From NCBI GenBank assembly GCA_021157415.1, contig JAGGWN010000064.1, positions 1-37,919 of the forward strand: 37,919 bases of DNA, given 5' to 3'. Numbering within the stretch: position 1 is the first letter of the stretch; every line of letters begins with the position of its first letter. Position numbers and translations under genes: made by a program. The notes below the pieces were generated by a model. It had not been told where the DNA came from, did no database searches, and saw only the letters and a list, made by a program, of their open reading frames with translations. This document shows, in pieces, positions 1-37,919 of this stretch. This stretch comes from Bacteroidales bacterium. Lineage in GTDB: Bacteria > Bacteroidota > Bacteroidia > Bacteroidales > VadinHA17.

Positions 1-893
1 CTCCATACGTCTTTAACTGGATTCATAACAATAATGTAATTTCAGTGGAAGAAGATATTTCCGGATTGAGTCCCGGAAAATATTATCTGAAAGTTATTGA
101 TGACAATGGTTGTGAAGCCCTGACAGATACCCTTACAATTACTGAGCCTCCGCCTGTCAATGTTACACCTCAGATCTCCGGTGTAAAATGTTATGGAGAA
201 AGTAACGGAGTCATTCTCCTGACAGTCACGGGCGGAACATCTCCCTACTCCTTTACATGGACCACCAATGACGGTAGTGGGCTGGTACCTGATGCACAAG
301 ATCAGACAACTCTTACAGAAGGTACCTATTCGGTAACCATCACAGATATTAATGGTTGTCGTATTTCGGAAAGCTATACCATCACACAGCCGGATCCTAT
401 TATAATTACTGAAAACGTCACCAATCCGACTTGTCCCGACGAAACCAATGGATCTATTGAAGTAACTGTTTCCGGAGGTATCGCACCTTATTCATACATG
501 TGGTCAACCGGGGAATCGGGAGAGTCGATCACCGGGCTGCTTGCAGGGACCTATACAGTTACGGTTACTGATGGCAACCTGTGTACAGAAAGCAAGGATA
601 TTGACCTGATCTATGTAGGATCATCCTGTCTCCGGATTCCAACGGTACTCACACCCAATGGGGATGGTCAGAATGATACCTGGCGTATCGGAAATATCGA
701 AATGTACCCACATGTAAAAATAGATATTTATACACGCTGGGGAAAACACATATTCCACTCTCAAGAGGGGTATCCTAATCCGTGGGATGGGACTTACGAA
801 GGAAGACTAATGCCAATGGATTCCTACACGTACATCATTGACCTGGGTGATGGATCCAAACCCATTGTTGGAAACATAACGATTATAAGATAA
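1..893 (+). CDS. SprB-repeat surface protein with T9SS type-B (gliding motility-associated) C-terminal domain, 3' part only
   Basis: The frame is open to the left edge (first full codon at position 3), so the 5' end lies outside the window. What remains is one partial and two full SprB-type repeats of about 80 residues, each with the GGxxPYSxxW...GTYxVTVTDxNGC pattern. They are followed by a roughly 90-residue CHU_C module containing TPNGDGQNDTW, IYTRWG, WDGTY and a terminal NITIIR. In Bacteroidota this module sends proteins through the type IX secretion system and keeps them at the surface, as in the gliding adhesin SprB. The PorP/SprF gene that starts 20 bp downstream is the usual partner needed to export such type-B cargo. 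The role as an adhesin or matrix protein is inferred; the sorting domain is clear. The GTG at 45 is internal and is not the start. Confidence 0.9.
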   Translation, partial: PYVFNWIHNNNVISVEEDISGLSPGKYYLKVIDDNGCEALTDTLTITEPPPVNVTPQISGVKCYGESNGVILLTVTGGTSPYSFTWTTNDGSGLVPDAQDQTTLTEGTYSVTITDINGCRISESYTITQPDPIIITENVTNPTCPDETNGSIEVTVSGGIAPYSYMWSTGESGESITGLLAGTYTVTVTDGNLCTESKDIDLIYVGSSCLRIPTVLTPNGDGQNDTWRIGNIEMYPHVKIDIYTRWGKHIFHSQEGYPNPWDGTYEGRLMPMDSYTYIIDLGDGSKPIVGNITIIR

Positions 894-913
894 CTATTGA
901 TCAAACTATAGAT

Positions 914-1900
914 ATGCAAAACAAGAAATTTGTCCTACTTTTTCTTTTAGCAATCCTTATGAAGGCTTCGTTATTGCAGGGGCAACAACTACCTATTTAC
1001 AGTCAGTACTTCATGAATAAATTCCTGCTAAACCCTGCACTGGCAGGGGGCGACGGGTACACATCCGTAAACCTGACAGCCAGAGAACAATGGGTCGGGG
1101 TACCCAACTCTCCCTCTACCCATGCGCTAAGTCTTCAGACCCGTCTGTTGAAAAGGAGCTACATCTCCAAATCAACTTTTGTACGACGTCGTACGAGACA
1201 TCCCTCCAGGGGAGGCCGCGTTGGATTGGGGGGATATCTTTTTAATGACCAAAACGGAATTTTGTCAAGAAACGGTTTTCAATTTTCTTACGCATATCAT
1301 ATTCCTATGAGAACCTCCCAGTTATCATTCGGGCTGGCAGTGAATGCTTATCAGTTCAAAATCAACGAAGATGATATTTTTGTTCTGGATCCCGGAGACA
1401 CTTATTTAAACAATTACGACAAGGTGGTTTTCATTCCTGATGCCAACTTTGGGGCCTACTATATGACAAGAGATTATTATATCGGATTTTCAGCCCTTAA
1501 CCTTTTCAGATCAGCTATAAAACTCGGGAATACAGGAAACAATGGGTACCAACTTTATCGCCACTATTATATCATGGGCGGATACCGTTTTAATTTTTCC
1601 TATGATCTGTCTTTGCGTCCCAGCGTTTTACTTAAGTCTTCTGATGACCTGAGAAGTTTTCAGACAACGTTAACAGCAACACTTTATTACAAAGATCTTT
1701 ACTGGGGAGGACTTGCTTACCGTACCGGAGATGCCTTAACAATACTGGCTGGCATCAAATATCAGAACTATTATTTCGGATATGCCTTTGATTATGCGTT
1801 GTCCGATATCCGGAAATTCAGTTTCGGCTCCCATGAGTTTATGTTTGCAGCTAAATTCGGAGATAATGCCCGTCGCTACCGTTGGCTGAACAGATATTAA
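914..1900 (+). CDS. PorP/SprF family type IX secretion outer-membrane protein
   Basis: A protein of 328 residues with a signal peptide (basic MQNKK, then a hydrophobic stretch ending near LLQGQ). It carries the family hallmark just after it: YSQYFMN, then LLNPALAGGDG, and a REQWVG motif. The rest alternates short aromatic strands, as expected for an outer-membrane beta barrel. PorP/SprF proteins work with individual T9SS type-B substrates, and the gene lies 20 bp after such a substrate, so this is probably its dedicated SprF-like partner. A second, quite different family member sits at 7795-8757. The start is the ATG directly before the signal peptide. Confidence 0.92.
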   Translation: MQNKKFVLLFLLAILMKASLLQGQQLPIYSQYFMNKFLLNPALAGGDGYTSVNLTAREQWVGVPNSPSTHALSLQTRLLKRSYISKSTFVRRRTRHPSRGGRVGLGGYLFNDQNGILSRNGFQFSYAYHIPMRTSQLSFGLAVNAYQFKINEDDIFVLDPGDTYLNNYDKVVFIPDANFGAYYMTRDYYIGFSALNLFRSAIKLGNTGNNGYQLYRHYYIMGGYRFNFSYDLSLRPSVLLKSSDDLRSFQTTLTATLYYKDLYWGGLAYRTGDALTILAGIKYQNYYFGYAFDYALSDIRKFSFGSHEFMFAAKFGDNARRYRWLNRY

Positions 1901-1914
1901 GTGCCGGATATACT

Positions 1915-3984
1915 ATGTTCAAAAGATTGCTTCTTTTATCAGGAGTTTTTATTGTTTTTTCACAGATATCCGTCGGTATCCCCTCCTCCTCTTTTTCAGG
2001 GAAATGGATTTTAATCAGTGAAAAGAGTTCACCCATTGAACTATACGGAACTCTGTCTCTGGATATTGTTCAGAATATGGATCAATCCCGTATTATTTTT
2101 AACTGGGGATCCGGGAATAGAGTACATAAAGACACAATATACCTGGATGCCGGACAAAACCGCTTTACCTGGTTGATCCCGGACCGGGTTTTTCCACCGA
2201 ATGTTTTCTTAGGGGTTCGTATGCCTGCACAGACAAAAATCCGCGGTACAGCCGTATTCGATTCATTAAATAAAATAATCAGTCTGACTAAAAAATATCC
2301 TTTACATACCTCCCAGGGGGATTATCTGATGACTGAAACTGATATTTTTACACTGTCTAATGATAACAACATCCTTCATCTTTCCCTTTTATTTTCGTCC
2401 CGGAATTCTAAACATCATTATAACTACGTGCTGAAAAGAAAAGGATACAGAGAAGCTATGTTGGTAAAACTTTCAGATAACTGGGTAATACAGGGAGATT
2501 TAGATATACAGGCTATGTTGTTAAGCATTCAGGGACTTGTAAATCGTTCCGGACCTGAGTTATACTTTATCTATCCTGACAACTGGGACTATCATTTTAC
2601 CGGAGATTTCTACAAATATCTTAAACAGAAAAAGAACTATACATTCCGTCAGCTCCATACTCTGACAGAGGTTATGAATGTTTTTAAAGACAGACTGAAA
2701 GGATATATTGTCTGGGATAAGAAGAAGCCAGCTACAATGGACGTTGCTTTTACGCTGGCCGGACTTAGAGACGGGATCGTAGTTTCCGAAGAGCTTATTT
2801 CTTTTGTTAAGAATTTCGGCATCCCTGTGCTGGAGGATCTGAGAGAAAAATACAACAGTATGGAAGACTATGAGATATATTCTCAGGTTTTTCAAAAAGT
2901 CGGCAAAGAATGTAACCGGAACATGGCAGTATGGTTAGGAGGAGAACACGGGGAAGTAAGGAAACCGGCCATTGCAGACTGGGGGGTTATGAAACGGGCT
3001 TTTTTTACGGATCTTTCCACCAAAGTTTCCGACACACACGAATACACCGTTTCGAAAAAAATCATGTCTTCCCTGAAACCTTTATCCGTAATATACGGAT
3101 GGCATACCTATACCAAAGATAAGGAAAGAGATTATGTCACCCTGGCATCGCAATGCGGTTTGCGGGTTGAAGGACTCCATACCCTCCCCAATATAAGTTT
3201 TATGCATCACGTACCTCCCGAACCCGGATTCCGCTTCCATAATAACCATACGATAAAGGATAAAGTGCATTATAAACCTAGAAAGAAAGTCTATATCTCA
3301 TGTGTCCAGACCGATTGTTTAGGTTTGGGAGCCTGGAACCAACCGGGACGTGGAAAGATACCATATGCCTGGGAGGTAACTATGAACTGGTCGTGGATAG
3401 CCCCAGCCATGCTTGAGTACTTCTATTCACAGGCAACACCGAATGATTATTTTATAGGCTCGCTCTCGGGTCCCGGATACATTTATCCTAAAGCTGTTCC
3501 CGAAAACATCCTGCCTGTTATGATTGATTCAGCCAGAACTTTGATGAAATATCTCGACCTGAACGCTTTCGAAATCATGGACTATTCGGAAGGGTCCACC
3601 ATCGAAGGGAATACGGATCTCCCACAAAAGATTATCAATCAATATTACAACCACATGCCGGATGTTATCGGGTTTATCAACGGGTATGCCCCTTCCTATA
3701 CCTTTACGGTAAAAAACAAGATTCCTTTGATTTCATTCGATTACTATCTTTCCCCCGACCGCACGGAAGAAGAAATCCTTGCCGATCTTAAAGAACTGGC
3801 AAAGATAAATCCACAAAGACCTTATTTTCTGTTACTTCATGTCCGTCAATGGAATAACATAGATAAGGTTATCCATATCATCAATGGTTTGAATAAAGGA
3901 TTTGAAGTAATTCCTTTAGACCGATTTTTAAAATTGGCAGGAGAAAAACCCACTTTTCAGGAACACTCCCTGGATGGGAAGTAA
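1915..3984 (+). CDS. Secreted GxGYxYP domain protein (putative glycoside hydrolase)
   Basis: About 689 residues from the ATG at 1915, which precedes a signal peptide (MFKRLLLLSG...). An upstream TTG at 1882 would overlap the previous gene and bury the signal peptide, so I reject it. The family signature GPGYIYP is at about residues 519-525. The N-terminal third should be the GxGYxYP_N region, followed by a barrel-like C-terminal domain that is regarded as a putative glycoside hydrolase by family association only; catalytic residues are not established. The gene is 14 bp after the PorP/SprF gene and probably cotranscribed with it. I see no T9SS sorting domain at the C terminus, so it is likely periplasmic or exported another way. 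Substrate unknown. Confidence 0.85.
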   Translation: MFKRLLLLSGVFIVFSQISVGIPSSSFSGKWILISEKSSPIELYGTLSLDIVQNMDQSRIIFNWGSGNRVHKDTIYLDAGQNRFTWLIPDRVFPPNVFLGVRMPAQTKIRGTAVFDSLNKIISLTKKYPLHTSQGDYLMTETDIFTLSNDNNILHLSLLFSSRNSKHHYNYVLKRKGYREAMLVKLSDNWVIQGDLDIQAMLLSIQGLVNRSGPELYFIYPDNWDYHFTGDFYKYLKQKKNYTFRQLHTLTEVMNVFKDRLKGYIVWDKKKPATMDVAFTLAGLRDGIVVSEELISFVKNFGIPVLEDLREKYNSMEDYEIYSQVFQKVGKECNRNMAVWLGGEHGEVRKPAIADWGVMKRAFFTDLSTKVSDTHEYTVSKKIMSSLKPLSVIYGWHTYTKDKERDYVTLASQCGLRVEGLHTLPNISFMHHVPPEPGFRFHNNHTIKDKVHYKPRKKVYISCVQTDCLGLGAWNQPGRGKIPYAWEVTMNWSWIAPAMLEYFYSQATPNDYFIGSLSGPGYIYPKAVPENILPVMIDSARTLMKYLDLNAFEIMDYSEGSTIEGNTDLPQKIINQYYNHMPDVIGFINGYAPSYTFTVKNKIPLISFDYYLSPDRTEEEILADLKELAKINPQRPYFLLLHVRQWNNIDKVIHIINGLNKGFEVIPLDRFLKLAGEKPTFQEHSLDGK

Positions 3985-4177
3985 TCCGTTACCGGAAAAG
4001 CAAATACCTAAAAATCCAAAATAACAATCTACTACAGCACTGCATTTTACGTCACTATGGGAAATGCTCATTTCAAAATCTTTCACCGCAGCGAAGGTTA
4101 GGATTTAAAAACTTCTCATTGCGCTTCCCAATATTAACGCACACTTTAATACTTCATAACGATTCCACGTTAGACAT

Positions 4178-4822
4178 TTAGATACTATATTTTTGTTCAA
4201 ACTTTTCCCTGTAGTCTTCCATTGACAGTCTAATCACCTCATGCGCTGCTTTTATATCATATACGTGGGTGATTTCCCTTTCCCGTTTTTTTCCTGGCAA
4301 ATCTTTATACGTCAGGAAATAATGCCGTAACCGTTCAATCACTAACGGAGGACAATCATTAATATTCCTGTAATTTCCATACACGGCATCATTATTCAAA
4401 ACCGCAATAATCTTATCATCCGCATCCTTTCCGTCTATCATACGAAACCCGCCTATGGGCCGGGCGAAAACCAAAATATCACCATGGGTTATCTCTTTTT
4501 CCGTCAGGATACAAATATCCATGGGATCACCATCACCTGTAAGGTTTTCCAGGCCGGTATGCTTCATGGAATATTCTGCCACTCTCTTGCCACTGTATGT
4601 TTGCGGGAGAAAACCATACAGGGCGGGAACAATATTCGAATATTTCTGGGACCGGTCGATCTTGATATACCCGCTTTGCTTGTCCACTTCATACTTTACC
4701 GTATCAGTAGGGACCATTTCTACAAAGGAAGTCACCACCTCAGGGGCATTATTTCCAATACTCACCCCATGCCAGGGGTGAGACTTAAATCTGAGTCCCA
4801 TGAATCTTCCGATAAGATCCAT
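4178..4822 (-). CDS. ppa: Inorganic pyrophosphatase (family I)
   Basis: Hydrolyses pyrophosphate to phosphate in the cytoplasm, which pulls biosynthetic reactions forward. It has 214 residues, longer than the roughly 175 of E. coli Ppa. The metal-binding signature DGDPMDICIL is present (D97, D99, D102), with the substrate-pocket pattern VPALYGFLPQTY upstream and the DxKI(I)AV strand after it. The start ATG lies 31 nt downstream of the murF stop on the same strand, so murF and ppa are probably one transcript. No clear terminator is visible in the 193 bp between it and the convergent gene ending at 3984. Confidence 0.95.
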   Translation of the reverse strand: MDLIGRFMGLRFKSHPWHGVSIGNNAPEVVTSFVEMVPTDTVKYEVDKQSGYIKIDRSQKYSNIVPALYGFLPQTYSGKRVAEYSMKHTGLENLTGDGDPMDICILTEKEITHGDILVFARPIGGFRMIDGKDADDKIIAVLNNDAVYGNYRNINDCPPLVIERLRHYFLTYKDLPGKKREREITHVYDIKAAHEVIRLSMEDYREKFEQKYSI

Positions 4823-4853
4823 AAAATTGTCAGCTATACTTTTTAATACTTTG

Positions 4854-6152
4854 TTAAATAAATGTAAGTACTTCTTCCATTTTCATTATCCGTGATCCTT
4901 TTACAAGAATCATGTAATTTTTCAGACTGTTCTTTCTCAGATAGCTAATAAGATCGGGGGTAGTCACAAAGCCTTTATACCCATATTCTCCTGATAAAGA
5001 AGAGAATATTTTTCCCGTTAAAAAGACATTCTCAGGAACAAACCCTTTATGGCGAATCAGTTGCAAGATATGCTCATGCTCTTCCAGAGCCTGTTCTCCC
5101 AGTTCTGCCATATCTCCAAGGATCAATGCTTTCTTTTCATTTGGTTGATTTGCAAATTCTTCCACTGCAAATTTCATGCTTGTTGGATTGGCATTGTATG
5201 CATCCAGAATCACAATATTTTTATCGGTATGTACAATCTGTGATCTCATATTTCCCGCAACATAATCATAAACTGCTTTCAAAATCATATTGTCTTCCAC
5301 ACCAAAATAAGCAGCCACAGTTATGGCAGCCATAACATTCTCCAGATTGTACATTCCATACAATTGAGTCCTGACCCTTTTGTCTCCGGATGACTTTTTC
5401 CATAGAAAAGAAAGATAAGGATCCATGATCGCATCGGTAAAAAAATAGTCAGACCTTTCATCTGTTCCATAAGACACCCGATGATCTGACAGTAAAAGGT
5501 TGTCTTTTAAAACAGGATTATTCCAGTGAAAGAAAATGGTTCCTTCGTTTTGCCGGAGATAATCATACAGCGCCGTTTTTGTCTCAATAATTTGTTCAAT
5601 GGACAGAAATCCTTCGAGATGAGCTTTGCCGATATTGGTAATAATTCCATATGTAGGTCTGGCAATTTTACAAAGTTCGGCGATTTCCCCAGGATGGTTG
5701 GCCCCCATTTCCAGCACCAATACCTCTGCCTTCTTGGGAGTTTTTAGCAAGGTAAGGGGTAACCCGATATGATTATTCAGGTTCCCGTAGGTTCCGGATA
5801 CCAAAAATGCATGGGACAGGATCTGGAGGATCAACTCTTTCGTTGTCGTTTTTCCATTGGAACCGGTAATTGCAATCACAGGTATATCAAGATGTTCCCG
5901 ATGTTCTTTAGCAATGCCCTGCAAAGCTTTCAGGGTATCTTTCACAAGAATATAACCGGAGCCCCTTACCGCTTTCGGATCATCAACGATGGCATAAGAA
6001 CAACCTTTCCTCAAAGCATCTTCCGCATACAGGTTTCCGTTTGTACGTGTACCTCTTAATGCAAAAAAAAGTCCTCCTGCCGGACAAATCCTGGAATCAA
6101 TGGTAACTTCAGGATGATCCTTGTATATTTTATATAACTCCTTTATATCCAT
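4854..6152 (-). CDS. murF: UDP-N-acetylmuramoyl-tripeptide--D-alanyl-D-alanine ligase
   Basis: Adds D-Ala-D-Ala to the UDP-MurNAc-tripeptide, the last cytoplasmic step of peptidoglycan precursor synthesis. About 432 residues from the ATG at 6152. The N-terminal substrate domain (DSR near residue 20, FFALRGTRTNG) is followed by the Mur-ligase P-loop TGSNGKTTT (about 96-104), LEMGANHPGEI, and the MurF signature YNANP (about 319-323). An alternative ATG at 6179 adds nine hydrophobic residues but lies inside the terminator hairpin of gldJ; I prefer 6152, which starts just after the T-tract. Whether murF is expressed by read-through or from its own promoter is unclear, because there is almost no free DNA before it. 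Confidence 0.93.
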   Translation of the reverse strand: MDIKELYKIYKDHPEVTIDSRICPAGGLFFALRGTRTNGNLYAEDALRKGCSYAIVDDPKAVRGSGYILVKDTLKALQGIAKEHREHLDIPVIAITGSNGKTTTKELILQILSHAFLVSGTYGNLNNHIGLPLTLLKTPKKAEVLVLEMGANHPGEIAELCKIARPTYGIITNIGKAHLEGFLSIEQIIETKTALYDYLRQNEGTIFFHWNNPVLKDNLLLSDHRVSYGTDERSDYFFTDAIMDPYLSFLWKKSSGDKRVRTQLYGMYNLENVMAAITVAAYFGVEDNMILKAVYDYVAGNMRSQIVHTDKNIVILDAYNANPTSMKFAVEEFANQPNEKKALILGDMAELGEQALEEHEHILQLIRHKGFVPENVFLTGKIFSSLSGEYGYKGFVTTPDLISYLRKNSLKNYMILVKGSRIMKMEEVLTFI

Positions 6153-6186
6153 AAGAATAAAAAAAGCCTCATATAGCATGAGGCTT
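6153..6186 (-). terminator. Rho-independent terminator between gldJ and murF
   Basis: On the minus strand, the 9-bp stem AAGCCTCAT / ATGAGGCTT (6186-6178 with 6172-6164) closes a 5-nt loop and is followed by a T-rich run (6163-6153). It lies 25 bp after the gldJ stop. Its T-tract abuts the murF ATG at 6152, an unusual position that could make it an attenuator for murF. Confidence 0.8.
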
Positions 6187-6210
6187 ATAATGATTTATAT
6201 TCATCAGTCA

Positions 6211-7707
6211 TCAGAAACCGGCAGGACTACCTACCCGTGTCATGGCACAACGGAAACCGATATCGGCCCGCGCACTTTTTTCATCCAGAAATCTACGGGT
6301 CGAAGGGATCAACCAATAAGCTCTGTCCATCCACGAACCTCCCTTGTAAACCCGGGCATTATCATTAACCAAGGTAGTAAAATCCCCATTTTGCGTATCC
6401 TGTGCATACATTCTCTGGGTGCCTTTTGTATCTTCACCTTTCCAATCAGTAGAAATACTGGATTGCAGATCTCCGTCCTTATAATTTCTGTAATCAGCTT
6501 TCTGGAAGTTATACCTGTTTGCAACCTCTTCCGGCGTAACCTCTCTGTAACGAAGATGACCGACACTGTCTTTTTCAGCCACATTTCCATCCTGATCTTT
6601 TACCAACACTTTAAAAATGTTCCCCCGATAGGGATTCAGGTCACTCACTTCGATACTATTGAGCTGTCTATAAACATCAGCCACCCATTCATTCACGTTC
6701 CCTGCCATGCAATACAGACCAAAATCATTAGGCCAGTATGATTTTACGGGTGCCGTAATGGCGGCATTGTCATTCAGATCTCCTGCAATACCCATATAAT
6801 CGCCGTTTCCTCTGACAAAGTTGGCCATAAAGCGGCCTCTGTATTTTCTGGAAGCATTTCTAAGATAGTGCCCGTCCCAGGGATACAAACGCCTTTCATA
6901 AAGACGTTCTTCAAACGTATTCCCTATCAGGGCCAATGCTGCATATTCCCATTCGGCTTCAGTAGGCAAACGGTAAGCCGGTAAAAGAATCCCGTCTTCC
7001 AGAGATACCCGCCGTGTTTCCTCATTTGGATTCAGGCTGGGAAGATTTTGGTTTACCACTCCTTCATACTGACCGGCAAGATAAGCTTCCGTGTTAAAAT
7101 TATTGGCATCTTCCTGATTAGGATCCGGACTCAGAATCCCTTCGTCGATCAATAGTTTCTCATTCACCCTGTCAGTACGCCATGAACAATAATCATTGGC
7201 CTGTAGCCAGTTCACTCCCACAACGGGGTAATCATTATAGGAAGGATAGCGGAAATAATATTTCACATAAGGTTCATTGTAAGCAAGCGGACTACGCCAT
7301 ACCAGTGTGTCTGGCAATGCTTGCCGGTAAACTTCCGGATAACTTTTATAGACCCTGGATAACCAATAAAGATATTCCCGATAGTCAACATTTCGAACCT
7401 CTGTTTCATCCATGTAGAAAGAAGTGACAGTCACCCTGCGTGGAATGTTATTCCAGTCAAACATAACATCCTGTTCTACCCTGCCCATAGTGAAGGTGCC
7501 CCCTTCAATAAAAACAAGACCGGGGCCCGTGGGTTGTTCAAAAGCAGTCTTGACCTCAAACCCTCCGTTCTCAGGATCATTGTACTTCCACCCCGTAGTA
7601 GGAGAAACATCCTCTTTACCTCCCCCGAATAAACCGCAGGAAGAAGTAAAAACAGCTAACCCCAAGAAGAGTACCGGAATTACGGTTACTTTAGATTTAA
7701 AACGCAT
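6211..7707 (-). CDS. gldJ: Gliding motility / T9SS lipoprotein GldJ (SUMF1 fold)
   Basis: A 498-residue lipoprotein: basic start, hydrophobic stretch, then TSSC as lipobox, with the Cys near residue 24. After a short linker with TGWKYNDPENGGF, the body is a formylglycine-generating-enzyme (SUMF1-like) fold: GPGLVFIEGGTFTMG, FYMDETEV, VVGVNWLQANDYCSWRT, LPTEAEWEYAA, CMAGNVNEWVADVY, and the final GGSWMDRAYW...IGFRCAM. The TGWK linker and the DWNN motif point to GldJ rather than the paralogue GldK. In Flavobacterium GldJ is required for gliding and for stability of the T9SS ring component GldK. The gene faces away from porU-porV; gldJ lies beside porU and porV in other Bacteroidota too. Start is the ATG at 7707; a TTG two codons upstream is less likely. 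Confidence 0.9.
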   Translation of the reverse strand: MRFKSKVTVIPVLFLGLAVFTSSCGLFGGGKEDVSPTTGWKYNDPENGGFEVKTAFEQPTGPGLVFIEGGTFTMGRVEQDVMFDWNNIPRRVTVTSFYMDETEVRNVDYREYLYWLSRVYKSYPEVYRQALPDTLVWRSPLAYNEPYVKYYFRYPSYNDYPVVGVNWLQANDYCSWRTDRVNEKLLIDEGILSPDPNQEDANNFNTEAYLAGQYEGVVNQNLPSLNPNEETRRVSLEDGILLPAYRLPTEAEWEYAALALIGNTFEERLYERRLYPWDGHYLRNASRKYRGRFMANFVRGNGDYMGIAGDLNDNAAITAPVKSYWPNDFGLYCMAGNVNEWVADVYRQLNSIEVSDLNPYRGNIFKVLVKDQDGNVAEKDSVGHLRYREVTPEEVANRYNFQKADYRNYKDGDLQSSISTDWKGEDTKGTQRMYAQDTQNGDFTTLVNDNARVYKGGSWMDRAYWLIPSTRRFLDEKSARADIGFRCAMTRVGSPAGF

Positions 7708-7744
7708 AACCAAATTTTTTATAACCAGTTAGTTTAGTCTTAAG

Positions 7745-7772
7745 CAAATATATGAAAATTAATTCAAACAAA
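7745..7772 (-). promoter_or_regulatory. Probable gldJ promoter (Bacteroidota type)
   Basis: Minus-strand -7 box TATATTTG (7752-7745), an exact fit to TAnnTTTG. A TTTG (7772-7769) lies upstream with a 16-nt spacer, a little shorter than the usual 19 or so. It lies 38 bp before the gldJ ATG, which suggests gldJ can be transcribed independently of the upstream porP-like gene. Confidence 0.5.
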
Positions 7773-7794
7773 AATAAGTAATTTTTTTTAATAA

Positions 7795-8757
7795 CTACAT
7801 CCATGGCCAATTTATTGTTCCACGGTAGATTGATTTTTCTTTCCCAAAACTTATCACTACACCTATTTCATGTGCACCACCTGATAAAGAATTGGCCCAT
7901 TTTCCAAGGTAAGTATCATAACTATACGAAATTCGAAAACGTTTGGTTACAATTCCCAACGAAAATATCAGGATGTCTGAACGGTTTCCAAAGTTTTTTT
8001 TCCAAGCAATACCTCCGGTAGCCAAAAGATATTTCATCTGAAAGCCCAGGAATGTCTGATGACTGATGCCCTGTTGCATGATCCCGGCCCAGGGATAAAA
8101 GGTCATGTCTCCATGATTTTTCTCAAAAACATATCCAACCAGTAGGGAATATTTTCGGGAGAGAACGTTCTCATTGGTTTTTACCCCGGACTGATAAGGC
8201 TCCATCAAATGATGAGCAGACACTGCAGTAAACCATTTGTCCGAATAAAAAAGAAATCCAATAGAAAAATCAGGAAATATTTTCCTTTCCGAAGGAATAA
8301 TCTCTCCCGTGCCCCCTGTAATTCCCTGAGAAGGAGAAATCATATCAGGCAGAATCAAATGGTCGGTATTCAGCGCGCTTTGATATAGGGAAGCCTGAAA
8401 ACCCGCATTTAAAAAAAGATTTCTAGACATTCGCAGATGATAGGAATACATAGTGGATATACTTGTAGTAGAAAGGGTTCCCTGCCCGGCCCTATCATGC
8501 ATAAACAAAACCCCTATTCCTCCGTGTAACAGATCAAATGGTTGATCCCAACCGGCTACAGAAGTTATATAACGGGCCGGACTTCCCGGCATTTGATCCC
8601 TGAACCCAAGATTCATCTGTCCAACATCCGCACCAGCAAAAGCAGGATTTATTAAAAGCTTCTGCATAAAAGGTAACGAAAACCCAGGATCCTGCCCCAT
8701 AACCTTTCCAAGAAACAGGCTTACAATAAAATACATTATTACAAAAGGCCTTTTCAC
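7795..8757 (-). CDS. PorP/SprF family protein (second copy, divergent)
   Basis: About 320 residues with a signal peptide (KRPF..., cleaved near VMGQ), then the family pattern FMQKLLINPAFAGAD and an outer-membrane barrel-like body. The start is a GTG at 8757, chosen because it supplies the basic n-region; an ATG seven codons later is possible. It shares only the family hallmarks with the PorP/SprF protein at 914-1900. There is no adjacent type-B cargo; instead it sits directly upstream of gldJ and divergent from porU. It may therefore be a structural PorP of the secretion apparatus rather than a cargo-specific SprF. That role is inference. Confidence 0.85.
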   Translation of the reverse strand: MKRPFVIMYFIVSLFLGKVMGQDPGFSLPFMQKLLINPAFAGADVGQMNLGFRDQMPGSPARYITSVAGWDQPFDLLHGGIGVLFMHDRAGQGTLSTTSISTMYSYHLRMSRNLFLNAGFQASLYQSALNTDHLILPDMISPSQGITGGTGEIIPSERKIFPDFSIGFLFYSDKWFTAVSAHHLMEPYQSGVKTNENVLSRKYSLLVGYVFEKNHGDMTFYPWAGIMQQGISHQTFLGFQMKYLLATGGIAWKKNFGNRSDILIFSLGIVTKRFRISYSYDTYLGKWANSLSGGAHEIGVVISFGKEKSIYRGTINWPWM

Positions 8758-8898
8758 AGGTTAAATCGATTATAAAAGTTACAATATTAATAATATAAAT
8801 ATATATCCATACGTTTTTCTTTCCCGTAATAAATATCTTTACAAAGACAAAACGTGTTGCTATATATATAATTGTATATTTTTACATCATACATCTTT

Positions 8899-11800
8899 AT
8901 GCACCATAAACAACTCAAAATATCAACCCTCTCAGGTATTCTTTTTTTATACGTTTCCCTGTCAGGGTTTCCGCATAACCATAAAAATGTTTCAGCGCCA
9001 GCAGTCGCAAGCCACTATAAAAATTCTTCCGTATTGGCATCGGGTCACTGGGTAAAAGTAAGGGTCTTGCAAAGCGGAATTCACAAAATCACCTATAAAG
9101 AGCTCGCAGACATGGGCCTGGCCGATCCCTCCCATCCGCGTATTTTTGGAAATGGCGGATGGATGTTGCCCGAAGCTAATGATATTGCTCATCCGGATGA
9201 TCTGGAGGAAATTCCTGTTTGGCTGGATAAAGGGAGTGACAACACCTTCAATCAAAATGATTACCTCTTGTTTTATGCAAGGGGACCGGAAAAATGGTAT
9301 TATTCCGTCCAGGATTCCATGTTCCGGCACCAGATTCACCTGTACGATGAAGGGGCCTATTATTATATTACCTCCGGCGGTACCGGAAAGACTATCCTAC
9401 CTGAGAGTTTCGTTGATTCCGTGCCCGATTATATAACTTCTTCTTTTGACGCCTTTCAATGGCATGAGATAGAAAAAGAAAATCTTATTCAGAGTGGACG
9501 GGAATGGTATGAACCGCTCACCACACAATCATCCTCAAAATTCGACTTTCTCTTCCCGGGGAGAATACAGAAAGAGGCTGTCCGTATGAAGATAAGAGTG
9601 GCCGGACGTTCCTCTGCGACTTCCTATTTCCACATAGAAACAGGAGGGATACAGCTTGCCCCAATATCTATTGGAGCTGTGAACCTTAACAGTTTTACCA
9701 CGGCCTATGCCCGGGCCGCTGTAGCAAACTATATGCTTTCCCCACAAGCGGGAGAAGATATCTCTGTTATCTTATCCTATAGCACCGCAGACCCTGTCAA
9801 CGCCAGGGCATGGCTCGATTATATCGATATGCAAACCCGTTGTCATCTGACATTCAGGAACCAGGAACTTTTTTTTAGAGATATTCGCTCTGTCTCTCCC
9901 GGGAACATCTCTGAATTCACCCTCGAAACCTCAGATGCAAGCACCCGGATATGGGATATTACCAATCTGAACAACGTCAGAGAAGTTGAGACACAATATT
10001 CAGGAAACAAATTGACTTTCCGATTGCACACTGATACATTAAAGGAATTCATTGCCTTTTCAGGCAAGGATTTTTCTACTCCCGAAATCATTGAGAAAAA
10101 TCTTCCAAACCAAAACCTGCACGCTCTGCCTCAATCCGAGTTGGTCATTGTAACATATCCTGATTTTCTGGAAGAAGCCAACCGGTTGGCTGATATTCAC
10201 CGGACGAAAGACCTGCTTACCGTGACAGTGGTTACCACTTCCCAGATATACAATGAATTTTCTTCCGGATCCAGAGATATCTCCGCTATTCGTAATTTTA
10301 TGAAAATGTTTTATGACAGAGCTCAGACCCCTGAAGAAAAACCCAGATACCTGCTTCTATTCGGAGACGGCTCCTATGCCAATAAATCCGCGGATCAGGG
10401 AAATACCAATTTTATTCCCACTTATCAATCCGGGAACTCACTGACACCTACACAATCATTCGTCTCGGATGACTTCTTCGGGATCCTTGATGACAACGAG
10501 GGGGGTATTAACGGACTGGTAGATATCGGGATAGGTCGCTTTCCCGTCTCCACGGCGGAAGAAGCAAATATCATTGTTGATAAGATCGAAACTTATCAAT
10601 CTCGGAAAGCCATGGGGGATTGGCGGAATAACATCTGTTTCGTCGGAGACGACGAAGACAACAATATCCATATGAGAGATGCCGATAAACTGGCCTCTTA
10701 TGTCGGAACCAACAACCCCTCCTTTGTCATTGATAAGGTTTATCTGGATGCATATCCCCAGGTTTCCACGGCCAGTGGAGCCAGGTATCCCGAGGTAAAC
10801 AAGGCCCTCAATGAAAAAATAGAAAAAGGACTTCTCATCTTCAACTATGTAGGACATGGTAACGAACGTGGCCTGGCACATGAAAACATACTGACTACGA
10901 GCGATATAAATTCATGGACGAACAAGCCCAACTATCCTCTTTTTATAACAGCTACTTGTGAATTCAGCCGTTTTGACTTTGTGGATATTAATGTAAACGG
11001 GATAATCACCCCCAGACCATCTGCCGGGGAAATGGTGATTCTGAATCCCGGTGGAGGAGGTATAGCTCTGCTAACAACCACCCGGCTGGTGTACTCGAGC
11101 CCTAACTTTGTCCTGAATCAAAACTTTTACAAATACATTTTTTCGAAAAACGAACTGGGCAGACCCAATACACTGGGCGATGCTTTGCGTCTCACAAAAA
11201 ACGTCTCCGGGTCAGGAATCAATAAAAGAAACTTCACTCTGCTCGGGGATCCGGCCCTCCGACTGGCATATCCTGAATATAAGATCATTACCGACTCCAT
11301 AAACAATGTCCCTGTCACGCTTCCTTTCGACACCCTGAAAGCTTTGAAGGAAATCACCATATCCGGCCATGTGGAAAATGATGAAGGGATATTCCTTCCT
11401 GAAATAAACGGGATTGTCCATCCTTCTGTTTTTGACAAAGCACGAGTGGTAACTACCCTTGGAAATGACAATCCGAATACTATGACCTTTCTGTTACAAG
11501 ATAACATCCTTTTCAAAGGGCAGGTTGAAATCCAGGACGGAATATTCAACTTTACTTTTCTGGTGCCTAAAGATATCTCATACAACCTGGGAAAAGGAAA
11601 AATAGATTATTATGCCACTCTGGATAACGGAAAAGATGCAGCCGGGGCTTTTGAAAACATTCTCGTGGGCGGATTTGCTGAAAATCCTGACCTGGATGTT
11701 ACCGGACCAGAGATAAAACTTTATCTGAACGACACGTTATTCCGGAATGGAGGACTTTCGGATGAGAACCCGGTCTTTCTGGCATACGTAACAGACCATG

Positions 11801-12357
11801 GAGGGATCAATACCGTAGGCAATGGGATCGGACATGACATTACAGCCATCCTCGATGAAAAGGAAACCAGTCCGGTTATTCTGAATAACTATTTTGCCTA
11901 CGAAATGAACAGCTACCAAAAAGGAGTTGTCAATTATCCGTTTTTCAACCTCTCCCGGGGTGAGCACAGCATCCGTTTTAAGGTATGGGACAATTATAAT
12001 AATTCCTCGGAAGCCACCCTCACTTTCCATGTGAATGACCAACCGGTTCATGTTATGGAAAAAGTCAGAAATTATCCCAATCCTTTCAAAGAAGATACCT
12101 GGTTTACCCTGGAACATAATCTCAATGACCAGGAGTTGGATATACAGGTACGCATATACAATCTTTCCGGAGGGTTGATAAGGATCCTTACTGAACACCA
12201 ATGGATAAGTGGCTACACCATCGAGCCTATTCACTGGAATGGAAGAGACGATCGGGGAGAAAAAGTTTCGGCCGGCTTATACGTTTTTCAGGTAATAATA
12301 CGTTCAAAGGAAGGTATTCAGATAAGTGGTAGTGGAAAACTGGTTATAATTCACTAA
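8899..12357 (+). CDS. porU: Type IX secretion system sortase PorU (C25 gingipain-like)
   Basis: Cleaves the C-terminal sorting domain from T9SS cargo at the cell surface and attaches the cargo to a lipopolysaccharide or lipid anchor. About 1152 residues from the ATG at 8899; a TTG at 8872 is less likely. Residues 1-40 hold an export signal. The C25 peptidase core (about 420-760) contains YLLLFGDGSY, then NYVGHGNERG with catalytic His 653, and FITATCEFSRFD with catalytic Cys 687. The C terminus (about 1060-1152) is itself a sorting-type domain: RNYPNPF, VRIYNLSG, WNGRDDRGEKVSAGLYVFQV. Length and order match PorU. porV follows 43 bp downstream, the natural partner in the attachment complex. Confidence 0.95.
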   Translation: MHHKQLKISTLSGILFLYVSLSGFPHNHKNVSAPAVASHYKNSSVLASGHWVKVRVLQSGIHKITYKELADMGLADPSHPRIFGNGGWMLPEANDIAHPDDLEEIPVWLDKGSDNTFNQNDYLLFYARGPEKWYYSVQDSMFRHQIHLYDEGAYYYITSGGTGKTILPESFVDSVPDYITSSFDAFQWHEIEKENLIQSGREWYEPLTTQSSSKFDFLFPGRIQKEAVRMKIRVAGRSSATSYFHIETGGIQLAPISIGAVNLNSFTTAYARAAVANYMLSPQAGEDISVILSYSTADPVNARAWLDYIDMQTRCHLTFRNQELFFRDIRSVSPGNISEFTLETSDASTRIWDITNLNNVREVETQYSGNKLTFRLHTDTLKEFIAFSGKDFSTPEIIEKNLPNQNLHALPQSELVIVTYPDFLEEANRLADIHRTKDLLTVTVVTTSQIYNEFSSGSRDISAIRNFMKMFYDRAQTPEEKPRYLLLFGDGSYANKSADQGNTNFIPTYQSGNSLTPTQSFVSDDFFGILDDNEGGINGLVDIGIGRFPVSTAEEANIIVDKIETYQSRKAMGDWRNNICFVGDDEDNNIHMRDADKLASYVGTNNPSFVIDKVYLDAYPQVSTASGARYPEVNKALNEKIEKGLLIFNYVGHGNERGLAHENILTTSDINSWTNKPNYPLFITATCEFSRFDFVDINVNGIITPRPSAGEMVILNPGGGGIALLTTTRLVYSSPNFVLNQNFYKYIFSKNELGRPNTLGDALRLTKNVSGSGINKRNFTLLGDPALRLAYPEYKIITDSINNVPVTLPFDTLKALKEITISGHVENDEGIFLPEINGIVHPSVFDKARVVTTLGNDNPNTMTFLLQDNILFKGQVEIQDGIFNFTFLVPKDISYNLGKGKIDYYATLDNGKDAAGAFENILVGGFAENPDLDVTGPEIKLYLNDTLFRNGGLSDENPVFLAYVTDHGGINTVGNGIGHDITAILDEKETSPVILNNYFAYEMNSYQKGVVNYPFFNLSRGEHSIRFKVWDNYNNSSEATLTFHVNDQPVHVMEKVRNYPNPFKEDTWFTLEHNLNDQELDIQVRIYNLSGGLIRILTEHQWISGYTIEPIHWNGRDDRGEKVSAGLYVFQVIIRSKEGIQISGSGKLVIIH

Positions 12358-12374
12358 ATTTGATTAGATTTTAA

Positions 12375-12382
12375 TACTTTTG
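12375..12382 (+). promoter_or_regulatory. Possible porV -7 box
   Basis: TACTTTTG at 12375-12382 fits TAnnTTTG exactly and lies 18 bp before the porV ATG. A TTTG at 12359-12362 has only a 12-nt spacer, so the -33 element is unconvincing. It could give porV extra transcription independent of porU. Confidence 0.3.
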
Positions 12383-12400
12383 TAACACAAATTATAAAGG

Positions 12401-13585
12401 ATGATTTTAAGAAAATTTTTATTTATATGGTGGGGGCTTACCTTAGGTGTATCACAAATATTACTATCTCAGATCTCCCGGGATGAACTGGCCGGACAGG
12501 TAAATGCCATACAGACAGCGGTCCCTTTTCTTACGATCACCCCTGATTCCAGAGCCGGAGGTATGGGAGATGTGGGTGTCGCAACCACCCCCGACATCAA
12601 TTCACAACACTGGAACGCTGCCAAATATGCCTTTATTGACGGAAGCGGAGGTGTAGCCTTATCATATTCTCCCTGGCTGAGAAATCTGGTCAATGACATC
12701 AACCTGGCATATCTCGCCGGCTATCTCAGGATAAACAAGCTGCAGACTGTCAGCATGAGCCTTCGTTATTTTTCTTTGGGAGATATTGTCTTTACCGATG
12801 ACTGGGGTAATACAACCCGTAATTTTAACCCGAACGAATTTGCAGTCGACGCTGCTTATGCCCGGGCTTTCTCCGAAAAAGTTTCCGCTGCACTTGCTTT
12901 CCGTTTTATCTATTCCAACCTTACAGGAGGTACCGGTGTTGGAGGAACGGACACTAAACCCGGAATATCTTTTGCAGCAGACCTTTCTACCTATTACCAT
13001 TCCGACGTAAATTTGGGGGATAAAAATGGAAGAGTAGCTTTCGGAGCCAATATCTCCAACATCGGAACAAAAATGTCTTATACTCCCAATCAGGAACCTG
13101 ATTTTGTTCCTATAAATCTCCGTCTCGGTGGCAGCCTGGGCATTGATCTCGACAAATTCAATACCATTAACATTTCTGCCGACATAAATAAACTACTGGT
13201 CCCTACACCGCCTATTTATGACTCGTTGGGCAACATCAGTGCAGGAAAAGATCCGAATGTGTCTGTACCCGTGGGTATGTTGCACTCATTTTACGATGCA
13301 CCGGGCGGGATCAAAGAAGAGTTTCACGAGATCGCATATTCCATTGGTGCAGAATATTGGTATAATAACCTGCTGGCAATCCGCGGAGGATATTTTCACG
13401 AACATGAAACCAAAGGAAACCGTAAGTATTTCAGCATGGGTCTGGGCCTGCGCCTGAACGTTTTTGCGGTGGATTTCTCGTACCTGATCCCTGTTTATCA
13501 GAATAACCCACTGGCAGGAACCCTTCGTTTTACCCTTTTGTTCGACTTTGATTCCTTCAAAAAACAAAACAATAACAAGAACTAG
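12401..13585 (+). CDS. porV: Type IX secretion system outer-membrane protein PorV
   Basis: A 394-residue FadL-like barrel protein that in known systems collects cargo from the SprA translocon and hands it to PorU. The signal peptide ends near ILLSQ. The PorV hallmark follows: AVPFLTITPDSRAGGMGDVGVAT and SQHWNAAKYAF. The N-terminal half has regularly spaced aromatic strands, and the chain ends in a typical barrel strand (GTLRFTLLFDFDSF). It lies directly after porU and 1 bp before ispF. Confidence 0.95.
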   Translation: MILRKFLFIWWGLTLGVSQILLSQISRDELAGQVNAIQTAVPFLTITPDSRAGGMGDVGVATTPDINSQHWNAAKYAFIDGSGGVALSYSPWLRNLVNDINLAYLAGYLRINKLQTVSMSLRYFSLGDIVFTDDWGNTTRNFNPNEFAVDAAYARAFSEKVSAALAFRFIYSNLTGGTGVGGTDTKPGISFAADLSTYYHSDVNLGDKNGRVAFGANISNIGTKMSYTPNQEPDFVPINLRLGGSLGIDLDKFNTINISADINKLLVPTPPIYDSLGNISAGKDPNVSVPVGMLHSFYDAPGGIKEEFHEIAYSIGAEYWYNNLLAIRGGYFHEHETKGNRKYFSMGLGLRLNVFAVDFSYLIPVYQNNPLAGTLRFTLLFDFDSFKKQNNNKN

Positions 13586-13586
13586 C

Positions 13587-14066
13587 ATGATCCTGCGTAC
13601 GGGTTTTGGCTATGATGTTCACCCCCTTGTACCGGAACGTCCCTTAATGATCGGGGGGATTGCTATACCCCATTATAAAGGAACAAAAGGTCATTCCGAT
13701 GGAGACGCACTGATCCACGCTATTGTGGATGCCTTGCTGGGAACTCTTGCACTTGGAAATATCGGAGATTATTTTCCGGATGACGATCCTCTGTATCATA
13801 ATATGCAAAGCCGCATATTCCTTGAAAAAACGGTTGCCCTGATTTACAACCATGGATTTAATATCGTAAATATAGATTCAACGGTGGTACTGGAACAACC
13901 CAAAATAAAACCGCATATTCCGGCCATAAGGAAAAATCTTTCGGAAATCATGCAAATATCCATAGATACAGTGTCGGTGAAAGCCACGACCAGTGAGCAG
14001 ATGGGGTTCGCAGGTAAAGAAGAAGGACTTGCTTGCTATGCCGTGGTGTTAATTCAAAAAGACTAA
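13587..14066 (+). CDS. ispF: 2-C-methyl-D-erythritol 2,4-cyclodiphosphate synthase
   Basis: Forms the cyclic diphosphate in the MEP isoprenoid pathway; a cytoplasmic trimer with a zinc site. 159 residues from the ATG at 13587, one base after the porV stop; a longer ATC start inside porV is rejected. Family motifs: GFGYDVHPL (metal ligands D10, H12), KGHSDGDALIHAI (H44 as third ligand), and ATTSEQMGFAGKEEGLAC near the C terminus. Its tight link to porV suggests one transcript with no functional relation to secretion. Confidence 0.95.
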   Translation: MILRTGFGYDVHPLVPERPLMIGGIAIPHYKGTKGHSDGDALIHAIVDALLGTLALGNIGDYFPDDDPLYHNMQSRIFLEKTVALIYNHGFNIVNIDSTVVLEQPKIKPHIPAIRKNLSEIMQISIDTVSVKATTSEQMGFAGKEEGLACYAVVLIQKD

Positions 14067-14073
14067 GACAATC

Positions 14074-14406
14074 ATGATAAAAACCATCGAGTCATCAGAC
14101 GAGTATGAGAAGATAAAAAAACAGGAAGGGGTGCTCCTGTATTTCTCGCACAAGGAATGTAATGTTTGCAAGGTTCTGAAACCCAAAATCCATAACATGC
14201 TTCAAAATTACTTCCCGCAAATACGCATGTATTATGTGAATGTCAGAGAAATGCCTGAAATTGCCGGTCAGGAGTCTGTTTTCAGCGTCCCTACCATAAC
14301 CGTTCATTTTGATGGCAGGGAGTTTTTCCGTAAAAGCAGGAACATAGGGGTTGATGAAATTCACAGCCTGATAAAACGACCCTATTCCCTGATGTTTGAG
14401 GATTGA
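14074..14406 (+). CDS. Thioredoxin-like protein
   Basis: A 110-residue single-domain protein without a signal peptide. It has an early CxxC (C29-N-V-C32) in the context SHKECNVCK, and the cis-proline loop SVPT about 45 residues later, so a thioredoxin fold is likely. The active site differs from the classical WCGPC, so redox partners and potential cannot be guessed. It is the last gene of the porU-porV-ispF run, 7 bp after ispF. A cytoplasmic thiol-disulfide role is inferred. Confidence 0.8.
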   Translation: MIKTIESSDEYEKIKKQEGVLLYFSHKECNVCKVLKPKIHNMLQNYFPQIRMYYVNVREMPEIAGQESVFSVPTITVHFDGREFFRKSRNIGVDEIHSLIKRPYSLMFED

Positions 14407-14432
14407 ACTTTTACTCTCCCGCTTAACACCTC

Positions 14433-14828
14433 CTACTTTTTATATTGTGCCACAACAACATCCTGCACGGTCCCGTCACTGGCTGTAAAATGAAAGGTAA
14501 TGCCTTTGAAATCATATTTTACAGTCCCGGTTCCCTGAATGGTATATCCGTTCACCCCTTGTTTGGGGATGGTAATATTGGCTTCATCTAAAAGCGCAGA
14601 CACATAGGTATCTGCTCCCAGATTATAGAAATTGGTAATCTCTATTTTCGTAGAATCGAATTGTGTAATCTGGGTGTCGTAATGTTGTGTACCGTATAAC
14701 TGGCTGTTTTCTTCCACATGCCAGGTCCCGCTCAGGGATAAAGACGGATTATTCTTGGTGCAGGAAAAAAAACTTACGGTCAAAAAAACCAGCAGGACAG
14801 CCACCTCCCGGAATTTCATGCTTTTCAT
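14433..14828 (-). CDS. Small lipoprotein of unknown function
   Basis: A 131-residue lipoprotein: a lysine/arginine start, hydrophobic helix and FFSC lipobox with Cys about 23. The mature part begins LSGTWHVEENSQ and continues as short alternating strands ending in VVVAQYKK. That pattern resembles the small lipocalin-like lipoproteins common in Bacteroidota, but I do not recognise a named family. It starts 3 bp after hutU on the same strand, so it is probably cotranscribed, with no evident link to histidine breakdown. Confidence 0.7.
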   Translation of the reverse strand: MKSMKFREVAVLLVFLTVSFFSCTKNNPSLSLSGTWHVEENSQLYGTQHYDTQITQFDSTKIEITNFYNLGADTYVSALLDEANITIPKQGVNGYTIQGTGTVKYDFKGITFHFTASDGTVQDVVVAQYKK

Positions 14829-14831
14829 GGT

Positions 14832-16844
14832 TTATTCTTTAATAGCATCATCGATAAGCCGATCGTCGGCCAGATTAGGAAACGTTACCCTTAATTGAGG
14901 GGTACGTGCCATCTCCCTGCGGATTGCAAACATGGCCTCCTTATTACGAGCCCAGCTTCTCCGGGCTATACCGTTGTTTACATCCCAGAACAACATACTC
15001 TTCACCCGCCGGTCAGCTTCTGCGGAACCGTCCAGCACCATACCGAACCCGCCGTTTATCACTTCACCCCAGCCTACACCACCGCCGTTATGCAAAGACA
15101 CCCAGGTAGCTCCGCGGAAAGCATCCCCGATTACATTCTGTACGGCCATATCAGCCGTGAACCCGCTTCCGTCGTAGATATTGGAAGTCTCCCGGAACGG
15201 CGAATCAGTACCGGAGACATCATGGTGGTCTCTTCCCAGCACGATCGGAGCAGAAATAACGCCTTTCCGAATTGCATCGTTAAAATGCAGGGCAATCTTC
15301 ACCCTGCCTTCGGCATCAGCATAAAGGATACGAGCCTGTGATCCTACCACCAGATTGTTTTTCCCGGCTTCACGGATCCAGTGAATATTATCTTTCATCT
15401 GAGGGATAATCTCCGCCGGAGCAACCTGGGCAATCTCTTCCATCACCCCGGCAGCGATCCTGTCGGTTTGAGCAAGATCTTCCGGCCGTGCAGAGGTACA
15501 CACCCAACGAAACGGACCAAAACCATAATCAAAGAAAAGAGGTCCCATAATATCCTCTACGTAGGAAGGATACCTGAAAGAACCGTCCGGATTAAAAATA
15601 TCAGCCCCGGCCCTGCCTGATTCAAGCAAAAAAGCATTACCATAATCCCAGAAATACATTCCCCGGGCTGACATTTCATTGATCGCCATAACCTGTCTTC
15701 TGAGCGATTCATGTACTCGTTCCCGGAACTGATCCGGTTCTTCCGCCATCATACGGTTCGATTCTTCAAAACTCAGATCCACAGGATAATACCCTCCGGC
15801 ATAAGGATTATGCAAAGAGGTCTGATCAGAGCCCAATTCTACCCGGATTCCTTTCTGCACCAGTGTCTCCCAGAGATCAACGATATTTCCTTCATAACCA
15901 ATGGATACTGCTTCTTTATTTGCACAGGCTTCCATCATTCGGTCAATCACCTGGTCCAGATTGTCATACATTTCATTCAACCATCCCTGTTCATACCGCT
16001 TGCGGATAGCTATGGGATTGACTTCGGCGATCACTCCCACAGCTCCTGCAATAACAGCAGCCTTGGCTTGTGCCCCCGACATACCTCCCAGACCAGAGGT
16101 AACAAACAATCTCCCGTGCAAACTCTCTTTCTCTCCCAACACTTTCCTGCCGGCATTCAATACTGTGATCGTCGTACCATGAACAATACCCTGTGGGCCG
16201 ATATACATAAACGATCCTGCAGTCATCTGCCCGTATTGAGTTACACCCAAAGCATTGAATTTTTCATACAGATCCTTCGACGAGTAATTGGGCACCACCA
16301 TTCCGTTGGTGACAACCACCCTCGGCGCATCCCGGTGTGAAGGGAACAATCCTAAGGGATGTCCTGAATAGAGTACGAGCGTCTGCTCATCTGTCATCTC
16401 GGCCAGATATTTCATGGTAAGCCGGTATTGTATCCAATTCTGAAATACAGCTCCGTTACCTCCATATGTGATGAGTTCGTGAGGATGCTGTGCAACCACT
16501 TCATCCAGATTATTGCTGATCATATGCATGATGGCTGCTGCCTGCACCGAACGATGAGGATACTCATCAATGGGGCGGGCATATATTTTGTAATCCGGCC
16601 TGAAACGATACATGTAAATACGACCGTATTTTTTCAGTTCTTCAGCAAATTCAGTTGCCAATACGGAATGAAACTGCTCCGGAAAATACCGTAAAGCATT
16701 TTTTAAAGCAAGTTTCTTCTCTTCGACTGACAAAATGTCTCTTCTTTTCGGAGCATGACTCATATCAGGATCCCAGATTTTAGGAGCCGGCAGTGTCTCG
16801 GGAATACCCTGAAGAATCTCTTTCCTAAACTCTTCTGTGCTCAT
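14832..16844 (-). CDS. hutU: Urocanate hydratase, long form
   Basis: Converts urocanate to imidazolonepropionate, the second step of histidine breakdown, using tightly bound NAD. 670 residues, close to the animal-type and Bacteroidota urocanases and longer than the roughly 555-residue proteobacterial form. Recognisable blocks are TYGGNGAVFQNW, VLYSGHPLGLFPS, TSGLGGMSGAQAKAA (NAD region), DQTSLHNPYAGGYYP, FDYGFGPFRWVCTS (catalytic Cys region) and SLHNGGGVGWGE. ATG start at 16844. No other histidine-utilisation gene (hutH, hutI, hutG, ftcD) is in the window, so hutU stands alone here. Confidence 0.93.
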   Translation of the reverse strand: MSTEEFRKEILQGIPETLPAPKIWDPDMSHAPKRRDILSVEEKKLALKNALRYFPEQFHSVLATEFAEELKKYGRIYMYRFRPDYKIYARPIDEYPHRSVQAAAIMHMISNNLDEVVAQHPHELITYGGNGAVFQNWIQYRLTMKYLAEMTDEQTLVLYSGHPLGLFPSHRDAPRVVVTNGMVVPNYSSKDLYEKFNALGVTQYGQMTAGSFMYIGPQGIVHGTTITVLNAGRKVLGEKESLHGRLFVTSGLGGMSGAQAKAAVIAGAVGVIAEVNPIAIRKRYEQGWLNEMYDNLDQVIDRMMEACANKEAVSIGYEGNIVDLWETLVQKGIRVELGSDQTSLHNPYAGGYYPVDLSFEESNRMMAEEPDQFRERVHESLRRQVMAINEMSARGMYFWDYGNAFLLESGRAGADIFNPDGSFRYPSYVEDIMGPLFFDYGFGPFRWVCTSARPEDLAQTDRIAAGVMEEIAQVAPAEIIPQMKDNIHWIREAGKNNLVVGSQARILYADAEGRVKIALHFNDAIRKGVISAPIVLGRDHHDVSGTDSPFRETSNIYDGSGFTADMAVQNVIGDAFRGATWVSLHNGGGVGWGEVINGGFGMVLDGSAEADRRVKSMLFWDVNNGIARRSWARNKEAMFAIRREMARTPQLRVTFPNLADDRLIDDAIKE

Positions 16845-16872
16845 ATGCCAAGATTTATCAGTTTTCTTATAT

Positions 16873-16880
16873 CAAATGTA
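16873..16880 (-). promoter_or_regulatory. Probable hutU -7 box
   Basis: Minus-strand TACATTTG (16880-16873) fits TAnnTTTG exactly, 28 bp before the hutU ATG. I see no good -33 element at the normal distance. It is back to back with the lemA promoter. Confidence 0.35.
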
Positions 16881-16930
16881 AAGTTACAATAATCCGTACA
16901 TATTTCATCAAATCTCAACAAATATTATTG

Positions 16931-16961
16931 TTTGTTTATGGCAGGCTTTTTGCTAACTTTA
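16931..16961 (+). promoter_or_regulatory. Promoter of the lemA-TPM operon
   Basis: TTTG at 16931-16934, a 19-nt spacer, then TAACTTTA at 16954-16961 (one mismatch to TAnnTTTG). Spacing is the Bacteroidota norm. The predicted transcription start is about 25 bp before the lemA ATG. Confidence 0.65.
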
Positions 16962-16992
16962 GGCTCAGAAAAAACCCAAAAAGAATAAACAC

Positions 16993-17577
16993 ATGAAGAA
17001 AAGAAAATTCCTTGTCTATGGATTGTTTTTGTTACTCACCCCTTTGCTGACCAGTTGCGGCTACAACAAGATGGTCAGTCTTGATGAAGCAGTAAAATCA
17101 CAGTGGGCACAGGTGGAAAATGTTTATCAAAGACGTGCGGATCTGATTCCCAATCTGGTTAGCACGGTAAAAGGATATGCCGATTTTGAAAAATCCACGC
17201 TTACCCAGGTCATTGAAGCGCGCGCCAAAGCCACCTCCGTCCAGATTGATGCCAACAAGTTGGATCCCCAATCCCTGCAGAAGTTCCAGGCAGCACAGGA
17301 TCAACTGAGTTCCGCCCTCTCGCGTCTGATGGTAGTGGTTGAGCGATATCCTGAACTTAAAGCCAACCAGAATTTTCTGGAGCTGCAAGCTCAACTGGAA
17401 GGAACGGAAAACCGGATCGCTGTTGAAAGGAGAAAGTTCAACGAAGTGACTCAGCAGTACAACACGTATATCCGGAAATTTCCCCAGCTCCTCTTTGCAA
17501 AAATGTTCGGATTTAAAGAAAAGGGCTATTTCAAGGCCGAAGAAAAAGCCAAGGAAGTCCCGAAAGTACAGTTTTAA
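16993..17577 (+). CDS. lemA: LemA family lipoprotein
   Basis: 194 residues, with a lipobox LTSC (Cys about 22) after a lysine-rich start. The LemA core is clear: YNKMVSLDEAVKSQWAQVENVYQRRADLIPNLVSTVKGYA, ELKANQNFLELQAQLEGTENRIAVERRKFNE and YNTYIRKFPQ (each written here as family blocks). It is an all-helical, membrane-attached domain facing the periplasm; its biochemical role is not established. It is followed 18 bp later by a TPM-domain gene and then a second one, a recurrent LemA-TPM grouping in bacteria, which suggests a shared envelope function. Confidence 0.93.
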   Translation: MKKRKFLVYGLFLLLTPLLTSCGYNKMVSLDEAVKSQWAQVENVYQRRADLIPNLVSTVKGYADFEKSTLTQVIEARAKATSVQIDANKLDPQSLQKFQAAQDQLSSALSRLMVVVERYPELKANQNFLELQAQLEGTENRIAVERRKFNEVTQQYNTYIRKFPQLLFAKMFGFKEKGYFKAEEKAKEVPKVQF

Positions 17578-17595
17578 AATGTGTATTCTTAAATA

Positions 17596-18054
17596 ATGAA
17601 ACGAATGAAACCCTCGGAATTCCTGTCTGAAAAAGAAAAGAAGAAGATTATTCACGCCATTGAAGAAGCTGAGAAGAACACCTCGGGCGAGATTCGTCTG
17701 CATATTGAAAAAGATTGCAGGACCGATGTGCTCGATCGCGCTGCTTACATCTTTGAAAAGCTCAAAATGCACAAAACCAAACTGCGGAACGGAGTATTGT
17801 TTTATCTGGCTCTTGAAAACCGGAAATTTGCCATTCTGGGAGATGCCGGCATCAATAAAGTGGTACCGGATAATTTTTGGGAAGATGTAAAAGAAACTGT
17901 TTTAAAATACTTCAGGGAAGGGAATTATGCTGACGGACTGGTTAAAGGAATCCTTATGACAGGTGAAAAGCTGAAAGAACATTTTCCGTACCAGCAGGAT
18001 GACATCAATGAACTGTCTAACGATATTTCTTTCGGAGATAAAATGGGGAAATGA
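17596..18054 (+). CDS. TPM domain protein, soluble
   Basis: A 152-residue protein with no signal peptide or membrane segment. The TPM (TLP18.3/Psb32/MOLO-1) pattern is visible: ISxxEKxxIxxAIxxAExxTSGEIRLHIE near residues 12-35, NGVLFYLALENRKFAILGD around 60-80, and the helix with YADGLVKGILMTGEKL. In some members this fold has acid phosphatase activity; here the function is unproven. It lies between lemA and a membrane-bound TPM paralogue and is probably cotranscribed with lemA. The ATG at 17596 is followed by a second possible ATG three codons on. Confidence 0.88.
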   Translation: MKRMKPSEFLSEKEKKKIIHAIEEAEKNTSGEIRLHIEKDCRTDVLDRAAYIFEKLKMHKTKLRNGVLFYLALENRKFAILGDAGINKVVPDNFWEDVKETVLKYFREGNYADGLVKGILMTGEKLKEHFPYQQDDINELSNDISFGDKMGK

Positions 18055-18217
18055 AACGGACATGAATTATTCTAACCCAAAATTCACACTGGCAACGGAT
18101 TAAAAAAATTCATAGAGAGCGAAGCGCCAGCCAGACCGAGGTCATTCGGGCAGGATTCCATAGGTGAAGAAAATTGTTATTTTCTTCATTATCAACAAAA
18201 TATAAATTTTTAAACAC
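18055..18217. other. Intergenic gap with AT-rich inverted repeat
   Basis: 163 bp between the two TPM genes. It holds a 10-bp inverted repeat, TGAAGAAAAT / ATTTTCTTCA (18165-18174 and 18179-18188, loop TGTT), 30 bp before the next ATG. There is no T-tract, so a terminator is not supported; a regulatory hairpin in the leader is possible. I see no reading frame here. Confidence 0.4.
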
Positions 18218-19012
18218 ATGAGAACGAAAAATATTTTAACCGTTTTTTTAACCCTATTCATATCAGGAATGCTTTGGGCACAGGATTTTCCCGAACGACC
18301 CAATCCTCCACGTCTGGTAAATGATTTCACCGGTTTCTTGAAGCCTCAGGAAACCCAGGCTCTGGAAAATAAACTGGAGCAGTTTGCCCGGGAAACATCC
18401 ACCCAGATTGCTATCGTAATTGTTCCGGATCTTCATGGTTATGACAAAGCGGATTATGCCCAGCGGCTGGCCGAAAGATGGGGCATCGGCCAGAAAGGAA
18501 AAAACAACGGGGCTCTTATCCTGGTCAAGCCCAAAACGGCCCACGAAAAAGGAGAAGTATTCATTGCCACCGGTTACGGTGTGGAAGGAGCCGTGCCGGA
18601 TGCCATAGCCAAAAGGATCGTGGAATATGAGATTATCCCTGAATTTAAAGCAGGCAAATACTATGCCGGCCTGGATAAGGCAACTACCCGACTGATAGAA
18701 CTGACACGTGGAGAATATACAGCGGATCAATATGTTAAATCCCATAAAAAAGAGAGCTTGATAGGAAATATCTTCGCAATCCTGATTATCATTCTTGTTT
18801 TCTTTGTATTTTTCGGCAACGCAAGACGCTCTCGTCATACTCATATCGGAAGAAGCAATGTACCCTTCTGGACTTTATTTTTCTTAGGAGGATCAGGGGG
18901 GCATTCCCGCGGCTCTTTTAATAACTTCTCTTCCGGCAGCGGCAGTTTTGGAGGTTTCGGAGGTTTCGGAGGCGGCAGTTTTGGTGGCGGCGGTGCCGGG
19001 GGAAGCTGGTAA
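18218..19012 (+). CDS. Membrane-anchored TPM domain protein with glycine-rich tail
   Basis: 264 residues. The signal peptide ends near WAQ (about 22); the TPM domain covers about 33-165, with LVNDFTGFLKPQE, TSTQIAIVIVPDL and GVEGAVPDAIAKRIVEYEIIPEFK. A single membrane helix (about 180-200, IFAILIIILVFFVFF) is followed by a basic patch and a C-terminal tail of about 40 residues made mostly of Gly, Ser and Phe, ending GGAGGSW. This architecture (secreted TPM, one helix, GGxGGxW tail) is common for TPM proteins beside LemA. The TPM domain should be periplasmic and the tail cytoplasmic. Function unknown. Confidence 0.9.
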   Translation: MRTKNILTVFLTLFISGMLWAQDFPERPNPPRLVNDFTGFLKPQETQALENKLEQFARETSTQIAIVIVPDLHGYDKADYAQRLAERWGIGQKGKNNGALILVKPKTAHEKGEVFIATGYGVEGAVPDAIAKRIVEYEIIPEFKAGKYYAGLDKATTRLIELTRGEYTADQYVKSHKKESLIGNIFAILIIILVFFVFFGNARRSRHTHIGRSNVPFWTLFFLGGSGGHSRGSFNNFSSGSGSFGGFGGFGGGSFGGGGAGGSW

Positions 19013-19107
19013 ACGCCAAGCAGGCTGACAAACAATGATTGACCAACGGGAAGATCATCATTTATTGAATTATAATCCCTTTTATTTTTCCGGGTTATTT
19101 ATTTCAC

Positions 19108-19115
19108 TACCTTTG
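19108..19115 (+). promoter_or_regulatory. Probable helicase promoter, -7 box
   Basis: TACCTTTG is an exact TAnnTTTG match, 28 bp before the TTG start. At a 19-nt spacer upstream is TTTT (19085-19088), a partial -33 element. Confidence 0.5.
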
Positions 19116-19143
19116 CGGCTCATTTTTATAGAAAGGAATTATA

Positions 19144-20805
19144 TTGAAATTTAGTGAAATGGGCCTCTCGCCCGAATTAATGATGGGGATTGAAGCCCTG
19201 GGCTTTATACAACCCACCCCTATCCAGGAAAAAATCATACCCCTTGTTTTTAACTCTCAAAAAGATATCGTTGGTCTGGCACAGACAGGTACGGGAAAAA
19301 CGGCAGCTTTCGGACTCCCGGTAATCGAACAGACAGACCTCAGGGATCAATCGGTACAAACATTGATACTGGCTCCAACACGGGAGTTATGTATTCAGAT
19401 ATCAAAAGATCTGCAAGATTTCTCCCGGCACATACAAGGATTCCGGGTAGTGCCTGTGTATGGAGGTACCAGTATTGACATTCAGAGACGGACCCTAAAA
19501 AAAGGAGCCCATATCATTGCAGCCACTCCCGGCAGGATGCTTGATTTGCTGAACCGTAAAGCAATCCATATCGGAAATATTCGGAATGTGATCCTGGATG
19601 AGGCCGATGAAATGCTGAATATGGGGTTTCGCGATGAGCTGGATGATATTCTTGAAAGAACACCGGCAACCCGCAGGACATTACTGTTTTCTGCCACTAT
19701 GCCATCGGAAGTGGCACGTATTGCCAAAAATTATATGCATCAACCTGAAAAAATTACCATCGGCAAACAAAATGCCGGTGCGGACAACATACGACATATC
19801 CACTATCAGGTACATGCCCGGGATCGTTATCCGGCCTTGAAAAGGATCATGGATATGAACCCCGACATATACGGGATCGTATTCTGCCGTACACGGATGG
19901 AGACGAAGGAGGTCGCCGACAAACTGATGAAAGACGGTTATAACGCCGATGCACTGCATGGAGATCTTTCACAATCCCAGCGTGATTATGTCATGAAGCG
20001 ATTCCGGGACAAATCCCTGCAAATGCTGATAGCTACCGATGTGGCCGCCAGAGGGATTGACGTAAACGAAATATCGCATATCATAAACTATAATCTTCCG
20101 GACGATCCCGATATCTATACCCACCGAAGCGGACGTACAGGAAGAGCCGGAAAATCTGGAACTTCCATTGTGATCACTAACTACAGGGAAAAAGGCCGGT
20201 TATCACAAATTGAAAACATCCTCCATAAGAAATTCGAAAAATTACAAGTGCCTACCGGAGCGGAGATTTGCAAGAAACAACTGTTCCGACTGATCGACCG
20301 CATGGAAAAAGCAGAGGTCGATGAAGAACAGATCGTACCGTTTATGGATACGGTAATGAAAAAACTGGATTGGATGAGCAAGGAAGAGATTATCAAACAT
20401 TTTGTCTCTCTGGAATTCAAACGCTTTCTGGATTATTATAAAGATGCCCGTGATCTGAATGAACCTGATACAGCAAATTTTGCTGACAGAAAAAGAAAAA
20501 ACGGTCATACAGATTATACCCGGTTTTTTATCAATATTGGGAAAAAAGACGGCCTTGAAGCCAGAAATATTATCGGCCTGGTCAATGACCGAACCAGCAA
20601 CCGGAATATTAATATCGGTGCTATTGATATTAAAGGGAGCTTCTCCTTTTTTGAAGTTGATAAGCCCTATGCCGATAAGGTTCTGAGCTCACTTAGAGAC
20701 CATAACTATCTGGGACGTCAGATCATCATAGAAATAGCGGAAAAGGACACCCATAGCGTAAAAAAGAAGAAAAAATTCAAAAAAAGAGCCAGGGCCGGCG
20801 TATAA
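19144..20805 (+). CDS. DEAD-box RNA helicase with DbpA-type RNA-binding domain
   Basis: An ATP-dependent RNA helicase of 553 residues, likely acting in ribosome assembly or cold-related RNA remodelling. Motifs in order: conserved Phe 3 ahead of the Q motif GFIQPTPIQ, Walker A AQTGTGKT (about 46-53), PTREL, TPGR, DEAD (about 152-155), SAT, ARGIDV, and HRSGRTGRAG (about 327-336). A DbpA RNA-binding domain follows at about 457-531, then a very basic tail (KKKKKFKKRARA). The start is a TTG: an in-frame TAG lies 13 bp upstream, AAAGGA is well placed, and the next ATG (19159) would remove the conserved Phe. CsdA/DeaD-like is the best general label. Confidence 0.94.
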   Translation: MKFSEMGLSPELMMGIEALGFIQPTPIQEKIIPLVFNSQKDIVGLAQTGTGKTAAFGLPVIEQTDLRDQSVQTLILAPTRELCIQISKDLQDFSRHIQGFRVVPVYGGTSIDIQRRTLKKGAHIIAATPGRMLDLLNRKAIHIGNIRNVILDEADEMLNMGFRDELDDILERTPATRRTLLFSATMPSEVARIAKNYMHQPEKITIGKQNAGADNIRHIHYQVHARDRYPALKRIMDMNPDIYGIVFCRTRMETKEVADKLMKDGYNADALHGDLSQSQRDYVMKRFRDKSLQMLIATDVAARGIDVNEISHIINYNLPDDPDIYTHRSGRTGRAGKSGTSIVITNYREKGRLSQIENILHKKFEKLQVPTGAEICKKQLFRLIDRMEKAEVDEEQIVPFMDTVMKKLDWMSKEEIIKHFVSLEFKRFLDYYKDARDLNEPDTANFADRKRKNGHTDYTRFFINIGKKDGLEARNIIGLVNDRTSNRNINIGAIDIKGSFSFFEVDKPYADKVLSSLRDHNYLGRQIIIEIAEKDTHSVKKKKKFKKRARAGV

Positions 20806-20819
20806 AGAAATTTCTTTAT
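20802..20819. repeat. Short palindrome over the helicase stop codon
   Basis: An 18-bp perfect palindrome, ATAAAGAAA followed by TTTCTTTAT, overlaps the helicase stop. It is AT-rich and without a T-tract, so it is at best a weak 3' hairpin. Confidence 0.35.
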
Positions 20820-20917
20820 TTCACCTCCTCCCAAATTTTCTTCGCACATTTATCTCTCTCCTCAAGGAGAGGGATAAGGGGAACCCCGATGCTACCCGTC
20901 CGACCGGACGAAACCGT

Positions 20918-20962
20918 TTGTCCGTCCACCGACGGATTGTCTGCCTTTTGGCGGATTAAACC
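20918..20962 (+). repeat. 45-bp double-hairpin repeat, copy A
   Basis: The unit is TTG, stem TCCGTC-N4-GACGGA, TTG, stem TCTGCC-N4-GGCGGA, then TTAAACC. The same layout recurs at 22401-22445 with 35 of 45 positions identical and no gaps. All ten differences are transitions, and two pairs of them preserve base pairing in the stems. Confidence 0.75.
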
Positions 20963-21080
20963 ATTTCTTCTCTTCCGCGTGCCGCTGAGGCCTCAGCCAA
21001 AGACTACGGCCGCCGGTGGAAGCTTGAGCGGAGGCACAAGCGGCTACAAAAAGGCGGAGTAAAAAAACGGATGACGTTGA

Positions 21081-21108
21081 AAAAATAAATATTTAAATAT
21101 TTATTTTT
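21081..21108. repeat. 28-bp perfect AT palindrome
   Basis: The 14-nt arm AAAAATAAATATTT is followed directly by its reverse complement. It lies 42 bp downstream of the psd stop and could act as a bidirectional terminator, since each side ends in a T run, or as a protein-binding or extruding site. Confidence 0.6.
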
Positions 21109-21149
21109 ATATTTATTTAAATACATATATCCTGAAATTCACGGATTTT

Positions 21150-22136
21150 CTATTGCTTCGTAATAGCTTCCCTGAATACAGGTACGGCCATAGCACCGAT
21201 TTTTTCGCCCATATGAACGGCTGTCTCCAGATTATTGGATGTGTTGACGACCAGGTCATGATCGATTTTCAGGATATATGGTTTGAAGAACAGTACGATG
21301 GTTGATCCGCCGAATTTGAAGTAGCCCTTCTCTGCTCCTTTCACCGCCTTGTTTCCATGATAGGTCTGAATAATAGTGCCAACCATCGCTGCACCCACCT
21401 CCGCCATCACCACCGTATCAAAGCGGGTGGTGGCAATCAAGGCATAATCCCGTCTGTTTTCCCACAGCAGTCCGGTCTTTTTTCTTAAAGCAATAGGATT
21501 CACGGAATAGTAATAGCCTTCTACAGGCACTTCAGTCAGAATTTGTCCATCCAATGGGAAATGAAACCGGTGATAGTCGGTAGGTGCCAACCTGATCACG
21601 ATCATACTGCCATGATCATATTTCCCGGCCAGAGAGGAATCTCTCAGGAAGGAAGAGAGATTAAAGCGAATCCCTTTGATGATAAAATCCTGTTTGTCCA
21701 GGTGTGGATATGCCATCAGCTTTCCGTCGGCAGGAGATACGATTACCAACGAATCCCGGTCTATCGGTCTTGCTGCGGGCTTAAGTCGCCGTGTAAAAAA
21801 ATCATTAAAGGTTTTATAATCTTCTTGCTGAAAAATACTGGTATCAATGTGATATTCCCGAATGAATGGTGAAATTTTCTTTTTGGATCGGGGCGCATCC
21901 ATAATCCTGCCATATAGCACGGATACAAATTTTCTTTTCGCCAACGCCTCCAGGGTCAGTTCCCCTACAGGATTCCCATATAACCACAGCAGCCATTTTT
22001 CTCCGGGGACCTGTTCCGTAACAAGATTCCCGCTTTGCCTGTCAACGTATTGTAACGGTTCATACCTGCGAGGAGTATAAGCGATGGCAGCCAGCAAAAC
22101 CACCGCCACAAATAGATATGCCAGGCGCTTGTTCAT
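21150..22136 (-). CDS. psd: Phosphatidylserine decarboxylase, Clostridium-like long type, membrane-anchored
   Basis: Makes phosphatidylethanolamine from phosphatidylserine. About 328 residues from the ATG at 22136, giving an N-terminal membrane helix (LAYLFVAVVLLAAIAY); an ATG at 22199 would add 21 residues. The body matches the long Psd type: GEKWLLWLYGNPVG, FNDFFTRRLKPAARPID, PADGK (catalytic Asp about 137), PTDYHRFHFP (His about 189 and 192), and GYFKFGGST. In GGST the Gly-Ser bond is the self-cleavage site and the Ser (about 278) becomes the pyruvoyl group. No pssA is adjacent. The gene sits alone between two hairpin-rich islands. Confidence 0.92.
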   Translation of the reverse strand: MNKRLAYLFVAVVLLAAIAYTPRRYEPLQYVDRQSGNLVTEQVPGEKWLLWLYGNPVGELTLEALAKRKFVSVLYGRIMDAPRSKKKISPFIREYHIDTSIFQQEDYKTFNDFFTRRLKPAARPIDRDSLVIVSPADGKLMAYPHLDKQDFIIKGIRFNLSSFLRDSSLAGKYDHGSMIVIRLAPTDYHRFHFPLDGQILTEVPVEGYYYSVNPIALRKKTGLLWENRRDYALIATTRFDTVVMAEVGAAMVGTIIQTYHGNKAVKGAEKGYFKFGGSTIVLFFKPYILKIDHDLVVNTSNNLETAVHMGEKIGAMAVPVFREAITKQ

Positions 22137-22438
22137 TTCTGTTTCATAAAAGTCAGAATCGTCACAAAATTGCAACTTTTTCCTGGTTCTGGAAAACATT
22201 ATACGGACTTATTCCCGGATTAGCACTTATTCGTGCTATTTAATAGCCGTGACTTAATGAACTACCCCGTGGTATCACAAGGAATTGTTTGTTTCCGACC
22301 CAGAGGGTCGGGGAAAGAAATCTTTCCGCAGCAACAGATAGGAAATCATCATGGAGTTGCTAAAAATTTTACCGCTAGCGGCGGTTATTCACTCCCCCCC
22401 TTGTCCGCCTACTGGCGGATTGTCCGTCCCCTGACGGA
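22137..22438. other. Hairpin-rich intergenic island between psd and the E2 gene
   Basis: About 300 bp without a gene, apart from a possible 63-bp N-terminal extension of psd. It contains hairpins CCGACCC-AGA-GGGTCGG (22295-22311) and GGAAAG-AAAT-CTTTCC (22312-22327), palindrome CCGCTAGCGG (22372-22381), a run of eight C (22393-22400), and the second double-hairpin repeat. The psd promoter must lie in the right-hand part as seen from psd, but I find no clean -7 box. Confidence 0.55.
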
Positions 22439-22445
22439 TTAAACC
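22401..22445 (+). repeat. 45-bp double-hairpin repeat, copy B
   Basis: Same layout as copy A: TTG, stem TCCGCC-N4-GGCGGA, TTG, stem TCCGTC-N4-GACGGA, TTAAACC. Its right end supplies the TAA stop (22441-22439) of the minus-strand E2 gene, so the repeat overlaps that coding sequence by seven bases. Confidence 0.75.
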
Positions 22446-23806
22446 GACTGATTCACATCAAAATTCTCCAGGTAAGAAGCCACTCTCTCGAGGAATCTCC
22501 CTCCCAGTGCCCCGTCAATAACTCTGTGATCATACGTTATGGAAAGGACAATGATATGCCTGATCGCTATGGCATCCCCATGAAGCGTTTCAACCACAGC
22601 TGGTTTTTTCAGAATAGCGCCTACTCCCAGGATAGCGGCTTCGGGCTGATTGATAATGGGTGTTCCTGTCAGATTCCGGAAAGTTCCAAAATTGGTAATT
22701 GTAAATGTACCTCCCTGTATTTCTGCAGGTTGTAGCTTATTTTGACGAGCTCTGACAGCAAGATCATTCACGGCCTTTGTAAGTCCCGAAAGGTTTTTTT
22801 CATCGGCATCTTTGATAACCGGAACAATAAGATTTCCGTTCGGCAAAGCGGTAGCCATCCCAATATTGATATGTTTTTTACGGAGTATCCGTGTCCCGTC
22901 CACCGAAACATTCACCATGGGGAAATCACGCAAAGCCATGGCTGCCGCATGGATAAAAAGGGGTGTATAAGTGATCTTTTGCCCTGTTCTTTGCAGGAAA
23001 TCGTCCTTGACCTTATCTCTCCACTGTACCATTCCTGTGACATCCGCCTCAATAAAAGAAGTAACATGAGGGGAGGTTTGCTTGGAATGGACCATATGCC
23101 CGGCAATGATTCTGCGTACCCGGTCCATCTCTATAATTTCCACGTCATCCGTTTCCGAAACAACATGACCAGACATTTTTGCCGGCTCCGTTTTTTGGTC
23201 CGGATTCTCTTTAGAGATACCGGCAGATACAGTGGTTCCTTCCTTTTTAACAGATAATGGAGCGACCCCTGATTTGTCTTCTCTGGTCTCTTTCAGCCAT
23301 TTCAATACATCATCTTTGGTAATCCTGCCCTCCAGGCCGGTCCCTTCGATCCGGTCCAGTTCTTCAGGAGATATCTTCTCGGTTTTCGCAATCTTCCGAA
23401 TCAACGGTGATAAAAATTTCCCTGCAGGGGTACTGCTTGCGCTATCCCTCGCTACTTCAACGGTTTCGTCTCTTTTTTGTTCTTGCTCTTTTTCTTCAAG
23501 GATCTCTTCTTTCACTTTCTCTACCTCCACCATAACCTCCGGACGATCCAGTTTTTCTTCCGTCTTATCGTTCTCCAACCACGCCAACACATCACCAACC
23601 TGAGGAACATCCCCTTCCTTAAAGAAGATTTTTGTGATCACTCCATCATCAGGACTCGGTATTTCCGAATCCACCTTATCCGTTGCCACTTCCACTATTG
23701 GTTGATCTTCTTCAACAGGATCCCCTTCATTCACCAACCATTTTGTGATGGTAGCTTCAAGCACTCCTTCTCCCATCGCAGGAAGCATAATATCTAACTT
23801 AGCCAT
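22439..23806 (-). CDS. Dihydrolipoamide acyltransferase (E2) of a 2-oxoacid dehydrogenase complex
   Basis: 455 residues forming the transacylase core of a pyruvate, branched-chain or related 2-oxoacid dehydrogenase. A single N-terminal lipoyl domain has the lipoylated Lys 44 in TDKVDSE. An acidic linker full of Glu and Lys follows, then the E3/E1-binding domain (SPLIRKIAKTEKISPEELD...GRITKDDVL, about 133-170). The catalytic domain (about 225-455) ends with DHRVIDGA, with the active His about 427 and Asp about 431. The sequence alone does not fix the substrate; many branched-chain E2s look like this. E1 and E3 genes are not in the window. The stop codon lies inside a 45-bp repeat. Confidence 0.92.
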   Translation of the reverse strand: MAKLDIMLPAMGEGVLEATITKWLVNEGDPVEEDQPIVEVATDKVDSEIPSPDDGVITKIFFKEGDVPQVGDVLAWLENDKTEEKLDRPEVMVEVEKVKEEILEEKEQEQKRDETVEVARDSASSTPAGKFLSPLIRKIAKTEKISPEELDRIEGTGLEGRITKDDVLKWLKETREDKSGVAPLSVKKEGTTVSAGISKENPDQKTEPAKMSGHVVSETDDVEIIEMDRVRRIIAGHMVHSKQTSPHVTSFIEADVTGMVQWRDKVKDDFLQRTGQKITYTPLFIHAAAMALRDFPMVNVSVDGTRILRKKHINIGMATALPNGNLIVPVIKDADEKNLSGLTKAVNDLAVRARQNKLQPAEIQGGTFTITNFGTFRNLTGTPIINQPEAAILGVGAILKKPAVVETLHGDAIAIRHIIVLSITYDHRVIDGALGGRFLERVASYLENFDVNQSV

Positions 23807-23837
23807 GAATTCTATTTTTATTTAGTCTTAATTACTG

Positions 23838-23867
23838 CAAAAGTAATAATAATTATCTCAATAACAA
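23838..23867 (-). promoter_or_regulatory. Promoter of the E2 gene
   Basis: Minus strand: TTG (23867-23865), exactly 19 nt, then TACTTTTG (23845-23838), a full match to TAnnTTTG. It lies 31 bp before the ATG. This is the best promoter match in the window. Confidence 0.7.
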
Positions 23868-23915
23868 TTTTTTTTGGTTCAAGTCTGTTTTAACCCTTGA
23901 GGCATAAAAAAACAT

Positions 23916-25874
23916 TCAATTTCCCAATCTTTTGATATTTCTAAAAACAATCTTCAGGTCGAAAGTCAAATGATAGTTTCTGGCATACGTTTGGTTGATA
24001 CTTTTCAAAACTTCCAGATCAAGATCAGCAGTCTCAGAAAAGTTCACGGGGCAGAGAACGCTTTCCGGGAGGATCGGGAGATCTTCTGTAATTGTGGTTT
24101 CGGCCCGGCAATATCCCACCCATGTTTTCGACCCGGATAAAACTTTTAAACAATTCCTGATAAAATTCTTCCGGCTTCTCAGGATAAGCAACATCATGGG
24201 TGACAGCACCACAAACAAAGAAGCAAGGGATATATCAAGCACTCTTTTCTTCAGTCTGTTTCGTAACTGGGAGACGGCATTCAGTTCTATCAGGTACAAT
24301 TCTCCCGGTCGTTCCACCGAACTGCTTCCTACAATGGGACTTCCTTCCGGCAGGGCCACCTTGAATTCCACCGGCACCTCTGACAAGTGGTTCATGGTCC
24401 GGATGATGTGGTTGGTGCGCGTATCCACGGCAGAGAAAATGATTTCCTGAATGCGATGAATCTTCACAATTGCGGGTAACAGGTCAGGGGATCCCAACAC
24501 CGGTCCTTTGCTACCTTTATCCTCCGGGGGCACGTATCCGGCTACCGTAGCATGAATATCGAGTTGTTTCAAAAATTTTGAGATCCGGTAAAATTCTTTC
24601 TCATAAGAAATAATTAAGACATTTTTGTGTTGTTTTGCTGCCAGAGTAAAAAAATCACCGGGAAAAAGACTAAACAACCAACGTGCCCCAAGTCCGGCTA
24701 AAATTCCCCAGACGGTACCCAGCAATATAAGTGCCCTGGAAAAACGTAACTGCACAGGAAGCAATGCATAGATCACGAGGATGGCTACCATCCCCAGCAG
24801 CAATCCACGCACCACGTACCAGAGCCGCACAGGCTTTCTGTAACCTCCGGCTATCCAAACGGAAAGGATCCAGACAATGATATAAGCAGGAACAATATAA
24901 TTCCTGAATTCGGGTGGATAATAAGAGGGGGTCTGAAACTTAAATTGCTCCCAGAAAGGCACCAGGAACAGATAGCCGATATATAAAAGAGTCATATCGA
25001 TAAGAGGCCATGCAAGGAAAGACCATACCCGCCGGATGGCAGATAAAGCAGCACGGATATAAATCGCAGGGCGTATGAGCAAACTGATCAATCCGGCACG
25101 CTGACGCGAGAAATGCTTCCCTGCAAATATGAGCATTGCTTTGTAAAAAAGGATCACATAATTTAAAGATCCTTTTTTAGTACTTTCCCCTTTATAGTGA
25201 ACGATCGTAGTCTCAGGATAATAATAATTCCTGTAACCGGCCTGTGTAATCCGGTAGGAAAGGTCAACATCTTCACCGTACATAAAATAGTCCTCATCCA
25301 GTCCTCCGGTCTTATCCAGAACTTCTTTCCGTAGCATCATAAAAGCACCGGTCAACACTTCCACAGAGTGGGTCACATTCTCATCAAGATGTCCCAGATA
25401 ATAACGGTTAAAAGTAGGAGAATGAGGAAACAGACTGCTCAATCCGAATATTTTATAAAAAGCCACCATAGGGGTCGGCAGAGCTCGTTTGGATTCGGGG
25501 AGAAAATTTCCTTTTCCATCAATCATTTTCACCCCCAAGGCGCCTGCATCAGGATGTTTATCCAAAAACCGGATAGATTTTATAAGTGTTGTTTCTTCAA
25601 TGAGTGTGTCCGGATTAAGCAAGAGGACATACCGGCCGGAGGCGATGGCTATACCCTGATTACAGGCTTTGGAAAATCCGACATTCTCCTTATTGGAAAT
25701 CAGTGTTATCTCAGGAAATTTTTTAGAAAGCATGGGAAGGGTGCCGTCCACAGAGGCATTATCCACCACAATCACCTCGCCATCAATCCCTTCCATCGCC
25801 CTGTAAACGGAATACAAACAGGATTCCAGAAAATACCTGACATTGAAACTGACAATAACAATGGATATATCCAC
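23916..25874 (-). CDS. Family 2 glycosyltransferase fused to membrane region and core-less phosphoglycosyltransferase-like tail
   Basis: 652 residues, GTG start. Residues 1-235 are a rhamnosyltransferase-like GT2: DNASVDGT, NPDT (87-90) as the sugar-nucleotide/metal site, GEDVDLSYR with acidic residues 201-202. About 285-410 hold four or five membrane helices. About 415-515 resemble the nucleotide-binding-like CoA_binding_3 domain of polyprenyl phosphoglycosyltransferases (NVLIISYEKEFYRISKFL, VAGYVPPEDK). About 541-652 look like the ends of the transferase domain itself (KKRVLDISLASLFVVLSPMMLLI, then VLSGSKTWVGYCR and YARNYHLTFDLKIVFRNI), but the catalytic core with its KFRSM-like and Asp-Glu motifs is absent. 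I infer an inner-membrane glycan-assembly enzyme with an active GT2 and an inactive C-terminal domain. No other polysaccharide genes are adjacent. Confidence 0.85.
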   Translation of the reverse strand: MDISIVIVSFNVRYFLESCLYSVYRAMEGIDGEVIVVDNASVDGTLPMLSKKFPEITLISNKENVGFSKACNQGIAIASGRYVLLLNPDTLIEETTLIKSIRFLDKHPDAGALGVKMIDGKGNFLPESKRALPTPMVAFYKIFGLSSLFPHSPTFNRYYLGHLDENVTHSVEVLTGAFMMLRKEVLDKTGGLDEDYFMYGEDVDLSYRITQAGYRNYYYPETTIVHYKGESTKKGSLNYVILFYKAMLIFAGKHFSRQRAGLISLLIRPAIYIRAALSAIRRVWSFLAWPLIDMTLLYIGYLFLVPFWEQFKFQTPSYYPPEFRNYIVPAYIIVWILSVWIAGGYRKPVRLWYVVRGLLLGMVAILVIYALLPVQLRFSRALILLGTVWGILAGLGARWLFSLFPGDFFTLAAKQHKNVLIISYEKEFYRISKFLKQLDIHATVAGYVPPEDKGSKGPVLGSPDLLPAIVKIHRIQEIIFSAVDTRTNHIIRTMNHLSEVPVEFKVALPEGSPIVGSSSVERPGELYLIELNAVSQLRNRLKKRVLDISLASLFVVLSPMMLLILRSRKNFIRNCLKVLSGSKTWVGYCRAETTITEDLPILPESVLCPVNFSETADLDLEVLKSINQTYARNYHLTFDLKIVFRNIKRLGN

Positions 25875-26361
25875 AGGTTTCCGGGGTAAAGTTTATTGCA
25901 AACCTACATAAATTTTTTCATGTGTCCGGCAATATGTGAAAATCTATCATTTAAATCTCTGATCATAAAAGTGGGTATTTTTTTCTTCTTTCCCCATAAA
26001 GTTACTTATTTCTGATTCGATATACAATATCTGCATAAAGATATATTATCCTACAATCCACATCCCCAACCCGGACATTCCGTAAGCAACCAGGTCACTC
26101 ATTACATACGTATATCAGGCAGGGAGGAGCGAACATCGAAGTGCATATAAACTTCTGCAAATCTTGATTAAACAGTATATAAGCATTGATAATATTTCCC
26201 TGCTGCAGTTTGACACCTGGGTTTTCCCAATTATTATCAGGAATATTGAAACATTACAATGTCAGAAACGTATTAATATTAATGCTTCCTGTATGCTTCC
26301 AAAAATTTTAAAATCCGGTGATCATACCCGTTCTGACCCAAATAAAAATAAATCCACAAAT
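25875..26361. other. 487-bp intergenic region between GT2 and LRR genes (divergent)
   Basis: It holds the glycosyltransferase promoter at its left end. The frame of the LRR gene stays open upstream to a TTG at 26164, but the added 66 residues would bury the signal peptide and look non-coding. I see no RNA gene, repeat or clear promoter for the LRR gene. Confidence 0.5.
25899..25906 (-). promoter_or_regulatory. Probable glycosyltransferase -7 box
   Basis: Minus-strand TAGGTTTG (25906-25899), exact TAnnTTTG, 24 bp before the GTG start. A TTG lies upstream at a long 23-nt spacer. The 16-nt context AATTTATGTAGGTTTG is identical to that before the transglutaminase-like gene at 31089. Confidence 0.45.
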
Positions 26362-28176
26362 ATGAAAATATTATATATTTCAGGCCTTCTTTGTTTTTTT
26401 TCAATGACTCTTCAGTCACAAAACCCCGCAGCAGACGTTAATGACTCGTTGACACTGGTAAAACTATATAATGTCCTTGACGGGCCTAACTGGTCAAACA
26501 ACAACAACTGGCTCACCGATAGTGTATATAAATGGTATGGTATAGAACTGGATGCAAACGGGAAAGTCACAGAAATCCAATTGGAATACAATAATTTGAA
26601 AGGAGAGATTCCTTCGGAGATCGGAAATTTATCAAAACTCAGGATGCTTTCTTTAAGTACTAATCAATTGAGCGGAAACATCCCGGCAGAAATTGGAAAT
26701 CTCAAAGCATTGGTTTACCTCTATTTATACGAGAATGATCTGGGAGGAAATATTCCCGTAGAAATTGGAAACTTACCTGATTTATATGAATTACTTATGG
26801 CTAACAACGATTTCACCGGTTCTCTTCCCTCGGAGATATCAAATCTGACCCATTTAGGTCGCCTGGACGTAAGTGAAAATCAACTAAGCGGTACCATCCC
26901 CCAGGAAATTGGAAATTTGTCACAAATGCAGGAATTACGTTTATATGATAATCAATTTACCGGGCATATTCCTCCGGAAATTGGAAACCTGACCAAGTTG
27001 ACCTGGCTTGATCTTAGCAGGAATCAACTAAGCGGCACTATCCCCCCGGAGATCGGGAATCTGACAAATTTAGTGGGCCTTTACTTGTTTGATAATCAAT
27101 TGCAGGGGAGCATTCCGGTTGAAATCGGAAATCTTAAGCAATTAAATTTGTTTCTTGTTCATTTAAATAAGCTAAGCGGGAACATTCCCCCGGAAATCGG
27201 AAATTTAACAAATCTGACTGATTTTGTCGTAAGCTGGAACCAATTGAGTGGGAGTGTTCCCCAGGAATTTGGAAATTTAGTCAATCTCCGGAAACTACGA
27301 ATTGAAGAAAACCAGATTGATGGTTTGCCTGACCTATCAGCCTTAACAAGTCTGACATCATGTGTTGTTAATTATAATCGCCTGACTTTCGAAGATCTGG
27401 AGCCGAATATCGGTTTACCTGGTTTGAATTATGACCCTCAGGCCCGTATAGGAACGATACAACATTTTACTCCCGATGAGGGAGAAAAAGTTGATCTTTC
27501 CATTAGTACGGGAGGTACGGCCAACACGTACCAATGGTATAAAAACGGCGGTGCCATCGACGGGGCAACAGATAGCACCTATTCCATCACCTCTTATCGT
27601 GCTTCAGAGGATGCAGGCACTTATTTTTGCAAAGTAAAGAACACGATCGTCACTCAACTCACCCTCACGACTCAGAATTATTATGTGGGAGTGGATATCT
27701 CCTCTTTCAATATAACAGCCTCCACAGAACCTTCCCAGGGAGGGAGTGTATCTGGCACGGGAACATATTATGACGGCGATACGGCTACAATCACGGCCAT
27801 GGCAAACGAGGGGTATCAGTTCCAAAACTGGTCAGAATTCGGGAGCATTGTTTCGACCGATACGAGTTTAACTTTTGTGGTTTCCGGAGAACGGTCATTC
27901 GTAGCTAATTTTACACAAATAACAGCGCGTTCCGATATAATAAACAGTCAGGATGAGATCACCATCTATCCGAATCCTTCAAACGGCCGGTTCCACATCA
28001 AAACGAACCTTGACATAAAGGATATTCTCATATACAATGCCGGTGGCGTAATGGTGTACGAAACATCTTTCCATCCCAGCCTGAATATCTCCTATTTTCC
28101 TAAAGGCATTTATTTCATAAAATTCATTAGCAGAGATAACCGGAGGATCATGAAGAGATTTCTGATCAAAGATTGA
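26362..28176 (+). CDS. Secreted leucine-rich-repeat protein with Ig-like, InlB B-repeat-like and T9SS type-A sorting domains
   Basis: 604 residues from the ATG at 26362, which starts the signal peptide (MKILYISGLLCFF...LQSQ). An N-cap (LYNVLDGPNWSNNNNW) is followed by ten 24-residue plant-type leucine-rich repeats of the form LxxLxLxxNxLSGxIPxEIGNL and two irregular ones (about 65-350). Then come an Ig-like domain (QWYKNGGAIDGATDSTYSI, AGTYFCKV), a divergent InlB B-repeat-like domain (GGSVSGTGTYYDGDTATITA, FQNWSE) and a type-A sorting domain (ITIYPNPSNGRFHI ... KRFLIKD). It should be exported by the T9SS and anchored after PorU cleavage. Ligand unknown; a role in surface binding is inferred. 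Confidence 0.93.
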   Translation: MKILYISGLLCFFSMTLQSQNPAADVNDSLTLVKLYNVLDGPNWSNNNNWLTDSVYKWYGIELDANGKVTEIQLEYNNLKGEIPSEIGNLSKLRMLSLSTNQLSGNIPAEIGNLKALVYLYLYENDLGGNIPVEIGNLPDLYELLMANNDFTGSLPSEISNLTHLGRLDVSENQLSGTIPQEIGNLSQMQELRLYDNQFTGHIPPEIGNLTKLTWLDLSRNQLSGTIPPEIGNLTNLVGLYLFDNQLQGSIPVEIGNLKQLNLFLVHLNKLSGNIPPEIGNLTNLTDFVVSWNQLSGSVPQEFGNLVNLRKLRIEENQIDGLPDLSALTSLTSCVVNYNRLTFEDLEPNIGLPGLNYDPQARIGTIQHFTPDEGEKVDLSISTGGTANTYQWYKNGGAIDGATDSTYSITSYRASEDAGTYFCKVKNTIVTQLTLTTQNYYVGVDISSFNITASTEPSQGGSVSGTGTYYDGDTATITAMANEGYQFQNWSEFGSIVSTDTSLTFVVSGERSFVANFTQITARSDIINSQDEITIYPNPSNGRFHIKTNLDIKDILIYNAGGVMVYETSFHPSLNISYFPKGIYFIKFISRDNRRIMKRFLIKD

Positions 28177-28262
28177 TCGTATGCATCAACCCTGCTCCCT
28201 GTAAATCGCAGCAAAGTCCTCTTTCCGGCAGGTAAAACAGGGTATTCATGCACTATGCCCGA

Positions 28263-28889
28263 CTAAAGCGTGAAAGTATCCTCAAACAGGGTTCTGTTAG
28301 CGATCGATCGGCCCAGTGTCACTTCATCGGCATATTCCAGTTCACCACCGACAGAAACACCCCGGGCCAGTGTGGTTATTTTCACAGGGGTATCCTTAAA
28401 CTTCCTGAACAGATAAAAGTTGGTAGTATCCCCCTCCATGGTAGTGCTAAGTGCAAGGATAATCTCTTTCACCTCGCCCTTGTTAATTTTCTCCTCCAAA
28501 GGGGCCGTAACCAGATCATTCGGACCAATCCCGTCGACAGGTGAGATCAGTCCTCCCAACACATGGTAAATACCATGATATTGTCCTGTGTTCTCTATGG
28601 CCATAACATCCTGGGGACTTTCCACCACACATACCAGCGAGTGGTTTCGATGCTTATTGGCACATATATCGCAAATCTCCTTATCGGAGATATTGTTGCA
28701 GCTACGACAGTAGCGAATCTCCTTTTTAAGCCGGATGATTGTCTGACCGAAATGCTCAACCACATCCTGGTCCTGTCGTAACAGAAACATCACAAGCCTG
28801 AATGCTGTTTTCTTCCCTATACCGGGTAATCCGGCAAAAGCTTCCACCGCTTCTTCCAACAGTTTCGACGGAAAATGAGACATTTCCAT
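28263..28889 (-). CDS. recR: Recombination mediator RecR
   Basis: Works with RecO (and RecF) to load RecA on gapped DNA. 208 residues: helix-hairpin-helix LPGIGKKTA (21-29), four-cysteine zinc finger C61-x2-C64-x8-C73-x2-C76, then a Toprim domain ([47 protein letters not shown]), and the C-terminal [16 protein letters not shown] block. Length matches the family. GGAGG lies 7 nt before the ATG at 28889, which decides that start over the ATG two codons later. Confidence 0.96.
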
Positions 28890-28935
28890 TCTTATTCCTC
28901 CGCTACTTTCTGAAACACTTCCTGTAAATCTTTGA

Positions 28936-28966
28936 CAAAGTTACTTCCGACAGTTCGTTTTTGCAA
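28936..28966 (-). promoter_or_regulatory. Promoter of recR
   Basis: Minus strand: TTG (28966-28964), 20-nt spacer, TAACTTTG (28943-28936), an exact -7 box. It lies 46 bp before the ATG. Confidence 0.6.
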
Positions 28967-29020
28967 TTATTACACGAGCTAATACAAATTTATTATCTTG
29001 GCACCAGAAAAATATACAGC

Positions 29021-30472
29021 ATGAATTCAACCTTTCTTGCCCTGATCATTGTTTCTTATTTTGCTCTCTTACTGCTTATTTCCATTATCACGGGACGCAA
29101 TGCCGGCAACAAAGCTTTTTTTCTGGGCAACAGGAAGTCCCCCTGGTATATTGTCGCGTTCGGGATGATCGGCGCTTCCCTCTCCGGCGTCACATTCATC
29201 AGTGTCCCCGGATGGGTGGCCGAAAGTCAGTTTGCCTATATGCAGATGGTGCTGGGATACCTGTTAGGGTATTTATTTATCGCCTACGTTCTGATGCCTC
29301 TGTACTATCGACTGAATCTCACCTCCATTTACACTTATCTCGACACGAGGTTCGGGTTCCGTTCCTACAAGACCGGAGCCTCCTTTTTCCTTTTGTCCAG
29401 GATTATCGGAGCTTCCTTCCGGCTTTTTCTGATGGCTTCGGTTCTGCAGATCACCATCTTCGATGCCTGGCATATTCCCTTCTGGGTTACGGTAGTAATA
29501 ACCATTCTTCTGATCTGGCTATATACCTTCCGCGGCGGTATTAAAACCATTATATGGACCGATACTCTGCAAACGCTATTCATGCTTTTTTCCGTAACCC
29601 TGACTGTGATATTTGTAGCCAGGCAGATGGGACTGAATTTCTCCGGGATGGCGGAAACAATCAGGGAAAGCAACTATTCCAGAATATTCTTTTTCAACGA
29701 CTGGCATGACAAACGTTTTTTCCTGAAGCAGTTTCTCAGCGGAGCCTTTATCACCATTGTCATGACCGGACTCGACCAGGATATGATGCAGAAAAACCTA
29801 AGCTGTAAAAACATCAGAGAAGCAAAAAAGAACATGATATGGTTTAGCATTGTACTGGTTCCGGTCAATTTACTTTTCCTTTCCCTGGGAGCATTATTAT
29901 ATATCTTTGCCCAAAGCCATGGCATTCCCATACCTGCACATGCCGACAATCTCTTTCCGATAATTGCCACCGGGGGGTATCTTCCTTCTATTGTAGCTGT
30001 TTTCTTCATGCTTGGGCTTATTGCGGCCGCCTATTCTAGTGCCGATTCGGCCCTAACGGCACTAACGACTTCCTTCACCGTAGATATCCTGGGAACAAAA
30101 GACAAGACGGAAGAACAGATAAAACGAATCCGTATGCGCGTACACCTGATACTCTCAGGCACCATGGTGCTGCTTATCCTGCTTTTCCGTGCCATAAATA
30201 ATGAAAGCGTGATAAGTTCCTTGTTCACTGCTGCCGGATACACGTATGGCCCGCTTCTGGGTCTTTATTCTTTCGGGCTGTTTACCAGATGGCAGGTCAA
30301 AGACAAATGGGTTCCGGCAGTCGCCGTCCTTTCTCCCATGCTTTGCTACCTGCTGAATATAAAGTCGGTCGTCTGGTTCAACGGATATCATTTTGGATTT
30401 GAAATGCTTATCATCAACGGGCTCCTTACTTTCACCGGACTAATGTTCATTCGTAAAAAAAATCCGTCTTAA
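29021..30472 (+). CDS. Sodium:solute symporter family protein
   Basis: 483 residues from the ATG at 29021; an upstream TTG at 28961 lies in the recR promoter region and is rejected. It is a polytopic inner-membrane protein with about 13 hydrophobic helices. The SSF pattern is visible: RNAGNKAFFLGNRKSPWY near the start, GMIGASLSGVTFISVPGW in helix 2, YTYLDTRFG, the TFRGGIKTIIWTDTLQ region, and AAAYSSADSALTALTTSF for the sodium-site helix. It imports a solute with Na+; the substrate cannot be read from sequence. A thioesterase gene follows 36 bp later and may be cotranscribed. Confidence 0.92.
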   Translation: MNSTFLALIIVSYFALLLLISIITGRNAGNKAFFLGNRKSPWYIVAFGMIGASLSGVTFISVPGWVAESQFAYMQMVLGYLLGYLFIAYVLMPLYYRLNLTSIYTYLDTRFGFRSYKTGASFFLLSRIIGASFRLFLMASVLQITIFDAWHIPFWVTVVITILLIWLYTFRGGIKTIIWTDTLQTLFMLFSVTLTVIFVARQMGLNFSGMAETIRESNYSRIFFFNDWHDKRFFLKQFLSGAFITIVMTGLDQDMMQKNLSCKNIREAKKNMIWFSIVLVPVNLLFLSLGALLYIFAQSHGIPIPAHADNLFPIIATGGYLPSIVAVFFMLGLIAAAYSSADSALTALTTSFTVDILGTKDKTEEQIKRIRMRVHLILSGTMVLLILLFRAINNESVISSLFTAAGYTYGPLLGLYSFGLFTRWQVKDKWVPAVAVLSPMLCYLLNIKSVVWFNGYHFGFEMLIINGLLTFTGLMFIRKKNPS

Positions 30473-30508
30473 GAATATATCTTTAAGTTATTAAAATATA
30501 CACAACCC

Positions 30509-30949
30509 ATGAATTCCCTGAAAAAGACAAACCGGAAACCCAGCCATATTTCCCATATCCGGGTCAGGTATGGAGAAACCGATCGTATGGGCGTCTTGCA
30601 TCATAGTGTTTATCCACTTTATTTTGAGGAAGCCCGCACCGATTTGTTACGCAAATCGAAAATGTCATACAAAGAACTGGAAGACAGTGGCATCATTCTC
30701 CCTTTAAGAGACCTGTCTATTACCTACTATCATCCGGGCTACTACGATGACATCCTGGCAGTTCGGGTCACGCTGGAAGAGATCCGGGGAGTCCGGCTGA
30801 TCTTCACTTACGAGGTCACCAATGAGAACAACGACAAGGTAGCTATGGCTACCACCACTCTGATCTTTACTGATGCAGAAACATTTAAACCTATCCGCCC
30901 CCCGGAAAATATCGTCCGGCTTATGCAAGAGATAGGCAATGATGAATGA
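30509..30949 (+). CDS. Acyl-CoA thioesterase, YbgC/FadM type (hot-dog fold)
   Basis: 146 residues, cytoplasmic. The 4-hydroxybenzoyl-CoA thioesterase signature is clear: RVRYGETDRMGVLHHSVYPLYFEEAR, with Asp 25 as likely catalytic acid; ITYYHPGYYDDILAVRV follows. Such enzymes hydrolyse short or medium acyl-CoA esters; the substrate is unknown here. It lies 36 bp after the symporter on the same strand. Confidence 0.92.
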   Translation: MNSLKKTNRKPSHISHIRVRYGETDRMGVLHHSVYPLYFEEARTDLLRKSKMSYKELEDSGIILPLRDLSITYYHPGYYDDILAVRVTLEEIRGVRLIFTYEVTNENNDKVAMATTTLIFTDAETFKPIRPPENIVRLMQEIGNDE

Positions 30950-31047
30950 CGAGCCTGGAAAAACCGGAAAATATTTTGTGTGAAACGACAGAATCTGCAG
31001 GTACTCGTCCTTTCATTATTCTCTCGCGGTCTATATATACATGATAT

Positions 31048-31063
31048 AATTTATGTAGGTTTG
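31048..31063 (+). promoter_or_regulatory. Probable promoter of the transglutaminase-like gene
   Basis: AATTTATGTAGGTTTG contains the exact -7 box TAGGTTTG (31056-31063), 25 bp before the ATG. No -33 element is evident. The same 16 bases precede the glycosyltransferase gene on the other strand at 25914-25899. Confidence 0.45.
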
Positions 31064-31088
31064 TAACAATCCATTAGTGCAAATATTC

Positions 31089-32081
31089 ATGTCAACCGGA
31101 AAAACCCATATTGTCTTCCTGAGTTTTCTTTTCATTTTTCCGGGAAATATATTGGCACAGGATTTCATCCGTGTGGACCAGACCGTGAAAGCGTATTCCT
31201 CCGACTGGCCATCCCCGGAAGACCTGGCCAGTCAGATCAACCATGATTTTTCTTTACCCGTAGAAAAAGCCCGGGCCATTTACGACTGGATCACCTATAA
31301 TATTGCATATGACATCAAGGAGTATTTTTCAAGAGATATGTACACGTCTCCATATTATGTCCATTCCCTTATCAGGAGGGAAGAGAACTATTACATAGAA
31401 GATCCTTACAGAATCTACATGGCAGAAGAAGCCATGTATAATAAAAAAACCTTGTGCGAGGGATATGCTTCCCTATACAAACGTCTCGCTGATCTTACAA
31501 ACCTGGAATGTGTCATCATCCCCGGCTATGTAAAAATGCTTCCCAAAGATATAGGACGAAAACCGGCATCTGTCAATCATACATGGAATGCCGTCAAAAT
31601 TGAAGGGAAGTGGAAATTGCTGGACGTCACCTGGGGAGCAGGAGAATTGGATTATGATAAAAAAATTTTCCTCCCGGCGTTTTCCGATGCCTATTTCCTT
31701 GTACCACCCGGACGTTTTTTCCTGCAACACTGTCCCAGGAACGCTCAATGGTCCTTTACCGACAAAACCATAAAAGATTTTATAACCCTCCCCTATTTCT
31801 ACCGGACATACATCAGCTCGGGAATCGATATTATTGAACCGGAAAAGGGTTTGTTTTATGCATCAGGGAAGATCCGGGTCAGATTCAGGGTGAAAAATTT
31901 ACCAAAATATGCAGACCTTTCATACACCACGCAGGAAGGAGGACCCTGGTCCACTGTTTATCCGGGCCGGAAAGCAGGGATAACCACGTTTACCATTACC
32001 GTGAAAGTACGCCATGACACCTATTTTACTATTTTTACGGACAACCATGCCATGGCCACCTATAAAATCATCCTGCTATAA
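31089..32081 (+). CDS. Secreted transglutaminase-like cysteine protease-fold protein
   Basis: About 330 residues from the ATG at 31089; a GTG four codons upstream is less likely. The signal peptide ends at NILAQ (about 24). The transglutaminase-like core has KARAIYDWITYNIAYD, then the triad Cys 123 (TLCEGYASLYKRLADL), His 164 (VNHTWNAVK) and Asp 179 (LLDVTWGAG). This is the arrangement of the kyphoscoliosis-peptidase-like branch, often hydrolytic rather than crosslinking. The C-terminal 110 residues look like a beta domain. It has no T9SS sorting domain, so it is probably periplasmic. Convergent with the FAH-family gene, with only 12 bp between stops. Confidence 0.88.
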   Translation: MSTGKTHIVFLSFLFIFPGNILAQDFIRVDQTVKAYSSDWPSPEDLASQINHDFSLPVEKARAIYDWITYNIAYDIKEYFSRDMYTSPYYVHSLIRREENYYIEDPYRIYMAEEAMYNKKTLCEGYASLYKRLADLTNLECVIIPGYVKMLPKDIGRKPASVNHTWNAVKIEGKWKLLDVTWGAGELDYDKKIFLPAFSDAYFLVPPGRFFLQHCPRNAQWSFTDKTIKDFITLPYFYRTYISSGIDIIEPEKGLFYASGKIRVRFRVKNLPKYADLSYTTQEGGPWSTVYPGRKAGITTFTITVKVRHDTYFTIFTDNHAMATYKIILL

Positions 32082-32093
32082 TATCAAAGCGGA

Positions 32094-32699
32094 CTACTTT
32101 ACCATAAAATCCAGCAATAACCGATCACCGATATAGGCTTGCAGGCGGTCATCTTTTTTCACCGGACCCACTCCTGCCGGCGTACCGGTAAAGATCAGGT
32201 CTCCCGTACGCAGGGTGATATATTGGGAAATGTAGGCAATAACCTTATCAAATGAAAAGATGAGATCGGCAGTACTGCCCTGCTGGACTGTTTCCCCGTT
32301 AATATCAAGATGGAATAGGACAGGATCAGATAATTCATTTTTGGGCAAGAACTCCCCTACAGGAGCTGAGCCGTCAAAGGCTTTTGCAATCTCCCACGGG
32401 AGGCCTTTCTGCTTGCATTCTCGCTGCAGATCCCGGGCCGTAAAATCAATGCCTATGCTTATCTCTCCATAATAACGGCGGGCATATTTCTCGTCGATAT
32501 GTTTCCCCAAACGGGATATCTTCAGCACAAGCTCCACCTCGTGATGCACTTCAGTAGAAAAAGGAGGCAGAAAGAAAGGTTTATTCTTTGTCAGTAAGGC
32601 CGAATCAGGTTTCATAAAAAAAATCGGTTTCTCCGGCACCGCATTATTCAACTCTCTGGCGTGTTCGATATAATTTCGTCCAATACAAATAATTTTCAT
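32094..32699 (-). CDS. Fumarylacetoacetate hydrolase (FAH) family protein, FAHD1-like
   Basis: 201 residues, a minimal FAH fold. Metal ligands E54 and E56 in HHEVELVLK and D85 in GIDFTARDLQ, with KAFDGSAPVG and TGTPAGVGPV lining the active site. Small family members of this kind act as acylpyruvate hydrolases, oxaloacetate decarboxylases or oxaloacetate tautomerases; the sequence does not discriminate. It lies 12 bp after the exonuclease gene and is probably cotranscribed with dnaN and that exonuclease. Confidence 0.92.
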   Translation of the reverse strand: MKIICIGRNYIEHARELNNAVPEKPIFFMKPDSALLTKNKPFFLPPFSTEVHHEVELVLKISRLGKHIDEKYARRYYGEISIGIDFTARDLQRECKQKGLPWEIAKAFDGSAPVGEFLPKNELSDPVLFHLDINGETVQQGSTADLIFSFDKVIAYISQYITLRTGDLIFTGTPAGVGPVKKDDRLQAYIGDRLLLDFMVK

Positions 32700-32711
32700 T
32701 TTCCGGTTGTA

Positions 32712-33479
32712 TTATTTTCCGAATTCCTTTAATCTTATTCTCGTAAGCACCTTTTTCGTATCCTCCTGAAAGTCCCCTTTCATCATCCAATTGTAATAAG
32801 AAGGTTCATCCCGCAACACATCCGCCACTTTTTTCCCTTTATGCTTCCCGAAATTAAAAACCTCATCTCCATTTTCATCATACACAATCCTTCCGGCAAA
32901 ATCAACATTTTGAGTTTGCGAAGTAAAGGCGGACAGAAAATCAACATCATTCTTCAGATCGTCATACCGGTCAAGCTGAGCTTTCAGTATCTCATAGGTT
33001 GCTTTGGTATCAGCTTCTGCCGTATGGGCATTTTTCATTTCCTGATCCAGATAAAATTTATAGGCAGCTGAGAGGGTACGTTGTTCTTTTTTAAAGAATA
33101 CCACTTGAACATCAACAACTTTCCGGTTTTTCAGATCGATATCCACTCCTGCCCGGGCAAATTCCTGAGCCAACAGGGGTACATCAAAACGGTTACAGTT
33201 ATACCCGGCCAGATCGCAGGGTCTGATAAAATCGGCAAGATGTTTGGCTATGCTGATAAAAGTAGGTGCATCCTGCACATCCTCATTCCGTATACCATGA
33301 ACAGCCGTGGCTTTCGGGGCTATCGGCATTTCAGGATTGATGAACATATGCAGGCTGTCTCTTTTACCACCCGGATCAATCTTCAGCACGGCAATTTCCA
33401 CAATCCGGTCTTTATTCACATCCAGTCCTGTGGTTTCAAGATCAAAAAAAGCAATAGGTCTTTTCAAGTTCAGTTCCAT
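32712..33479 (-). CDS. DEDDh 3'-5' exonuclease (DnaQ-like)
   Basis: 255 residues. The DEDDh catalytic set is complete: D13 and E15 in FFDLETTG, D99 in GYNCNRFDVPLL, H152 and D157 in HTAEADTKA. A C-terminal module (about 208-255, FNFGKHKGKKVADVL...YYNWMMKGDF) matches the small domain found after exonuclease domains in ExoX-like proteins. It may be the proofreading exonuclease or a repair nuclease; its place right after dnaN, the sliding clamp gene, favours a replication-associated role. 75 bp separate it from dnaN. Confidence 0.92.
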   Translation of the reverse strand: MELNLKRPIAFFDLETTGLDVNKDRIVEIAVLKIDPGGKRDSLHMFINPEMPIAPKATAVHGIRNEDVQDAPTFISIAKHLADFIRPCDLAGYNCNRFDVPLLAQEFARAGVDIDLKNRKVVDVQVVFFKKEQRTLSAAYKFYLDQEMKNAHTAEADTKATYEILKAQLDRYDDLKNDVDFLSAFTSQTQNVDFAGRIVYDENGDEVFNFGKHKGKKVADVLRDEPSYYNWMMKGDFQEDTKKVLTRIRLKEFGK

Positions 33480-33554
33480 GGGGTAATAGGTTATTTAAAT
33501 CCCAGCTATATGCTTCCGGATCATACCAAAGAAAGTTTCGTAAAATACTCTGGG

Positions 33555-34691
33555 TTAACTTGTCCCCCCAATCATCATGGGCATCAGGAGCATAAGCAAA
33601 TCATCCTCTTCCGATTCCTGTATAGCAGGCAGGATGATACCGGCACGGGTAGGATCGGCCAGCTCAAACACAACTTCCTCTCCCGGAAGATTGGTCAGTA
33701 TCTCCATAAGGAAAGTTGACTTGAATCCGATCTCCATATCATCTCCTTCATATTGGCAATTCAACCATTCGCTGGCGGAAACTGAGAAATCCAGATCCTG
33801 GGCTGACAGTGTCAGCTGGTTTCCGGCAACTCCAAGCCTCACCAGGTTGCTGGCCTGATTTGAGAACACGGAAACACGTTTCAATGAGTTAAGCAAAGCT
33901 TCTCTGTCAACACGCAGTTTATTGGGGTTATTCTGTGGAATCACCGAGTTATAACTCGGATAGCTCCCTTCTACCAATCGGCAGATAAGTTTATGGTCGC
34001 TCATAACGAAGGAAGCGTTCTTATCATCAAACGCCACCACCACCGTTGCTTCTTCTCGGGGTAAAATGTTTTTCAGCAGGGAGGCCGGCTTTTTGGGTAA
34101 GATAAACGAACCACCTTGATTTGCACCGGTTCCTTTGCGTATATACCTTACCAGCTTGTGGGCATCACTGGCTACCATAATGACCTGCTCGGGAGTCATG
34201 TCAAAAAAGATCCCGTTCATGATCGGCCGCAGGTCGTCATTGGCTGTAGCAAAGAGGGTCCTCGTGATCCCGTTGTACAGGACCTCCGGGTCGATCTCCA
34301 TAGTGGTTATTACTGCCTCCTTGATCTCCGGAATCTGCGGATACTCAATGGCCCTTTGTCCTACAATATTGTATTTCCCCTGTTCTGCCAGGATCTCCAC
34401 TCCCAGGGTCTCCAGATTGATCTCAAACGTGAGTGGCTCATCAGGAAACTCTTTCAGAGTGTCGGTAAGAAGACGCGCCGGAAGAGCAACACTACCTCCT
34501 TCCCCTGCATTTTCAATCTTCATCTGGGTAATCAGGGTGGTCTCCAGGTCTGAAGCCGTGATGGTAAGAAGGTTTTTCTCAAGGGTAAACAAAAAATCGT
34601 CCAGAATAGGCAATGAGTTCTTTGAACTTATCACCCTGCTGACGGACTGCAGATGATTCAGCAGATCATGACTGGAAACAATAAATTTCAT
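33555..34691 (-). CDS. dnaN: DNA polymerase III sliding clamp (beta subunit)
   Basis: 378 residues, the usual length for three clamp domains. Typical blocks are ISSKNSLPILDDFLF, ALPARLLTDTLKEFPDE, YNIVGQRAIEYPQIPE, TRTLFATANDDLRPIMNGIFF, VASDAHKLVRY, RLVEGSYPSYNSVIP and GFKSTFLMEIL. The C terminus LLMLLMPMMIGG fits the clamp's final strand and peptide-binding edge. ATG start at 34691. dnaA is not adjacent, and I see no DnaA-box cluster, so nothing marks this as the origin. First gene of a probable dnaN-exonuclease-FAH unit. Confidence 0.96.
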   Translation of the reverse strand: MKFIVSSHDLLNHLQSVSRVISSKNSLPILDDFLFTLEKNLLTITASDLETTLITQMKIENAGEGGSVALPARLLTDTLKEFPDEPLTFEINLETLGVEILAEQGKYNIVGQRAIEYPQIPEIKEAVITTMEIDPEVLYNGITRTLFATANDDLRPIMNGIFFDMTPEQVIMVASDAHKLVRYIRKGTGANQGGSFILPKKPASLLKNILPREEATVVVAFDDKNASFVMSDHKLICRLVEGSYPSYNSVIPQNNPNKLRVDREALLNSLKRVSVFSNQASNLVRLGVAGNQLTLSAQDLDFSVSASEWLNCQYEGDDMEIGFKSTFLMEILTNLPGEEVVFELADPTRAGIILPAIQESEEDDLLMLLMPMMIGGTS

Positions 34692-34894
34692 AAATGTATC
34701 AGTTTATATTTAGTCACATATTTGGTTTGCAAATGCGGTATCAATAATACAAAAAAAAAAGTTATTATACCAAGAATCCCACAGGAAAGTTTGAACAGAA
34801 TTCCTATGAGGATTCATACCTTAAATAATAGTTGGCGTTTCTGTAACCTCCATCATATAGGTGCCACAGGAACAACCGGGACCATAATAACAAT

Positions 34895-34922
34895 TTCTGC
34901 TTTTTGTCTTCTGCCTTCTGCC
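34895..34922 (-). repeat. Four heptamer repeats after the RdhA-like gene
   Basis: Read on the minus strand, four 7-nt units follow the stop codon almost directly: GGCAGAA, GGCAGAA, GACAAAA, AGCAGAA. The period is exact over 28 bases. Resembles short tandemly repeated heptamers seen in some bacterial intergenic regions. Confidence 0.6.
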
Positions 34923-34924
34923 TT

Positions 34925-36289
34925 TCATTGCCTGAGCCATTCAGGAACCCTCCCCCTTGCAGGTTTTTTCCCATAAAAAAGCTCATCCATCGGCAAAGCC
35001 AGTTTGTTGATCAGCCAAGAACGTCTGATCCCCCATCTGACCATACGGTGAAAGGCATTATCCGTGTGGGAATACGGACATACCGCGACACACCGGCCAC
35101 AATCAGTCCCTACCGTAACCCAGTAGGTATAACAAGCTTCCTGTTTGATCTGCCAGCGCTTTACACCATCAATTTTTTCCGGAGCTCCTTCCGGGATAGC
35201 ACCAACAGGACAGTTTAATGCACATTTTTTACACCTGAGACAGAAGTCCGTGACGGAAGGATCCTCCTTTCTTTCATCGGGAATCAGTTCCATATTGGTG
35301 GTCACCACCCCGATTCTGACACGTGGACCCAATCGTGGGGTCATCAGAAGTCCCATTCTGCCGATCTCTCCAAGACCTGCATCCCGGCCGACGAGGGGAC
35401 ATACGACCTGATAATGGGCATCTATATGAGCCCGGGCATCATAACCCAGAAACCTGAGATATTGCGCAATCACTACTGCGATCTTCCCTGCCTCGAGGTA
35501 CTGATGTGCCGACTCCATCACTGCAGGTCCCAATGGCCCGGCGTTGATCATCTCACGATCCATCTCCACCGTAAAGACAAAACCGAAACGATGAGCCGGC
35601 TTTATCTTGTGCCCATAGTTATAATGACGTCCCCCTGTATGATAGTAATGATAAGGCTTCATAACAGCTACCCCACTGCTTATGGCTCCCAGTTTTTCCG
35701 CCCAATCTTTCAAAAACCGGGTGATTCGGGCCGGAGATATTTTCTCCTGTGCTTCAGCCACAGGGCCGGTAATCCCCGAAGACACCTCTTCCACTGTCTG
35801 AAAAAAAGCATCTGAGGCAGGAAAGGTAAGAGGATCATAATACACTGCACGACGATTCAGCAAACCGGGCTTTTTGCGGAACAAGTCATCCGCTGCTTTA
35901 TACTCCGGATGACGCTTATAATATTCTTCAAATCTGTTTGTTCCTGGCTCCAATAAACGCCGGGAAAACATCACATTACGTTCGTCAATCCTTCCGGAAG
36001 GCAGAGGGTCTGTGATATCTTTTCTAATATAAGGAGGGATAAAAAAAAGTACCGACAAAATAAATACAATGATTGCTGTCAGATACAACATAACAAGCGG
36101 AAGAAAAGAACCCAGAAAAAACACCATCCCCCCGATAACAAAGCCTGCAACCAGAAATAGCAAAGCGGCCCTCTTTTCCTTCTCCATCAAAGATAAAACG
36201 AATATCCACAGGAAAAATAAAAAAAGAATGCCCGCAATAATCTGAAAAATTATCTGATAGCTGACAGTAAACACAAACCCGGACAACAA
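34925..36289 (-). CDS. Membrane-anchored reductive-dehalogenase-like (RdhA-like) 2[4Fe-4S] protein
   Basis: 454 residues if started at the TTG at 36289; a GTG at 36274 is also possible and no ATG precedes the membrane helices. Three helices (about 10-34, 40-60, 62-85) replace the Tat signal of classical RdhA. The body has the RdhA order: LGAISSGVAVM, YGHKI, the EM(D)REM region, LGYDARAHIDAHYQVVCP, GLGEIGRMGLLMTPRLGPRVRIGVVTT, then cluster one C350-x2-C353-x2-C356-x3-C360-P and cluster two C386-x10-C397-x2-C400-x3-C404-P with GTDCGRC. By family it would bind a corrinoid and two iron-sulfur clusters. The soluble part probably faces the cytoplasm or periplasm depending on helix number. No RdhB-like anchor gene is adjacent. 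Queuosine-type QueG is less likely, given the helices and order of blocks. Confidence 0.8.
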   Translation of the reverse strand: MLSGFVFTVSYQIIFQIIAGILFLFFLWIFVLSLMEKEKRAALLFLVAGFVIGGMVFFLGSFLPLVMLYLTAIIVFILSVLFFIPPYIRKDITDPLPSGRIDERNVMFSRRLLEPGTNRFEEYYKRHPEYKAADDLFRKKPGLLNRRAVYYDPLTFPASDAFFQTVEEVSSGITGPVAEAQEKISPARITRFLKDWAEKLGAISSGVAVMKPYHYYHTGGRHYNYGHKIKPAHRFGFVFTVEMDREMINAGPLGPAVMESAHQYLEAGKIAVVIAQYLRFLGYDARAHIDAHYQVVCPLVGRDAGLGEIGRMGLLMTPRLGPRVRIGVVTTNMELIPDERKEDPSVTDFCLRCKKCALNCPVGAIPEGAPEKIDGVKRWQIKQEACYTYWVTVGTDCGRCVAVCPYSHTDNAFHRMVRWGIRRSWLINKLALPMDELFYGKKPARGRVPEWLRQ

Positions 36290-36296
36290 ATATTAG

Positions 36297-36319
36297 CAAA
36301 AAAGCCAGGATGCCGGCTT
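36297..36319 (-). terminator. Rho-independent terminator after the bTHX gene
   Basis: Minus strand: AAGCC...GGCTT (36319-36315 with 36306-36302), stem extended by a G-T and a G-C pair to 7 bp, loop of 4, followed by six T. It lies 24 bp after the bTHX stop and ends only 8 bp before the TTG start of the RdhA-like gene. Confidence 0.7.
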
Positions 36320-36342
36320 AAAATTAAACATGCACACCTCCG

Positions 36343-36771
36343 TTACAGACTATTCTCTTCCGAACCGGATTCTTCTTTTATCTTCTTGGTTGTAGTCGAT
36401 TTGGCAGGTTTACGGGCTTTATCCTTTGAGGTTGCTCCCGCATTATCCGTTGATGCCACTTTCTTTTTGGCTGTAGCAGTTTTTTTCTTTGCTGTCTGTG
36501 CTGTCTTTGCAGTAGTTTTAGTTTTGGGAGAGGCTGCTTTCCGGGTAGTCGTAGATTTCCTGGCCGCAGGTTTTTTCTTTGTTTCTGCAGAGGTTTCAGT
36601 CTTGGTACCCGGCTTTTCTTCAGGTACGGACTTCTGTACCTTTTCTTCGGTTTCGGCCTTTGCTCCCGCCATTACCAAAGTATCCTCTTTTCTTTTTTTC
36701 CTGGGGCGAAGCACACCATAGGTGCCTCTGTAGAGTTTACCCCTCCTGGTTTTAATATCTCCTTTTCCCAT
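36343..36771 (-). CDS. 30S ribosomal protein bTHX with long lysine/alanine/threonine-rich C-terminal extension
   Basis: 142 residues. Residues 1-29 are an unmistakable bTHX: MGKGD, TRRGK, YRGTYG, RPRKK, close to the 26-27 residue Thermus protein that sits in a pocket of the 30S head. Residues 30-142 are a low-complexity tail: a Glu-rich stretch, then about 80 residues of Lys, Thr, Ala and Pro resembling histone H1-like or Hc1-like proteins, ending in an acidic [10 protein letters not shown]. The tail is very basic and should be disordered; it could bind rRNA or DNA. I infer a ribosomal role for the head and an unknown role for the tail. Start is the ATG at 36771. Confidence 0.88.
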
Positions 36772-37085
36772 ATCGGCTTAATGTTAAGATAAAACGTTTT
36801 TTTATAAGTTCCAAAAATATAAAAAGTTCCGGTACCTGAGAACTTTTCACAATAAAACATTTGATAGGAAGAGAAGAATCAATAAATTCCGTTCTCTCTT
36901 TCGACGTTATAATATTCATTTATTTATTTCTCATTACTCCTCACCGCCAGAATATTGCCCCCTTCGGTTTTGACACACGGACAGGCAGGGTACCGGATCC
37001 CCATTAGGTCATTCCTCCGAAACTCCTATTGCGCAATCCGGGTTAAAAAATATTCACTACTTTTAGCATCCAAATACCTGGCATC
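36772..37085. other. 314-bp divergent intergenic region
   Basis: It holds the bTHX promoter on the minus strand and, on the plus strand, a weaker -7 box TACTTTTA (37058-37065) 20 bp before the uracil-DNA glycosylase ATG. A palindrome ATTGCGCAAT sits at 37028-37037. Between about 36850 and 37020 I see nothing interpretable. Confidence 0.45.
36812..36847 (-). promoter_or_regulatory. Probable bTHX promoter with overlapping inverted repeat
   Basis: Minus-strand TATTTTTG (36819-36812) is an exact -7 box, 41 bp before the ATG. Just upstream, AAAAGTTC (36822-36829) and GAACTTTT (36840-36847) form an 8-bp inverted repeat with a 10-nt centre containing GGTACC. This covers the -33 to -10 interval, a place where an operator would act. 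Confidence 0.4.
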
Positions 37086-37754
37086 ATGACTTATGGAGAA
37101 AAGATCATCCCTTTTCTGAACAATTTGTCACTTAATATGGATTTACCGGACGATATCCGTGTAATGAATCCTTATTTATCTAAAGAGGTCAAAGAAATTG
37201 TCAGTAGCTTTTACCGGAAGTTCTTTCCTGACGACAATCCCCGGACATTTCTCATTGGTATCAATCCAGGACGTTTCGGGGCAGGTGTTACGGGAATTTC
37301 TTTTACAGATCCTATCCGTTTAGAAGACGTATGTCACATCCCGAATTCCTTTGAAAAAAAACAGGAAATATCATCGGTTTTTATTTATAGGATGATAGAA
37401 GCTTTTGGAGGACCGGGAGCTTTTTACCAGAAATTCTATGTGACGGCGGTTTGTCCTCTGGGATTCACCCGCCTGGGGAAGAATCTTAATTATTATGACC
37501 TGAAAGAACTGCAGCAGATGGTCTCCCCATTTATCGTAGCTACCATGCAGGAACAATTGGGATTTGGGGCAAACCGGAAGACAGCTTATTGCATAGGTGA
37601 AGGGAAAAACTACAGATTCTTGAAGAAACTAAATGAATCCCATGACTTTTTTGAAAAGATCATTCCCCTGCCACATCCTCGGTTTGTGATGCAATACAGA
37701 CATAAGAAAGTAGAAGAATATATAAATAATTATCTGAAACTACTAAGAATGTGA
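37086..37754 (+). CDS. SMUG-like uracil-DNA glycosylase family protein
   Basis: 222 residues, cytoplasmic. The glycosylase fold is indicated by FLIGINPGRFGAGVTGISFTDP (N60-P-G, equivalent to the GMNPGPFGM loop of SMUG1) and the C-terminal PLPHPRFVMQYR (H197, P198), equivalent to the HPSPR loop. In between, YVTAVCPLGF fits the central strand. It would excise uracil or a damaged pyrimidine from DNA. SMUG-type (the SMUG2-like branch in Bacteroidota) is the best fit; activity on a particular base cannot be told. ATG start at 37086. Confidence 0.82.
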   Translation: MTYGEKIIPFLNNLSLNMDLPDDIRVMNPYLSKEVKEIVSSFYRKFFPDDNPRTFLIGINPGRFGAGVTGISFTDPIRLEDVCHIPNSFEKKQEISSVFIYRMIEAFGGPGAFYQKFYVTAVCPLGFTRLGKNLNYYDLKELQQMVSPFIVATMQEQLGFGANRKTAYCIGEGKNYRFLKKLNESHDFFEKIIPLPHPRFVMQYRHKKVEEYINNYLKLLRM

Positions 37755-37813
37755 TAGATTTTTCTTCTGTTTCAAATTTTCGGGTCCTCCTTATTTTTTT
37801 CCTGAAACCTTAT

Positions 37814-37832
37814 AACCTGAGTTCGACATAAG
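37814..37832. mobile_element. Putative terminal inverted repeat of an insertion sequence (IS982-like)
   Basis: AACCTGAGTTCGACATAAG lies 8 bp beyond the stop of a minus-strand frame that looks like a transposase C terminus. IS982-family ends have an ACC(C/T)GAGTTCG-like start as I recall it, but the other end is outside the window, so this stays tentative. Confidence 0.35.
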
Positions 37833-37839
37833 CAATATA

Positions 37840-37919
37840 TTAAAATAGTGCGAGTTGCCCAAATGTATCTTGCGTTTCGTATTTTATTCTCGGTTTTTTA
37901 GGCAAGAATGAGTATGCCA
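37840..37919 (-). CDS. C-terminal fragment of a probable transposase (partial, runs off the edge)
   Basis: On the minus strand, a frame open to the window edge ends at the TAA at 37842-37840. It encodes 25 residues including AYSFLPKKPRIKYE and ending QLALF. The AYxFxPKKP stretch near the end resembles IS982-type transposases of Bacteroidota, and a plausible terminal repeat follows directly. With so little sequence, family and integrity cannot be settled; the fragment may be part of an intact element or a remnant. Confidence 0.4.
   Translation of the reverse strand, partial: AYSFLPKKPRIKYETQDTFGQLALF

Follow-up and report, generated by a model that had tools for sequence, protein, structure and literature searches.

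According to the parts of two accounts on which we draw (PMC6006769, PMC7290912), transposons of the IS200/IS605 type insert 3' of a fixed short sequence, do not duplicate it, and bear subterminal hairpins. Palindrome-associated transposable elements (PATEs) are described in Haloquadratum (sections of PMC3119063), and one PATE-like element is mentioned for Halanaerobium (in part of PMC7290912). Here, we analysed a stretch of 37,919 nucleotides (the window), contig C56 of a Bacteroidales draft genome in 128 contigs (G000), in which two hairpin repeats bracket psd. We consider it highly likely that these repeats are left-end hairpin arrays of non-autonomous, PATE-like elements of the IS200/IS605 type (Y1/HUH).

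As far as the cited sections on PATEs go, the elements resemble PATEs in having no transposase, no terminal inverted repeats and no target duplication, in using a short, fixed, one-sided target, and in having near-terminal palindromes in common with an IS200/IS605-type transposon; unlike PATEs, they reside in a Bacteroidota-type genome, plus contigs titled as other phyla, derive from an insertion sequence (IS) with tnpA alone, and have a left tip made up of arrayed 19-bp hairpins. With IS200/IS605 insertion sequences they share the TnpA class, the subterminal hairpins and insertion 3' of a fixed sequence without duplication, whereas the element in the window has no transposase gene and, at 182 bp, is too short to encode one. 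REP, BIME and REPIN elements, as presented in the cited parts of PMC3116915 and PMC6006769, are likewise short intergenic hairpins tied to a Y1-type enzyme, but the transposase model is a different one and the elements here have two distinct ends. CGTC-tagged palindromic repeats (the relevant part of PMC3733652) are also short hairpins that occur in Bacteroidetes, among other phyla, with no dedicated transposase; they are described there with loops of 4-5 nt, stems of 8-9 bp and AT at the stem foot, as singles or dimers and rarely as clusters, whereas stems of 6 bp and head-to-tail arrays attached to an IS-derived core are found here. Elements of this kind are already known; what is unusual is the added series of hairpins at the left tip, for which no report was found in the open-licence literature searched; a literature search for the letters GGGGTATC gave, among the matches listed, titles that look unrelated. 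An unnamed intergenic repeat is now tied to a parent IS, a target and an insertion rule, and the results suggest that miniature IS200/IS605 elements form a widespread family.

Hairpin units and the element at site B

The initial annotation had placed two 45-bp double hairpins at 20918-20962 (copy A) and 22401-22445 (copy B), both on the + strand, and this is exactly where they lie; read from the aligned copies, 35 of 45 bases are identical and all ten differences are transitions, as described. A degenerate pattern made from both copies (up to three mismatches) matched the window twice, at copies A and B, and never in 100 shuffles, and at Rfam gathering scores the window had no match. The repeating unit is 19 bp long (TTGTCCGYC-N4-GRCGGA) and stands in tandem, one to about six per array; of the 45-bp layout, the hairpins are real, and TTAAACC is flank outside this unit. 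The co-variation reported between the copies stems from two unit types in swapped order: copy A has the T-A type followed by the C-G type and copy B the C-G type followed by the T-A type.

In G000, the pattern TTGTCYGYCNNNNGRCRGATT gave 38 matches with at most one mismatch, some of them as tandem runs, and its reversed form, searched as a control, gave none. Exact 19-bp units were searched for in 60 genomes of relatives, G000 included: 22 are present in G000 and 31 in G006, and the remaining 58 genomes have none, with zero matches for the reversed control. The arrays in G000 usually adjoin a conserved core of ~85 bp, and many follow a stretch starting AATGAATCTCCCCGC. In every copy read, the array lies on the left-end side. 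At L028:1435-1521, the hairpin units of the array are 22 bp long, and no core is recognisable.

Table 1. Features of the two hairpin sites in the window. G003 belongs to the same genus as the window's genome, and G264 to the same order.
Feature	Position	Strand	Remark
Copy A, two hairpin units	20918-20936, 20937-20955	+	no recognisable core
Complete non-autonomous IS200/IS605-like element, site B, 182 bp	22256..22437	-	missing from G003
Element boundaries, site B	left end 22437, right end 22256	-	ambiguous by 1 nt
Outermost right end AATGAACTACCCCGTGGTATC, minus strand ...GGGGTAGTTCATT	22256..22276	-	sequence read
Accessory hairpin CCGACCC-AGA-GGGTCGG	22295..22311	+	same or similar in L059, L069, L072
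Right-end-type hairpin TTTCC...GGAAA	22323..22345	+	second right-end motif, within the element; alignment
Core left-end hairpin ACCGCCGCTAGCGGT	22371..22385	-	type as at the left end of the G264 IS; consensus match
Copy B hairpin unit 1, C-G type	22401..22419	+	pattern match
Copy B hairpin unit 2, T-A type	22420..22438	+	last A = 1-nt junction ambiguity
Pre-existing target ATTAAA (TTTAAT on minus strand)	22438..22443	-	present in element-free G003

The region around psd in G003 provides an element-free allele of site B, reading GGCTT|ATTAAACC where the window reads GACTT[182 bp]ATTAAACC (the bar marks the junction). The insertion is exact to one base, since one A fits either side, and there is no target duplication; this junction was aligned by eye, the gap of the automatic alignment being less neat and the left flank diverged. 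The covariance model described below matches site B at 22317-22421 with 104 bits, this copy itself being part of the model, and a terminus of the kind found at the outermost right end also occurs at two transposase-bearing loci, L122 and L190. The stop codon TAA that ends the E2 gene (22439-22441) is part of ATTAAA and is identical in G003; copy B had been credited with supplying this stop, but the repeat is not its source because the pre-existing target already holds it.

We searched for empty sites of 14 G000 elements with joined flanks. Besides site B, exact empty sites of the same form exist in G003 for L057 (GATAT|ATTAAAG) and L046 (GCAC|ATTAAAG), so that ATTAAA is present in G003 at three exact empty sites. 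Three more loci (L062, L054, L048) are empty there with rougher edges, and in the stretch orthologous to L047 more than the element is missing; no contiguous empty site was read in G003 for the remaining 8 of the 14 elements tested. L057 is occupied in both G000 and G006, where its target reads ACTAAA and ATTAAA, respectively, and precisely empty in G003, which has ATTAAA. By psd identity G003 is the closer relative (90% vs 86% for G006), and loss or another genome history must therefore be allowed for. The region of copy A, about 20886-21063, has no match in G003, where ~23 bp of other sequence stand in its place and the junction is imprecise; copy A is probably a degenerate element.

The left flank of L056, about 110 bp, occurs many times over in G006, which places some elements within a still longer repeat. 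At L052, the left flank is a ~75-bp palindromic repeat with GCGCAATAGAG..., of which G006 has many copies and which has similar stretches in L044 and L045. At L065, L066, L068 and L071, the right-end hairpin is followed by alternative tails of the type GCCTTCGCGTTCCGCTATGGCGGA, forming a mosaic of modules.

Copy number, reach and base pairing

A covariance model (R1) was built from the core and the first unit of ten copies (alignment A2). A covariance-model search had been proposed as a check in the initial annotation, and R1 does match many genomic copies. With 150 of 1281 candidates scored, G000 has 34 matches at E<=0.1, headed by the ten model-building sequences and with copy A as the weakest. 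Matches at E<=0.001 come from 7 of the 60 genomes, with 27 copies each in G000 and G006, two in G008 and one each in G009, G023, G031 and G047, and none in the other five same-genus genomes (G001-G005). These counts are lower bounds, because first-look candidates were only partly scored and filters were stricter; the genomes are drafts, and G006 is rated 7% contaminated.

Beyond these relatives, the right-end hairpin pattern occurs in at least 119 stretches of species genomes, on contigs titled as many phyla, including Deltaproteobacteria, Desulfobacteria, Bacteroidales, Nitrospirae, Lentisphaeria and Endozoicomonas; several of the distant loci share a genome, and the titles given to metagenome bins may be misleading. 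Among the matches listed, 119 distant loci hold 120 motifs, and 40 have a left end within 170 bp. ATTAAA lies within 25 nt of 28 of these 40 array-less elements, compared with a background of 0.8% measured on the first 80 of the 119 loci; the hexamer listing was chosen by a pattern containing TAATC, and its agreement there is not independent evidence. Among the same listed matches, a related transposase is directly beside only 4 of 120 motifs, and a 19-bp unit was found within 300 nt of none of the 120. The family had looked specific to this lineage, which holds for the array, confined to G000 and G006 in the samples searched, but not for the core, present in contigs titled as many phyla. What is locally new is thus the hairpin array, whereas miniature core elements are common.

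The initial annotation also held that the folded form matters. In the array stem, at one pair, this is borne out: the 53 exact units of G000 and G006 have C-G (34) or T-A (19) and never a mixture, although the search pattern permitted mixed pairs at this position, and the pair holds in all 16 distinct unit sequences. Among 16 one-mismatch units in G000 it is kept in 14, with one T-G and one C-A, and among 26 aligned first units it is unpaired in 4. Three loop types occur with both the C-G and the T-A unit type. These units are copies rather than independent events, and two old unit types copied often would give this covariation with few events. For the core stems the claim fails, as covariation over the whole structure was not above shuffles; many pairs are broken (15 of 26 at one pair, for example), as in decaying copies, and RNAalifold, applied to ten core copies, returned a covariation term of +0.35, none in favour.

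A parent insertion sequence and its transposase

In G264, five identical transposase-bearing copies, each 557 bp counted from TTTAAT, lie in five different flanks, with the layout TTTAAT|CTCTTTGGGTAAATTCCCCGCCGC...tnpA...GGGGAGATTCATT|. The ends of this IS align to the consensus of the miniature elements over about 40 nt on the left and 36 nt on the right, and neither alignment score is reached by any of 2000 shuffles. In the miniature elements, the array separates the cleavage site from the core left-end hairpin, in the position that the G264 IS fills with a short CTCTTTGGG-type tip.

Y1 transposase genes (PF01797) gave 127 matches, as a sum of rows, in 59 genomes of the family. Inspection of 52 of these loci with R1, mostly around the stronger matches, showed one clear element match, L122 in G006, and three weak ones (E 0.055-0.24). 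At L122, the transposase gene is bounded by a AATGAACTACC-hairpin and a hairpin-GGGGAATTAACCC, with a core element beside the gene. Of 295 genomes in the order, 10 contain relatives of its protein at E<=1e-20, a threshold at which no cognate transposase was matched in G000, and no clear right end was found at three loci with transposase relatives (L179, L183, L186). The linked proteins of L122 and G264 score 117 and 123 bits with NF033573 (IS200/IS605), whose cut-off is 55, and also match PF01797, and the linked transposase is related to the solved ISHp608 transposase.

Read by eye, the G264 protein has DHVH and a Y---Q motif (YVREQ), motifs as given in the cited part of PMC6006769, and L122 has DYVH in place of the DHVH seen in the relatives read in the same way. 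Because of this replacement, the L122 transposase is probably inactive, judging from its motif. The family is probably dormant in both G000 and G006, since G000 has no close relative of the transposase and the G006 copy is missing the histidine. G000 does encode an intact Y1 transposase at L044:1486-1935, with repeated CTGTCCCTACGGGAC palindromes on its flanks and a Y motif (YIANQETHH) similar to that of subclass 1.2 as outlined in part of PMC6006769.

Alternative origins and a possible transposition route

Classical REP/BIME or REPIN elements with a REP-associated tyrosine transposase (RAYT) as their mover, one of the origins suggested in the initial annotation, would also fit what is seen: intergenic palindromes that are short, exist in tens of copies and are tied to a Y1 transposase. 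A dispersed, REP-like hairpin family and a link to Y1 enzymes are indeed present, but the hairpins are the tail of larger composite elements with two different ends, G264 has several copies of the related IS, all with the same ends, and the linked transposase fits the IS200/IS605 TnpA model, with no match of the L122 or G264 protein to the REP-associated model NF047646 (REP_Tyr_transpos) at E<=0.001. No RAYT gene flanked by the element's own palindromes (TTGTCCGCC hairpins) was found in G000, whose three Y1 loci had no element match; movement by G000's own gene at L044 was rejected, as its flanking palindromes are different ones. Together, this makes a REP/RAYT origin very improbable. It is somewhat less improbable, while still unlikely, that the 19-bp hairpins are a separate, tiny mobile repeat targeting the ends of core elements. 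From Haloquadratum, small mobile repeats are described with PATE palindromes as their insertion sites (in the cited section of PMC3119063), and hairpins with no recognisable core exist at copy A, L014 and L028. However, the apparently solo hairpin at L019 belongs to a core-deleted element whose G006 orthologue retains the core, which speaks against hairpins moving alone and led us to reject this case as an independent element; core and array are also absent together at the exact empty sites, and the spacing from core to first unit is similar in 26 aligned copies, chosen by a model that includes the first unit.

A role as transcription terminators, or as RNA end or processing signals selected at gene ends, would account for the hairpins adjoining stop codons and for one weak terminator-like site, at the core hairpin (22385-22371). 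This site is the only one in 20780-22500, where shuffling leads to an expectation of 2.2, and none coincides with the array hairpins, which leaves the RNA-signal role put forward in the initial annotation without support; moreover, the insert is missing at the orthologous gene end in G003. The TAA inside the target TTTAAT could by itself be the simple reason why repeats occur right after genes. We rejected the terminator role and regard signals of this kind as extremely improbable, even more so than a RAYT origin.

Against the PATE-like reading, which we prefer, it counts that no transposition was observed and that copy A has neither a recognisable core nor a clean empty site. The elements appear to borrow a single-strand transposase from a relative. 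On the minus strand, an element runs from the junction after TTTAAT through one to about six units, the core left-end hairpin, a short spacer and the right-end hairpin, and ends in GGGGAGATTCATT or GGGGTAGTTCATT, with TTCATT last; this position, the subterminal hairpins and the lack of duplication follow the IS200/IS605 rule given above. We infer that a Y1 HUH transposase would act in trans on single-stranded DNA, binding the core hairpins and cutting after TTTAAT and after TTCATT; the excised single strand would then circularise, and the circle would insert 3' of another TTTAAT with no target duplication, the array being carried along.

The array raises the question of how far an HUH transposase tolerates extension of the left end by folded hairpins. 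Tentatively, and with the odds against it, the tandem hairpins might serve as a foldable spacer at the left cleavage site: each 19-nt unit would fold away in single-stranded DNA, and TTTAAT would stay near the transposase-bound core hairpin whatever the number of units. Such a spacer would account for preserved pairing in the array stem beside a drifting loop, and would constitute a single-strand transposon end of variable length and constant folded geometry. The unit junction ACAAT (active strand) resembles the cleavage site, and alternative cuts could therefore add or remove units.

Elsewhere in the window, a perfect 14-bp inverted repeat, AAAAATAAATATTT/AAATATTTATTTTT, lies at 21081-21108, directly downstream of psd, and is mostly retained in G003.
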